DNA of 64,000 bases, from positions 9,197,013-9,261,012 of the forward strand of contig CM073324.1 in the NCBI GenBank assembly GCA_037043015.1. The letters are read 5' to 3'. Under the pieces are notes generated by a model, which was not told where the DNA came from, did not search any database, and saw only the letters and a list, made by a program, of their open reading frames with translations. How positions within the stretch are numbered: position 1 is the first letter of the stretch; every line of letters starts with the position of its first letter. Origin of the DNA: Bryum argenteum (Eukaryota > Streptophyta > Bryopsida > Bryales > Bryaceae). Position numbers and translations under genes: made by a program. Shown piece by piece: positions 1 to 64,000 of the stretch.

Positions 1-849
1 ACAGTTATCGATTTTCATTAACCTTGCTAACTGCAACTTCTCATTGCATTATTCAATCATACGATCTCATTCTGAGAATGAGGACATCAATTTTCCAACT
101 GCAACCTCTGATTAAACGTTTCAATTTTCAATAATACAAGCTCATATTGACGAGCGATCTGATCAATGATCACAATCATGAATTGACAAACTCAATAATG
201 TTTATTTGTGTCGTTGTTAACTAAGAAATTGTAAGGTGTAATTTTGGTGCGTTTCATTGACAGAGTTGCAACTATAAACGGGATGCAAAATTTATCACTT
301 CTATGGTGTTGATCATTTTATGTTGTTTTTGTTAAAGCTATATGTAAGTAACACATAATTGCACCTGTATCAGCTCTCCTTACCTAGAGAATATTGACTA
401 TCCACGTGGTAACAATTTCAATCTTCTGGTAGGAAAACTAGCACACACAACTTAATCAAGGAGTTTGAACATACATGATTCTTAATGCTGAGTTTGAACA
501 TACATGATTCTTAATGCTGAAGTAATTAGGATTCAAACCGAAGTATCATGTATCATGTTAATTTGTATCATGTTACAATTAAAAAGTCAAAAAAATGTTC
601 ATTGCATTGGTCATTAAACCTTCACAGAAATTTTTTAAGCATTTTACTTAAGCCAGTAGGATCATTGTTCTTGAGATTGTGATTGCGAGCACGACTGTCC
701 GTTGCATTCTCATGAAGCTTGCATGTCCACCCTACCACATAGAATCGAAGCAGAAACGCTTACTATCAAGTGCACAACTATGATGTGATCCTAATTATGC
801 ACAAAAGTGACCAGCATAAACAAACTGGAGTCCGGCGTCTGCACATCGA
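1..849. other. Gene-poor region, 3' of the RPB3-like gene
   Basis: I see no supportable gene here. The stretch is AT-rich with no long open frame. The only structure noticed is a short tandem duplication at 461-518. The end next to 850 presumably contains the 3' untranslated region of the minus-strand RPB3-like gene. Confidence 0.5.
461..518. repeat. 29-bp tandem duplication, two copies
   Basis: A 29-base unit beginning gagtttgaacatacatgatt occurs at 461 and again at 490 with no visible change. It is a recent local duplication in non-coding DNA and no function is suggested. Confidence 0.85.
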
Positions 850-3046
850 TCACCAGCCTCCGGACGCATCATCAACATCACCGCGGTCACCAGCATCACC
901 AGCATTAGCACCATCACCAGCATCACCAGCATCACCAGCATCACCAGCATCACCATTACCCCAGTCACCCGAAGCAGCAGCAACATCAGCATCACCCCAG
1001 TCACCAGGAGCAGCAGCAGCAGCAACATCGGCATTACCCCAGTCACCAGGAGCAGCAGCGGCATTCCCGAAGTTACCTCCATCATCCGAAGGATGCACAG
1101 CGTTCAGATCGGGAAAGTCATAGTTGCTATCGGGAGAAGATGGCTCATCGTCTGCACCTGGTAAAGCGGACCCATCGTCTGCACGTCGCAATCTAAGCAG
1201 CTTCTGTTTGAGGATCCCTATGGCGTTCACAAATATCTGGGCTGCGGGGAGAGCTCCAGTCGACTCCACAGACATGATGAATCTGTCATCATGCTCGAAT
1301 ACATATAACAGCCCGGACTTCTCAGATTCCTCAAAGTGACGTTTCAATTCCTCGCTCGTGTACAAACCCGTGTCCTGCACCACTACCTGCGGAATAATGC
1401 GGGGCAACAGATACATCAGATGAAAGATAGACGAGATTTCCATGATTGAGCATTGTACCAGTACAAGACGATTAAATGGTGCTTGAAAGTAGACCATGTT
1501 GGTGTTTGGGTCCAGTTTGAGGACTCTGGTGGGAGGGTCAGCTGGGATGATGGGGCTCGAGTCCACCCACGCCTGCCTCTCCTCGAGACTCAAGTCCTCC
1601 ACTTTGCCATCGTTGATGAGAATATCTGGCTCTGGGTGCACCGAGACGGCGGCGACGGGTGACCACTTGGCGTGCATGGCTCCTACTCCTTTTTTGGCTA
1701 TGGCGCGCAACGATAGCTCTTGCCCCCTGAGCAGCTTCGCAATAACAATATTGCTGACACAACACCATTTCTATCACTCAAAACCTGCGAAAGTAGGTAT
1801 GACATGGATGTCTGACTCCTTCACAATCAAAAGAGAGTGCACAGGATTCTTAGTGCTTCACGGATGAAAAACATTTAGAGATTAAGACTGTGCTCAGTCG
1901 GAGAACTTATAAGAGATAATGAAGGATGTGGGTGATGGTGCACAATTTGAACAGGATAGTTGGATACCGTGGTGCCATTGTCTTATTGGGACGGATGGAT
2001 AATATTCACTGCGCGCTCACCGTTGGACGAATCATAATTGTAGAAAATAGAATTTGTAGCTAGATATCTGCACAAAGTCGATTACCTCTTGGGAGCGTCG
2101 ACCCGTCCACGCCTAACCATGTCCACGTCGAAGTCGATGGGAGCCACTTTCTCTTCCGAAGGTATCAAGTCATGGCTGGTGACGACCGTTGCTCTCTCCG
2201 ATGTCCCTTTCACGTCCAAGCTGAGTTCCACAGAGCATTTCTTACAACTGCACAGCAACTCAAGAACAAAGTGCTCAATAAACAATCTTTGAGGGAAACT
2301 TCCAGTGCACTAATACAGTTGCCTTGAAAAAGTGCACACTAACTAGAAAGCATTATCTAAGGTCGCTGAGTGTGCACAAGTCGCAGCCCGATTATTTTCG
2401 GCAGAGCAATGCACACTTGACTGACAATCATGTGAAGGTGCAGCAACAAGGTCACAACACAGTATAATTACAGAAAAGTGATATTGTAAAGCGAGACGGA
2501 CCTGGAATCGCAGAGGCATTCGGCTGGAATGCGCATGGCCATGGCTCCACGGCTGTAGAGAGGGATGAGACCCAAGCGATGAGCGATGAACTCGTCCGTC
2601 AACACAGAAGTGTTGACCTCGATGTCCACCAAGTCGATAGCCACAGTGGGTACTTCAACCATCATAACGCGCCGCAGAGAATTAACCATGCTCACGTCTG
2701 TGTCCCACAGCTTGAGTCGCAACGCATACTTCGTGCTTAAAGCGTGCAGAACGGACAATTGTGGTATCCTTCGGAAGGTAATCGGACTGCCGGGTGAATC
2801 CTCCAAAACGTCCTCGTGCTCGGAACTGATCATGTTCTCCGGATCTGACTTGAGCTGAACCTGCTCCATTTGCAGCACGATGTCCTCCTGCTCAAGCGGA
2901 AGCTCTACCTCCTGCTCCTCCTTCTCGTCCTCCATCGCGGGCTCCATCTGAGCGGCAAACTGTGAGACTGCGGAAGTGAACGTAACGTCGAGACTGACTG
3001 GAGGGGACGGCTTGGGTGGTGACTTAAGTGTCATATGAGGGTCCAT
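850..3046 (-). CDS. RNA polymerase subunit 3, RPB3/NRPB3-like, with WG/GW tail
   Basis: This is the alpha-like assembly subunit of nuclear RNA polymerase II, or of its plant relatives Pol IV/V. I infer exons 3046-2502, 2247-2086, 1726-1495 and 1386-850, all with GT-AG introns and matching phases, giving 491 residues. Exon 1 carries a novel acidic leader of about 85 residues and then the alpha-like core (TDVSMVNSLRRVMMVEVPTV, DEFIAHRLGLIPL). Joining exons 1 and 2 recreates the zinc site C177-x-C179-x3-C183-x2-C186, as in yeast Rpb3. Exon 3 opens with GQELSLRAIAKKG and HAKWSP, and exon 4 holds the second dimerisation part (ESTGALPAAQIFVNAIGILK). The third intron, 108 bases at 1494-1387, keeps the frame open, so a naive ORF call adds 36 wrong residues. 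Family proteins are about 320 residues. The excess is the leader plus a tail of about 91 residues with three GDWG motifs and a final GGW. The segment before exon 3 looks shorter than usual. Family assignment is firm, but Pol II versus Pol IV/V membership is unknown. Confidence 0.88.
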
Positions 3047-3590
3047 TTATATGACGTGATGATCATGCCTTTCTGTTAAATTAGTGTAGAGCATTTAATA
3101 GTGTGGGATGCCACGACGGCTTAAATGACTCCACCACACCCAACTTCGTTAACTCAGGGGAAGGATTAAATGCAATTTAACCCCTCAAGATCCAAATGGG
3201 GCTTTTGCTATTTCGGACAGCCTAGATGAAGGTCATTAGAAACCATTTGAGGTCTCTAGAAGGCCCTTCCCGGGCAGTGAAAACCCAAGCATAGGACATC
3301 GACACTGGGCCCAGTGACTTGTTACCAGTGATGCCATTTGGCGAAACACATCAGAAGTTCTACCGTCCAGGCCAATGAGCGTCGTTTTTGATTGTATCCA
3401 GTTAGAATCCCTGCACTTGTGTCTCAAGTGTGCACTTGCAAAAGTGGAATAGAGAATTTTATTTTCTCCTTCATGGCCGTAACTGATTGTGACTCCGGAA
3501 GCATGCGATGGTACTCGGCCTATTTGAGAGGAGAATTTTTTATGGGCCTAGCTTTATTAGAATATAGAGAGCCAAGCCGCTGAGAGAGAC
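3047..3590. promoter_or_regulatory. Divergent intergenic region
   Basis: This 544-base gap separates the minus-strand RPB3-like gene from the plus-strand gene starting at 3591, so it should contain both promoters. No convincing TATA box or known element was identified. Short open frames exist on both strands but resemble nothing. Confidence 0.4.
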
Positions 3591-5773
3591 ATGTCGATGG
3601 CGGGAGAGATGCTTACTCAGCGCCACCACCAACGGTTACTCCATCAGGTAGGCAAACCATATGTCGCGGCCGCAGATGCTCCTGCAGTAGGTGGTCGTAA
3701 CGTGCTTCAAGGTGATTTTATGCTATGAACAATGGTTTGAAAGTTTGCTATTGTTTAGAGCCGATGCAAGCTCGAGAGGAGGTTTGCACTTTAGATTTCT
3801 GCTTTGACTCTATTAGAAATGATGGTCCATCGAATTGACAGTATTATAGATAGGTGATGAGCAGGGTTCCGAGGAATGTGTTCTTGCCGTTCAAAATTGG
3901 CGTAGCAGTGCTTGAGCATAAAGCTGATTTTTCACCTTGCAAATTGATTGTTGTGCGGATATCGCAACGGTGCCCACTATACATCGGCGGTGCTGAAGAA
4001 GTGGACAAGGTAAGTTAGTTTCTTAGCGTGAGGTGTTGACATCATTCTGCAGGTGTAAATTTCACCTTGATAATTGTGCATCCATCGGGAATAACTGAAT
4101 TGCATAATGAAAGTGTTGTTGGTGAGTCGACGCAAATAGTGTGCGTGTCACCAACGGTCCCCACGCAGTGACTTCGGGAATCGGCATCTTTGAGAAGGTG
4201 GATAAGGTACGTGGGTTTCGAGCATGACCGGTGGATATCATCGTCAGTAGTCAGAAATTTCGCGTTGATTAATTATTTCTAATAGAATCAAAGAACAAGA
4301 TATACCGTAGAAGATGGGTCCGTAAATCAAGTTCTAGTTTACGTAAAGTATCACCAAAGAATCAAGAATTGCATGACGCAAACTAAATTGCACTATGAAG
4401 TAGTTGTTCGGAAATGCGACGCAAGCGATGTGCGTGTCTGCAGTCAAGATCATGGCAACGGAGGAATCTCCTGCAAGTGAGGTGCGGAGCGTTGTCATAT
4501 TCAACGACAAGGATGCTACAACAAGGAGGTGGATACCATTGAGAATTGAGATAGGTTCGTGGATTACACTCAAACCCGCAACAACGGGACCTTGGGCAAA
4601 GGATGCGCGTGTACATGGTGTAGAATCCTTTGCCGGTGCGTGGAAGGCGAAGTGGTGAGGTTTAAGTTCGGTGAGAGCTTGGTACGCGGCAAGGTTGTCC
4701 AGAAGCTTGTCGCAGTGAAAGTGCGTCACGCTTATCAGCGTCGCCAATTGGACCTTGATCCTGCGCTAGGAGCCACTGAGTCTCGAACTTGCAATTTCCT
4801 GTACGCCTCCTACTGGGAAGACTTGGTTCCGCCTTCCTCTATTCTCGATGTGATTTTGGTGCTACACCATGAGATTGGAGAATCGGGACGGCAAGGGAGA
4901 AGCCATAGGCAGCTGCTTCAAAATGGAACTTTTTTCCTCCGAGCGGTGTATGTACCTCGGTCTGGTTCCGAGCTATACGGGAGGTTGGAGGCGTTGCCTC
5001 TTCCAGAGCTCTCTGATCCGTTTTGGCCAATTCCGGATATGCACACGTCCGAGGCCTTCCGCTTGAAGATGGCACAGGACGTTGTAGCCGCAATGAAGGG
5101 TAGCACAGGGAGTAAGGTTGCCCATGTGCACTGGTTTCTGCCGATCCATGTAATGGCGGTTATTTGCGGTCGCAGATGACATTCGACGGACTCCAGCAAT
5201 GTACACCTTCGGATCTCCATCTTCCTTGCTTTTGGCGAGCTTAATGGACCCTGGCTGGAATGTCAAATGGCAGAGTGGTCAAGACGTTATCAAATGTGTT
5301 GTCAGTGAAGGGACCGTGGGATTCCGTTACCACCTAGCACGACAGACTCTATACATGAACTTCTGCTACGTAAGATTTCGGCTGGAAGGGCAGCGATTGG
5401 TGGCACTGGATCAGGTTGTGATTCCAGACATGGTCAAGGCAGAGGTTGTTTTCAGGGGTGAAGTGTTGCCGGCATTTGAGGTTGGGAAGTCATGGCCAGT
5501 GTCCCAAATTAGGAACGAGATTGCAATTCTCTTATCGCGAGAAGACATCCCGGACTTCTATGACCTTGTTATTGAGTGGCCAGGTCGACCCGACAGAAAG
5601 GTATTTCATTTCTAGCATCGGAGAGGAATTGCAGTGAAAGATGTATACTGTGATCCGAATATGCTTGCTGAATTTTGAATATGGTGTTTATGCAGATAAA
5701 CCAGCGGCTGGAACGAAGCACCGAGATCCAGGTTGTCATGCCGTTGGGAGCAAGGTTCAAGATGGTGGTCTAG
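3591..5773 (+). CDS. Unrecognised multi-exon gene
   Basis: I do not recognise the product. The best-supported part is three 3' exons: about 4555-5111, 5176-5600 and 5696-5773. They join through a donor A|GTAAGG at 5112 (64-base intron, acceptor GGTCGCAG) and AAG|GTATTT at 5601 with acceptor TTTATGCAG, phases agreeing. The last exon ends in QVVMPLGARFKMVV before TAG. The C-terminal segment (EVGKSWPVSQIRNEIAILL, then VIEWPGRPDRK) has the spacing of a ubiquitin-like fold, but that is only an impression. The proposed start is ATG at 3591 with a short first exon ending CAG|GTAGGC at 3647. Between 3.87 and 4.55 kb lie three related modules that may be duplicated exons, and their order and phase could not be resolved. 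It could be a lineage-specific gene or a partly decayed one. Confidence 0.4.
3872..4550 (+). repeat. Three diverged exon-like modules
   Basis: Segments near 3872-4009, 4052-4209 and 4365-4550 resemble one another. The second and third share a block reading ttgca(t/c)-(a/t)atgaa-gt-gttgtt, then gacgcaa and gtgtgcgtgtc. The first two end in related codons followed by a donor, GTGGACAAG|GTAAGT and GTGGATAAG|GTACGT. The third has a matching ggtggata run without a clear donor. This suggests exon duplication within the gene starting at 3591. Confidence 0.4.
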
Positions 5774-7987
5774 GAATCGTGCTTTAGCGACTTCTTCACA
5801 TCTTGAGTAGAGCACCAAAAATGGCACTAACGTAAACAGTAGTCGTGGGCTTAGGTGGCTTAGGTGACCGTACAGCATGTAGAGGTGCTTGTAGAGGAAT
5901 GTCGGTGCAAAAAAAACTTATGGATTATGCATGCTACTGTTTGTATGAAGAAGGCAAGGATTTCCTCTAATCTATCACAAATTTCGGCTACAAATTTTAT
6001 ATTGACTCGATGTCATATGGAAACGTCTATCAAGAAATTACTTCAAAGCCACGGCCGTTGCTTTAGGATACACACAAACCAAAGGTTACACATCTTTGTG
6101 CGGAGATTTTATTGCTTTAGCAGGTGCCCGAACCAAAGATTACACATGCTGTAGCGGAGATTCTACAGAAGTGTGTACCAGTCAGGGTACATCTCAGTGT
6201 AGATTGAGAACAGGATATATTTGAGGTTGGTTACGTCAAGTTAAATTTTATGGATTTTTTATTATTCCACCCTTGATTTGATCCTAGTCACTGTTTTTCA
6301 ATATATTTTTTTTAAATAACTTTATACCCTTTCAGGAAAGATTGGTTCAGTTTGATGTTTCAATTATGAAACTCTATTTGGCAAAGAATCCATCATTACT
6401 CATGCATCCACGGAAGAGAAATGCAGTTTCATGTGAACCTCAAGCTATAATTTTCATCCATTCATTTCTCATCCATCTACGAAAGAATTCATACACTTTG
6501 GAGTTTCTGGTAATTCTGATAATTATGCATGTGCGTTATTCCCCTTCCGTTGCTTCAATTTTTTTATTAATTTGATTTTAATTGGATTTAGTTTTGTGCA
6601 GAGTATTTGACGAAAGAGTGTACATCCAGATGTTTCACTTAAAAAATATTTTTCATCCGTCCATTTCTCATCTTTCCTTAACCCCTAAATTTCCTTGTGT
6701 TTTTTGAGAGCTTGAAACTGGAAAATTGCGATTTTGTACCACTATGCACTCCCGAGAGTATGAACCAATTTTTTTTACTTTTTTTAGAATTTTAACCGTA
6801 AGATCTTGTACCTTACCCTACTTGGAAGAACTGACCCAAGATTCAACCGTTGGATGTTTGTCATTTTTGAGATCATAACGTTCAAAGTTTTAGCAAAAGT
6901 TTTTTTCGCGGGTGGCGGGTTGGACCAGAGTTTTTTTCTTTTTTGAGAAATCCAACCGTAGGATCTTGTAATTTACCATCTGAAAAAGTGACTGTAAAAT
7001 TTTCAACCGTTGGATCTTTACCATTTGTGAGATTATAACGTTCAAAGTTGCAGCATAAGTTTTTGGGCATTGCCCGAAAGCCATAGTCTAAATGGTGCCA
7101 AGGGAGAGTTCATTCTTGGAACCCCTAGGATTTCGGTCCTATTTTTTTCCATGTGGGAACCTAAGTTGGGCACCTCCATGCAAAATTTCTTGGACCCCCT
7201 ATGCTTTAGAACCTTCATCAAAATTCTTTAGGTAGTGAAGGTCTAAAAGCGGTCAAACTCTTCCATTTCTCAATTTTGCTCATAGCACCCAAATTTTCTT
7301 GTTTTTGGAAAATCCGAATGGTGAAGACGTGCTTTTAGTCAATTCAGATTTTTGTGTGAAAAAAAAAATTCAAAAAAATAAAATCTCACTTAGTTATGAA
7401 TTTTCATGGGTAAATTACCCAAATGGGTTGGAATAAGGGGCGGGCAAAGAGAGAATGCTGGGTCCCCTTCCAAATCTACTGACCCATCATGTCAGAAGTA
7501 GTAATGACGTAGAATTGAATTGAAGGCAAGCATATTGCCATAAATACACCATGCATGAATGTATGGAATACTTTTTGGCTGGCCACTCCAACAGGGCCCT
7601 TGTTGGATTCAACAGTACTAAGGGCGATGTTGATGGGGGAGAGCCTCAGAAACTGTTGTGAGGGCTGAAAAATCACCTACATGAGCGGAGTGATTCAGGG
7701 CAGGTCCTTCAATTTTCCAAGTACGATTCAAATTTGGACCACGGTGACGAAACCCGGTTGACGGCGTCCGAGTTCAGTTCCACGGCGGAGACAAAGCCAC
7801 GCAGAAGGTTTTTTGGGCTGCCCGGTGGGTCCGCCCAACCTAAAACCGAACCTAAACATGTGGCCCCGTTGTACGTTTGGGAGGTGGGTCGGTTTGTCCT
7901 AGTGCACGTCCAAGTGTGCTGGGTTACCCCTGAGGGAACATAATTAGTTTGGTCAAACCAAATTCTAATAATACATGCTATTTTTTT
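5774..7987. other. Gene-free AT-rich DNA with dispersed repeats
   Basis: No gene is supportable. Segments at 6680-6760 and 6840-7085 belong to a dispersed repeat family that recurs in other orientations near 18.3-18.6 and 25.9-26.1 kb (shared text includes aaaagtttt and taacccctaaatttccttgtg). Within 6840-7085 the phrase gataacgttcaaagtt is approximately duplicated about 180 bases apart. This is probably old transposon DNA. Confidence 0.45.
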
Positions 7988-8297
7988 CAATATCATGTGT
8001 GACTAAGTGCACTAAGCCCAAAAATAGAAGCTAGAGAGGTTAGTAGTCCACCTTATTTTCTTTTTCAATATCATGTGTGACTAAGTGCACTAAGGCCAAA
8101 AATAGAAGCTAGAGAGGTTAGTGACACAATATTTTCACATTTCAATATCATATGTGGCTAAGTGTACTAAGCCCAAAAATAGAAGCTAGAGAGTTTAGTA
8201 GTCCACCTTATTTTCTTTTTGAATATCATGTGTGACTAAGTGCACTAGGCTTAAAAATAAAGAATATTGTGGTTAGTGACACATGAATTTTTAAAAA
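7988..8297. repeat. 77-78 bp tandem repeat, four copies
   Basis: Units start with caatatcatgtgtgactaag at 7988, 8066, 8143 and (first base changed) 8221. They share the text ctaagtgcactaagcccaaa and agaagctagagaggttagt. The linker alternates between a pyrimidine-rich form (agtccaccttattttctttt) in units 1 and 3 and a gacaca form in units 2 and 4, which suggests the array grew by duplicating a two-unit block. Confidence 0.85.
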
Positions 8298-8857
8298 GTG
8301 TAGTGATGTTTTGTTTGCTTCACTGCCATAATAACAAAGAAACTTGCATGTAGAAGGTGGTTGAGCCGCCACTGTCATTTGCTTCTCAAGAATGAAGGGT
8401 TACTGCTAAACCCTGTCCTAAACCCCCTGCCCAAGTCCAATTTCCCTTGCTAACCGCCCATGCTGCCCACTCTGCGCCCTCTCTCCTCATTGACGAAGCA
8501 CCCAGCCCGATGTGCCCGTTTTGGATTCGAAAATGAAAATATGCTCCTCGCACCACAAAAATTCACATCTAAGGTTGCAATTTCTACCACGTGGACTTTG
8601 CCAAATTACCCATCTTCACAAAAAAAATTGACCCCAAAAACTCATTTTAGCTCACTAAACGAACCTGCCCAAAATAGCAAAAAGCCAATTCGGCTTTCCT
8701 GGATTTTTAGGGGTTAAAGTGAAGTAGACAGTAATTAAGTCCATGAAAATACATTTGGAAATGACCTACCTAGACATGAAAATGTATATTAAAATACATT
8801 TGGATATGACATATCCAACTAACTAAATACTTGATGAAAACGACATTTAGGTCTTAA

Positions 8858-9109
8858 CCCCAATTCCATTAAAATGGCACCATGACATGTGCCATTTTGT
8901 CACACCAAATCTTACATATGTGCTCACATGGAATGGTGTATTCTGGAATATCACAATTTTTTTCATTATTTCACTCCTTTATATACATTGTCACTCACTT
9001 CCATAATATCACCTTCAGATTCTGTTATATCACATGGTTTTTGAACTGTAGTTCAGCAAGTTGAGGTGTGCCATTTTAGCGGCATGACGCCATTTTTACG
9101 GAATTGGGG
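8858..9109 (+). mobile_element. MITE, 252 bp, with imperfect 21-bp terminal inverted repeats
   Basis: The element begins CCCCAATTCCATTAAAATGG and its other end, read in reverse complement, begins CCCCAATTCCGTAAAAATGG. It has no coding capacity. A second copy lies in inverse orientation at 42513-42765 and a more diverged relative at 42881-43313. The target duplication is too short to define by eye. The family is unassigned. Confidence 0.75.
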
Positions 9110-10065
9110 ATTCTTGCAATACATTTATAAACTTGCAAGCAGATTGTAAAACCTTGCATTACCAATATTCATCCGAAACACTAAGTTACTCAAAGTGGAT
9201 ATGTATACATCTGAACAGACTAACTTACCTTGCAATACCAATATTCATCCTAAGATATATGTTATTCACAATGGGCAATATAAGCAGCAGAGTGTTGTGA
9301 CAGTTGAGAAGAGCCGAAAATATTAGAAGCCTGAAATTCAAGAATTAATATAAAATCCAGTCATTTTCTAATCAACGTTAAAAGGTGCACATAGGTACGG
9401 GTACCCCGTTGACTTGGAAACAACGGAAATAATATTATTTAAACCCTAAACTACTGTCCACATTGAAGTAACTTTGATATATCAATTGAAATCTACGTAT
9501 GGCAAATAATACAATGTCTCGCCTGGATCATGAACGGATTCAGCAACTGTACCTGGATGTTGACGATCCGCAATTCTTTTGGTGCAGAAACTGATCTTAG
9601 GAGCTGTTGAGCCATGGTCGTTGACACAGTGTTGGGTTCATCATTTTACAATGCGGTGTATAATAAACAAGTCGGCCCGCCGATGTCCCTCTAATGTACA
9701 ACTGCGACCTCGGATTCCATCTCATTGGTAGTTCCAATTTCTCGAGCATGTGGTTTCTAATACAAAATTATAAAGGTTCTCTCAATTCTTTAGAATATAA
9801 CTACACAAGTACCATGTACAGTCGCCGTAAACGAAGTGTTTTAACCAAATCATGTTTGCAACCAAAGCCAGTAACCAAGAAGTGGACTGCAGCAAACATC
9901 ACCACGGCGTCGCACTTACCTCCCAAAGCAGACTTGAAGCTTATCTTGCTTTGGCAGCCAACTCCGTTGCACTTCTCGCTACTGTAGTCTTCAGTTGCTT
10001 CAACATTCTATCTATTGACCCTATACACATTCTCCTCTTCCTAACTAGTGCGCTCTTTTCCTGAC
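9110..10065. other. Gene-free region with a short direct repeat
   Basis: A phrase close to cttgcaataccaatattcat occurs twice about 73 bases apart near 9155 and 9228. Otherwise nothing is recognisable. Confidence 0.4.
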
Positions 10066-12076
10066 ATGGCGCGTGTTAAAGTGAGACTCCGCCAGCATCG
10101 TGGTTCTCCGGTTGACTCAAAGGCGACGGAGAGAATTGAGCTAGCTACTTGCAACGGATCCGACTGTTTGGAGGAGGCCTTCAAAGATTGACCGTTTCCT
10201 CCCGGCGATCGTAAAGCAAATGACACGCCGTGCGCCATTCCTCATGGGTAGCGAGCGGGCTCGGTATACTTGTTTTTTTTTTTTGCGAAGTTGGAGGGCT
10301 CAGAACGAAGGAATTCCGTTTAAATAAGCTCAAGAACGACCACGGGCTCACCATGCATGAGCTATCTCGCAAGTATCCGCCGAATCGAACCGGGAACCGT
10401 CACCCCATGCGATCGATGGAGAACGTGACTTGACATTTGGAAGATACAACGCATGCATCGAAAGGTGCATGGTGGATGTGGTCCGGATAATGGGGAGTAT
10501 GGGATGCGTTTACTGCGTGGAGTAGAACTTGAATCGCGGGACCAAGTTGAATTGGGTGAGGGGGCCGCAGAGTTGGCTTCACAACAGATGAAGACATCGA
10601 TGCGCCACTCCACGCGAGAAGATGACGCCGCCACATATGGGGAACAAATCCAAGCTTTGTTAGATTTTTTCAAATCTTGTTGGTCGTTTGCGCTTGGCCC
10701 ATGCGTCGGCCGATTCGGCAAAATGCAGACTAAAAGTCAGCGTGGACCTAGAGGCACATATAGATCACTCCTTGTCGGGAATTCTTCATTCTCAGCAAGC
10801 TCCACGGCAAAGAATCGAGCATGGTTCCGCCGCAAAGATATGTCGACGTTCCATTGACGCAGACACACACCACGGCAAATACAGATCCATAAAGCAATCG
10901 GATCGGTCGGCGCGGAGAGGATCGAAGGTCTCGGGTTTACTACGCAGAAAATCAGAGGTTCAGAAGGAGCACGACAAACTGACCGTTGAGTTGGAGCGGA
11001 GGCAGCTGGAGCTTAAGGACGACCAGGTGCATGGACAGACGCTCATGAGGGCAGAGGAGGAGCTTTGGGACAAGTTCGCCATGCTACAATCCGCTAAGAA
11101 AGGCATTAGCTGTGATGCTACCGCAAGAGATGCGGCACAGAACGAGGTGCGAGCTATATCATCCGCATGCGGTAAGGCTAGCGCAATGTTGAGAGAGAAC
11201 CGTAATGCACTGGTAGAAAAGAGCAGCAGAGTAGAGTCGTTAGGTGAGCAGGTTCGTACCTTGCTTAATTTGCTTCAGGACATAGAGCGCCAAGTCGATG
11301 TCATAATTATAGAAGAGAGCTGTGTTCGCCCACAACAATTTTTCTCGTCTTTCCCTATTGCGCCGAAGACAGAATGAGAAGACTCAAAGAAGACCTCCCC
11401 ATGGGATGTGCGGCCGCTTTTGGCGGACATGGCTCGTTAATCTCCCATGCGGTTGCTTATTTCATCCTTGTTGCTTGTTCAAGATTGTGCTCGGTAGAAA
11501 TCCACACTGCCCCTTGTTGTGATAGAGGTTCCAAGCGGGGTTTGGATGGGGCGGTGGGGCCTTGTTTGAATGATGCAACTCTGCAGTAAGTATCGAAGGA
11601 TGGCGTGCATGCATGTCCGCGGAGGATGTGCACCACCGCTCTCTCGCAAGGAGGCACGACACGGTCAGCAGATTGCAAAGCCTCGTAGCCAGATTCACTT
11701 TGGACGGAGTGTGCGGAAGCGTACTGCCCTAGACGGCAATAGCGAAGCAGTAGGCGGACCTTTGAAACGAGCCCACGCAGTTTCCGACTTAACGCTCTCG
11801 GAGACTACTATAGACAAGGTGGAGCGCCCATATGAAACCTATGATGTCTCTCCAAAGCGTGTAGTCAGTTCGGACGCTGGCAGCGACATACACGGGGACA
11901 TCGATGATGAAGCCATCTTGAACACACTGTGAAAGTCCGTGCCGTTCGCAGATCAGAACGGAATCAGCAAGGGAACTTACCTTGTCAAGTTCCAACAACG
12001 AACTTGTCATGGAACTGTTGGCGATTGCAAAGGATGCGGCCGCAGAGGTTGAGGACGACCAGACCAATGACGGGTA
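10066..12076 (+). CDS. Unresolved coiled-coil gene or pseudogene
   Basis: A series of plus-strand open frames reads like pieces of one protein: ATG at 10066 (MARVKVRLRQHRGSP), an acidic/amphipathic piece at 10453-10857, a 229-codon heptad-rich piece at 10688-11377 (LTVELERRQLELKDDQVHG; LLNLLQDIERQ) and a basic-then-acidic piece at 11570-11932 ending before a stop. The frames overlap and do not join by obvious splice sites, so either introns were missed or the gene is broken. The central piece should form a long coiled coil. No enzymatic motif is seen. The neighbour downstream is the minus-strand transposase-like gene, so this may be part of the same or another mobile element. Confidence 0.3.
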
Positions 12077-12623
12077 GATTAGTTCTTCAGATATTCCATG
12101 TAGTCAAATTGGGTTTAGTATATTACATAGATCCATTTTCGAACTATAATTGCCAGAATAAACACATTTGCAATGTTATTGCTTCAGCATGAATCACACT
12201 TTCTTTATTCATATAAATTGTATTACAATGACACACTAAAACCCACTCTTGCCTCACCTTTGATTGATTACAATTTGAGTGTTGCTTCGTGAAAAGGTCA
12301 GTGCTCATTTCTGTTGAGGAATGCGGCATCACACCTACAGGTGACCAATTTTTTAATGTACCTCGGTAAGCTCTATTACAACTCATCCATTCCCCTTAGC
12401 ATTGATGGCCCATCATGCGTACACACATGTTAGGGAGAAATCAGCTTCGAAGTTTTTGACAATTGCAATCACTAGGATGAATGATAACGTGTGCTGCGTC
12501 CAGATATCAAATTACACAGATTCAATTTATACAACAGTGGAATCAGGTTTTTGAAGAGATGATAATTGTGGCCGTTCATCTTTACCTCTTTCAATTAAGT
12601 GTATACCAACAAGTACCATGTAC
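12077..12623. other. Intergenic region between convergent genes
   Basis: AT-rich sequence between the plus-strand coiled-coil pieces and the 3' end of the minus-strand gene at 12624. No features seen beyond probable untranslated sequence. Confidence 0.4.
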
Positions 12624-15600
12624 CTATGTGATATCAGTGACACCGTAATCTGATTGAGTAGAGTCTTGTGTTTCTTCTGGACATTGCGACGACTCCGTCA
12701 GTTCTTCATCCATGTCGTTGCTGTTGCCAGAACCAGGTGGAATTCCATCCTCTGCCTGAACGGCCTCTCCTTCAGTTGAAGCAATCACATAGCGCCTACC
12801 TTCTCGTGTGCGCGCCGCTCGCCACTCACGACATGCTGCCGTAGCATTGGAAGCATGCCAAGCATACCGCCGTCTCTCTCCTGCAGCCACCACCTCTACG
12901 TCGGGAAGGCCTAACTCTGCATCAGCTATCCTCTTCCTCAACTTTGCATCGTATCTATGTTGTATGTTTCGATACCAAAATTCATATTGCTGAACAACTA
13001 CACTAGTTCGATCCTTTGTCCCTCCATGCTGAGAATGTGCCTGACTTGATGATTTGGCCACGTGATGCGATTTCTCCATCCCCTGGCAGCTCCACACAGA
13101 AAGGCTACCATACTTTTCAACGAACCAAGGGCCGTGCTTTATAAGAGCATCTTTGCAATGTCCAGATTTGAGCTTCAACATCAATGAAGAACAACTACAT
13201 GCACATTTCAAATGGATCCCATCGAAGCCTTCGACACCTCCGAAAGACAATTTTGCAGCACTATTTACATGTACCGAGATCTCAATCACAACTACTTGAA
13301 AACTTCATTAACAATGGCCAAAAACTCACAATGTAGTGCGTGACGTGGCCTTCCCCGAATGCCTTGATATATGCTGCTCCAAAAGCATCCATCCGATGTT
13401 TGCAATCCCGTCTCTGATCTGGTGACAACACTAGTCCAGTGAAGTACGGCACCAGGTCCTCTAGCGTTTCCCACACTCTCTGTCGTTTAATCTTCGCTTG
13501 ACCGTTCTCTAGATTATTCATCTCGGACATAGTGACGTCTTTCCACACTCTGGTATGAGTCGACCATGAACTAGGACCAAATAACTTTATGGCCACTCCA
13601 CCACGCAAGCTGGGTTTCATAACCACATTACCAGACTTCCCAGATTTTTTCACATCTTGCTTTAGCACACAGTTTCCCGATTCCACGCCAATGGCAGATA
13701 GTAACTTCTCCATGAGATCTATAGCTTCCGTTTTCCTAGCACTGTCTTGCATGTTCCAAATAAAAATAAAATGCAAATGCAATATTTTTTCACAGATTCG
13801 GACCAGAGCATGTAATGTGCACATGTGCGTCCGTGATAGAGGAATAGGTAGCACCTGCTTCCAACGTGGGTGCGTGGCTGCATCAACTGGTTCAGCTCGA
13901 ATCCTTGATGCGAACAAGCCTCCTTGCCATTCACCCTTCCCTCTAGTCGTGGCAGTACGTTCGGCGTCAGCAGCTGTCACGGTCTTCGCTCTCTCATGCT
14001 TTTGCTCGCAGTAAATGCAGTTCATTTTACATGAGGGTCCATGCTGCAGCCCGTTCATACACTTAATTGTCTTCATGTCCGCTGACAAGTGCCACTCAAC
14101 CGTGAAAGATCCACGGCCCGGTACCTCCAGCACCTGGCCTGCATTCTGAGCCGCAATTACCTCAGGGAATCTTGTTTGCTCAAATACCCAATTCAAGATT
14201 TCGTGAGACTCCTTCTCCACTTGGAAGCACCCAATGGGCCAAATCTCTTGTTCACTCTGGACCGAAAAATATCTCTCATCATTGCGTTGAATCTCGGGAT
14301 CGAGGGCCCTATTCATCAGGGTCAAGCTCACACGTTCAAACTTCTTCTCCCGCAACACCTCTGCTTCGTCCAATTTTAGCACGAAGACTAATGGCCGGCC
14401 ATTGCACTCTGCACATTACGAAATTCTATTAAGACCCAGCACAAAGTAAGACTATGTTGCCCCAAATTAGTCTACAATGTACTTATTAGAAACAGACTCG
14501 GTTGTAGTACAAAGAACCAGTTCCACTGACAATTATTAATATTGAAATATTTTGGTCATAATCGGTATGAGGTTATAATTAAGCGACTTTCTCTACAAAG
14601 TATCTGCGTTTCTTAGTTCGCAGCTGCACAATGAATCAACGACTTGAATACAACACTTCCACAAATTTGTGTTTCACGTTCCACTAAGAGACAATGATCC
14701 CCTTAGCGTTTTTTCACAAGCATCCAGCAACTTCAGCAATGCTACTAGAAAACCACACCGTGAATTGTTCATGCACCACTATCCCGACCGTTGGTATTAT
14801 CCATGGACGGTGCATCCATTTGATTACCATGTCACGACACGTTGTTCATGAATTCTCTATTCATTTGTTCTTCTTACAAAGGCAGTTCTGGAGCCAGCCA
14901 AGTTAATCTTGCTTCAGCATTTCCCATCAATTTCTGAGTTTCAATGTACTTCTTCACGATAACTCATGGTGCATTCGAACCTCACTACAGTTTACTTCAA
15001 AATGTTCCATAGTAGAACAGGCCTTGAAAATTTAGGTGAGAATGAACGACGTTACCTTCCATAGTCATGTCGTAAAAAAGACCATCGACCACAGACAACC
15101 TCCTCTCACTTCGAAGAAGAGATTGTTCTTGTCATCAAGAATAACTTCTTTTGCTCCTCGAACAATCTTCTTCCCAACCCTGACCTCGGGAATTATTCGG
15201 CGACCTTTTATTTGATAGTAGTCTCCTATAAATTGAGGAAGCTTCTCATTCATCTGCTTTCGCAACAGCGCTAGGCGGTTCTTCGATGGCAAAAGACCAC
15301 CCTTTAGTTCTGGAGCAACTAACTGAACCCGATGTTTTATGGCATTACACATAGCCACGTATCCTCTATTACTCACGCCAGATGCATCACAAGTCCCCAA
15401 CATCACTTCCTCTGTTATCGATTTCTTAATTTTTTTGAAAATACACACTGCGGCCGCTGTAGTTGCTTGACTCATTCGTGGTTGCTCCGCAAGCTTGCGA
15501 GCCTCACCTGCAGACAGTACACTAGCAAGAACTGCAGCTGTTTTATTGTGCAACGTCCCATCACCCCCCAGCCTCCTTTTCCTTCCTTGTCGCTTGTTGA

Positions 15601-16417
15601 ATTCCTGCACTTGTGACACTGTTGATGGCTGAATCTGATATCGTAGCGCAGTTCTCCTTCGCTTTGCGTGGCCGGAGCCAGGAGCAAGCTCATCCAGACA
15701 CTTCAATTTACGACTGTGGACTCGCTCCCTAAATCCAAGCGGCGTTTTCACCATTCTCTTCATCTTCTCTTGGAGCTTCTCACAAGCCTCTCTCTGATTT
15801 CTTAATTCGGCCTCTAAAGCACTAAACTGCTCCTCGCGTTCACTGAACTCACCCCTCGCGACATCAGATTGGGCCACTAGCACCCTCAATTCCGCACACA
15901 ATATCTCCAAAGTCCTAATGTCCCCTTCTAGCTTCAGTCGCTCCTCTATGTGCCGCGCTTCATCATGGGTCATATCGTCCAATTTCACTTGCAAATCCTC
16001 ACACTGCGCACGTAGTTGCATGATGCAACGCTCGTGACTGTCCACCTCCTGCTGCAACCGATTTACCGAATTCAACTGTCCCTCCCCGGTGTGACCAAAG
16101 CTCAACCGCTTGGTGTATCCTAACATACCGTTCTCTCCTTCACAGCAATATTCGATGTATTGCTTGGTTGTCCGAAACATAGGTGGTTGCTTCGTCGCCG
16201 GATCTAATGGGTAGATTCTGCCATCGATCCAGAGGTCGATATGTGTCTCATTTGCTGCTCTCCTCTCTACAAAGCTCTCCGGTGTAGGCTGATCTTCTAA
16301 CCTTTGTCCTCTTCTAATCAACGGAGCAAACCTCGGGTGCAGTTTGATTTGCGGGACATACGAAGATGCAACACAGTTTGTAACATCTCTCAACGCCATG
16401 CTGTGATGCTGTAGCAC
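12624..16417 (-). CDS. Transposase-like protein with N-terminal coiled coil, 981 codons
   Basis: Three exons, 16417-15100, 14408-13330 and 13172-12624, join with phase agreement: donor GGAG|GTTGTC to acceptor TGCAG|AGTGC, then CATT|GTGAGT to GAAG|CTC. The N-terminal half is hydrophilic with a long heptad region (about residues 110-235). The middle has a cysteine/histidine cluster, HGPSCKMNCIYCEQKHE, preceded by WHLSADMKTIK. It is followed by a helix-rich segment, THMCTLHALVRICEKILHLH. Exon 3 has HGPWFVEKYGSL and WSCQGMEKSHH. This order (Asp, C2H cluster, LHxxxRI helix, HG-x-F...G(M/V)EK) resembles large uncharacterised transposon-related families of plants and invertebrates, as I remember them. 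An RNase H-like catalytic Asp-Asp-Glu core is possible but not demonstrated. Introns look functional and no internal stop breaks the joined frame. No terminal repeats were found, so it may be domesticated or its element ends may be eroded. Confidence 0.6.
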
Positions 16418-17150
16418 CTAAACCCCGCTGCAATCTCTAACCTCCCTGAATCTAAGTCAACTGCCTCAGACCAGACGAAGTCCTAGTCGACATTTTTGCA
16501 CACGCTCTCCCGCCACATCTCGCTGCGTTGGCAGTGTTTCGCGCCAACTTGTTCTACCTCGAATTAGTATAAAATGATCTGAAATAGTATAAAATGATCT
16601 GAAATAGTATAAAATGATCTGAAATAGTATAAAATGATCTGCTGGGATACCACTCCAATTCGACTTTCATCATTGATTTAGCAGGCTGGGTTTCGCAAGG
16701 TGCGGGCCTAGGATGACACTCAGGCCACGTTCGAGGCTCTCTTGTACCCACGCAGGGACTGACCGCGACGCTAAAGGGCTGCCCGACTTCAATTGTGCCT
16801 CACAGTGGCACCGTGCCCGAGGTGAAAATTTGCTTGAGAGTACTGCCCAAGCCTCCCTTAAAAGGCCTTCCAACGACCCGAAATGGTCTCTAATGGCTGA
16901 AATCAATATTTTTGCCTAAAGATTTTTTATGGGTGCTCTCTACACTACAAGATGTATGTGTAAAAAATTACAAAGTCAAATTCAATTTTCATGAATTCTT
17001 AATTGGAATTCTTTTTTAGTGAAGCCCAAATGGGCGAGAAAAAAAAAATCTTGTGATTATTTTTATTTTTTATTTTTTTGGTGATGTGTTCATCACTATC
17101 AATGTGCTTGCTCAGATTTTAAAATGACCCTATTCTGACTTGCAACTGAT
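16418..17150. other. Upstream region of the transposase-like gene
   Basis: Presumed 5' region of the minus-strand gene, a 20-bp tandem array at 16561-16640, then non-coding DNA with A/T runs. No gene seen. Confidence 0.4.
16561..16640. repeat. 20-bp tandem repeat, four copies
   Basis: The unit gaaatagtataaaatgatct is repeated four times in exact 20-base register. Only the first unit differs, by one base. It lies about 150 bases upstream of the start codon of the minus-strand transposase-like gene. Confidence 0.95.
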
Positions 17151-18103
17151 TGTACAGTTGAGTACAGAAATAACTGGAACTGCATTTGAAGGCAGTTTTT
17201 GAAAAAAGTTTGATATGTGCCTGTATACTTAAAAATGATCGGAATTGCAATCCGTAAAAGGCATTGGAACCACATGAGAGTGTTTTATACTATCATTGCA
17301 AAAAATTGCTTCTTTTTTGTAAAATTGTTCAAAGTCTAACTAAAACTCTACATGTTCCATCCACAATTGACCACTGTCACTTTGTGCTTCAATTACAATG
17401 TTCATTTTCTCTTGCAAAATTGATATGAGTGCCATAAGTTGTTCTTAGATACTTGAGCTCATTGTTGAATGTTCGAAAATACTCGCTCCCTCTAAACTTT
17501 TGAGTTGGAGTAGTTTCGTGATAAGTTTCCAATCAACACTTAAGGTGGGAAATTGAACTTTGATTTAAACTCGGCGAGAATGCTAAAAGAATTCGAGTTC
17601 GGCAATGAGCTTAAATGAAAGTAATCACCCTAACTTTATCAAACCATCCTTTAAGTCCTTGTAGGACATTTCTAGTGGTGTGAATGGTTTCACAAAGTTT
17701 TGAGAAAAATTGAATAGTCACAAGCACATTCTAAAACATTCCTCCTACCCAAGAAACAAACAATGAAGGAACATATCAATGATTCAATAAGCATATGCTC
17801 AAGTATCTAAAGAACAACTTATGGCACTCATATCAACTTTGCAAGTGAAAATGAACGTTGTAATTGAAGCACAAAGTGACAGTGGTCAATTGTGGATGGA
17901 ACATGTAGAGTTTTAGTTCCTTGAACAATTTTACAAAAAAGAAGCAATTTTTTGCAATGATAGTACAAAACACTCTGATGTGGTTCCAATGCCTCTTACG
18001 GATTGCAATTCCGATCATTTTTGAGTATACAGGTACATTTCAAACTTTTTTCAAAAACTGCCTTCAAATGCAGTTCGAATTATTTCTGTGCCCGACTGTA
18101 CAC
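17151..18103. mobile_element. Foldback element with about 300-bp inverted arms
   Basis: The arm at 17151-17458 is repeated in inverse orientation at 17798-18103 with modest divergence; for example, cacaattgaccactgtcact in the left arm has its reverse complement in the right arm near 17875. The two arms surround a spacer of about 340 bases. There is no coding capacity. The layout fits a foldback-type DNA element or a large MITE, and a transcript would form a long hairpin. Confidence 0.8.
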
Positions 18104-19680
18104 GGGCAGCCTCCACAATACATAGCATCTCGTTGTGAGATTTCTACTAATTATGTAATTTTTCCTTCAAAAAATATTGAAAATTAGAGATTTAGGAGTA
18201 TTTTGAAAAATTTGGAAGAAAAAATCACAAACTTGGAGGGGTGTCTTGTCACCGACTCACCGTTCATTATCTACCGGAACCCAATATAATCAACGTGATG
18301 CATGTTCTACAAAATTGTCATTTTTATACCTTCTTCTATAAAGGGTCAAAAAAGGATAATGAGTCTTTAGAATTTTGCATGAGCATACCCAACTTTGTTA
18401 GCTACACGGAAACATTATGACCACAATGTTTGGGGTGAAAATCTTCAACTTTCCCTTTGCACCATGGAGACAATGCCTCCCAAGCAGTGTCCAAAAAACT
18501 TTTGCATAAACTTTGAATGTTATGATCTTGCAAATGATAAACATTCAACTGTATTTTTTTGTAACAATGACTACTAGGTACAAGATGGCAGTTGCTAAGA
18601 TGTGAGCCACGAGCAGCGAGCAACGAGCATGCTCACCGATTTAACTTTCTGGGGAAAAGAAGAAAACAGTCTTGACCAAGAGTTCCTATGACCGTGGATT
18701 TTTGCAACATTATAGATTATTATTGGAAGATTCTGGTTATATTTGGATAGACTAAATCCAAAAATGGAGTGAAGTAAAGATAATAACACCTATTACCATA
18801 GACCGTGCTAAGAATATAAAACGAAAAAATATTATAATACCGTATTGTCAAGTAAAATAATGCAAGAAATGTGTGGAGCAAAGGTTGTAGCGATATGTAA
18901 TCAAATCCAATCCAATCGAATCAAATCAAATGAATACAACAGAAGTTTGAAATGTCGTACAAATTCAAGATACGCTATAATCGCTACTTTCACTATCTAA
19001 TCTGGAGGACTCAGAATCCCCTACTACAGCCTCTGCATCCATAAAAACAAGGGCCCCAGGATCACAACTAGTAGCTCGAATAAGAACATATCTAACGACG
19101 CCAGACTCAAACGCTTGTGCTAAGACTTCAGCATACTCTCAAAGAACGTACGGCTAAGTCGGACTATAGTTTACACGCCACCATGGAATGGGCATGGATC
19201 TTGGCTTAGGTCGCGGCGCTGGTGCAATTACGCTGCAATATCAAACGGATAGGAGTTAGAATGAGTACGTGGAGATGCATATAAGATCAAAGCTTAAGAA
19301 AAATTGGCAAGAAGTTGGAAAATATGTTGGATCCCCATTTCTCCAACTGATTCACTCTTGCCATTGATATCATTCTACACATGGGGATTTGTTCAAGGGG
19401 TGAATTCGAAGGCTGTTGATAACGTTAATGGAGTCTACCTTGTGATGAGTTCGATGTTGCGATTCGCTCTCAACAGCATTCTTCAACTCTGTAGGACAAG
19501 ACGTTGGCAACACGTCCTGTGTTGGGGTTTTCTACCAATCGTAATATCAATCCATATTCAAACCCAACACACAGTCATGAAGTAATACAAAATAAATTAA
19601 TCATAAAGAAGATATCACAAACTCTCTTTTATCTTAAATATCTTCTGTCACAACTCAATGATCATCGGATGCGCATTCTA
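18104..19680. other. Gene-free region with dispersed repeat
   Basis: No supportable gene. Around 18595-18635 the text gccacgagcagcgagc matches, in reverse complement, a stretch near 25930-25970. The 18300-18560 part is related to the dispersed family near 6.9 kb. Confidence 0.4.
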
Positions 19681-20109
19681 TCACTTGCGAGTCAATGTAC
19701 GTGGAGCCTCTGTGTAGTAAAAGGTAGCCTCTGTACTAGTCCAATGCAAGATTGCCTTCCAATGACGCCTTGTGATTGGGGCCGTACGTCTTGGTTTTGC
19801 CGTAAGGGCGAAAACCACAGGAGTTGGCCTCTTCATAACCAAAGGTGACGTTGGAGAAACGGTAGACAATGGCGGTGGGGTGGACTCAAATAGCGGAGAC
19901 GTTGGCATATACCCAGGCGATGTGGGTTCATAAACCGGGGAGATAGGCATATACTCTGGAGAATGAACCGCTACCGAACCACTATCTAAATTGTTTACAA
20001 TCGACAGGTTGCAAGTACAATAATGGGCATTGTACGAGTCGGAGAAGTCTAAGAGATTGATCACAAAGGGCGGATAATTAATGGAAAGCTCAAGAGCATC
20101 ATAACAGAC
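19681..20109 (-). CDS. 3' exon of a gene encoding RNA polymerase CTD-like heptads
   Basis: Reading from a splice acceptor (ATTTTAG|GTC) at 20109 to a stop at 19681 gives 142 residues. The central part reads YMPISPV-YEPTSPG-YMPTSPL, three consecutive heptads close to the YSPTSPS repeat of the largest Pol II subunit, followed by a degenerate fourth (FESTPPP) and a basic C-terminus. The N-terminal part is unrecognised. A further exon candidate lies near 20290-20360 on the same strand (acceptor CCAG|GAATCATCTCAGC). The rest of the gene is not resolved. Such heptads can recruit CTD-binding factors, but that role is an inference from the repeat alone. Confidence 0.4.
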   Translation of the reverse strand, partial: VCYDALELSINYPPFVINLLDFSDSYNAHYCTCNLSIVNNLDSGSVAVHSPEYMPISPVYEPTSPGYMPTSPLFESTPPPLSTVSPTSPLVMKRPTPVVFALTAKPRRTAPITRRHWKAILHWTSTEATFYYTEAPRTLTRK

Positions 20110-20461
20110 CTAAAATTAGAGGAAAATACATAATGGTTATAACTCTCAAACTGACATACACAAATACATGAAGTTCATCATATGAAGTTAGGCACTACAA
20201 AAACTTTGGATCACAATAAAATCAATGAATATATGTTGTTGTATGGCGCACAACAGAATTTTTCATAAATCATGATAAATACTTTGGTTTCTTCCGCAGG
20301 AGTAACATGGTCTCTAATATCCATGCTTTGCTGAGATGATTCCTGGAACAATAGCGATGAATATAGAGTAAGAAGATGTATGAAAGTAACAACACAAACC
20401 TAAAGAAACCCTTGTTACACTAACACTTCAATTCGTGTCACTGTCAACCCTACACCTCCGC

Positions 20462-20839
20462 TCATGCTGCTCTGCCTCGTCCCCCTCTTCCTCCATTACG
20501 GTCTACACCGCCACCTTCGCATTCGGAGCAGACAGTGGTGTGGAGGAAGACTACCTCCACGACGGCTTTGGCAGTTTTTAGCTTCATCACCACTGGAATT
20601 TCACCATCCCTGTGGACTCTCCCATCGACAGTCTTACTCCCACCCACGCCATCCCTTTGCGGTTGCACACCGGACTCCCCCAAAATCCCTTGTTCCCCAC
20701 CGTCGCTGTCGGAGCACACAACAGTGAGGGAGGATGTGGGAAGAGGCACTCCCACCCCACTTGAATCTACCTGGCCGCGGCGAAGCTCCTCGCGCTGCCT
20801 CCGCCACGCCCTAGTGACTCCCATGCCGCGGCTGGACAC
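20462..20839 (-). CDS. Unrecognised open frame, possible 5' exon
   Basis: A 125-codon minus-strand frame rich in Gly, Val and Arg. It lies upstream of the CTD-like exon in the same orientation and could be its first exon. It also adjoins a GC-rich satellite that opens frames by composition, so its coding status is doubtful. Confidence 0.2.
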   Translation of the reverse strand: MSSRGMGVTRAWRRQREELRRGQVDSSGVGVPLPTSSLTVVCSDSDGGEQGILGESGVQPQRDGVGGSKTVDGRVHRDGEIPVVMKLKTAKAVVEVVFLHTTVCSECEGGGVDRNGGRGGRGRAA

Positions 20840-20934
20840 TTCTCTTCCACGCCCTCGTGACTCCGATGCCGCGGCTACACACCTCTCTCACGCGCCCTCG
20901 TGACTCCAATGCCGCAGCTACACACCTCTCTCCC

Positions 20935-21640
20935 CCAAAACTCTTGCTCCCCCACAGCACTATCGAAGCAGACAACGATGTAGGAGGAGCCGCTATCAGA
21001 GCACACAGCGGTGTGGAGGACGTGGGAGGAGGGTCTCCTCCAAAACTCTGGCTCCTCCACAGCCGCTGTCGGAGCAGACAGCGGTGTGGGAGGAGCCACT
21101 GTCGGAGCAGATAGTGGTGTGAAGGACGTGGGAGGAGGGTCTTCTCCAAAACTCTCGCTCCCCCACAGCCGCTGTCGGAGCAGACAATGGTGTGGGAAGA
21201 GACGCTGTTGGAGCAGATAGCGGTGTGGAGGATGTGGGAGGAGGGTATCCTCAAACTCTCGCCCCCCGACAGCCACTGTCGTAGCAGACAATGGTGTGGG
21301 AGGAGGCGCTGTTGGAGTAGACAGCGGTGTGGAGGATGTGGGAGGAGGGTCTCCCCCAAACTCTCGCCCCTCCACAGCCACTGTCGGAGCAGACAGTGGT
21401 GTGGGAGGAGGCGCTGTTGGAGCATACAGCGGTGTGGAGGATGTGGGAGGAGGGTCTCCCCCAAACTCTCGCCCCTCCACAGCCACTGTCGGAGCAGATA
21501 GCGGTGTGGGAGGAGGCGCTGTTGGAGCAAACATCGATGTGGAGGATGTGGGAGGAGGGTCTCCCCCAAACTCTCGCCCCCCCCCCCATAGCCGCTATCG
21601 GAGCAGATAGCGGTGTGGGAGGAGGCGCTGTCGGAGTGGA
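20935..21640. repeat. 105-bp satellite array, about 6.5 copies
   Basis: The phrase ctcccccaaactctcgccc or a close variant recurs at 21036, 21141, 21246, 21351, 21456 and 21561, exactly 105 bases apart. Because 105 is divisible by three, both strands stay open as 35-residue repeats. The middle units (21246-21560) are most alike. A solitary unit lies at 22508-22590, beyond an inserted short element. Confidence 0.93.
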
Positions 21641-21753
21641 CAACGGTGTGGAGGACGGCCGGACACTAAATTCAATCCATGTTGCCCTTGGAATTTTCAA
21701 ATATGGACGGAGGCTAATAAAAAGGTACCCGGTATTTTTTTGCTTGTAAGCCC

Positions 21754-22349
21754 TTAACCCTTAATTGTCACCGGTAACCAAACTGGTCACCGAGGTCATT
21801 GATTTTGTTTTTGGGGTCCGACACAGTGGTAGGGTGCAAATCTTGTTCAAAGGCACCCCTATTCTTTTGTGTTTCCAAATCCAATGCTCCTTCCCTATCG
21901 CCTTCTTGAGGTTTGTGTGATCCGCACGAAATTGTAGGGGCCACATGATCCCATGGTCAATGCTCTTTGACTTGGCCTTTCTTTTTATTTTTTTGATGTT
22001 TTTTTTTTTTCAAAATAATAAAAAATCTTGATCTTTATCCCTATACCATGCTCTATGATGCCAATTTTCAGAAAAAATGACCCAAGGGGAGAAAAACCAA
22101 AATAGCAATATGATATTTCTCACTCATGATCATCAACCTAAACATTTTTTTCTCAACGGTGCCATTTTTTTAGATTTTACCCGATGTGATCGATCTTTTT
22201 TGCATTGGTCACATCACCAAGTTACCTTGGTAACCACCGTTTCCGATTCTCAAAATTGATTTATCTTCAATGCAGAAATAAGGCCAGAAGACAATGAGGT
22301 TGCATTTCTCTCCAATTTGTGGAAAACAAGGATGTCAATTAAGGGTTAA
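21754..22349. mobile_element. Short TIR element, 596 bp
   Basis: The left end TTAACCCTTAATTGTCA is matched in inverse orientation by TGTCAATTAAGGGTTAA at the right end, with one mismatch position. The interior is AT-rich and non-coding. The ends begin with TTA and end with TAA, as expected for a PIF/Harbinger-type target, but this is tentative. Confidence 0.55.
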
Positions 22350-22507
22350 AATTCCAAGAAGAGGCCCCGGGGGTAAAATGGGGGTGCAGACCCCATATTT
22401 CAAAAAATAAAATAAAATAAATGACCTTGAGGGGTCAAAAATGGAAAAACTAAAAACTGGTGCCCCACCTCCAAGGGGGAACACGGATTGGATTTAGTGA
22501 GCGCATG

Positions 22508-22590
22508 GAGAACGTGGGAGGAGGCCAGGAGGGTCTCCCCCAAGACTCTCGCTCCCCACACCCACTGTCGGAGCAGACAGCGGTGTGGGA
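22508..22590. repeat. Solitary copy of the 105-bp satellite unit
   Basis: The text gtgggaggagg...ggtctcccccaagactctcgc and cactgtcggagcagacagcg matches the array at 20935-21640. It is separated from the array by the 596-bp TIR element and flanking DNA. Confidence 0.85.
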
Positions 22591-23039
22591 CTGTAGATGA
22601 TTGCGGGTGATGTTTTGAACTTGATTAGGGGACCTCTTCACGGGACTCACGCTGCTTGGTTGCGGAATCGTAATGACATCTCGCTCTTCTATTTTTCAAT
22701 CTTTGTAGGTGTGCTTACAGCTAAGTTGTAGTGTGTTCGGCGGCAATTGTGATCGTAGTTGGAAAGAATTCTGGAAGAATGTCCCGTTGTCTTTGTGGTT
22801 TATCCGAGGTTTTTGATTTGAAATCCACAAGTACCTACGTTTTTTTTTTATTCATGCTGAACACGCTCTGCATTTTTCTGTTGTGGTAGATCAGGTCCTA
22901 TTTCCAGCGGTCTGTAACTGACTCAGGTTTGTCCTTCCTATGCTCTTTATGAATCTTTTGTGAATGGAACTGAGTTACTCTTTATTGCTTTGTTTGAAAT
23001 ATGCATACCGATGGTTATTAATAGGCGATAGATTACTAT

Positions 23040-23940
23040 GTGATTGCAAATGGTCTAACATGACGTCTGTTTTCCCGAGTAACATCGCTAAATGGCGGAA
23101 GAAAGAGGAGAGCAAGTTCTTTGCTTTGAAACGTTTTGTGTGACATCGAGACGGTAGGTTTAGTAGTCACTAGTTTCTAAGTAAAGTAAGCTTGCCCTTA
23201 GTGTACTAGGGTTTCTTTCAGTTACTCAAGCTGTTCCAATAAGCTATCACTTTCCTCCTTTTCATCTCTTTACGTTGACATGGTTTTGGTTGTCATCCAC
23301 TTGAAAACATCAGTCAACAGGACAAGGCCACTTTGGAGATGGAATCGATGGAAGATGGTTTCTTGGGAAGATCTTGGTTCGTGACGGTGCTAAGGACATC
23401 CCAGTTGGTCAGGTATATTACAAATCTTCAGAAAAATGGTCGTTTATTGAAGGATAGATGTCACTGAACATGTCAATCTTGTATCTTATCATATAGATCT
23501 TGGAAGATGCAGACATGCAATGCATTGCTTTGTATTAGTTTTTTAAGTCACGAAAAAACAATGTCAAACAAAGATCAAGTTCTCTAATTTGTAATTTTTC
23601 CACTGGCCGTCGTTGACTTGGGTTTTACCTCGTGGGCTCTTTTCTCACTTGCGTTCGACTGTTTCAATGGACAGGCTATTTGTTTGATGGTGGATTCAAA
23701 GGAGGAGTTAGCCTTAATTGGTGACTACAAGATTTCAAGAGGTGGCGAGGCTCCTGCTTCACCGAAGAAAGAGGAGTCGGCTCCCCCTCCCCCTCCAAAG
23801 CAAGAGGCTCCGAAGCAAGAGGGACGGAAATCTGCACCTTCCAAACCCGCTCAGGCGTCTCAACCTCAAACGAGTGGAGACCGTGTTTTCGCGACACCAA
23901 AGAGCCCACGAAGTTTGCAGAGGAGAAGAATGTAATTAAA
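23040..23940 (+). pseudogene. Pyruvate dehydrogenase E2 (dihydrolipoamide acetyltransferase) fragment
   Basis: Three exon remnants cover the lipoyl domain and linker of the E2 subunit of the pyruvate dehydrogenase complex. About 23079-23151 encodes NIAKWRKKE and, in another frame, VLCDIET. About 23322-23412 encodes DKATLEMESMEDGF around the lipoyl-lysine site and, after a one-base slip, ILVRDGAKDIPVGQ. About 23675-23937 encodes AICLMVDSKEELALIGDY, a proline-rich linker and the start of the subunit-binding domain (GDRVFATPK), then goes out of frame and stops. Original introns survive (CAG|GTATAT, TGGACAG|GCT), so this is a duplicated genomic fragment, not a retrocopy. The catalytic domain is absent nearby. 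At least three frame breaks make it a pseudogene. Confidence 0.8.
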
Positions 23941-24354
23941 TGAATCCTATCCCATCAGTAACGCCTTTTTCTTGTTATTCTGGCTGAATGAGTGGTACCT
24001 GTGTATAGCTACACCCTGGTTTGGGTTTTGAGTGGATCTCTTATGTAATTGTTGTTCAAGGCTGAGCCCGAGTTTAGCAGCTTCATCATTGCACGAAGGA
24101 AGCTTCATCTGAAGCTACCACTTCGCTTATGTCAACATTGACAGAGTGGGTTATATACGTTAGTTATTGCAGCCTCGGATAGCTTACATTGTGCAGACCC
24201 TATTTACTAGACCAACACTGTTCAGTGTCACACGTTAGTGCTGTAATTTTTTGCTTAATGGCGGCATTGCTCTATTCTTCGTGTTCCTTTGTCCGGTATT
24301 AAGGGGACACTCAGGTCCAGATGGAGGATCGTGAAGGCTGATGTTGAAGAGTAT

Positions 24355-24792
24355 CTAAGGTAGGAGTGGTGAAAACCTTCCAGCCCCAAAAACTGCACAG
24401 TAGGTTTGTGGGTAGGGTTTGTAGAACCGTCTGACGTGATTCGTAAAAAACCAAAGTTAAAAAAATTTATGGTAAATTGGCCGGTTTTGGAAACATTTGA
24501 GGTCGATTCACGCCATGAACTTGGTGGATTAATTGACTCTTTGTAGGTGGAAATGGCGGTTTCACAATGAAACACAATGGGACTCCTAAGACTCCACATT
24601 CAAAAATTCATAGGAAATTATAGGATTACTCAATTATTTTTTTTTTTTTTTTTTATTTTTATTTATTTTTTTTTTTTTCTGGGATGGATTTGCACTAGCT
24701 TTGTGGATCATCGAAAAATAATTAAAATTTTACACCACTATTCCAAGTATGCAAAGTTAAAATTCAGACGGTTTTCACCACTCCTACCTTAG
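24355..24792. mobile_element. Short TIR element, 438 bp
   Basis: The left end CTAAGGTAGGAGTGGTGAAA and its exact inverse at 24770-24792 define terminal inverted repeats of 23 bp. The interior is non-coding with a long T run. No target duplication was recognised. Confidence 0.7.
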
Positions 24793-24807
24793 GTGGTACC
24801 GGTTAAG

Positions 24808-25012
24808 CGTTCGTAGCAGCTACCAAGGAGAATGTAGGAGGGGTAATGAGCCCCCTAATTTTTTGATGTATAGACATTAAATGCCAAGGAGTAGGCTTCC
24901 AAGGGTAATTTGGGGTCGCAGACCTCAAATTTGAATTCAAAATGATCAAAAACGGCCTTGGGAGGTCCCCATGGATTCTAGGGTGCCTCCTTGGTAGCTG
25001 TTACGAACCATT
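24808..25012. mobile_element. Short MITE-like element with about 22-bp TIRs
   Basis: TTCGTAGCAGCTACCAAGGA on the left is mirrored by CTCCTTGGTAGCTGTTACGAA on the right, one mismatch. The flanks also contain inverted ggtaccgg/ccggtggtacc text. No coding capacity. Confidence 0.6.
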
Positions 25013-25182
25013 GCCCGGTGGTACCTCCCCGTGATGTCTCTGAATGAAGCTTTGATCCTGCATTTATGTTCAGTAGTTGACTAGATAGGTTACCTGTCGT
25101 GTACCTTTGTGATCGTAGTAGTGTGGTTGGGACTGCACAAGTGAGCTTTGAGTTCAGGGTTATGTTATGATGGTGTGAGAAT

Positions 25183-25425
25183 TTGTCCTTGCTGCTAGAT
25201 AGGTATAAGCTGAGGTGCTCATTTGTGGTGAGGCGTCTATTTTTCATTTGTTTTATGCAGCATCAGGACCTTCACCATCGAAGAGGACTTCAACACCTAT
25301 ATTATATTTTCCGTTACTTATGTAAGTTGAACTATGAGACAGACAAGGTCATTCACCAGCCTACATACTCCTACAACGAGGTCATGCAGATTCTAGAGCT
25401 TGCTGGAGTTGTAGAGAAAGAGTGA
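25183..25425 (+). CDS. Unrecognised short open frame
   Basis: The 3' part, after a possible acceptor TTTATGCAG at about 25260, reads to a stop with protein-like composition (KLNYETDKVIHQPTYSYNEV, ILELAGVVEKE). It may be the last exon of an unrecognised gene. No family is apparent. Confidence 0.22.
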   Translation: MSLLLDRYKLRCSFVVRRLFFICFMQHQDLHHRRGLQHLYYIFRYLCKLNYETDKVIHQPTYSYNEVMQILELAGVVEKE

Positions 25426-28002
25426 ATGGTTGAACAAGTTCATTAGCCATGTGCAAGTTATTATACATAGACCTTAAACTAGGATTACATTGTCAACTAA
25501 TATATTTGTTGTTATGCTTATAGAAGTTATGTTTACAGACTGTCGGAAGTACTTTTTCTTATGTATTGGGATACAAGTACTTATATCGATAATACTTCAA
25601 AACTTCGTATATCGCTCCAAATTACGGTTTATGGTCGTTGCCGGTGGTAGACATATTTCATATACTTTGGTGTCTTATATGTGTTTTCTGATTTTATTCC
25701 TAATTTATCCGTATGGTGTCACTCGTGATTGTTTTTTTGAGATGATCATCTTCTCTACATATTGATCCTATCGCCCTGGGATTTTAAAATTCCACGCTTA
25801 TAGGCCCCCTTTCTTACATCCAAATTTCTAATGTCTATATCTTAAAAGTTGTTCAGATCAACTGAAATTTCCTCCAAATTACACTATGAACAGCGGCTTG
25901 CTCACATTTTCCTGCTCCCTGCTCACATATTCCTGCTCGTGGCTCGCTGCTCGCTGCTCATGGCTCACATCTAAGCAGCATCCGGTACAAGATCATATGG
26001 TTGAAAGTTCTAAAAAATCATAAAAATTTGGTTTCCACACAGAAGAATGCATAGAGTTGGAAAATAGCAGTTTTGAGGTTTCAAGTTTCCAAAAACACAA
26101 AGTAATTTAGGGGTTAATGTATCGTGCTCAATGACCACCCAATTTTCAGATTGAGGGGCGCTCAAGGGAAGTGATTTTGGTACATGTGTAAAATTTGTAG
26201 AACCATTTGGAATAAAAATAGTTGAAATTATCTTGAGTTATTTATGAATTTCTGAAGTGGAAATAGTAGAAATACCACAAAGTGTTAGTTTAAAACGTAA
26301 ATGTAGAGCACATTGAAAATCGTAATGTACATCTTGCTATGATGGGGCTACCAAATAGTTTCTAAGGCCCTGGCGAGTTTCAAGCACTGTAACTTTATTG
26401 CAATTATATCCTTGGTTAATTTAAAGGTATTTTCCTACTTAAAATTTGTGTAGTATCAAGAACTCTTAAGTATGCTTATTTGCGTATGCTTGAGGAAGAT
26501 TTTGGCCTTCAAGTCTATTTGCAAATGTAAATGACGCCTAGATTGGTTACATAAACACCCATTGGTAGAAAAGAGGCTTAAGTATACTACATGAGTACAC
26601 CGCAAGAGTGGCGTTTTACAACCATATACTTTTCTTAAGCCACTTTTCTACTAGTGATATATGATATGATCACATTCCAAGATTCATAACTAAATTTTAA
26701 AAAATGAAAAAAAATAAAAAAATTTGATTCCCTCATTACTAGTCACATAGAGTCCTTGCAAATTCTTATAAAATTCATATATAAGAAGTAATGAAAAATA
26801 ATCCTTAGGCACCTTCATATGGAGCTTGCCCAAATAAAATTTGCTTAGTTCCTCATACGGTGTAAAAACCATGATGCAAACTACCATGCTTTCAAGAACC
26901 TTCATTGAGTCTACGATATAATGCTTCGGACAAGGCCAACAAGGCCAATAGCATGTCTTAGTTTCAGTACTTCTGAAAAAATTATAATTAGCAATTATAC
27001 TTTTTAAAATATGAGGTATTGCACACTTGTGGACCTTCATACTCTTCATACTTAGAAACTTAATCTTGTATGATTGGAAGTTGCGGTAAGAGGTAGTAAT
27101 CCAAGCACCAATTTGTCACACCATAGCTTGTATGTATATAAATTTCTATAAATATTGTATACTAAGACCTTTTTTTCATAAAATCACTATTTTCTAATAT
27201 ATTGACTTGATTCCATAATACTACAACCAAATTGCGTCATATAACCTTGTTTCATGACAGGCATCTTGAAACATTAATCCAACCAATTTACAAAATTTCT
27301 TCATTTTAATGAAATTAGGATTTATTAGTGAAATTACCATATTCGCCATTATAAAACATACTATGTGTTAGTAAACATATATTAATATCAAGATAACTAT
27401 TCATTGAAAACCATTTCAATAAAAGAATATTGCATATATTGAAATATCTCTATATAATACTCAATATTTGATATTTTAGTAAGGAGACAATAACCAAAAT
27501 AAAATTAATTCCCTAATTCTTATCGATCATACACGGCAAGGCATTTACTAGATCTGAAGACAAAGAATTAAAATTTTAAATGATTGTTTTTAAAGAGCCA
27601 CAGAAATGAGTGGTGTGTCCACTAGAAGGAATGAACGGAAATAGGAGGGTCCACCGCAATTGAAAGCCATTCAGAGGATTGTAAGGCGCGGTAGTAGGCT
27701 ACGACCGTGAAAATGCTTCCCGAATGGCAGAAGGGTTCATTTGGCCCGCGCACATGGGGCTGAGGGAGGGCTGAGCTAGGGCTCTTCCGCCAGCCTCAGC
27801 CTGCCGTGAGCCCTCTCCGAGGTTGACGGCGAAACGAGCTACCAGCGAGGGCCAGCCAAGTCAAGTCAAGTAGCACCTGCCCGACTCTCCACCAATGTGT
27901 CCAAACCACAAAAGCCAAAAGTAACCCCTTAACTACCCCTTAACTACACTTACCCTCACCCCTTTGACCCCACCTCTTCTCTCTTCTTTTCTTCATTATT
28001 GT
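25426..28002. other. Gene-free AT-rich DNA
   Basis: No gene is supportable over 2.5 kb. Around 25890-26110 there is a dispersed repeat shared with 6.7 and 18.6 kb in other orientations, including alternating gctcgctgctcgctgctcat text. From 26.7 to 27.6 kb the DNA is very AT-rich. A GC-richer patch at 27.66-27.90 kb shows nothing recognisable. Confidence 0.4.
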
Positions 28003-28157
28003 CCCCATCCCTTTGTATTTTCCCCATCCCTTTGTATTTTCCTCATCCCTTTGTATTTTCCTCATCCCTTTGTATTTTCCCCATCCCTTTGTATTTTCCC
28101 CATCCCTTTGTATTTTCCCCATCCCTTTGTATTTTCTCCATCCCTTTGTATTTTCCC
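28003..28157. repeat. 18-bp tandem repeat, about 8 copies
   Basis: The unit ccatccctttgtattttc is repeated without spacers, with c/t exchanges. It opens artefactual reading frames on both strands. There are no spacers, so it is not a CRISPR array. Confidence 0.95.
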
Positions 28158-28229
28158 ATCCCCTTACCTACCGATTGATTATCCTTATCCACCATAGCCA
28201 AAAAATTTCAAAAATCATCTCCCACTTTC

Positions 28230-29420
28230 CTTCTATTTTTAGTAGATTATGACATATAGGAGCAAGTTTCCTATGATTTTTCTTATGATTCCATCATTTC
28301 TATTAAATATTTATTAGCTATTCCAAGATTTATAAAAAAAATAAATTTCCTCCCTTCTTATCTAAATTTTCACTATTATTCAATGTTCCAGTGACTTGAA
28401 CCACTTTAAAGTAAAATTTTTCATTTCATTCAATAAACTTTGATGCAAAATTAAAAAATTAAAAAGTATCAATAAATTTCTAAAAGAGTAAAATAAATAA
28501 AAGAATCGTTAAATGATTGATTATTAATTTTTAACCATCTTTGTTGATTATTCAATAATTCAAAACGAGTCATATTTTCTAGTGGGTTTTCAATTAGCCA
28601 ACTCCGATATAAATATACAAGAGTAAATACTTGTGGGCGTTTTAATTGAACACCAATTTTTTCAATGCGCTTAAAATTTTCAAACTAATTTTTCAATGAA
28701 AGGTAATTGGTTTCACCAAGTTATGGTAAAATCATTTATGGAATCTCGACCATATTCTTGATGAAGAAAAAATTGTTTAATTTTTTGACTTCAACTAGAT
28801 TTTTCTTGTTCTCTTCTTGCTCCATGAGTAACATATAATTTTCTTAGCATTTCTTCATCTATAACTAAGTTTTGACATGAAAAATTAAAGTGATGATTTC
28901 GAAATAATAAATCGGACGGTCCCAAAGAAAGCGTCCTCCAATACATAACATAGGGTTATTAGATAATCGAGATTCTATTCTATATTCTGTAAAAATCGGG
29001 AAAAGCCTAAAATTTCAAACTTTTCTTCTAATAAAATATTTTCTAATTGAAATTCTAATTCTTGTACATTTCTTTGTCTTATGCGGGATAAAACCCTTTC
29101 AATAAGGAAGTTGATCTTTTATTTTTTGTGAACCAATAAGTTATTGTTTTTTTTGAAAAATCAAAATTATGTGTAACTTTTAATTCATTAGGTCTATCCA
29201 CATGTTTATCAATAACAAAATGAAGAAGCTTTTTGTTTTGAAATTTTGATGCTATGATTGTTAATGGATGAAATTTACAAGTATACAATTTTAATATGAA
29301 CCAAAAAAATTTAAAAAAATAAAAAAAATTCAATATCCAGAATGCACCTTCCAGGTCTGGATCGTTATAAACAAGCATTAAATTAAAACACCATAATGAA
29401 TTGGAATTATCCAATATGCT
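28230..29420 (-). pseudogene. Decayed plastid ycf2-like fragment (NUPT)
   Basis: Minus-strand translation in shifting frames gives, in order: HVDRPNELKVTHNFDFS and YWF; NVQELEFQLENILLEEKFE; LGFSRFLQN; MLCIGGRFLWDRPIYYFE; YLYRSWLIENPLENMTRFEL then LNNQQRW; and NQSFNDSFIYFTLLEIY. This follows the C-terminal order of chloroplast Ycf2 (ERPNEF..., ISQFIWDP..., a WFI/FELL..RQRW block, then an ESYQYL-like block). The very high AT content matches bryophyte plastid genes and differs from the GC-rich MULE terminus next to it. Stops and frame changes show it is dead. I read it as nuclear plastid DNA. The match is from memory of the family, so moderately sure. Confidence 0.6.
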
Positions 29421-29534
29421 GGGGGGTAAGGGGGATGCAGTGAAATACAGGGATCCGGGTAAGGGGGGCTGGGGGGTCGTGGGGGAAAGGGGGGTTGGGG
29501 GGTCGGTTTAGGGGGGTGCGGGTAAAATGGGGGG

Positions 29535-29543
29535 GCTGGCGGC
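29535..29543. repeat. Target-site duplication, left, of the MULE
   Basis: GCTGGCGGC directly abuts the left terminal inverted repeat and is repeated exactly at 34340-34348. Nine bases is the length typical of Mutator-like elements. Confidence 0.93.
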
Positions 29544-29877
29544 CCTCGCCACTAAGGGCGGGACAGTGGAGGGGTCGCGCCTCCACTGCCCGCCCCTCCT
29601 GCTGCCCGGCGACTGCCGCTGCTCCCTCCTGCGCTTCGCCACTGCGGCAGCGTCGTTTCCTCCGGCTCAGTTTGCTCGTTCCCTCCGGCTCGCTCGTTCT
29701 CTGTCGGGAGCTCGTTCCCTGCGCCATTCGGGACAGCTTCGAGGCCGTTTAGGAGCCCGATACCCGCCCCCGATACCTAGGCGGGCCAAGACCACGTTGA
29801 TGTACTCTGTGCCCCATTTCTTGGCTGCCATCGGGGCACAGTTTACTGTGAGCAAGCGTTTGGGCTCCATTTCGGCC
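29544..29877 (+). repeat. MULE left terminal inverted repeat, 334 bp
   Basis: GC-rich and inversely identical to 34006-34339 except for about three substitutions near 29660-29710. It ends CTCCATTTCGGCC. It probably contains the promoter for the plus-strand transposase transcript. Confidence 0.95.
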
Positions 29878-30275
29878 TTCTTCAGCCTCTCCCACGTTGT
29901 ACTCCTTCTCACAAAGGTAAGCTAACTCCCTCCTACTCATTTCTCAAGCTTTTCATTCCAAATGTGACATGTATGTAGATTGTGTAGAGTAGAACATTGG
30001 ATTCATTACATTCGTGAATGGTATGAAGGTTTAGGGTTTATACACGAGTGTTGCTTAAAAAAATGTAGAATGTAAGATTTTTGCATTGTATTTTTGCATT
30101 TCATGTTTGCATTGTATTTTTTCTCATTGTAATGTTCTTGAATCTCAAGATTGTAAAGATTGTCACAAATTAGGGTTCATACAAAATTGACACACATTGT
30201 TCTAAAAAGTGAATTTGGTGTGTGAGTGTTTAGTGTTTGAGGGTGGAAGGCGTTTGTGAAGCTTTAGCTTCGCAA

Positions 30276-30614
30276 ATGGAGGAAGACGGAGATTTTATGG
30301 AGGACGATAACTTCTATCCTTCCGATTTTGAGGATGATGCAAGTGAGTTGGTTGGAGTGCAAGAATTTCTTCAAGGAGTCCGTGATGGTGATGTAGCAAG
30401 TTTTGGAGATTCAACATTCCAAGAAACCTATTTCTTGGCTTCCAATGGAGATTCCGAATTTGAAGAGGAGGATGGAGGTGATGAGATCTTGGAGCCATGG
30501 GAGGATTTGATTGTCAATGGAGTTGAGCACATCAACCTTGGAACTCCAACACATTCGCATGATTCGATTTCTTCATCATTTGAAGACATTCCGATTGAGA
30601 CTTTCCCACGTTAG
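30276..30614 (+). CDS. MULE acidic ORF, possible first exon of the transposase
   Basis: From the first ATG (30276) the frame encodes about 112 residues, very rich in Asp and Glu (MEEDGDFMEDDNFYPSDFED). It is in the same orientation as the transposase, 30 bases upstream of its long frame. I could not find a phase-consistent intron joining the two, so it is either a separate small protein or an exon whose junction I missed. Confidence 0.5.
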   Translation: MEEDGDFMEDDNFYPSDFEDDASELVGVQEFLQGVRDGDVASFGDSTFQETYFLASNGDSEFEEEDGGDEILEPWEDLIVNGVEHINLGTPTHSHDSISSSFEDIPIETFPR

Positions 30615-30643
30615 TACACTTCACCATTCAATCTATCACACTG

Positions 30644-33600
30644 ATGGTTGATTGTATAAAGAGAGGATACTTTCCATCACTTAACCAAATTCAAGAGGCC
30701 CATCCATTGTTTTGTCCTCTCTTAAAAGATCATGGGCGGTTGTTGACACACACACAATTGGAAGCCTTTACTATTGAGAGGTGGAAAAAGCTTCAAGTCA
30801 AACTCAAAGTTGTAGAGGTTTTGGGTGGATTTGCTTTGTCTCCTTCTTATGATGAAAAGAATAGACAAATTCCTCCCGTAGAGTATTGGCGATCAATTGT
30901 TCATAGAGGCCACGTCCATGAAAATGGGAAACATAGGTCACTCTCTTTAACAAAAGATACAATTCGTACTCAATGGAGTACCGATCTCAAAGTAGGAGGG
31001 ATTCATAACTCATTCATACAAAATTGTGTACTCTCTTGTGAAGTGTGCCAAGAGAGTAAAAATTTTTGGAATGAGGTTGTGATTGTTCCATTACAGGATC
31101 TAAGTGCAACTTTGGATTCTATTTGCACAAAATATATTGTGCTAAAAAAGCGTTTTAAACGCCGTGTATGGCAAAGCAAAATTGTCACATACTATCGTTG
31201 TCACCGGGGTGGTAGCAAAAACCGTCCGCATAGGAAAACGGTTGATGCAAAACCCAAAGAGGAGAGAGATTCTAAAAGAGACAGGACATCCAGATTGTGT
31301 AACTGTGGATTTCAAATCAAAGTTGTTGAACCCAACCCATCGAAGTCTCCAAGTTCCGTGTCTCAGGAGAAGCTTGAAGCCACTATCTATGTTCATAGTG
31401 AACATAGTGGACATGTTCCGGGGTCCGATGCGGATACATTCTTTTTACCGGTGCACCCATTAGTGATTGGTTGGGTTTTGGAGAACTTGAAGCTCATGCT
31501 CTCTCCAAGAGCTTTGGAAGCCAAATCGGTGGAATCTCAAGAGGCTTTTTCGCAATGTGTGCCGGAGGTGGAACGTGTCACATACAAGTTCTTCATCATC
31601 AAGAAAGAAGTGCAAATTCTTGCATATTCTTTGAGAGTAAATGGTATGTGTTTCAACCTATTGCCTTCTTTGATTCATAACCATACTACTTGCTTTGATT
31701 GAAAAATTAATAACTCTTCTTGGAACGATGTAATGCTTCTACTTTTACTTTTCATATGTTTGTAGAAGTATATGAATGTCATTATTATTGTTTTTCTCTC
31801 TTATGTAATGATTGATGCTACTTTGTCAATTTTTGAAATCATCAAAAAAAGTATCAATTTTGAGTTTTAAGTTTGTAAAATGGTGTCAACTAAATGTTTT
31901 TGTGTGTAGATGCACTTCGCAAGGATGATTGGGATGCGGCCCAAATTGAGGTTATGAGATTACAAGCTCAAGGGAAGGTTATTTTCTATCAACCTTATGC
32001 ACCCGCGGATAAGGACCCAAGGAAGAGGCCATTTGTTGTTGTCATTCAAGATGAATTCATGCGGGAATCGGCTCGAAGATTCTCTGGTAACAACTCTTGG
32101 GCAATGGATTCTACCTTTAAAACAAATCAATATGGCTTACCTCTTTATGCTGCCATTGTGCCAAATCAAGATGGGATTGGTATTCCCGTTTTTTACATGT
32201 TATGTAGTATTGACGTCAAGCAAGGACATGAGGGCATTGCTATTGAATTAGTTCTAACTCATGTCTTCGAGTCGCTGGGAGAAATTAGGCCATCGGCGAT
32301 AGTCATAGATAAGCACAAAACTACTTTGAATGCCATTCAAAGTGTTGTTAAGAATGATGCTTTGTGTTGGACACATGATGCGGGTGTAAAATTACAAGTG
32401 GGTGGACGTGTTCTCTTGTGTCACTTTCATGTTATGAAAGCATGGAGTGAAAACTTATTAACACGTGTTCCAAATCAAGACAAAGATCGTGTTTGGAGAG
32501 CATTGCATGTTTTATTGCTTTGTCCAAACGAGTCTCATTTTGATGAGAACTTGAGCAATTTTTGTGTTGAGTTTCAACACATTCCGGCATTTGGTACATA
32601 TATTAATTCCGGATGGGCCGGAATTAATGTACCTTGGAGAAGATTGTGGCCTCGATTTGGGAGGCTCTTTGCTTATGGAGGAATGGATACAACTAACCAT
32701 GTCGAAAGACATTGGGAGTTGATCAAGTACACTCTTCTTCAAGGGAAGGTGAATCGATCGCTACGGGAGCTTATTATAGCGATTGTTGGTAGTGCCAAGG
32801 ATGGCACTCGTGTGGGCCAACCCACATTGTTGAGTCAATTCAAAATGACCCAACGATTGAGTGAGTTCCAAATTCTTCAATATTTTCCTTACTTGAAGCT
32901 TATCACATATTTCTTTGATGATATTAAATTGAAGTTTACTTATTCAATGTGTAGGTGATTCGGAACGGTACTTGCGAAGGGGGAATAACAAAACTCACCG
33001 TCATAGATTGAAAGGAGGAGAGAGGATATTCAAAGCGTACCAACAATCTCCAAGTGACGTTGTGGAGGTGATTGATAAGGAACAACTTTTATTCCATGTC
33101 AAAAGTGAGACTTCCCCTACTCTTTGGTATAGTGTGTCGTTGAAAACATACTATTGCAATTGCCCCGACATAGTATCTACATGCAAACATATTTTTGGAT
33201 TGCAATCTATTGTCAAGGAGTTTTTTGAAGGGCCCAAAATCAATGAAGCGGTGGAAGATACGGTTTGTATGATCCCGGAGATGGAAGAGATTGACATCAC
33301 GATTCCATCTCAAATGGATGTAACAATGGAAAAGGTTTCTTCAAGCGGTGTAATGCACGAGAATGCGCTCAAGACATTGAGTGAACTCAATTCACTATGT
33401 ACGATCTCTCTAAGTGATCACAATGAAGAAAAGGCAAGACGAATTCAAGAAGTTCTTCAAGCTTGTCTTATCTCTTTACAAGAGCCTTCAAGTTTTGAGA
33501 GGCCAAACATGATTTCTCTTCCCAAACGAGGTTCCATTTCTTCTCTTCAAGAGAATGTGAAACGTACAAGGATGGGGCATGGGAGAAAACGACCTATTTC

Positions 33601-33802
33601 CGAAGTTGGTGAAACTAGTACTCCACGTCCACCTTTGAAGAGATCTTCACATATGCTTTTGTTACACTCAAAGCAAAAGAGGGTTATTTTTCGGAAATTA
33701 CCGAAGGTGACTTGTGACATATGTGCTACAAAAACTTTGGTGGAAGGAGGAGCAAACTCCATACTTTGCAAAAATTGTGATCATGAGATTTTTGTGAAAT
33801 AA
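30644..33802 (+). CDS. MULE transposase
   Basis: The enzyme that cuts and moves the element. Exons 30644-31643, 31910-32860 and 32955-33802 join by strong signals: G|GTATGT to TGTGTAG|AT and A|GTGAGT to TGTGTAG|GT, phases agreeing. Exon 1 has a cysteine-rich WRKY/GCM1-like DNA-binding region (VTYYRCHRGG ... LCNCGFQIKV). Exon 2 holds the catalytic core with the expected acidic residues in AMDSTFKTNQYG, AIVIDKHKTTL and NHVERHWELIKY, plus the CHFHVMKAW motif. Exon 3 holds a SWIM zinc finger, CNCPDIVSTCKH, and ends in a CxxC...CxxC ribbon (CDICATK, CKNCDHE). No frame lesion was seen, so the protein looks intact. The start codon at 30644 is uncertain because of the upstream acidic ORF. Confidence 0.92.
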
Positions 33803-34005
33803 AGTTCGAGTTTCGAATTTTTTATTCCGCTTTATTTCCACTTTGAATGTAATTCTCTTTGTGTTCTACGAACAATGCATGAATATACTACCAACAAGCT
33901 AAATTATGACTTCTTTTGATGAACTTCTCAATTTCCTACGTACATGTGAAGAACACAAAAAAAACCGTCAAAAAAGGTCACTTGGACTTAGAAAAAATTT
34001 AAGGG

Positions 34006-34339
34006 GGCCGAAATGGAGCCCAAACGCTTGCTCACAGTAAACTGTGCCCCGATGGCAGCCAAGAAATGGGGCACAGAGTACATCAACGTGGTCTTGGCCC
34101 GCCTAGGTATCGGGGGCGGGTATCGGGCTCCTAAACGGCCTCGAAGCTGTCCCGAATGGCGCAGGGAACGAGCTCCCGGCAGGGAACGAGCGAGCCGGAG
34201 GGAACGAGCAAACTGAGCCGGAGGGAACGACGCTGCCGCAGTGGCGAAGCGCAGGAGGGAGCAGCGGCAGTCGCCGGGCAGCAGGAGGGGCGGGCAGTGG
34301 AGGCGCGACCCCTCCACTGTCCCGCCCTTAGTGGCGAGG
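34006..34339 (-). repeat. MULE right terminal inverted repeat, 334 bp
   Basis: Inverse copy of 29544-29877, ending TTAGTGGCGAGG at 34339. The reading frames inside it duplicate those of the left repeat and are not genes. Confidence 0.95.
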
Positions 34340-34348
34340 GCTGGCGGC
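34340..34348. repeat. Target-site duplication, right, of the MULE
   Basis: GCTGGCGGC, an exact copy of 29535-29543. Confidence 0.93.
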
Positions 34349-34673
34349 GGGGTTGAGATGACTGCCCAGCAGCCAGCTGCCGGCCCCTGCCGCAGCATCT
34401 GCCGCAGCATCTGCCGCGAGGCACGGCCAGGCCCCTTTCAAAAATAGGGGGTACTGGCCAGCCCTGGCTGAACCCCAAAGCCTCATGTGCGAAAGCCAAT
34501 TGGCCCGTCTCATCGTTTCTCTATCCCCAGGTACGCAGCGCTTTTGCCTGACGATCGAGGGTCTGGCTGCTCGCAATTCTTGCAGTGCATCGCACAATTG
34601 CGGCAAATCTCCTCGCTTGTGCTTCTGTAGCGAAATTTGGGTGAAGAGTGAGAGAGCAGGTAATTTGCTGGCC

Positions 34674-36605
34674 ATGGTGACGACGATGGCTGGCTCGTTG
34701 CAGGCAGGCCTAGCTCGTGTTGCCTTCCTACGCCGCTACCACTTTCTCCCGCTCCACCTCCGTATCCACTCGTCCCGTCCCTTCATGCTTTGCCAACAAG
34801 CTCCGGTCGTCATTGACCGCCAGCAGCAGCTATTTGAGCTCCGGCTCCTCATCGTTCCGAGGCCGACTTTGTCTCATTCTCACAGGTGCGTACCCCCTTG
34901 CAAATTCCGGTCAAATTCCACCATTTCGAGCTTAGGCTGATTGTGGGTTTGGGAACTCAGGTGAGGTGAGGGAGACGAGGAGGAGCGGAGTGCAAGCGTC
35001 ATTGCTGGGAGTAGGTGCGCCGGAGGCTTTGGTCATAGGCGTGGTCGCACTGCTTGTATTCGGCCCTAAAGGACTTGCAGAGGTACCAATACTGCATTCT
35101 GTACTAATAAGCTTTTTGTAGAGTAAATCGGACCCAGACCTCTATTAAGTGGAGTCACTGAATCAACACGTAGTGCCGTTGAATCAGCATCTCCAAAATA
35201 TGTAATGCAAAATTCTCCTGTTTAGGGTGTTTAGGGTTTTGTGTCTATCGCAAATTGAAAGCGAAGAGCTAGCTAGCAGGTTATTGAACCATGATCAACG
35301 TTCTGTTTTTTTAAGAGGAAATTGATTTGCAGGTTGCTCGGACCTTGGGTAAATCGTTGCGTGCTTTTCAACCTACAATTAAGGAGCTTCAGTTATCGAA
35401 CATGCTATGCCCCTCCAGACGCTCATTCTTAGAGTATTTTGGGAATATTCCATGCTTTTTGAGATGTCGTAGGGTGTAATTTGCAAGCACTGTTCGAGAG
35501 AGCAAACTTGAGCTGGTATCATTTCGAGAGCGTTGAGTGTTCTTCATTGTCCTCATGTTTGGAATTGCGTGGGTTTTGACAGCAAGTGTCTCGGGAGTTT
35601 AAGGCAACATTAGAGCAAGAAATAGGATTAGATGAGTTGCGCAATCCCACTAACGACTACCCACCGATGTTGTCGCAAGCCCGGCCTAACTCCGTCTCCT
35701 CGTCCACTCCCACTTCCATGCCGTCCACTCTCTCGGCAACTGAAGCACCTCCTGCAGCACCTCAGACAGGTAGGACACCTTCATGCTCTAAGCTACAACT
35801 GTTTTTTTGATTACAGCACTCTCAAGATTTTCGACGCTGAAGCGTGCTTCTCTGTTTGTAGAGGACGGCTCTAGCCAACCTAAACCTTACACGACAGAAG
35901 ACTATCTTCGGATTACTGAGGATCAAGCCAATGCTCTGTCTCTCGTGACAGAGGAGCAGCGCAAAGGTACTTGAACCAAGTTCACTACATCGCACCGCTT
36001 GTACTAACAAGCTTGTCAAGTCCGTTTTGTTCAATTTCAACTTAACATGACTTCAATAAACGAGCAAAAGCATGAAAATTTGGCTGTAGCGAGAACGTTT
36101 CTGAGCTGATTTGGCAATCGTTACCTCCAGTGCACTTTAATGTATCATAGATGTAGTGGAATTTTTTTATGATACGTGATGCTAGGTCGGACCTCTGCAA
36201 TCTTAACTGGCTATTTCTCGCCATTTTTTCACTTAAACGAGATTATCTGGCTTGTTGAAACTGGAAGTAAATGCAGATTTTAATTTTCTATTGCATTCTG
36301 ATGTGAATTGTCGTCAAGCTTGTCAGCTTTAGCGTTGATGAGCTCGGTGACTTTGTTAGTTACAGAGACTTTTAACATAATCGGAGTTAGTAGCATGGAT
36401 GTTTTCTAACATGGATTATATCTCGGCAGCCTCTGAAGCTGCTGCTTGGGGAGGCTCTCCTGTGAAGCCTGCAGTAGAGGCTCCCAGTGCTTCGGAGACG
36501 CCAGCAGTAGAGGCCCCTAGTGCTCCGGAGACGCCATCGCAAAAAGGAAGCACACCGACTGCACCGATAGACAATTCGAGTGGTAACGGCATCGCAAAAG
36601 TTTAG
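34674..36605 (+). CDS. HCF106: Thylakoid Tat translocase subunit Hcf106 (TatB-type)
   Basis: Hcf106 is the TatB-like receptor component that, with cpTatC and Tha4, moves folded proteins into the thylakoid lumen. Six exons, 34674-34885, 34971-35082, 35333-35392, 35583-35769, 35862-35966 and 36430-36605, give 283 residues. Residues 1-80 form a basic, hydroxyl-rich plastid transit peptide. The mature start is near GVQAS, followed by the transmembrane helix GAPEALVIGVVALLVFGPKG with its FGP hinge, then the amphipathic helix (VARTLGKSLRAFQPTIKELQ) and QVSREFKATLEQEIGLDEL. The C-terminal tail is proline-rich, with TEDYLRITEDQ and a repeated EAPSA-x-ETP. All introns are GT-AG except the third, whose donor reads CAG|TTATCG. 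A MULE ends 335 bp upstream, probably inside the promoter. Arabidopsis HCF106 is about 260 residues. Confidence 0.95.
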
Positions 36606-37088
36606 AAGCAGCGCCAATTGATTCTTTAGTGGAACCCAGAATTTGACATCTGTTGAGTTGTGTATTATTTCGGCTTTTCTTCCATACATACATGGTGCTT
36701 CAGGAGACAATCTGCTTCTTTAGATGCTCTGCTCCTTGAATAACAGCAAGGTAGAGCATACTAAAAATTTGCATCGTTTTCGAAGTTGCAGCGAGTTGTG
36801 GAAATGTATGATCACAATATACTTATCCTTGAGATCAAGCTCTGATCGCTATGTACGATTGTGTATGCAATTACAAAGTGGGACAACCTCAGTTTCAGCC
36901 GAAGATCAATGGCATCGGACAGCCCTGAAGATGGAATCCTGTTCTGAAAATGCGAACTGCATTCTACATGTGAATGACTGATTAAGGATTGGAAGCTCTT
37001 GAACTTCAACCGACTGTCAAGTTGTGAATTATTGCATACAAACATGGTGCCTTCAGAAACAATCAAGGCGATCAAGGAAAGGAAGCCC
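36606..37088. other. Region between convergent genes
   Basis: Probable 3' untranslated region of HCF106. Two segments near 36640-36700 and 37010-37060 share gttgtgtatta/gttgtgaattatt-like text with caaacatggtgc / catacatggtgc, a diverged local duplication. No gene seen. Confidence 0.4.
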
Positions 37089-37652
37089 TTAAACTTCAAC
37101 CGGCTGTGGAGCTCCCTGCGCATCGAGGAAGTTCCTGACGACGAGGTTGGCCCGTCTCTTGAGCTCCACGTTGAAGGCTTTGTCCTTGACGTCCTTACTG
37201 ACGGTGGTGAGAGGTTGATAGAGGGGTCCAAGTTCCCCGAACAACGCCGGAGAGTCGGTGGAGTAGTAGTCGTCAGGCGCATCAGGATCCGACGAAGCTC
37301 GCCGAGCCTTCGATTGTGCCCACTTCTGCGCCTGCACTAACCCTGAACGCAGGTTCCATTTGAATCTCGGAGGCCTGCACTTCACCACATACTTCCCCAG
37401 ATTCTCCCGGAATCGGACTCCTCCCTCCTTCCCGGCCATACCATATTCGAATTCTTTCCCTGCCATCGCCTCTGCCATCGCCTCTGCCGTTGCCTCTGCC
37501 ATCGCCTCTGCCGTTGCCTCTGCCGTTGCCTCTGCCATCGCCTCTGCCGTTGCCTCTGCCATCGCCTCTGCCGTTGCCTCTGCCGTTGCCTCTGTCTGTC
37601 CGTTCAAGGTTCCACTAACGAACCACAAAATCACTGCCAATCTCAAACACAA
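37089..37652 (-). CDS. Hypothetical secreted protein with Ala-Glu tetrapeptide repeats
   Basis: Unrecognised, 187 codons in one exon. The start has a signal-peptide-like stretch, MCLRLAVILWFVSGTLNGQ. It is followed by about eleven tandem TAEA/MAEA tetrapeptides encoded by a 12-base repeat (37465-37600). The remaining 120 residues are basic and hydrophilic (KYVVKCRPPRFKWNLRSG; KWAQSKARRASSDPDAPDDY) and end in FLDAQGAPQPVEV. The antisense strand is also open across the repeat, so the coding call rests on the signal sequence and the non-repetitive C-terminal part. It could instead be an exon of a larger gene. Confidence 0.45.
   Translation of the reverse strand: MCLRLAVILWFVSGTLNGQTEATAEATAEAMAEATAEAMAEATAEATAEAMAEATAEAMAEAMAGKEFEYGMAGKEGGVRFRENLGKYVVKCRPPRFKWNLRSGLVQAQKWAQSKARRASSDPDAPDDYYSTDSPALFGELGPLYQPLTTVSKDVKDKAFNVELKRRANLVVRNFLDAQGAPQPVEV
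37465..37600. repeat. 12-bp coding minisatellite
   Basis: Units gcctctgccatc and gcctctgccgtt alternate in tandem, encoding Ala-Glu-Ala-(Met/Thr) repeats on the minus strand. Confidence 0.92.
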
Positions 37653-38459
37653 CTTTCAACAGTTGAAGTTGTAGAACAATGCTGGAAGCGTGAGAATAAG
37701 TAGTACCTAGAGTGCGCAATTCTGAGTCGAAGCTCTAACCGACAATAGAGGACGTGATCTGTTCAAGGGTTCGAGTGCATCACCCGATGAAAGCCCACTA
37801 TTGCAATGAAGAGTTTGCAACTCGTGAAAACAAAGTGGTGTAGTGTTGAGTTGTGTTTCACTACACCACTTTGTTTTCAGGGAGGTGGTGGAAAAGTTTG
37901 ATGGTTATTGGATTGAAAACCTGAGATCCCTGAAACACTAATCTTAACAATTGCAAATGTTCAAAAGCACCCCCGAATGCGTATGAAACAGCATTTTTTT
38001 GCAGCGGAATTCAGCCCGGTCATCTTCATCTTCTGAAGTTGTCTGCGACACCCTTCACTCGGAAGTGCAATAACAACAACTTACCGTGAAGAGGGAGAAG
38101 GGCTCACGAAGAAAGAAAATCCCTGCTGCACTGCTGCGGCTAAGAGAGAAATTGGACGAAGTTCGACATAATCTTTCTTCACCGGCCCTCCTGGTGGGAC
38201 TCGTTCGCCCAAGAACTTTAGACCCCCTTGCTTGCGAACGTCACCAGGGTGGATCAAGTGTAGTATCTGTCTAATTAGCATGACACTGCGCAAATTCTCG
38301 CTTCGGGTGAGCTATATCCATCAAAGGCTGCGATCTCCGTTCCATAAACAGGAAATGACAGATTCACGTAGCAAGGGTCGTGAGAGGGGCACGCAGGACG
38401 GAAACATGGCAGTTTGCTGTTTAGGGTTTGTGTTGTTTTCCCTCCTGGTGTGGAGGGAA
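37653..38459. other. Intergenic region upstream of the hypothetical gene, downstream of U2
   Basis: No gene supported. Near 37828-37880 gtggtgtagtg...ttgtgtttcactacaccact forms an inverted repeat, a possible hairpin. The rest is unremarkable. Confidence 0.4.
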
Positions 38460-38654
38460 GGAGGGATGCGCCAGCCAAGGAGGTAGTGCAATACCAAGGC
38501 GACGCGCGCGGGGCCGGGCAGCAAGCTGCCGGATAGCCCCGCTCCCAAGAAAAATTAGATTAATATCATGGGGATCGATGATCCCCGTATCAGATATTAA
38601 ACTGATAAGAACAGATACTACACTTGATCTTAGCCAAAAGGCCGAGAAAGGTAT
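38460..38654 (-). ncRNA. U2 spliceosomal RNA
   Basis: U2 pairs with the intron branch point in the major spliceosome. Read on the minus strand, the gene starts ATACCTTTCTCGGCCTTTTG and carries the invariant branch-point-recognition text around GTAGTATCTG. It then has the stem IIa/IIb region TTATCAGTTTAATATCTGAT, an Sm-like site (CTAATTTTTCTTGG) and stem-loop III (GGCAGCTTGCTGCC). Stem-loop IV has the TTGCAC loop flanked by GGTA and TACC, and the RNA ends GGCGCATCCCTCC. The 195-nt length matches plant U2 (about 196). A complete, probably functional gene. Confidence 0.96.
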
Positions 38655-38680
38655 GCTTCATGTCCCGAACTCCTGGCCTC

Positions 38681-38724
38681 ATATACTCCCTACTCGTCCG
38701 CAACTCCTCCAGACCATATGGGAT
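38681..38724 (-). promoter_or_regulatory. U2 snRNA promoter: USE and TATA box
   Basis: On the minus strand TATAT (38685-38681) lies about 30 bases before the U2 5' end. ATCCCATATGG (38724-38714) closely matches the plant upstream sequence element RTCCCACATCG. The gap between them is 28 bases, between the usual plant Pol III (about 24) and Pol II (about 34) spacing. Confidence 0.8.
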
Positions 38725-39903
38725 AAGGACCAACTGCCTGTTCACCATTGTCACCCCAACACAAGCCTTCCTTCCTTGCCGCCCTTCCTTACCACTGCAC
38801 TACGTTATTCTGGCTCCATCCAACAGTGAACACCACACGGTTCTGATTCGCTTCTTGAAGGTAATCGACCGAAAGGCAATCGACCGAAAGGCAATCGACC
38901 GACACCCCTGTCAATGCAATTGGTGAACTCTGCATGTACTAAGATTTTAAACGAAACTTCTTTGATTTCCTTGCATATTACTCATGAATATGTGAAAATT
39001 AAACATATTATCAACATGGGAGATTGTATTTTTCTTTATGATTTCATATGAGAGGATTGACTCCTCTTTTGTTCTCATTGTAATGAGTACTTCTAAGTAA
39101 TTCTTTGAGCCATTTGGGTTGCTTTGGCTTGGAGCACTTATGACTTTCTGAAATCCTGCCAAATGAACGAATGATTGTATTGTATCAATAAAGTTCAGGG
39201 AATGGCTTGCCTGCTTTCTAAATTCAATCCTTATATATGATCCGTGAGCCAATTTCAGAATATTAAGGGCCTACCTAGTAGAGGTTATTAATTTTCAAAA
39301 ATCGATCTCAGAAAGTAACTCATTTACTAAGTGTGTCTCATCATTCACCTTCTAAACAAAAATTGAGAATAGTATGTTCTAGACATTGGATACTACCTTC
39401 AGCTGTCACTCACCTCTTGATTCTTAAATAAGATAATCTCATGTTGATATATACATACTTTAAGGCATTCCATATACTTAAATGAATGTTATAAACATGC
39501 ATATTTGACTCATTCAAATTCAATACCAACAGATTTGATGTATTGACTTCATATTGGATTCCCAGTTGTGCTTCCTCAACAACAATCTAATCAATCGTAA
39601 GAGAGAATGCTTGGCCATAGTCTACCACGTGATGCTTGCAAGATGTATACACACAACTTCTCACGAAGTTATCTTTCACGTCCAGAAATTACTTATTTTT
39701 ACAGAAATTACATTACATACCAGACGATGATCCAAAGTGGATCCTCTTCAGATATGAACCAGAGACTACAGGTCTGCACAGCTACTTAAATTCAAATGTC
39801 GATTGCCATGCATGTGGAATCACCGCACAGTGTATAGCTTGCAGATTCGATGCATGCAGGACTAAGAACTAGAAATAAGAAAAATAGAATACTGTCAAAG
39901 CTG
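38725..39903. other. Intergenic region; start of the duplicated array
   Basis: A 15-base unit, atcgaccgaaaggca, is repeated about three times at 38863-38905. From about 39.3 kb the sequence resembles 43.4-43.9 kb and 61.1-61.8 kb (gcttgcaagat, cacacaactt, catgcatgtggaatcaccgc), marking the 3' part of duplication unit 1. No gene seen. Confidence 0.55.
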
Positions 39904-40330
39904 TTCAGGTCTGCATCGATTAAGGCCAGAAATCAACTCTCGATCCATGAGTATCACCAACATTTTGGCTCGATTCACCGCGCCCAAGCTTCCATCAGGC
40001 CTCTGAATGAGTAAAAACTGAGTTAATAATACTTGACCTGTGAGAATCGTGAAAGGAAGTTGATACATCGATGACAAACCGAAATGATCTTGTATTGCGA
40101 ACAAACTCAAGTTTAAACAGAGCCTATATATTCAGGTCTACATCGATTAAGGCGAGAAAATAACTCTCAATCCATGAGTACTACCAACATTCTAACTCGA
40201 CAACAGTGTGGATTCACTGTGCTCAAGCTTCCATGAGGACTCTTGATGAGTAAAAACTCAACCGAAAATACTTGTTTTTGTGAGAATTGTGAAAGGATGT
40301 TGACAGATCGATGACAAACCGAAGTGAACT
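39904..40330. repeat. Two-copy direct duplication, about 228 bp
   Basis: The segment starting tcaggtctgcatcgattaag at about 39904 recurs, diverged, at about 40132 (tcaggtctacatcgattaag). Both include the phrases gatccatgagta and aatcgtgaaagga or similar. It lies just downstream of the first beta-propeller-like gene; single copies occur at the same place in units 2 and 3. Confidence 0.8.
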
Positions 40331-40357
40331 TGTAATGCCAACAAACTCAAGGAGAGC

Positions 40358-41350
40358 TTACTCTTTTAACGCAAGCAAAGTCGAGGAAGCTTCCTTCTCG
40401 TCAACCTCCAGGTTTTTCTTTTTCGGTGCTTCACCTATCCATGTGGTCTCGCACAGAAGCGCACGTTCGAAATCGTCCCTGATAAAGTCGTTCGGGAGCG
40501 GCACCACTTGCCAACAGTATCCTTTTCTGAATACAAACAAGTGCACGATGCCATTATCATCGTCGTCATGCGGTACGCGCGGAACCTGTACTACAAGAGC
40601 TGCGGTTCTGGCTCCGATCAGAAAGGTCTCATGAGTGTTACTCCCGTGGAGTTCGATTTCTGGCGTGGTGAAGTGAGCTTCACAGGTGTTTACATCGGGA
40701 TGAAATACTTCCTGTAAGACATACTTTCCCGGCTGATCTCTCGGCAATAGTAACACGTAACTACACTGATCAGCGAGCGGTGCGAATGGACGAGGAGCAT
40801 GAGGAAGCGGTCGGGATCTCCACCCAGTCGTCACATAAGCTTCTGGAGTAGCGAATTTGACGAGGGGACCTACATGGGCGTCTTCATAGAATTGCCTGAA
40901 CACAGGGAGAGGAGGTGCAACCCCAATGACGGAAATGTCTTGGATGACATGATCGTCACAGGTGATGGAGCTCCACGAGTTTCGGGTGGAAGAGTAGTGC
41001 TCCATCATCATCTTGGCGGCTGATGAGTATCCGACTACGGTGAAAATGTAAGCTCCAGGTTCTGGTAACCTGTCAACGCTCACGAGCCAGACAAAGCCTG
41101 ATATGGTAGGAACCGGAGGAATGTCTGTTTTGATCGTATCCTTGAACGGGTTCCATGTGATTAGTTTATATTTCTCAGTACTACTAGCCTGATGGAGGAA
41201 AAAGAATTGGTTGCCTCCGGAATGGACAACCTTCCCGATAGTTGTAGGAATGTTTCTCACTCCGATAATCTCACTGTCGGCATTGAAGATTGTGACCGTG
41301 GAAGCCGAAGGAGAAGCTAATGCAAACCTCCTCGTCAAGTCAAGGGCCAT
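40358..41350 (-). CDS. Predicted beta-propeller-like protein, family copy 1
   Basis: A single-exon 330-residue protein and the first of three tandem paralogs. It has no F-box or signal peptide. Repeated beta-rich segments (FALASPSASTVTIFNADSEI; LITWNPFKDTIKTDIPP; SGFVWLVSVDRLPEPGAYIF; MMMEHYSSTRNSW) resemble the kelch/F-box-associated propellers of plants, where NPxT and W-S-x motifs mark blades. That is resemblance only. Compared with copies 2 and 3 it has three extra residues at the N-terminus (MALDLTRRFAL), an RVPHDDDDNG loop and a different tail (GEAPKKKNLEVDEKEASSTL). Upstream, 110-195 bases from the start, are several copies of the motif attacaaacgaggag shared by all three genes. Confidence 0.7.
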   Translation of the reverse strand: MALDLTRRFALASPSASTVTIFNADSEIIGVRNIPTTIGKVVHSGGNQFFFLHQASSTEKYKLITWNPFKDTIKTDIPPVPTISGFVWLVSVDRLPEPGAYIFTVVGYSSAAKMMMEHYSSTRNSWSSITCDDHVIQDISVIGVAPPLPVFRQFYEDAHVGPLVKFATPEAYVTTGWRSRPLPHAPRPFAPLADQCSYVLLLPRDQPGKYVLQEVFHPDVNTCEAHFTTPEIELHGSNTHETFLIGARTAALVVQVPRVPHDDDDNGIVHLFVFRKGYCWQVVPLPNDFIRDDFERALLCETTWIGEAPKKKNLEVDEKEASSTLLALKE

Positions 41351-41869
41351 GGCAATCGATCCTCTCTCAACTCAATGAAAACGCAACAGTAATTGCAGTG
41401 TCTGCGGAGCACATCGGGAATTCTGAGAATGCGATCAACGCCAACGAGAATGATATAGTTACAAACGAGGAGAGGAGAGTCAAATCTATCACATCACATT
41501 ACAAACGAGGAGAGCCAAATGACCACATTACAAACGAGGGGTCAAATCGAGGATACCTGTTCATGTCGATGAAAGGTGACTGGGGTTTAGATAGCAAGAG
41601 ACCGAGTACTTAATATCATTCCCTTTTCGAGGTATGGAAAAGAATCCATAATATTATTTGCACAAAGAAATTTTACACATGATTTTTGTTTTCAAGGGTG
41701 TTATTGAGATATAAAGGTATACATATTTGTAGTTGCTGAATTTTTCATTGCAATGATTTCTGTTGTTAGCATTTTTCACCTCACTCAGAGTGAAATTGCC
41801 GAGATATTGTGATGTTTTTTGAGCATCGTGCCTCATAAATTTGACCCACATGACTTATAACAAGTATAG
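41351..41869. promoter_or_regulatory. Upstream region of family copy 1 with repeated ACAAACGAGGAG motif
   Basis: The motif acaaacgaggag occurs at about 41462, 41502 and (as acaaacgaggg) 41530, separated by tcaaat- and cacatt-rich text. The same arrangement precedes copies 2 and 3. A conserved promoter or 5' leader element is the simplest reading. Confidence 0.5.
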
Positions 41870-42512
41870 TACTACAAGGTTGTATGGTTGAGATCTAAAT
41901 AACTTGATATCTTTGTTTTCATTAATAAATGACATTTTTCTTGAAAATGTGTTATTTTTGCTCTAAATGAGTTAGACCATTTAGGGGTTAAGGGCTTTTA
42001 GTGGTTCCATGTGCTTTGAGGCGGTCAAAATTTCAAAATAAATCTCCTTGGGTCCAGAAGTCAGGCCTCAGTCTTTAGATTTATGTCCTAGATTTTTGGG
42101 GAATACAAACTAATCGTTTTACAAATTTGTAGCCTCATTCCTCTTTTTATTAGTCACCTACCTAAACACATGGTTGCTATGTTAGGCCACTTAAGTATCC
42201 CAAATATATATTTTAACTACTCGTACTATATAAGCCCAATCATACAATACTATATAAGCCCATATTTGTTAAATCCACACAACATGAAGTTCTTGGGAAG
42301 TTTTAATGATACTACTTTGTGTACATGGCTCTTCTAGTTTATGTTTTGTCTTCACTCCTATTATACTTGCAACAACTCCAAACTAAAATAAGACTTGCAA
42401 AAGTACTGATTTAATGAATATGACCCCATATGCATTTATTAGTTTGTAAGTTGAAAAAAAAAAACCAAATAAGTTGATAATTGAAGTATAATTATGTTAA
42501 GTATATTATATC

Positions 42513-42765
42513 TCCAATTCCGTAAAAATGGCGTTATGCTCCTAAAATGGCACACCTCAACTTTTTGAACTACAGTTTACAAACCATGTCATATAACAGA
42601 TTTTGAAGGTGATATTATGGAAAATGAGTGACAATTTATATAAAGGAGTGATATTATTTTAAAAAGTTGTGATATTACGGAATTTACCATCCCATGTGAG
42701 CACATATGTAAGATTCGGTGTAACAAAATGGCACATGGCATAGTGCCATTTTAATGGAATTGAGG
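42513..42765 (-). mobile_element. MITE, second copy
   Basis: Inverse orientation copy of the element at 8858-9109. It starts CCAATTCCGTAAAAATGGCG and ends GCCATTTTAATGGAATTGAGG. It is absent from the equivalent place in unit 3 (about 60945), where aattatgtatataccttag runs through, so it inserted after the duplication. Confidence 0.82.
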
Positions 42766-42880
42766 TTAATATACCTTAGACTTTGTGTACGTGCAAATTG
42801 AGCTTATTGGAACATTCAAGCTATCTAGTGTTGAATGGATTCCAATGACACAAAAAACTCATGACTTTAGAGTCCATAAC

Positions 42881-43313
42881 CTCAATTACGTTAAAATTGC
42901 GGTATTCTTTGTGCCATTTTGCCAAATCCCCTATGGGCCATTTTGCTCCCATTCTAAAACATGCCATTTTACAAGCATATTTTGAACTGAATTTCAAAAA
43001 TATGTATGCTTGCAAAATGGCATGTTTATTAATATCACACATGTACTCCGTAATATTAAATTATCTTTGTAATATCACCAAAATTTCCATAATATCATAC
43101 AATTTTTATAGTTTTTGACCTTTGGACATGTAGTCAAAGGGCAATATTTCTGAATGGCCTTTCAAAAACATTCATTTGTTGTTTTTGAAATGCAGTTAGA
43201 AATATTTACCCTATCATATCAAAACTCCACAAAAACCAACGTTTTATTAAAAAATTTAAGCACCCCAAAAAGCGCCATTTAACAAGAATAATGCCATTTT
43301 AACAAGATTGACG
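42881..43313. mobile_element. Diverged MITE relative, about 430 bp
   Basis: It starts CTCAATTACGTTAAAATTGC and ends GCCATTTTAACAAGATTGACG, imperfect inverse ends related to the 252-bp family. The interior contains inverted caagcatattttgaa/atgtatgcttgcaaaatggc text. It is absent from unit 3, where cacgactttagaatg leads directly into attcattcac, which supports its being an insertion. Confidence 0.6.
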
Positions 43314-44269
43314 TTCCATTCATTCACTTAAGAATTTATGTACATGGATGACAGTGAAATTTCATAACACAAGACATAATGAATGATTAGCATATCCTCT
43401 CATCTCAAATGCTGATTAAAAATTTGGAAGTTAGTAACTTTGATTCAAATTGATCTCAATAAGTAGTTTTGTTACTAATTTTGTTTGAAAAAGCTAAATA
43501 ATAGGTGTCTCACCCTTCTAATCAAAGTAGTATGTAGACATTGAAGGTTATCTTGTTACCTCTTGAGTGAATAACTCCTATGTTAAACCTCACAAATTTT
43601 CAAGCATTCCATAATACTAATGAATGCTGTACATTCATATGTGACTCATTCAAGTCCACTGATACACTGACTTCATAATGGCTTCCCCAACAACAAGTGG
43701 TTCCTCAACAACAAGTGGGAAAGTCTAAGAAAGAATGATTGGCCATAGTCGACCACTCACTGATGCTTGCAAGATACATACACACTATCTTATGAAATTA
43801 TCTTTTAAGTACAAAAATTACATAGTACTTACTATCAGACACAATGATTGCACAGCGACTTCTATTCTCATATATCAACCAAACACTACCTGCACACCTT
43901 CTTAAACTCAACTGTCGATCGCCATGCATGTGGAATCACCGCACAATTGATAGCTCGCTGATTCGATGCGTGCTGGACTAAGAACTAGAAATAAGAAAAA
44001 TAGACTAATGTCAATGCTATTCAGGTCTGCATCGATTAAAGCTAGAAAAAAACTCTCGATCCATGTGTATCACCAACATTTTGGCTCGATTCACCATCAG
44101 GCCTCTGAATGAGTAAACACTCAGTTGATAATACTTGACCTGTGAGAATCGTGAAACTAAGGAAGTTGATACATCGATGACAAACCGAAATGATCTTGTA
44201 TTGCGAACAAACTCAATTAGAGCTTGATTCCTCCTTGTCCACCTCCTGGAATATCCTTTTTGATGCTGC

Positions 44270-45190
44270 TTATGTCAATGTGGTCTCGCACAGAAGCGCA
44301 CTCTGGAAATCGTCCCTGGTATAATATTCCTCCGGGATCGGCACGTCTTGCCAGAGTTTTTTTTCAAAAACATACAAGTCCATGACGGACATGTTCACAT
44401 CGACATCATCAAGCGGAACCTGTACCACAAGAGCTGCTGTATTGGCTCCGATCACAAATGTTTCGTGACTGGAACTGCTGTAGAGAACGAGTTCTGGCGA
44501 GGTGAAGAGAACTTCACGGGTGTTTACCTCGGGATGATACACTCCCTGTAGGACATACATATCCGACCCACTTCCCGGCAGAAGGAACACGTACCGGTAC
44601 AGATCATCGAGTGCCGCAAATGGGACTGGGCGAGGAGCATGAGGAAGCGGTCGGGACCTACACCCGTCAGTCGTGATGTAAGTTCCTGGAAAAGTGAACT
44701 TAACGAGGGCACCTACACGGCCGTCGAGATAGAATTGCCTGAAAACAGGGAAAGGAGGTTCAACCCCAATGACGGAAACGTCTCGGATGACACAATCGTT
44801 ACAGGGGATGGAGCCCCACGAGTTTCGGGTGGAAGAGTAGTGTTCCATCATCATTTGACCGGGTGCTGAGTACCCGACTACGCTGAAAATGTAAGCTCCT
44901 TCCGGCAACGTGTCAACGCGCACGAGCCAGATAAAGCCTGATATGGAAGGAAGCGGAGGGATGTCTGTATTGACCGTATCCGTGAACGGGTTCCACGTGA
45001 TGAGTTCAACTTTCAAAGTCTGAGGATTGACAGACGTGGACTTGATGAAGAAGAAAAGGTCGCCTCCGGAGTGTACAAGCTTCCCGATGTTCGGTGGAAT
45101 GTTTCGAGCCTTCCCGGCAATCTTACCGTCGGCATCGAAGATTGTGATCGTGGAAACTGAATTAGACGCTAATGCAAATGTCTTTGCCAT
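44270..45190 (-). CDS. Predicted beta-propeller-like protein, family copy 2, C-terminally shortened
   Basis: A 306-residue paralog starting MAKTFALASNSVSTITIFDA. It is closest to copy 3 (shared HSGGDLFFFI, DTLPEGAYIF, VFRQFYLDGRVG, CRSRPLPHAPRPVPFAALDD). The frame ends CETTLT then TAA. The following bases still encode a tail related to that of copy 3 (AASKRIFQEVDKEES), so about 20 residues have been lost by a small change that created the stop. The rest is intact. The same upstream motif array is present at 45320-45440. Confidence 0.7.
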   Translation of the reverse strand: MAKTFALASNSVSTITIFDADGKIAGKARNIPPNIGKLVHSGGDLFFFIKSTSVNPQTLKVELITWNPFTDTVNTDIPPLPSISGFIWLVRVDTLPEGAYIFSVVGYSAPGQMMMEHYSSTRNSWGSIPCNDCVIRDVSVIGVEPPFPVFRQFYLDGRVGALVKFTFPGTYITTDGCRSRPLPHAPRPVPFAALDDLYRYVFLLPGSGSDMYVLQGVYHPEVNTREVLFTSPELVLYSSSSHETFVIGANTAALVVQVPLDDVDVNMSVMDLYVFEKKLWQDVPIPEEYYTRDDFQSALLCETTLT

Positions 45191-45314
45191 CGCGATCCAC
45201 CTCAGTCTCTCAACTGAAAATTACAAACGGATTGCACCGATTGCGGAACAGATATGAACTCTGAGAATGCAAATAACGCCAACGAGAATGATAGCAAGAT
45301 ACCCGAAAGTAACA

Positions 45315-45445
45315 GGTGAACTCACATTATAAACGAGCAGAGTGAATTCGATCACATTACATTACAAACGAGGAGAGTGAATTCGATCACATTACATTAC
45401 AAACGAGGAGAGTGAATTCGATCACATAACAGTGCAAACGAGGAG
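45315..45445. repeat. Tandem 34-36 bp motif upstream of family copy 2
   Basis: The text attacaaacgaggagagtga followed by attcgatcacattac is repeated about four times between 45320 and 45440. It is equivalent to the motif arrays before copies 1 (41460-41545) and 3 (63375-63490), but more regular here. Confidence 0.85.
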
Positions 45446-45674
45446 TCAAATCGAGGAAACCTGTTGACGTCGACGACAGGTAGGAGTTGGATAGCAAGAG
45501 AAAGAGATAAAATTCCTATTCGGAATATTGAAAAGTGTATAGAAAATTATTTACATGTTCTGATAAATGTTCCTTATCACAACACAAGGCAATAACAAAG
45601 GGAACTTTGAGAGTAATTAGAAGTATTAGAACAAATTTGACATCAACCTTTCAAGATCCTTTAAGAACAAGGGA

Positions 45675-45682
45675 TTTATAGG
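45675..45682. repeat. Target-site duplication, left, of the 12.3-kb transposon
   Basis: TTTATAGG immediately before the element, repeated exactly at 57959-57966. Confidence 0.88.
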
Positions 45683-45847
45683 CAAGGTTGTTAAACCGGG
45701 CGCGTTTAGGTGGTCGGGGGCAAACCGGGCGGATTAGTTGTCCCGGACAGGCAGGCGTGCCTGACCATCTTGATTCCTGACCATCTTGATTGTAGGAGGT
45801 GAGTAATTTTTCGTGGGTAACAAACTTGTCGTCGTTTTTTTACCTAA

Positions 45848-45873
45848 GGGTGGAAGCATGCTAGGGTGGATCA
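45848..45873 (+). repeat. Subterminal inverted repeat, left
   Basis: Begins GGGTGGAAGCATGCTAGGGT and is the exact inverse of 57815-57840. Such sites commonly bind the transposase. Confidence 0.92.
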
Positions 45874-47188
45874 CCAAAGACATGTACTTGTACCCATGGG
45901 AGTACCCAAAGTCAACGATCTTTTAGCCCAGGAGTACTCAGGGTACTCGATACTATTTAAGGAAAATAACTAGCTGGAAATTACGTGTCAGATACGCGTG
46001 GCCGTATTTTAAGGATTCGCAATGATGACAAAGATTTGAATTGGATTGTAGACCGGCAATCACCGGTAAGTTAGGGCGCGAAACTGGTGGCTGTGGGTCG
46101 CTCCCATTGAGGCCTCGAGGGGAACCGGTGATGCGCGGTCTTTGTCTCGCACCTCGGAGGTTGACTGATTTTGCCTTGCAATTTTTGTTTTGAGGGAGCG
46201 TTGCTGCTTGCCGCTGTTAGGTCGCGCTGATGCTTGCTGATGTTAGGTCGCGCTGATGCTTGCTGATGTCAATTAGGTCGCGCGTGGTTGGAGCCGAAAG
46301 CTGTGAGGGTGTTCATGTAGTGTGTAGGCTGATTTTAGCGAGGGCACGTTTAGCGAGAGAATTTGCGGCTGGACTGTTTGTGAGAGCTTTTTGAGGGTAA
46401 TTTGTGAGGGTTACAGGAGTGTGCGTGAGGGGTGCAACATCTTTGAACGAGGGTTTGAGGGCAGCGTACGAGGGTTGCTGCTTGTTGATGAGGGGTCGCG
46501 CGTGGTTGGAGCAAGTTTCTGTCCGCAATGCTATGGAGGTTTAGGGTTTAGTGTGAGTGGTCGGGTGCGTAGTGTGAGTGGTCGAGTGCGCAGTGTGAGT
46601 GGTTTAGAGTTTAGTGTGAGTGGTCGAGTTTATTGTGAGTGGTCGGATGCGCAGTTTAGTGTAAGTGGTCGGTCTTTGTATTTGTGCGAGAAAAGTCGTG
46701 AGGGTCTTTGTCTGCGAGGTCTTTGTGCGAGGGTCTTTGCGAGGGTCTTTGTGACTATGCGAGGGTGCTGCGAGGATGCCGTAACTGTGCTAGAAAAGTT
46801 GTGAGGGTGCTGTGATTGTGCGAGGGTGCTGCGAGGGTGCCGTAACTGTGTTAGAAAATTTGTGAGGGTGCTCTGACTGTGCGAGGGTGCTGCGAGGGTG
46901 CTGTGACTGTGCGAGGGTTTTGTGAGGGTGCTGCGAGGGTGGTGTGATTGTGCGAGGGTGCTCGGAGGGTGCTCGGAGGGTGTCTTTGATTTGTGCGCGA
47001 GTCTTTGCGAGGGTCTTTGTGGTTGTGCGAGGGTGTTGCGAGGGTGGTGTGATTGTGCGAGGGTGCTCGGAGGTCTTTGTGGATGTGCGAGGTGTCTTTG
47101 CGAGGTCTTTGTGAGTGCACCTCGATCGGTGCTGTGAGGTTTAGAGTTTGTTGGTTTTTTTTTCAGGTAGTTCGAGCGGTCCTCTCCA
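45874..47188. repeat. Transposon left arm with GAGGGTGCT minisatellite
   Basis: There is no gene before 47189. From 46548 to 46670 the phrase agtgtgagtggtcg recurs about six times. From 46690 to 47130 gcgagggtgctg / tgtgactgtgcgagg units recur irregularly, with a few longer blocks near 46800-46900 and 46925-47070. These open long frames on both strands by composition. It probably precedes or forms the 5' leader of the plus-strand transcript. Confidence 0.7.
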
Positions 47189-49735
47189 ATGCCGATGATG
47201 AAGAAAACGCCAGTCCACGGCACGTCTACCGAGCCGACATCTCCCTCGAAGACTGCCTCGAAGTCCGCGAAGTCCGCGAAGGCAAAAGAGAAGCGAGACA
47301 AGGCTGAGAAATTGGAGAAGCCTGCCAGAGAGGTGGAGGTAATCGAGGATGCACCAAGCGAAGAAGATGACGAGTGTATGGAGCTCGTGGACGTGGACGC
47401 TGCCATTTTGAAGTGCAGACCTCCACCGAAACAACTTCTGGTGGACGATTGGATGGAGTTGCACGGGCTGGAGGGGACGGGTTTGAACCCGAAGAGATTC
47501 GGCCCGTCGTTCAAGACGGAGGAGGAGATGAAGAAGGTGTTTGGTCCGAAGAAGGGCAGAAATGGCTACAAGTGGCAAGATTGTGCCATTCCAGAAGTAT
47601 TGGCGAGGGTGAGAAAGCTTCACCCGATAATCTATCAACATGACGCGAAGGACATGCCTACAATTTTGAAGATCAAGTTCGCTGAAGGGATTCAGCATGA
47701 ATTCGTGAATGGCATCGGTTCTATCAACTGGGCTCAGTTTGCTCAGGAGGTGAACAACACTCAGCGCAAAAGGCGATCTGAGACGCGGGAGAGGCTCCAG
47801 TACTGCAAAGACAAGGGAGTCACGAAGGTTAGCAAGGAAGAAATTTTGAAAATCAAGCTCGAGACTCCTACAGCAAGTGCTCAAATTCCTGGTTCTTCTT
47901 CAAAGAAGGTAAATTTGCTTTCATTTCAGTGAGGTATTTAGGGTTCAGGGTGCCGCACAATTTCTTCTCTTTGGCTGATTGCTTGTTTGGCTGATTGCTT
48001 GTTTTTCGGTTTTTTGTTGCAGGATGTTTCAGAAGTATGTGCGAGTAGAATTCCCACCAAGCAAGAAGAAGACCTTGGGCACTGTACTGCAGAGCGAATT
48101 GCGAGAATTTCAAATATTGGGCGAATCTTGAAGAAGGAGATCGCCGTGAGCAAAGCAGGTCAGGCCGCAGCGGCTGAGAAGATCGAAAAAGCAAATGACG
48201 TCAAGAGGGCGTTGGAACAGCATTTGTCGATGTTGGAGGGACAACTTGCTGGGGTCGGCTCAGAGGCCTGGGACGAGGACGTTGAAGCTCAGTTTCAACT
48301 CAAGGTATTCGAGAGGATGAAGAGTACCAACACCGCAAAGTTACATGCAGCGATTTTGGAGACCAAAGTTGCTGAGGCAGAGCTTGAGAACATCGAATTC
48401 AAGCTCAAGCTACAGGAGCAAGAGCTGGCAACCATCACCGAAGAAGCGAATCACCTCAAGTCTGGAGGGCGACCTGCTGGGTTACATCCATGGCCAATGT
48501 TCTACCCTCAACCGTCACGAGAAGAAGTGTCAATAGTGAATGTCTCATTGTGTAGCCTGTGTAGTTTTGGATTTCCCAATCATGACATAGTTGTAGCTAG
48601 TTGTATGCATGTCTACCATCCGTGGTGTGCATATTTAGTTTTTGGCAAAGGATTTAGGTGTGTGCAGAGAAATTGCACTGCATCCGTCCACCCCAGTTGG
48701 TATCAGAGTTTCGGGTGGGGGATTCCTTCTGATGAGCTGGTGCAAGAAGCTGCGAAGCTCGATGCAGATGCGGTTTCCTTGAAGTTTATGCATGAACGAG
48801 AGGAGGCTATCAATCCCAAGCATCAGGAGGATGAGAAGTGTAACAAGGAGAAGGAGCAGCCGATTGGTAAGTGTTTTAGCTAAATTAGTCTACCTTTCAG
48901 ATGACAGTAGTGATTCACTTGTGTATGCTTGTTTGAGTGGCGTATGGGATTTTTTTGACGATGCAAGAGGTTGTAGGTACTATACTCGATGTATTTACTA
49001 GAGGTATTGTAACTTGTTCAGGTATGCTTGGGTCGACTTGTACATTACTAGTCTGGGATGTAGGTATATGCTGGTACATTGTGTATGAAAAAGTATTATT
49101 AGTGCATGTTCAATACTGTGATGTGTAATTTGGGTACCGTGTAGATCTACTGTATGTAGCCTTAGGTACGACGTAGTAGAAGCCGGATGTACTATGTGGT
49201 TACTATTTGTACAATGTTAGTATAGAGGGTAGCATACAATGTACTCATTCGCTCACTTAGCAATTTCGATTTCCTACAGGTACATTAATTCGATAGTCTG
49301 AGTACATGTATAATACATTGGGTATCATAGTATACAATCAATGCGTTGAAGTAGCCATGATGTATCGGTTGAAGTACTTAGGAAAAATATGAGGTACTCA
49401 GATCAGGTTGGTTACAGTACTTAGAAGCAGATTTGTGGTGTAGGTACTTGGGTACTCCGACACAGGCACCACGTACGTACACATTTCGAATGTTTACTTC
49501 AATTATTGTACCTCCATTGACGTTTCATTGGAAGAAGACTACTAAGCTTTTTTATGGGCTTTTTGCAGCGTTGAGGAAGATGAAGATGGTGGCGAATGAG
49601 CTGCAGGTTTCCTTACCAGCTGTCCCTAGTGTGCTTCCGGATCAACCGTTGCAAATCGCCACTCCTACACAAGGCGGCATGTGTTCATACCCCCAGGACC
49701 TGTCTCGGTGTCACCGAAACATCAAGCCATTGTAG
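47189..49735 (+). CDS. Transposon protein with coiled coil and RING-like finger
   Basis: Exons 47189-47908, 48023-48866 and 49569-49735 join with phase agreement (AAG|GTAAAT to TTGCAG|GAT; G|GTAAGT to TTTGCAG|CG). Residues 1-80 are Lys/Glu-rich and disordered. About 85-200 holds a conserved-looking globular part (WMELHGLEGTGLNPKRFGPS; CAIPEVLARVRKLHPIIYQH). About 260-400 is a coiled coil. It is followed by a RING-like cluster, CSLCSFGFPNHDIVVAS, then CMHVYHPWC and CVQRNCTASVHPSWYQSFGW, which suggests an E3-ligase or chromatin-reader role. The last exon runs out of a proline-rich frame near 49676: another frame reads on as VFIPPGPVSVSPKHQAIVGQ, so a one-base lesion is likely. No transposase motif is seen. 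Confidence 0.6.
48884..49568. other. GTAC-rich intron of the transposon gene
   Basis: This intron is unusually dense in gtac, tgtact and agtac words (for example near 48975, 49020, 49130, 49200, 49240, 49310 and 49440). The same bias marks 52619-52765 and 54985-55520 in the element, but not the host DNA outside. Confidence 0.5.
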
Positions 49736-49851
49736 GCCAGCCATCAAAGAATGCAGGTTATGATTTTTCTCTTAGGTGTTGCTCAATGCTAATGTAACTC
49801 TTTATCGTATAAAATACGAGTCTTTGACAATTCTTTTTGTGACTCAGAGGT

Positions 49852-50882
49852 TTGTTGAAGGGCATACCAAGGCAAGAGGAGGATTCTGATGACGATACCG
49901 CTTCTTCTAAAAGAGGTGATGCATCAGACTCCGACGGTGAGTCAGAGGATGGGGGAGAGTCTCCAGTAGGGATGCACGATCAGGGGACATTTGTGCTAGA
50001 GGCAGGACATCCTGAGGTAGTTGGAGCACCTGAAACGCAACTGAAGGCTCTTTTGAAGTCGATACATTGCGCCGCTCCTGAGGTTCACATGGCACCTAGT
50101 ACAGCACCCTGCTCAGCTCTGATGGTGGTCAAATCAGCCTGTGCGTCCAGTGAGGCCTTCGGCAAGGCAGCGCCCTGCTTAGCTCCTACGGAGGTGAAGG
50201 GAGTAAGCTCGCCCATCGAGCCACCGAGCAAGGCAGCACCCTGCTTAGCTCCTACGGAGGTGAAGGGAGTAAGCTCGCCCATCGAGCCACCGAGCAAGGC
50301 AGCACCCTGCTCAGAGTCTGCGGATGTGAACGCAGCGACCACGCCCATTGAGCTGCCGAGCAAGGCAGCACCCTGCTCAGAGTCTGCGGAGGTGAACGCA
50401 GCGACCTCGCCCATTGAGCCGCCGAGCAAGGCAGCTCCGTGCTCAGATCCTGAGCTGGTCACCACACCGTACACGGCCATTGAGCCGAAGCAGACAAGCA
50501 ACGAGCAGGAGAAGACAATTTCAATGGGACTCATGGATTTAGCTCGGGAGTTAGAGGAACACAGTGAGCCGAAGGCCTTGGAGGCTGAATCTAAGGCAGC
50601 GCCCTGCGAGACCCTCTTGGGTGAGATTCGCCCACCCGAGCCGGAGCAATGGACATTGACGTGCCATCTGCGGCACTGACGGAAAGTAAGGACGAGCCGC
50701 AGCAGGTTAGGAAGACAAGGGCTCGAATGACGCCGTTGGATGCGATGGAGAGCGAGAGCCCTGATGGAGTGCCTGAGGAAAGTTCGAAGAGGATGAAGAA
50801 GGTCCTCGAATTGGAGGAGGATGGAAGTCCAAGTCGGAAACGGAGGAAGTCGGTGAGCAAAAAGAAGAGAGGAAAGCGCTAG
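49852..50882 (+). CDS. Repeat-rich transposon protein or C-terminal continuation, frameshifted
   Basis: The first frame, 49852-50680, is acidic (QEEDSDDDTASSKRGDASDS), then carries 4-5 copies of a 22-residue repeat beginning SKAAPC, then leaves frame near 50640. The downstream part in the next frame, to 50882, reads MDIDVPSAALTESKDEPQQ and ends in a basic, nuclear-localisation-like tail (SRKRRKSVSKKKRGKR). The best reading is one protein with a one-base lesion at about 50640, possibly the last exons of the upstream RING-like gene. It has no recognisable domain. Confidence 0.45.
50164..50449 (+). repeat. 66-bp coding repeat (22 residues), about 4.5 copies
   Basis: Units beginning aaggcagc(g/a)ccctgct recur every 66 bases and encode SKAAPC(L/S)-x9-SPIEPP. 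The repeat keeps frame throughout. Confidence 0.92.
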
Positions 50883-51063
50883 ATGCTTTGTCAATTGTGA
50901 ATGATTTTGTTTAGCAATACTGTAGTATAGCATTGCCTTTGTAAATGATGATAAGTCTCTAACTTATTGTCAACTATCTTATTGTGAAATGAAAATCGTG
51001 GTTCACTTTTGTACTTGACCAACGCAGGTGTTGTAGTTTGATGAGAATGACATTACTAGAGGG

Positions 51064-52225
51064 ATGGAGAGCGTGCCTGTAACGGTTGATGTGCCTGTGG
51101 GAGGTTCCGCCCCCATGGCTCCTTTTGTCTATATCCCAACCAGTATTTTGTCTGAGCAGGTTGTAGTAGATAACGAGCGTGAGAGCAGTTGTAAGTGCTA
51201 CGGTCAAGACTGCTCTTTAAACCCGGGTAGTTGTGAATGCTTGCAAAAGAATGGAGGTAGTTGTGCATACGACGCTGCTGGACACTTGCGAGAGGTCGAC
51301 GACAGTAATGGATCCGAGGTAAGCACCATGTTCTATTCGTCACTTTATTTTACTATTTGCAAGGTTCAGAATGGTTTGGATAGAAAATCACGCTCGCCAT
51401 ATTGCTTGTGCATTTTGTGAAGGTTTCCGAATACCAATACTGTCAACCGGGGGAGGGGTGTTACGTGGAAGAGAACACAAAGTCTTGGGACCCTCAGGAC
51501 GGATCTGTAGTTTGCGAGGGACATTATTCTCGAAAATTCATTTTCGAATGCAATTTGACTTGCTTGTGTCATGCCTCATGTCGAAATAGACTTGTCCAGA
51601 AAGGATTGAAATTAAAGTTTAGCCTATTTTGGACTGAGGGTCGGGGTTGGGGTATCAAAACACTTGAACCTATTGCACGTGGACAATTTGTTTTTTCGTA
51701 CCACGGTGAGATTTGCACCAATGCAGAGACAATGAGAAGGACGGAAATGCGGCTGAGTAACGGCTGGTATTCCATGAGTCTTGACGTTGACTGGCGGGCG
51801 GAGGCTGCCAGCAACGATGACACAACTTTGAATATTGATGGACTACGGTATGGTAATGTATCACGTTTTTGAACCACAAAAAGTGAAGATGCGAATCTAT
51901 TGGACATGCCGGTGAGGATAAACTACGGAGACCCACGACTCTATGAAGTTGCTTTTTTTTCACATCGAGAGATCAAGGCTCTTGAAGAACTTACCTGGGT
52001 ATGGGTAATAATTTCCTTGTATACCTCTTTGATGTACATGCTCTTTCATTCTGTAAGCGTATCTTTTGAGTTTTGAGCAAGTTTAATGACGGGTTTGTGA
52101 TTGGCTAACAGGATTATGGTCCACAGTACCAGGGGAGAGGAGCGCTCAATGGGCCCTGTTTGTGTGGAAGTTTGTTATGTAGGAATCCACCCAGCAAGAG
52201 GAGTTTGGGTGTAGGAAGTAGCTGA
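51064..52225 (+). CDS. SUV39-type SET-domain histone-lysine methyltransferase on the transposon
   Basis: Members of this family methylate histone H3 lysine 9. Exons 51064-51318, 51423-51998 and 52112-52225 join in phase (GAG|GTAAGC to TGAAG|GTT; TGG|GTATGG to AACAG|GAT), about 314 residues. Exon 1 ends in a pre-SET zinc cluster (CKCYGQDCSLNPGSCECL, CAYD). Exon 2 continues it (CNLTCLCHASCRNRLVQKG) and enters the SET domain (RGWGIKTLEPIARGQFVFSY, HGEI). The last exon gives DYG and the post-SET CLCGSLLC. At 51868-51884, exactly at the cofactor-binding R-F-x-N-H region, a missing T and an extra A throw about 12 bases out of frame and create TGA at 51870. Both sides are otherwise in register, and exon 2 is 576 bases, divisible by three. 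As it stands the product is truncated. No chromo or SRA domain is visible. Confidence 0.82.
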
Positions 52226-52425
52226 GACCACGGAGGATAGGAGCGCTCAATGGGCCCTGTTTGTGTGGAAGTTTGTTATGTAGGAATCCACCCAGCAAGA
52301 GGAGTTTGGGTGTAGGAAGTAGCTGAGACCTTGTTTGTGAGGAGCGCTCAATGGGCCCTATTTGTGAGGAAGTTTGTTATGTAGAAAAATACCCAGCCAT
52401 AGGAATTCAGATGTAGTTCATGTAT
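52140..52425. repeat. 101-bp tandem repeat containing the post-SET exon, three copies
   Basis: The unit starting gagcgctcaatgggccctgt occurs at 52140, 52241 and 52342. Each unit repeats the coding bases for CLCGSLLC and part of the 3' sequence. The first two are nearly identical; the third is more diverged and shorter. Confidence 0.95.
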
Positions 52426-52618
52426 GAAGTGCATGAGACGTATGTACCATTTCACTAGGCCATTTTTGTGTCACAGGCGCCTGGTTGATGATAATGGAAT
52501 TTTTGGCCATCACTTATCATGTTCTGTTTATCAAAATCTAATGCTCCTGCTCAATGGTGCCAGATGTTGTAAAATTGCACAATTGTGAAAATGAAACATC
52601 GATTAACTCTGAAAACTG

Positions 52619-52765
52619 GTATGTACTTCGAGTACTTAATAATACCATTGCGTTAAGTACCAGATGGTATGTACTTCGAGTACTGACTAATGCCATTGCG
52701 TTAAGTAGCAGATGTTATGTACTTCGAATACTAAACAATACCATTGGGGACTTGAGAATGCCAGA
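52619..52765. repeat. 48-bp tandem repeat, three copies
   Basis: Units beginning atgtacttcgagtact at 52621, 52669 and 52717, with aataccattg and cgttaagta in common. It lies between the ends of the two convergent transposon genes. Confidence 0.93.
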
Positions 52766-52958
52766 CTTCATGCTTAAGTGTTATTCCCGTTACACACTGA
52801 TTGGCCAAAGTGTAGTAATTAGCTTCCAAAACATGCCAATGGTTGGAGAAAAGGTGTCAAGCCTTTACTAACATGTAAACAAGCCCTAAGGAAGCTCAAT
52901 GTGACTGTATTCAAAATACAATAAAAATACAAGATGCCATATGAACGGATTGTTGCAA

Positions 52959-55931
52959 TCAACCCATCACCTCATCTGTTGCCCACCACGCAGATAGGAC
53001 TTGTTGTATCATTTCTAGTGTATCACTTGTCATCTTGTAAACCGCCATACCACCCCTAACTGTATGTGAAGCTAATATCATTGGGAATTTTACAGCCCGT
53101 ACATGACGTGCAAAAATATGGGCCACCGGGTGTGCATCCAGGTACAAATATGTGCTGGACCCTCTTTGGGACTTCTGATAGTAAGTGCCAGCCACAACAT
53201 AATCCCCCCTTTGAAACTCCTCTCCCCATGGGCAAACGAAATCCTCTTGAACCTTATACTTGGACTTTGTACATTGCAGCACGTAGAAGTCAACTCCTTC
53301 CTCATTGCCATCTTCTGCTGGAATCATGAAGTTGTCACCTACTTGTAAAAGGGCTGCGTTAGAGTCGTCAACACCACCCGCATGTAGCCAAGTCTCTGGA
53401 TCATCATGGCTCTGGATTTGCTCCTGCACAGCTACCACGTTTGTTGGCCTAAGGCGGACTACACGCCAAGGTGCTACATATGAATTCTGTTCACAGTTTT
53501 GCGACTCGTGGTTAATACATGGAGCACAGAAACATGACAAATCACGAACCAAGAGAAGGGTAGGATCAGTCTGCGAACACCCCAATATACTATGGAATTG
53601 CCGGGACTCTGGAATGGTTTTGCACTTCCACTCATTCACTCTATCCACATCTCCAATGCCAATATGCCAAAACTCTCTATATATGGGCACTTCCTTTGCA
53701 GCATCTGAGGAACTCAAAACACGATGGCTGAACTTCGACTTCAAAAAATCTACACATTGTTGTGCATTGGCTAATTCGTCCTCCGGGTCTTTGGATTTGA
53801 TGCGTGCGTAATGCCCTCTTTGCAACCGCTCCACTCCGTCCCACTCTCCTGCAGCCCAACAATCACGTGCCAACGGAGGTCAATATTAGATTTTAATACC
53901 CTAAATCATGCTAAATGGTCGGAAAAATTACCTTTTCCATGGCCACTACCAAAGTAATTCCATCTCATGGTGCAACCCGTGAGGCCCGGATACCGTGCCA
54001 CAAAATACATAGCTCGGGATCCTTTGAATTGGGTCACGCATCCGTCGCTGAGACCCAATGCTCGGTGGGTTTGTAACTGCGGATCCAACCACTTCCAAAG
54101 GTGCAAAAGGAGACAATGTTGTACAAATAACGAATCATGTTTCTTGTCATCACTAATATAATAGTGAGTGTGCTTGATTATACCGCATTCCTCACCTTCT
54201 TCTCGGTGGTGCCTTGAACAATGTAATGTGAACAAGGATCGTTATAGATGTACTAAACCAATGCATGCTTTGAACCTCATTTTGAATTGCAAAAGTATAA
54301 TTTTCTGCATAATCTATGTGAGAGATTAACACACCATGAGGCACATTCTCCATCATTTTCCTACATTCAGTGTCTTGCCACGATGCAACAAAGTTGTGAG
54401 TGACAAATTCTTGCATTTTTTTCTGGAAATAAGCTACAAACTCACCTGGAGATGTTTCCTTGAACACCTCTGTGATGCGCTTCTTTTCATAACCTGTTTC
54501 TTCATGGAGACCAACAACCTTCATTTCAAAGCATCTCCACTTGACCAAGAGATCAGTAGCTACAGAGCACTCCTGAGGACAGAACTTCACTTTTTTCACA
54601 CCACAAGATGCGCATTCACCCATTAAGCAACTAAGTTTATGCCACTTATCAAGGTCCCCCTTAGGACAAACACAAGCTTTCCATAGTGTTGAGAGACGGT
54701 CGAACGTATTTGTCGTAGCAAGACATTCATCTTCTGCAATACCACATACCCCACATCCGCATGTACAGCCCATATGACAATGACTCTCCTTTGAGGTATC
54801 TCTAAAACCATTTAGAGCTTCCCTTAACAGGTCTACCTCGACATGATTCACACAACAACAACTATTTTGATCTTTGAGAGTTTTTACATACCAAGGCTTG
54901 AGATACTCGAAGGCTCTTTGTCTTATGCGACACTCAGGATGTGCTTCCTTGAAACCTATAAACAATTGGGCCTGGCACATAGTATCCAGATCAGAGTTAG
55001 TACATCTGCAGCACCATATTTAGTACTTGACACAAACAAAGTATATTCGGTACACAGTGCACATGATCATGTGTATACATCCTGTATGAAAGACTACTCC
55101 AAGTACTGAAGTACATATGAACCCATGTAATGCACAATCTGACTGACAATTTAGTACAACGAACGACAGTACCATTACCTTATATACCAACTTGGACTTG
55201 TGTATTACAAAACGTAATTTGAGTACTTAGTTTTCTACCTTCTATACTGAACCCACGACCCAACTGTACCACGAATACGCTGAAGTCACACGTTGTCTAC
55301 TCAGTATACTTAGAACTGTATGTCCAGCACATCAAAAGTAAACTACATACAAGAACTTAATGACAATTTGTACCTTTACTACCATGCCAATGAATTGATT
55401 ACTTCTACAAGTACCATGTGCCACTCAGTTGACTTATGAGTATTTATGTACGCATAAAACCGCATGAGTACCTTGCTTCAATCCACCGAAAGTAATGGGT
55501 AACTAGCTTACCTTTCTACTTGTACATATGAACAAACACCGAACTTAGCTTATAACCCGTGAGTCCAAAGCCAAGCCTTGAAAGAACATAAAGAATCATT
55601 CAATTACACAAAGAATATAGTAAACATCGAACCCGAGTGTCGTCATGAGGTAGTGAGTAGCATGCACAACATATTCATTCCTCCTCGTGCGACGCCGTGT
55701 CACATCTTTCTTGTTGGGTGAGACACGAGATCTCCCATGCCACCAAGCTCGCACAGCCTCCTTCACGTAATCGACAAACCAAAGACGCTTCGACCGCTCC
55801 AAAAGTTTGTCTCGCTCTTGAACGTTGAAAGAGCCACTTCTCCTTTCTATAGCGTTCGAGAATATTTCGGGATGCACCGCACACCAAAGTGACATCAACA
55901 CCATATTCAATCGAATACCATAATCATTCAA
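52959..55931 (-). CDS. Large transposase-like protein of the 12.3-kb element
   Basis: I infer exons of about 55931-55626, 54971-53932 and 53848-52959. Exon 1 carries VSPNKKDVTRRRTRRNEYVV and HATHYL. The next begins AQLFIGFKEAHPECRIRQRA followed by LKPWYVK, then zinc-binding clusters (CHMGCTCGCGVCG; CLMGECASCG), HIDYAENYTFAIQNEVQSMH, YYISDDKKHDSLFVQHC and SDGCVTQFKGSRAMYFVARY. The last intron (GAAAAG|GTAATT to CTGCAG|GAGAG) splits a motif that becomes GSGHGKGEWDGVERLQRG when joined. The order DY(A/S)ENY, then SDG-x-QFK, then GHGKG-x2-DG is that of a widespread uncharacterised family I associate with transposons. The acidic residues could form an RNase H-like active site. A frame change near 54195, between HITLFKAPP and EEGEECGII, has no splice signal and is probably a lesion. 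The start is not established. Confidence 0.65.
54981..55595. other. GTAC-rich intron of the minus-strand transposon gene
   Basis: Non-coding DNA dense in gtac/agtac/gtact words, like 48884-49568. It includes a long intron between exons 1 and 2 of the transposase-like gene. Confidence 0.5.
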
Positions 55932-57814
55932 TCAACACCATAATCAAGCCACATGGAGTTCACCAAGACACAACAATGATTGACAAATTGTTGCATTAAA
56001 ACTCAACTTTATTCCAATATTGACGGACAATCAAGTAAACTCTCAAACTTAAGAAGACACGAGACACTTGCGCCCTCACTTCCACACTAACAAGAGGTAT
56101 GTTGACCAAGTGCGAGAAATTCAAGAAGACACCTCACTCCTCGAAATTGAGACATAAACCCTAAACCGTGATAAACAATCTAGTCTCAACACGATCCGAT
56201 CTACACGATAGAAAAACCGCATTACTCGACGGCGGGACGAGAAGGTAGGCAACAACTCAAACACCGGCGTAATGGGAGTGATTTGGTGTACCCGCAAGAC
56301 CCTAGAAAGAGATCGCCTCGATGAAGTGCCGTCAATAACGGCCGCATCCGAAGAACCCCTTTCCGTGCAAGGAAATTCCTTGATCGCACACCCTTGATCG
56401 CTTGAAGCTCGGTAGCGGTAACTCTTAACAAACGAGTAGATCGATTTCGCCTCGAGCACATGGATAATACTGCGGGAGCATGGGAGTTATCCTTGTGTGA
56501 TTCAAGATCTTCTCGATGACAATGCTTTTACAAGATGTTGTCTCGCAATCTTGGAGCTCCGACATGATGCAGAGCGCTAGCTTGTTCGACTTCAAGGTGC
56601 TCAACCGCTCAACGATTCCACCCGATTCCACCGAACTTTCCTCAGGCAGTTGAAGATTTTGAATATTGCAATTTCGCGTAGCTATCCTCGCCCGTATGCT
56701 CGCATTCTCGATCGCGAGCCTTCGCTAAAGCCGCGTTTCACTTGACCCAGCATTGCGGCGGCAGCTCGTGCTTCCGGACCAGGTCGAATAATTCCAAGTC
56801 GACGCCGCTGCCGATTCCGTGCGTTACCCATCACCGAGTTCCACACAATTCTTCCACACCGAGTTCCACACAATTCTTCCACACCGAATTCTTCCACACC
56901 GAGTTCCACACCGAATCCGATGACAACCAAGTAACGTTGACCAGTGGCAACCCACCTCAACCCTAAACAACTAGCGGAAAATTGATTCACTGAATTCGAA
57001 CTCCACCTAGACGTTCCGGGAGAGGCCGAGACACTAACGCAACCCTAAACAAGGTCGACACGAAAGGCGTAGAATCAACGCGCGGGGACGAGGGAGGGCC
57101 GTCAACCCTAGAAACAAAACCGCTCATTTCGGAGAATGAATTTGGCGCTCCATCGGATCTCTCCAGCAATGTTTCGAAATGCGTGCAAGTTTGACAAAGC
57201 CGGCACCTTTACAGCCCTGACATCGTGGCCAGTTACTGAAAACAGCTCTCCCGAAGTACTTTAAGTACAAGAGAGTACCAGAGGGCGGATTTCTCTGAAA
57301 AATTTCCACTTCCTGCTAGACAGTTTTCCCGCCAAAAAACTGCTGTTCGTACCCACCCCCATCTGCATCTCTGCATTATCTCCACGACTGCAAAAAAAAA
57401 AAACAAAAAATTTTCATTTTTGACCACCCTCAACCATGTCAAAGTTTTGGCTATTTGACCAATAAAGAACGCAATGTTAGAACATGTTTTTGGGAAGTAA
57501 TGATACAACATGTAGAGCATTTGAAGGTGCTCTCTTTGTGTATATAATTTTTGGAGTACTTTGGAACTTAATTTATATCAAACTTGAGTACTTTGCGATT
57601 TTTTGGCAGCCAGTAACGTACTTTTCTGAAACTATAGATTGGCAAATTACCATATGTTGCGAATGTTTTTGCAAAAAATTGTTTAGTGATTTGCAAGCAT
57701 AACCACCTCTTCTACCTATATCTACAAAAACATTAGTACTTAAGGATGTGTGATGATCTAGAACGGCGATTGAACAAGCAAAGGTACAGGAATTAGGGGG
57801 CGTAACGTACTTTT
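55932..57814. other. Transposon right arm, upstream of the transposase-like gene
   Basis: This should hold the 5' exons and promoter of the minus-strand gene. Small minus-strand frames at 56121-56459 and 56682-56990 have no recognisable product. Around 56840-56910 cacaccgagttccacacaat recurs about four times as a short imperfect tandem repeat. Confidence 0.4.
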
Positions 57815-57840
57815 TGATCCACCCTAGCATGCTTCCACCC
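57815..57840 (-). repeat. Subterminal inverted repeat, right
   Basis: Exact inverse of 45848-45873, beginning TGATCCACCCTAGCATGCTT on the plus strand. Confidence 0.92.
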
Positions 57841-57958
57841 CTAAACTAAAAGTAAACAGCCATTTGACCCTATGTCCCTATCGGGCGAGTGAGAGCTCAA
57901 TCGGGCGGCAAATCGGGCAGGCAGGCGGCGTGCCTGCCTGGTTCAAATGTCAACCTTG

Positions 57959-57966
57959 TTTATAGG
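57959..57966. repeat. Target-site duplication, right, of the 12.3-kb transposon
   Basis: TTTATAGG, an exact copy of 45675-45682. The sequence that follows (tggtcattttgtaattcaat) continues duplication unit 2. Confidence 0.88.
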
Positions 57967-58825
57967 TGGTCATTTTGTAATTCAATTGTGTTGATCTCAA
58001 ACATTATTATTTTTATTCAATTAAAAACTTACACTTTCAACAAATAATTAGGCTTTCCATGTACTCGGGCAACTTAGTCTCAATACGAAGTTAAACTAAT
58101 TGTGTAAACTTGTGACCACTTTCAAGAAAATGTTTTATATGAAATATGGAATATATGAAATTGCAAGCTTTGTCCTTAAAGCTTTAAATGCTTTGGTTCA
58201 CTCCTAGGCTCTTGTTCAATTACTCTTAAATAAGACTGATTGATTTTATATAAATTTTTACAATCTTGACTAGTGAATCCAATTATACATTAATTTGGGT
58301 TCACTCATAGGTTCATATTAGTTACTTTTACGCAATTGATACCAAATTTGGATACTATTGTATATGACCTTAGAGTAGTTAATCAAAAAATCTTGAAATC
58401 ACCTTATAATACTTAGATTGTGGTGCTGGTTGTGTAGTGTGAAAATAAATTGGAACACCGGAAGGTTCGACCAAGATTAAAAAACACTACCAATGAGTCA
58501 CAACTTATAGCCCCAACAATAGTAGACATTAACGAGAGTTTGTTCAAATTGGGTTGAAGATTCAATGATCCATATGATAATTAGATACACATTCTATCTA
58601 ACTAATTTCCTAATCAAAAGAAAGCTTCTAAATGTTATATATGTCACTTAGCTAGGAACTAGCATAGTGTTCACTCCAAGAGGACCGCTCGAAGTAGGAG
58701 TCCTATGATTGACCTATGGGCATGCATCCAAAGTTTAGGTTGTACGGACACTCCATTCACGCCAGCCTCAACAAGAGCTGGAGTACTTCGTATTCTATAA
58801 AATTAATTCTTATTCTTTGTGTACG
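57967..58825. repeat. Segmental duplication unit 2, right part
   Basis: Matches 63716-64000: tggtcattttgtaattcaat against tggtcgatttgtgattcatt, then cactttcaagaaaatgtt and gaaattgcaagctttgtc in both. No gene is seen in this stretch. Confidence 0.8.
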
Positions 58826-60187
58826 TTACAAATCGTACATTAAGCTCCAATCGCCGATGAGCTCGTGGTTCAGCAGTTCGATTGTTTCCCCTAATCTGGA
58901 AGTACGGTGTCTGCTCAAAAACCATCACCCAAACGGTTACGAAAATGTCAACAGCTTCAATATCAGATAGGTGGTACCGTATTGTCTGCCCCTACACGAT
59001 CACTAGGAAATGGCCATCAGGAGGTCATTCAAAATTCTGACCTGCTTGAGAGCATTGTAGTATTGTACCCGATCTTCAATTTTAGATCCTGATCTTCCGT
59101 GAAATTGAAGACCTTGTAACTGAGCTCAACGGCACACCTTGGCTTTCCATGCTTGCCGACATAAAGCTCTCACGTTGAGGTCACAAACCATTTGCCAATC
59201 TTAAACATATAATGCGACTTGAGACAAGGTTCAGTCCCAAGGAGCTCACCCACCTTTCTACTGACTGGATTAAGATTGTAGCCACCCTTGAAGTCGACGA
59301 TTAGCGAGTCGTTTTCTGAAACCGCCGGACTCTTCTTCCCTTGAATGTCACATCAATGTATGTGAGTTCTCTGAGCTGCGAGTCGAGTTTCGTTCCGAAA
59401 TCTAGGCTTGTCAACAACTGCACGAGAGCATCCGGTCTCAATAAATAGTAAGGCTCCATGATTATTGATGGAATCAATGCTATTGATTTGGGGCTCAGAT
59501 TGAATTCTCATGTCTTTGTGTGACTTGTGGTAGTAGTGGTTTGATGATTTTGAGATCTAGGAAATATGACGTTTCTAAGCAGTAAGGATTAGACTGAAAT
59601 ATGTAACATAGTGGTCGTTTAAGATCAGTTTAAGGAATGACTGAGGCACTCGGGAAAGAACTTGCGCTTCAGATGAGCAATTCCAAGTGCAGCTCCTGTA
59701 TGAGTGTTGAGCTTGCCATGAACCTGCCAACCGCCATGAATTAGCCATCCCGAACCCTAAAAGAAAGCCAGAAAGAGCACTAAGGAGATTGAGTGTGCAC
59801 ATTCCGAATCATTAACACCAGTTTCAGCCCGACCATTCAAAGCTCGGCAATATACTTAAAGAACTGTGTGCAGACACAAAAAAGCTTACAAAGGAAAACC
59901 CGTCAGAGATGGCGGGGGTGTGAATGATGATTGGACTAAGTTAATAGAAGCGAAATCTCGAATGCAATTTGCAACAGTAAACTTTTCGTATGACAAGCAC
60001 CAAGAGAATGCAAGAAGTGTGGCCAAGAAATGCTCCAAAAACTAGCTCCGGGGTTGCAAATTGAACGGGGAGTGCAAAGAGATAGGCGACCTGAAAGAAG
60101 AAGGATTTGTCGAGAAGGAAGATTTCTTTGGCATCCAGGAGCAGACCTGTGGTTGTCTTGATTGTCAAAGCTGAGTGATGTCTCCAT
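58826..60187 (-). pseudogene. OEP21: Broken chloroplast outer-envelope pore protein OEP21
   Basis: OEP21 is a beta-barrel anion channel for triose phosphates in the plastid outer membrane. The exons survive in order. 60187-60091 starts METSLSFDN and, one frame over, LLLDAKEIFLLDKSFFFQ. From 59723 comes VHGKLNTHTGAALGIAHLKR then KFFPECL. From 59417 come SLDFGTKLDSQLRELTYIDV and TFKG, then after a slip SPAVSENDSLIVDFKGGYNL. After another apparent intron (about 59250-59166) comes ELSYKVFNFTEDQDLKLKIG. The last exon has TPYFQIRG and, one frame over, GDWSLMYDL then TAA at 58826. Family landmarks (METSL start, D-T-K/R-TG, VFNF-x2-DQD, WN-V-RYDL-like end) are recognisable. At least three one-base frame breaks make it non-functional as read, unless they are assembly errors. 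Intron positions are retained, so it is a decayed gene, not a retrocopy. Confidence 0.75.
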
Positions 60188-60869
60188 TGATTGAATGTTG
60201 CCCGACCTACTCTAGAATAATTATGCAGTTTCTGACTTAGTGGGATTGGATTCCAGCAAACTCCTTTCCAGTTGGCGTTATGTCCACACTCCACCATAAA
60301 AGGCCTCCTAGTTAACTTGTACAGTTGAGATCTAAGTAACTTAATATCTCTATTTCCATTTCCAATGACACTTTTTTGAAAATGTGTTTTTTCTGCTACA
60401 GATGAGTCAAACCATTTGAAGATTTAGGGCTCATAGTGGTTCCATGTGCTTTGGGGCATTCAAAATTTCAAAATAATTCTCCTTGGATCCTAAAGTTAAG
60501 CCTCTCTAGATTAATGCCCTAGATTCTTGGGGTATCCAAACTAATGATTCAATAAATTTGTAGCCTCATCCTACATTTTATTAGTCACTTACCAATCCAT
60601 ATATATACAAGTTGAATCACTTAAGTATCACAAATTTACATTCTTAATACTCATATCCAAGTAATCCAACTTACAATATTTATCATATAAGACCATATTT
60701 GTTACAAATACTTTCCAAATATGCTACTTTGTGTATGTCATGGCTCTTCTTTATATTTTGTTCTCACTCCTATTATGCTTGCAACAACTTCAAACTAAAA
60801 TGAGACATGGAAAAGTACCGTTTTAATGAATATGACCTTATTTGCATTGATTAGTCTGTACGTTGAACG

Positions 60870-60916
<47 letters not shown>
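60870..60916. repeat. A homopolymer, 47 bases
   Basis: An uninterrupted run of A. The equivalent place in unit 2 (about 42457) has a run of only about ten A, so this is microsatellite expansion within the duplication, not a retroposon tail. Confidence 0.95.
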
Positions 60917-60918
<2 letters not shown>

Positions 60919-62263
60919 AGCCAATAATTGAATCCTAATTATGTATATACCTTAGTTATATACATTCAAATTGTGTTTATTGGTAAAGCTTTTAGAGCTG
61001 GATGTACTCCAATGACACCAGAAACTCACGACTTTAGAATGAATTCATTCACTTTTGTGTGCACGAATTTATGTACATGGATGACAATGAAATTTTAGAA
61101 CGCAAGTCATAATGAAAGATTAGCATATCCTCACATCTCAAAATGTTGATTTACACTCACAGTTATTGACTTTCAGAAATTCATCTCAGTGAGTGAATTT
61201 ATTACTCCGAAAATGGTAAAATATTTCCAATCATACTACTATGTAGATATTGGTGGTTACCTTGTTAACTCTTAAGTGACTCCCAAGTTGAACCTCACAA
61301 GTTTCCAAGCATTCCATAATACTAAAATAAACATTATACATCCCACTACATATGTGACGAGTTCATTAAAAATCAATACAAACAATTTGATACACTGCCT
61401 TCATAATGGCTTCCCACTTGTGGTTCCTCAACAACATTCTCATCACTTTTAAGAAAGAATGTTTGGGTACAGTCGACCACTGTTGCTTGCAAGATGCATA
61501 CACACTATCTCATGAAATTGTGTTTTAAGTAAAAAAATTACACAGTACTATCAGACACAATGATTACTTGCACATCGACTCCTAATCAGATATCAACCAA
61601 ACACTACATGCACAGCTACTTAAACTCAACTGTCCATTGCCATGCAAATATGCTCGTGACATCACAGCTCATTCACCGCTCATTCAGATTCAATACCAAC
61701 AGAATTGACGTATTTACTTCATATTGGATTCCCAGGTGTGGTCCTCAACAACAATCTAATCAATTCTGATAAAGAATGCTAGGCCATAATCGACCACTTG
61801 CAATTGATGCTTGCAAGAATAATGCATACACACAATATTCCACGAAATTATCTCTCACGTGCAATACTACCCTGGAGACACAATGATTGCACAGTGACTC
61901 CTATTCTCATATCAAGCAAACGCTACCTGCACAGCTACTTGAAATCAACTGTAGATCGCCATGCATGTGGAATCACCGCACCATTGATAGCTCGCTGATT
62001 CGATGCGTGCTGGACTAAGAACTACAAATAAGAGAAATAGATCTACTAATGTCAAAGCTATTCAGGTCTGCATCGATTAAGGCCAGCAAACAACTCTCAA
62101 TAAGTGAGTATTACCAACATTGTGGCTCGATTCACCGCGCCCAAGCTTCCATCAGGCCTCTGAATGAGTAAACACTCAGTTGTCAATACTTGACCTGTGA
62201 GAATCGTGAAAGGAAGTTGATACATCGATGACAAACCGAAATGATCTTGTATTGCGAACAAAC

Positions 62264-63247
62264 TCAATTAGAGCTTGCTTCCTCCTCGTCAACCTCCTGG
62301 AATTTCCTTTTTGATGCTGCATCTCTCAATGTCAATGTGGTCTCGCACAGAAGCGCACGCTCGAAATCGTCCCTGGTAAATTGCCCTGGGATCGGCACGT
62401 ATTGCCAGCGTTTTTTTTCGAAAACATACAAGCCCATGATGGACACGTCCGCATTAGATTCACCAGGCAGTCGCGGAATCTGTACTACAAGAGCTGCCGT
62501 CTTGGCTCCGATCACAAATGTTTCGTGACGGATGCTGTTGTACTGAACGAATTCTGGCGAAGTGAAGAGAACTTCATGGGTGTTTACATCGGGATGATAC
62601 ACTCCCTGTAGGACAAACATATCCAACCGACTTCCCGGCCGTAGTAACACGTACCGATACAGATCATCGAGCGCCGCGAATGGGACTGGGCGAGGAGCAT
62701 GAGGAAGCGGTCGGGACCTCCACCCAGTCGTAATGTAAAATCCTGGAGAAGCGAACTTGACGGGGGGACCTACACGGCCGTCGAGATAGAATTGCCTGAA
62801 CACAGGGAGAGGAGGTGCAGCCCCAAGGTCAAAAACGTCTTGGACAACACAGTCGTCACAGTGGACGCCGCGCCACGAGTTTTGGATAGAAGAGTAGTGT
62901 TCTATCATCATTTGGCCGGACCGTGCTGAGGACCCGACTACGGTGAAAGTGTAAGCTCCTTCCGGTAACGTGTCAACGCGCACGAGCCAGATAAAGCCTG
63001 ATATGAAAGGAACAGGAGGGATGTCTGTTTTGACCGTATCCGTGAACGGGTTCCACGTGATAAGTTTAACTCTCACACCACGAGGATTGACAGGCGTGGA
63101 CCTGATGAAAAAGAAAAGGTCGCCTCCGGAGTGTACAAGCTCCCCGACGTTCGGTGGAAAGTTTCGCACCCCGGTAATCTTACCGTCGGCATCGAAGATT
63201 GTGATCGTGGAAACTGAAGAAGACGCTAATGCAAATCTCTTTGCCAT
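62264..63247 (-). CDS. Predicted beta-propeller-like protein, family copy 3
   Basis: A 327-residue single-exon protein. I chose the start at 63247 (MAKRFALASSSVSTITIFDA) because it aligns with copies 1 and 2. The frame extends 26 codons further upstream without conservation. It shares blades with copy 2 (LITWNPFTDTVKTDIPPVPF; DTLPEGAYTF; MMIEHYSSIQNSW) and keeps the full tail (LRDAASKRKFQEVDEEEASS) lost from copy 2. It looks intact and is probably the least degenerate of the three. Upstream are four or five copies of the acaaacgaggag motif (63375-63490). Function unknown; the propeller assignment is from sequence texture only. Confidence 0.72.
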   Translation of the reverse strand: MAKRFALASSSVSTITIFDADGKITGVRNFPPNVGELVHSGGDLFFFIRSTPVNPRGVRVKLITWNPFTDTVKTDIPPVPFISGFIWLVRVDTLPEGAYTFTVVGSSARSGQMMIEHYSSIQNSWRGVHCDDCVVQDVFDLGAAPPLPVFRQFYLDGRVGPPVKFASPGFYITTGWRSRPLPHAPRPVPFAALDDLYRYVLLRPGSRLDMFVLQGVYHPDVNTHEVLFTSPEFVQYNSIRHETFVIGAKTAALVVQIPRLPGESNADVSIMGLYVFEKKRWQYVPIPGQFTRDDFERALLCETTLTLRDAASKRKFQEVDEEEASSN

Positions 63248-63715
63248 CGCGATCCACCTCTCTAAACGGAAAAACATAAACTGATTGCACTGATTGCGGA
63301 ACAGATGTGAACTCTGAGAATGCACATAACGCCAACGAGAATGATAGCAAGAGACCGAAAGTAACAGGTATACTCACATTATAAACGAGAAGAGTCAATT
63401 CGATCACATTACGTTACAAACGAGGAGCCAAATGACTCACATTACAAACGAGGAGCGAAATGAGTCACACTACAAACGAGGAGTCGAATCGAGGATACCT
63501 GTTACCGTCGAGGAAATGTAGTCCTGACCTAGATAGCAAGAGTAATTGGTAAAACTCCTACTTGGAATATTGGAAAGTATATAAAAAATTACTTACACGT
63601 TCCAGAGATATGTTCTTTATACTAACGGAAGGCAATAACAAAGGGAGCTTGAGAGTTATCAGAAGTATTAGAACAAATTTGACATCTCCCTTATAGAACA
63701 AGGGGCATATAGGTG
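63248..63715. promoter_or_regulatory. Upstream region of family copy 3 with motif array
   Basis: The text attacaaacgaggagc(c/g)aaat or close variants repeats between about 63405 and 63485. At 63695-63720 the text aacaaggggcatataggtgg corresponds to the transposon insertion point in unit 2 and represents the uninserted state. Confidence 0.55.
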
Positions 63716-64000
63716 GTCGATTTGTGATTCATTTTTGTTAATCTCAAACGTAAGTTCCGTTAATTAGAAACATGTCTACACTTTCAACAACATAATAGGC
63801 TTGGAACGTACTTGGGCAATGTCTTAATATGGAGTTAAAGTAAACAGTTTTGTAACCACTTTCAAGAAAATGTTCCGTATGAAATATGAAAAATTTGAAA
63901 TTGCAAGCTTTGTCTTCAACAGTTTAAATGCTTTGGTTCACTTATAGAGTAAGAGTGTGACTTGTTAAATTACTCACATATTAAGATTGGTTGAGTTTGG

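Follow-up and report, generated by a model that had tools for sequence, protein, structure and literature searches.

A DNA transposon of Bryum argenteum with a SUVR-type SET gene as long-standing cargo

We analyzed a 64,000-nt window of Bryum argenteum contig CM073324.1 (all coordinates are positions within this window) and describe a DNA transposon in it that carries a gene for a SET-domain protein. Observations across the genome strongly support the view that the SET gene is an original, long-standing cargo of this transposon lineage in the Bryum genome and not a passenger. Taken as a whole, the data are best explained by a cut-and-paste transposon with long-standing SUVR-type SET cargo, a reading to which we assign a probability of roughly 55%. 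In this reading, the transposase is encoded on one strand; on the other, our inferred gene model places a protein that begins with a coiled-coil/RING-like part and continues through a linker of repeats into pre-SET, SET and post-SET parts. H3K9 methyltransferases are a major tool of hosts against transposons, and this parasite appears to have kept part of the machinery that is normally turned on parasites.

Borders of the transposon and the MITE that hosts it

Comparison with near-identical copies places the SET transposon at 45848-57840 (11,993 bp). Six such copies match a left-end query only from its base 169 onward, which corresponds to window position 45848, and their right-end matches stop at 57840 or at most 1 bp away. 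A 26-bp terminal inverted repeat, GGGTGGAAGCATGCTAGGGTGGATCA, lies at these borders (45848..45873, forward strand; 57815..57840, reverse strand) within 29-nt inverted arms of 97% identity, and is flanked by the 4-bp target-site duplication CTAA (45844..45847 and 57841..57844). Exact 4-bp duplications, scored by eye from the flanks, are present in 7/7 near-identical copies including that of the window, and their sequences vary between copies. Across the genome we found 40 right ends; at 27 of them a 20-kb search shows no SET and no transposase, which weighs against the overall reading.

The original prediction described a 12.3-kb element with an 8-bp duplication, TTTATAGG, and CAAGGTTG ends. 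Both are present as described (TTTATAGG at 45675..45682 and 57959..57966; CAAGGTTG ends at 45683 and 57958), but they are not the transposon's own: they belong to a MITE, whose left and right parts occupy 45683..45847 and 57845..57958 (both forward strand). A separate copy of this MITE (L076), flanked by an 8-bp duplication of its own, aligns through the insertion join with a single CTAA. The SET transposon jumped into this older short element, which is the source of the outer ends and of the 8-bp duplication. The 26-bp inverted repeat, which had been called subterminal, is real but constitutes the true end of the transposon.

Coding content and classification

The transposase-like gene lies, as predicted, on the strand opposite the SET gene. 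Its reverse-strand parts comprise a likely N-terminal exon (55599..55931), an ORF that by eye resembles the upstream ORF of locus L079; the exon with the first D of the motif (HIDYAENY; 54195..55019); a part with the second D (SDGC) and HGKG (53909..54241, an ORF); and the C-terminal half (52962..53879, also an ORF), the two D-bearing parts being placed by transposase alignment A2. No family was matched in Pfam or PDB, and no viral or bacterial/archaeal transposase homologue was confirmed in viral_contigs or genome_contigs. Judged from its sequence, the transposase is a D-D-D lineage without a Pfam family and with a putative third catalytic residue. The C(2)C and H(3-4)H that mark the CMCT clade between the second D and the last acidic residue did not show up in the alignment from D307 to D349, and a CxCxxC occurs beyond D349. 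Ceratodon and Calypogeia encode relatives of this transposase.

Several known superfamilies were considered. Harbinger elements are marked by a 3-bp TWA duplication and a Harbinger transposase, and MuDR/MULE elements by an 8-9 bp duplication and a MULE transposase domain; we rejected both, HarbingerS included, on the grounds that the duplications here are 4 bp long and varied and that neither a Harbinger nor a MULE domain was matched by Pfam in 39 sequences of the window transposase's family. Sola, reportedly described by Bao et al. in 2009, has a 4-bp duplication and a D-D-D transposase, and the SET transposon shares the former (7/7 copies) and, judged from its motif, the latter. KDZ/Zisupton, for which an 8-bp duplication is a criterion (PMC12730594), had been suggested by the 8-bp duplication and was dropped because that duplication proved to be the MITE's, the transposon's being 4 bp. 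The CMCT clade, including Lanisha, has mostly 5'-CA..TG-3' termini (PMC12730594), whereas the SET transposon ends in GGG..CCC.

The forward-strand gene is a splice model built without transcripts. It consists of exon 1 (47189..47908, an ORF); exon 2 (48023..48868), with a coiled-coil-like part and a RING-like C/H module at about 48548-48700; a linker of 22-aa repeats with a basic tail (49847..50852), the frame of which is broken in the window copy and the splice donor of which, GTGAGC, is conserved among sibling copies; SET exon A (51028..51318), where the pre-SET starts; SET exon B (51423..51998), with the remaining pre-SET and the SET; and SET exon C (52112..52222), read from the sequence, with DYG and the post-SET CxCxxxxC, in agreement with a sibling copy (CLCGSLLCR after DYG). 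The predicted pre-SET and SET parts are matched by Pfam in the window (2.7e-11 and 9.3e-6) and in an open sibling, L012 (Pre-SET 7.6e-15, SET 2.3e-17). The RING-like protein holds up in part: its Cys/His pattern is kept in 5/5 aligned copies, but its Pfam RING scores stay below threshold.

The window's own SET is broken. An in-frame TAG in exon A (51034-51036) is missing from six aligned relatives, and the frame of exon B breaks before NHxC, a break missing from siblings L010-L014; the original prediction overlooked both lesions. Among 32 SET loci examined, 18 have GWG, NHxC and the ELTW-type motif in an open frame, and the other 14 are broken, truncated, motif-altered or differently spliced. 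This conservation argues against a catalytically dead scaffold, in which the SET fold would be kept to bind a protein or histone and not to methylate, and we regard that reading as improbable. It does have a precedent in Arabidopsis SUVR2, which, in the portion of PMC4260354 concerned with it, retains the catalytic H and C and is nevertheless inactive in vitro; because of this case, SET sequence is no proof of activity.

In a tree, 22 TE SETs and a host gene (L125) that we take from its motifs to be SUVR-type group together against four others, apart from SUVH, SUVR5 and G9a, with support 99/99 and a warning from the tool of long branches meeting. By BLAST an open sibling scores 187 bits to the host gene and 101-106 to SUVH- and SUVR5-type proteins. 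The element's SET is thus, by sequence comparison, SUVR-type (SUVR1/2/4 group). We file it by SET type only and not as a SUVR protein, because a 522-aa N-terminal model of the forward gene had no Pfam match to the WIYLD domain. Tree rows were chosen representatives of 52 SET loci plus L127 (24, 17 and 23 TE rows); L101, with a very long branch, was excluded from the 17- and 23-row trees, and L015 was dropped from the latter as too short. The proposed monophyly of the TE SETs to the exclusion of host SUVR was neither demonstrated nor rejected (p-AU 0.244 with 17 TE rows, 0.462 with 22), and with distant outgroups (24 TE rows) the TE SETs split with weak support. A protein search with the SET exons returned six unnamed proteins. 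None of four matches to a 1150-aa query was named as a RING-SET protein. One was a Ceratopteris protein with PF02182, which we take to be SRA and hence the protein to be a SUVH; the others were an MBD-SET protein, a SUVR5-like protein from Camellia and, largely with the same domains, an unnamed one from Lonicera.

Pairing, co-divergence and selection

The claim of original cargo is borne out first by the copies with the same ends: a SET match is present in 7/7, though some of these matches are broken or partial. Across the genome, we counted at least 140 matches to the first-D transposase exon, at least 129 to forward-gene exon 2 and at least 129 to Pre-SET. Among the matches listed there are 139 transposase loci, and at 109 of these a SET/Pre-SET match lies no more than 25 kb away, against a chance expectation of about 0.03 SET per transposase (an estimate that took in 56 rows of distant-SET-query matches). 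In 109/109 paired loci the SET lies on the opposite strand and on the same side of the transposase, within 6 kb in 101. Because 103 of the 129 Pre-SET matches listed adjoin the family (at most 12 kb from a transposase or at most 8 kb from a forward-gene match), Pre-SET/SET gene counts in such genomes would mostly reflect transposon copies.

SET and transposase distances co-vary (Mantel r 0.884, 0/2000 shuffles) over 42 elements, those with transposase sequence among the 52 SET loci. For SET exon B, median dN/dS is 0.21 (37 pairs, dS 0.1-0.3) and 0.18 (28 pairs, dS 0.6-1.5), with 0.46 in close pairs (18 pairs, dS 0.02-0.1); for the transposase it is 0.29 (13 pairs) and 0.12 (136 pairs). Exon A gives 0.77 (3 pairs, dS 0.1-0.3), 0.59 (1 pair) and 0.26 (40 pairs, dS 0.6-1.5). 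The higher exon A values and the close-pair value of exon B weigh against the overall reading. Pairs are non-independent and stop-containing codons were skipped; estimated in this way, a dN/dS of about 0.2 among diverged copies shows purifying selection on the main SET exon.

It is extremely improbable that the window copy captured a host SUVR gene in a one-off event or received one later by nested insertion. The ends of the window copy did resemble those of a single composite element, and the SET is of the host's SUVR type; this origin is refuted, however, by the 7/7 copies, the 109/109 arrangement, the co-divergence, and the distance to the host SUVR-type gene, with which 17 TE SETs share 43-51% identity and are thus not close to it. 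(The first genome-wide match list behind this rejection took in 150 of 181 matches.) Identity alone cannot separate groups, because the host gene also shares 46% with EHMT2 over 106 columns.

No SET was found at 30 of the 139 transposase loci listed. They include an apparent SET-less subfamily of six loci at 63-65%, grouped without a tree and with one inspected, whose matched transposase stretches contain no stops; this subfamily probably arose by loss of SET. A SET-free ancestral transposase clade was suggested by a count in which SET accompanied 9 of the 42 transposases below 53%, and disappeared after distant SET and Pre-SET queries, with which 27/39 at 45-53% carry one; below 45%, 0/3 do. 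Because SET-less loci keep stop-free transposase stretches, the SET is not strictly needed for moving. The same loci, which seem to have multiplied without a SET, weigh against a role in targeting, in which the SET protein or its product would act in the integration complex, steering it to heterochromatin or marking heterochromatin as a safe harbour. The insertion of the window copy in another mobile element and the strict SET-transposase pairing with co-divergence are in its favor, and we consider such a cofactor role rather unlikely.

Possible roles and known systems

The likeliest mechanism, which we put on its own at somewhat short of even odds, is that the SET protein methylates H3K9 on element chromatin, giving dosable and reversible silencing. 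Either the transposase or the RING-like part might bring the protein to element chromatin, where methylation would create a silent but reversible family state that limits damage to the host between bursts. Against such self-restraint, cheaters should readily shed a trans-acting self-silencer. The RING-like part may tune the SET via ubiquitin on the model of Arabidopsis SUVR4, which, in the part of the review PMC7218100 dealing with it, acts on H3K9me1 with a ubiquitin-dependent product.

The same SUVR4 behavior and the encoded RING-like partner would also suit an anti-silencing enzyme, one that alters H3K9 methylation locally so that the host H3K9me2/DNA-methylation loop reads it poorly, or that competes with host SUVH/SUVR. 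Chromatin factors of transposons have been taken as counteraction to silencing (PMC12730594). On histones, the enzyme would be the equivalent of VANC or of the TET/JBP enzymes that transposons carry. However, its class is linked to silencing in Arabidopsis in the relevant portions of PMC7218100 and PMC4260354, and we think anti-silencing unlikely, if conceivable.

In a broader and more tentative formulation, which we find possible but doubtful, the family would be an undescribed bryophyte superfamily that since before it diversified in the Bryum genome has had a SUVR-type H3K9 methyltransferase spliced to a RING-like ubiquitin-ligase module as a near-universal working part. Its elements would be self-contained heterochromatin writers that move, several times as numerous as the host's genes of this kind. 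With the SET kept under selection, it becomes testable whether mobile elements self-regulate or self-target by writing heterochromatin and do not just escape it; SET-less loci provide a natural control.

Among known systems, SETMAR is the protein in PDB that SET exon B matches best by sequence, and in both SETMAR and the Bryum element a SET and a transposase share one genomic unit. Primate SETMAR arose as a host gene joined to a transposase that was domesticated, and is not the cargo of a mobile element. As for plant SUVR1/2/4, the host SUVR-type gene groups with the TE SETs (99/99); unlike SUVR1/2/4, the TE protein has a RING-like part and repeats in place of a WIYLD match and is multicopy and mobile. 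Fungal transposons with TET/JBP genes (KDZ, Plavaka, IS3EU and others; PMC12730594) also carry a modifying enzyme, but theirs is a DNA dioxygenase passed between superfamilies, whereas in Bryum one enzyme has co-diverged with one transposase lineage. The original prediction knew of no autonomous plant element with SET cargo. For plants this stands among the best-ranked papers (in several searches the best 10-20 of hundreds to thousands), none of which reports such an element by title or abstract start, but oomycete cases exist: Phytophthora HarbingerS and MuDR elements carry SET genes (Kojima and Jurka 2014, as cited in PMC12730594). As described there, these share with the Bryum element a SET histone methyltransferase as DNA transposon cargo, and the latter differs in its transposase, 4-bp duplication, plant genome, SUVR-type SET and RING-like partner. 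New relative to the oomycete cases are the transposase lineage, the SUVR-type cargo and the plant host.

Borders of the SET transposon

Homology searches were run on the 258.8-Mb, 25-contig genome from which the window is drawn (C4:9197013-9261012). With a 321-bp query from the left end, six near-identical relatives align only from window position 45848 (97-99% identity); 32 other matches (75-87%) fall entirely within the outer 148 bp, and two more cover the inner part only (82-83%). At the right end, the same six relatives align at 98-100% to position 57840 or one base beyond. All seven copies, including that of the window, start and finish with GGGTGGAAGCATGC, and matching of their flanks by eye gave an exact 4-bp target duplication in each (CTAA, GTGC, TGTC, CACC, TTTT, CGGT and TGAC). 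The outer pieces at 45683-45847 and 57845-57958, with CAAGGTTG ends, are a short MITE separate from the SET transposon and also present at loci L008 and L076. The L076 copy, which has its own 8-bp duplication (TCCCCAGC), spans the joined flanks of the window with one CTAA. From the homology limits of the relatives and this alignment, the SET transposon measures 11,993 bp (45848-57840) and is nested in an older MITE. The sequence features that the original prediction combined into one element at 45683-57958 are present but divided between two elements, and its outer borders belong to the MITE. Within the MITE family, to whose left part the 32 outer matches belong, 8-bp duplications occur in both the window copy and L076. 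Adjoining the insertion on the minus strand is a 316-aa open frame (44270-45220), possibly a host gene, with no Pfam match above cut-off.

The SET gene across the element family

The SET gene is cargo of this element family. Two SET exons gave 181 genome matches (the best 150 of which are listed), one transposase exon at least 140 and the RING-like exon at least 129; the locus list was widened with a distant SET query and a Pre-SET family search (at least 129 matches), then merged. Among the matches listed, a SET or Pre-SET locus lies within 25 kb of 109 of the 139 merged transposase loci, against a chance expectation of about 0.03 SET loci per transposase; 101 of the 109 pairs are at most 6 kb apart, with a median gap of 2.6 kb. 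In every pair (109/109) SET is on the opposite strand from the transposase, always on the same side. By transposase identity to the query, the paired share among the matches listed is 36/41 at 70% or more, 32/39 at 60-70%, 14/17 at 53-60%, 27/39 at 45-53% and 0/3 below 45%. Copies with the same ends had been expected to share the gene, and a SET match was found in all seven (broken in the window copy, partial in C9:4.19M); with the single arrangement of the 109 pairs, this bears out the view of SET as original cargo.

Among 40 right ends, SET lies within 20 kb of 11, the transposase within 20 kb of 12 and neither near 27, the pattern expected for non-autonomous or decayed copies. Four right-end matches at C9:3763946-3793578, about 9.8 kb apart and with no SET or transposase match within 20 kb, may be a non-autonomous derivative arranged in tandem. 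Six transposase loci at 63-65% identity have no SET match (C3:26.89M, C4:25.08M, C1:15.72M, C8:12.74M, C5:21.84M and C8:3.70M), and their matched transposase stretch is stop-free in all six; similar identities and frames lead us to read them as probably one subfamily. In the sole one inspected, L130 (C4:25076900-25079600), a short segment judged by eye to be similar to the start of pre-SET follows the basic tail at the usual spacing, with nothing SET-like downstream. Given this probable remnant, we read the absence of SET in such loci as a likely secondary loss. The SET-less loci also suggest that SET is not strictly required for element multiplication.

SET and transposase protein distances are correlated over the 42 elements with both sequences available (r = 0.884; reached by 0 of 2000 label shuffles, maximum 0.244). 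The nearest neighbour is the same for both proteins in 28 of 42, and the two trees have their main groups in common, apart from the positions of the long-branched L101, of L015 and of the L084/L085 pair. Median dN/dS per dS band (Nei-Gojobori codon counting; pairs overlap and are not independent) is 0.21 for SET exon B at dS 0.1-0.3 (37 pairs), 0.19 at 0.3-0.6 (7) and 0.18 at 0.6-1.5 (28), and for the transposase 0.29 at 0.1-0.3 (13) and 0.12 at 0.6-1.5 (136). In the closest pairs (dS 0.02-0.1) exon B stands at 0.46 (18 pairs) versus 0.31 for the transposase (28), as if recent copies decayed freely. Exon A gives 0.36 (36 pairs), 0.77 (3), 0.59 (1) and 0.26 (40) at dS 0.02-0.1, 0.1-0.3, 0.3-0.6 and 0.6-1.5, reflecting either weaker constraint or sampling too thin at middle distances. 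An open frame with GWG, NHxC and an ELTW-type motif is present at 18 of the 32 SET loci examined.

The forward gene and its host relative

The window's own SET copy is broken by TAG in place of TGG at 51034-51036 and by small length changes upstream of NHxC; its linker carries a frame break where L012, L014 and L015 read through. In the siblings L010, L012 and L014, exon B is open as far as ELTW. A donor (GTGAGC) 3' of the linker and an acceptor (GCAG) 5' of the SET exon are conserved in L010-L014 (L013 being disrupted upstream of them) and the more distant L015, and in L012 the linker joins SET in phase 0, leaving the frame open through post-SET. On these grounds we model the forward gene as a coiled-coil/RING-like part, repeats and SET in one gene. 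Unspliced read-through of the linker leads to a conserved basic tail, and there is perhaps an alternative form terminating ahead of SET. The RING-like pattern (CxxC, CxH, HxxC, C, C) occurs in 5/5 aligned copies; its Pfam scores all fall under the cut-offs (best 7.7e-4). The linker at 50102-50431 contains 66-bp tandem units (22-aa repeats), and the region of the last SET exon has been duplicated as three 101-bp direct repeats at 52134-52436, two of which match the first at 95% and 72%. AGTAC/GTACT, possibly a dispersed binding motif, is enriched about threefold in 45848-57840 (56 observed, 18 expected); outside the element, 79 are observed and 62 expected.

In Pfam, the open sibling L012 matches SET (2.3e-17) and Pre-SET (7.6e-15). 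Twenty-two transposon SETs and the host gene L125 fall on the same side of a branch with support 99/99, opposite a Ceratopteris SUVH-type protein, two SUVR5-type proteins and EHMT2, in a tree for which the program flagged some long branches meeting. L125 (C2:8747200-8748800) has no element neighbours and is, judging from its motifs, probably of SUVR1/2/4 character. Its identity to 17 transposon SETs is 43-51%, which argues against recent capture; p-AU is 0.46 for all transposon SETs as one clade apart from it.

Proposed mechanism and known systems

The SET transposon is mobile and multicopy, with SET conserved as cargo. Its SET protein would methylate H3K9 on the element's own chromatin, and this reversible silencing would amount to self-limitation, a mechanism to which we give a probability of about 40% and which we favour over anti-silencing, targeting or a dead scaffold. 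According to the review PMC7218100, Arabidopsis SUVR4 carries H3K9me1 onward and its product is altered by ubiquitin, so the RING-like part may, by analogy, act via ubiquitin. SUVR2 retains its catalytic residues, yet is inactive in vitro (PMC4260354), and the activity of the transposon SETs is therefore not deducible from sequence alone.

A protein collection holds 91 transposase relatives, including the moss Ceratodon purpureus, the liverwort Calypogeia fissa and a EukProt entry; such relatives point to a bryophyte as host. In a 39-sequence alignment D222, D272, D277 and D349 are invariant and D307 (SDGC motif) is at least 90% conserved; we take D222, D307 and D349 as the putative catalytic triad. 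A Pfam search of the 39 sequences matched no family with more than one of them, and a PDB search with the transposase, run to an E-value of 1, gave no chain. Sola is a possible affiliation, suggested by the D-D-D triad together with the 4-bp duplication.

Titles and abstract openings of the best-ranked papers gave no earlier report of this SET transposon. SET as transposon cargo is already a known kind, from the SET-bearing HarbingerS and MuDR elements of Phytophthora cited in PMC12730594; what we make out as new here is the transposase lineage, the SUVR-type SET, its occurrence in a plant, the association with a RING-like part and the length of the co-divergence.
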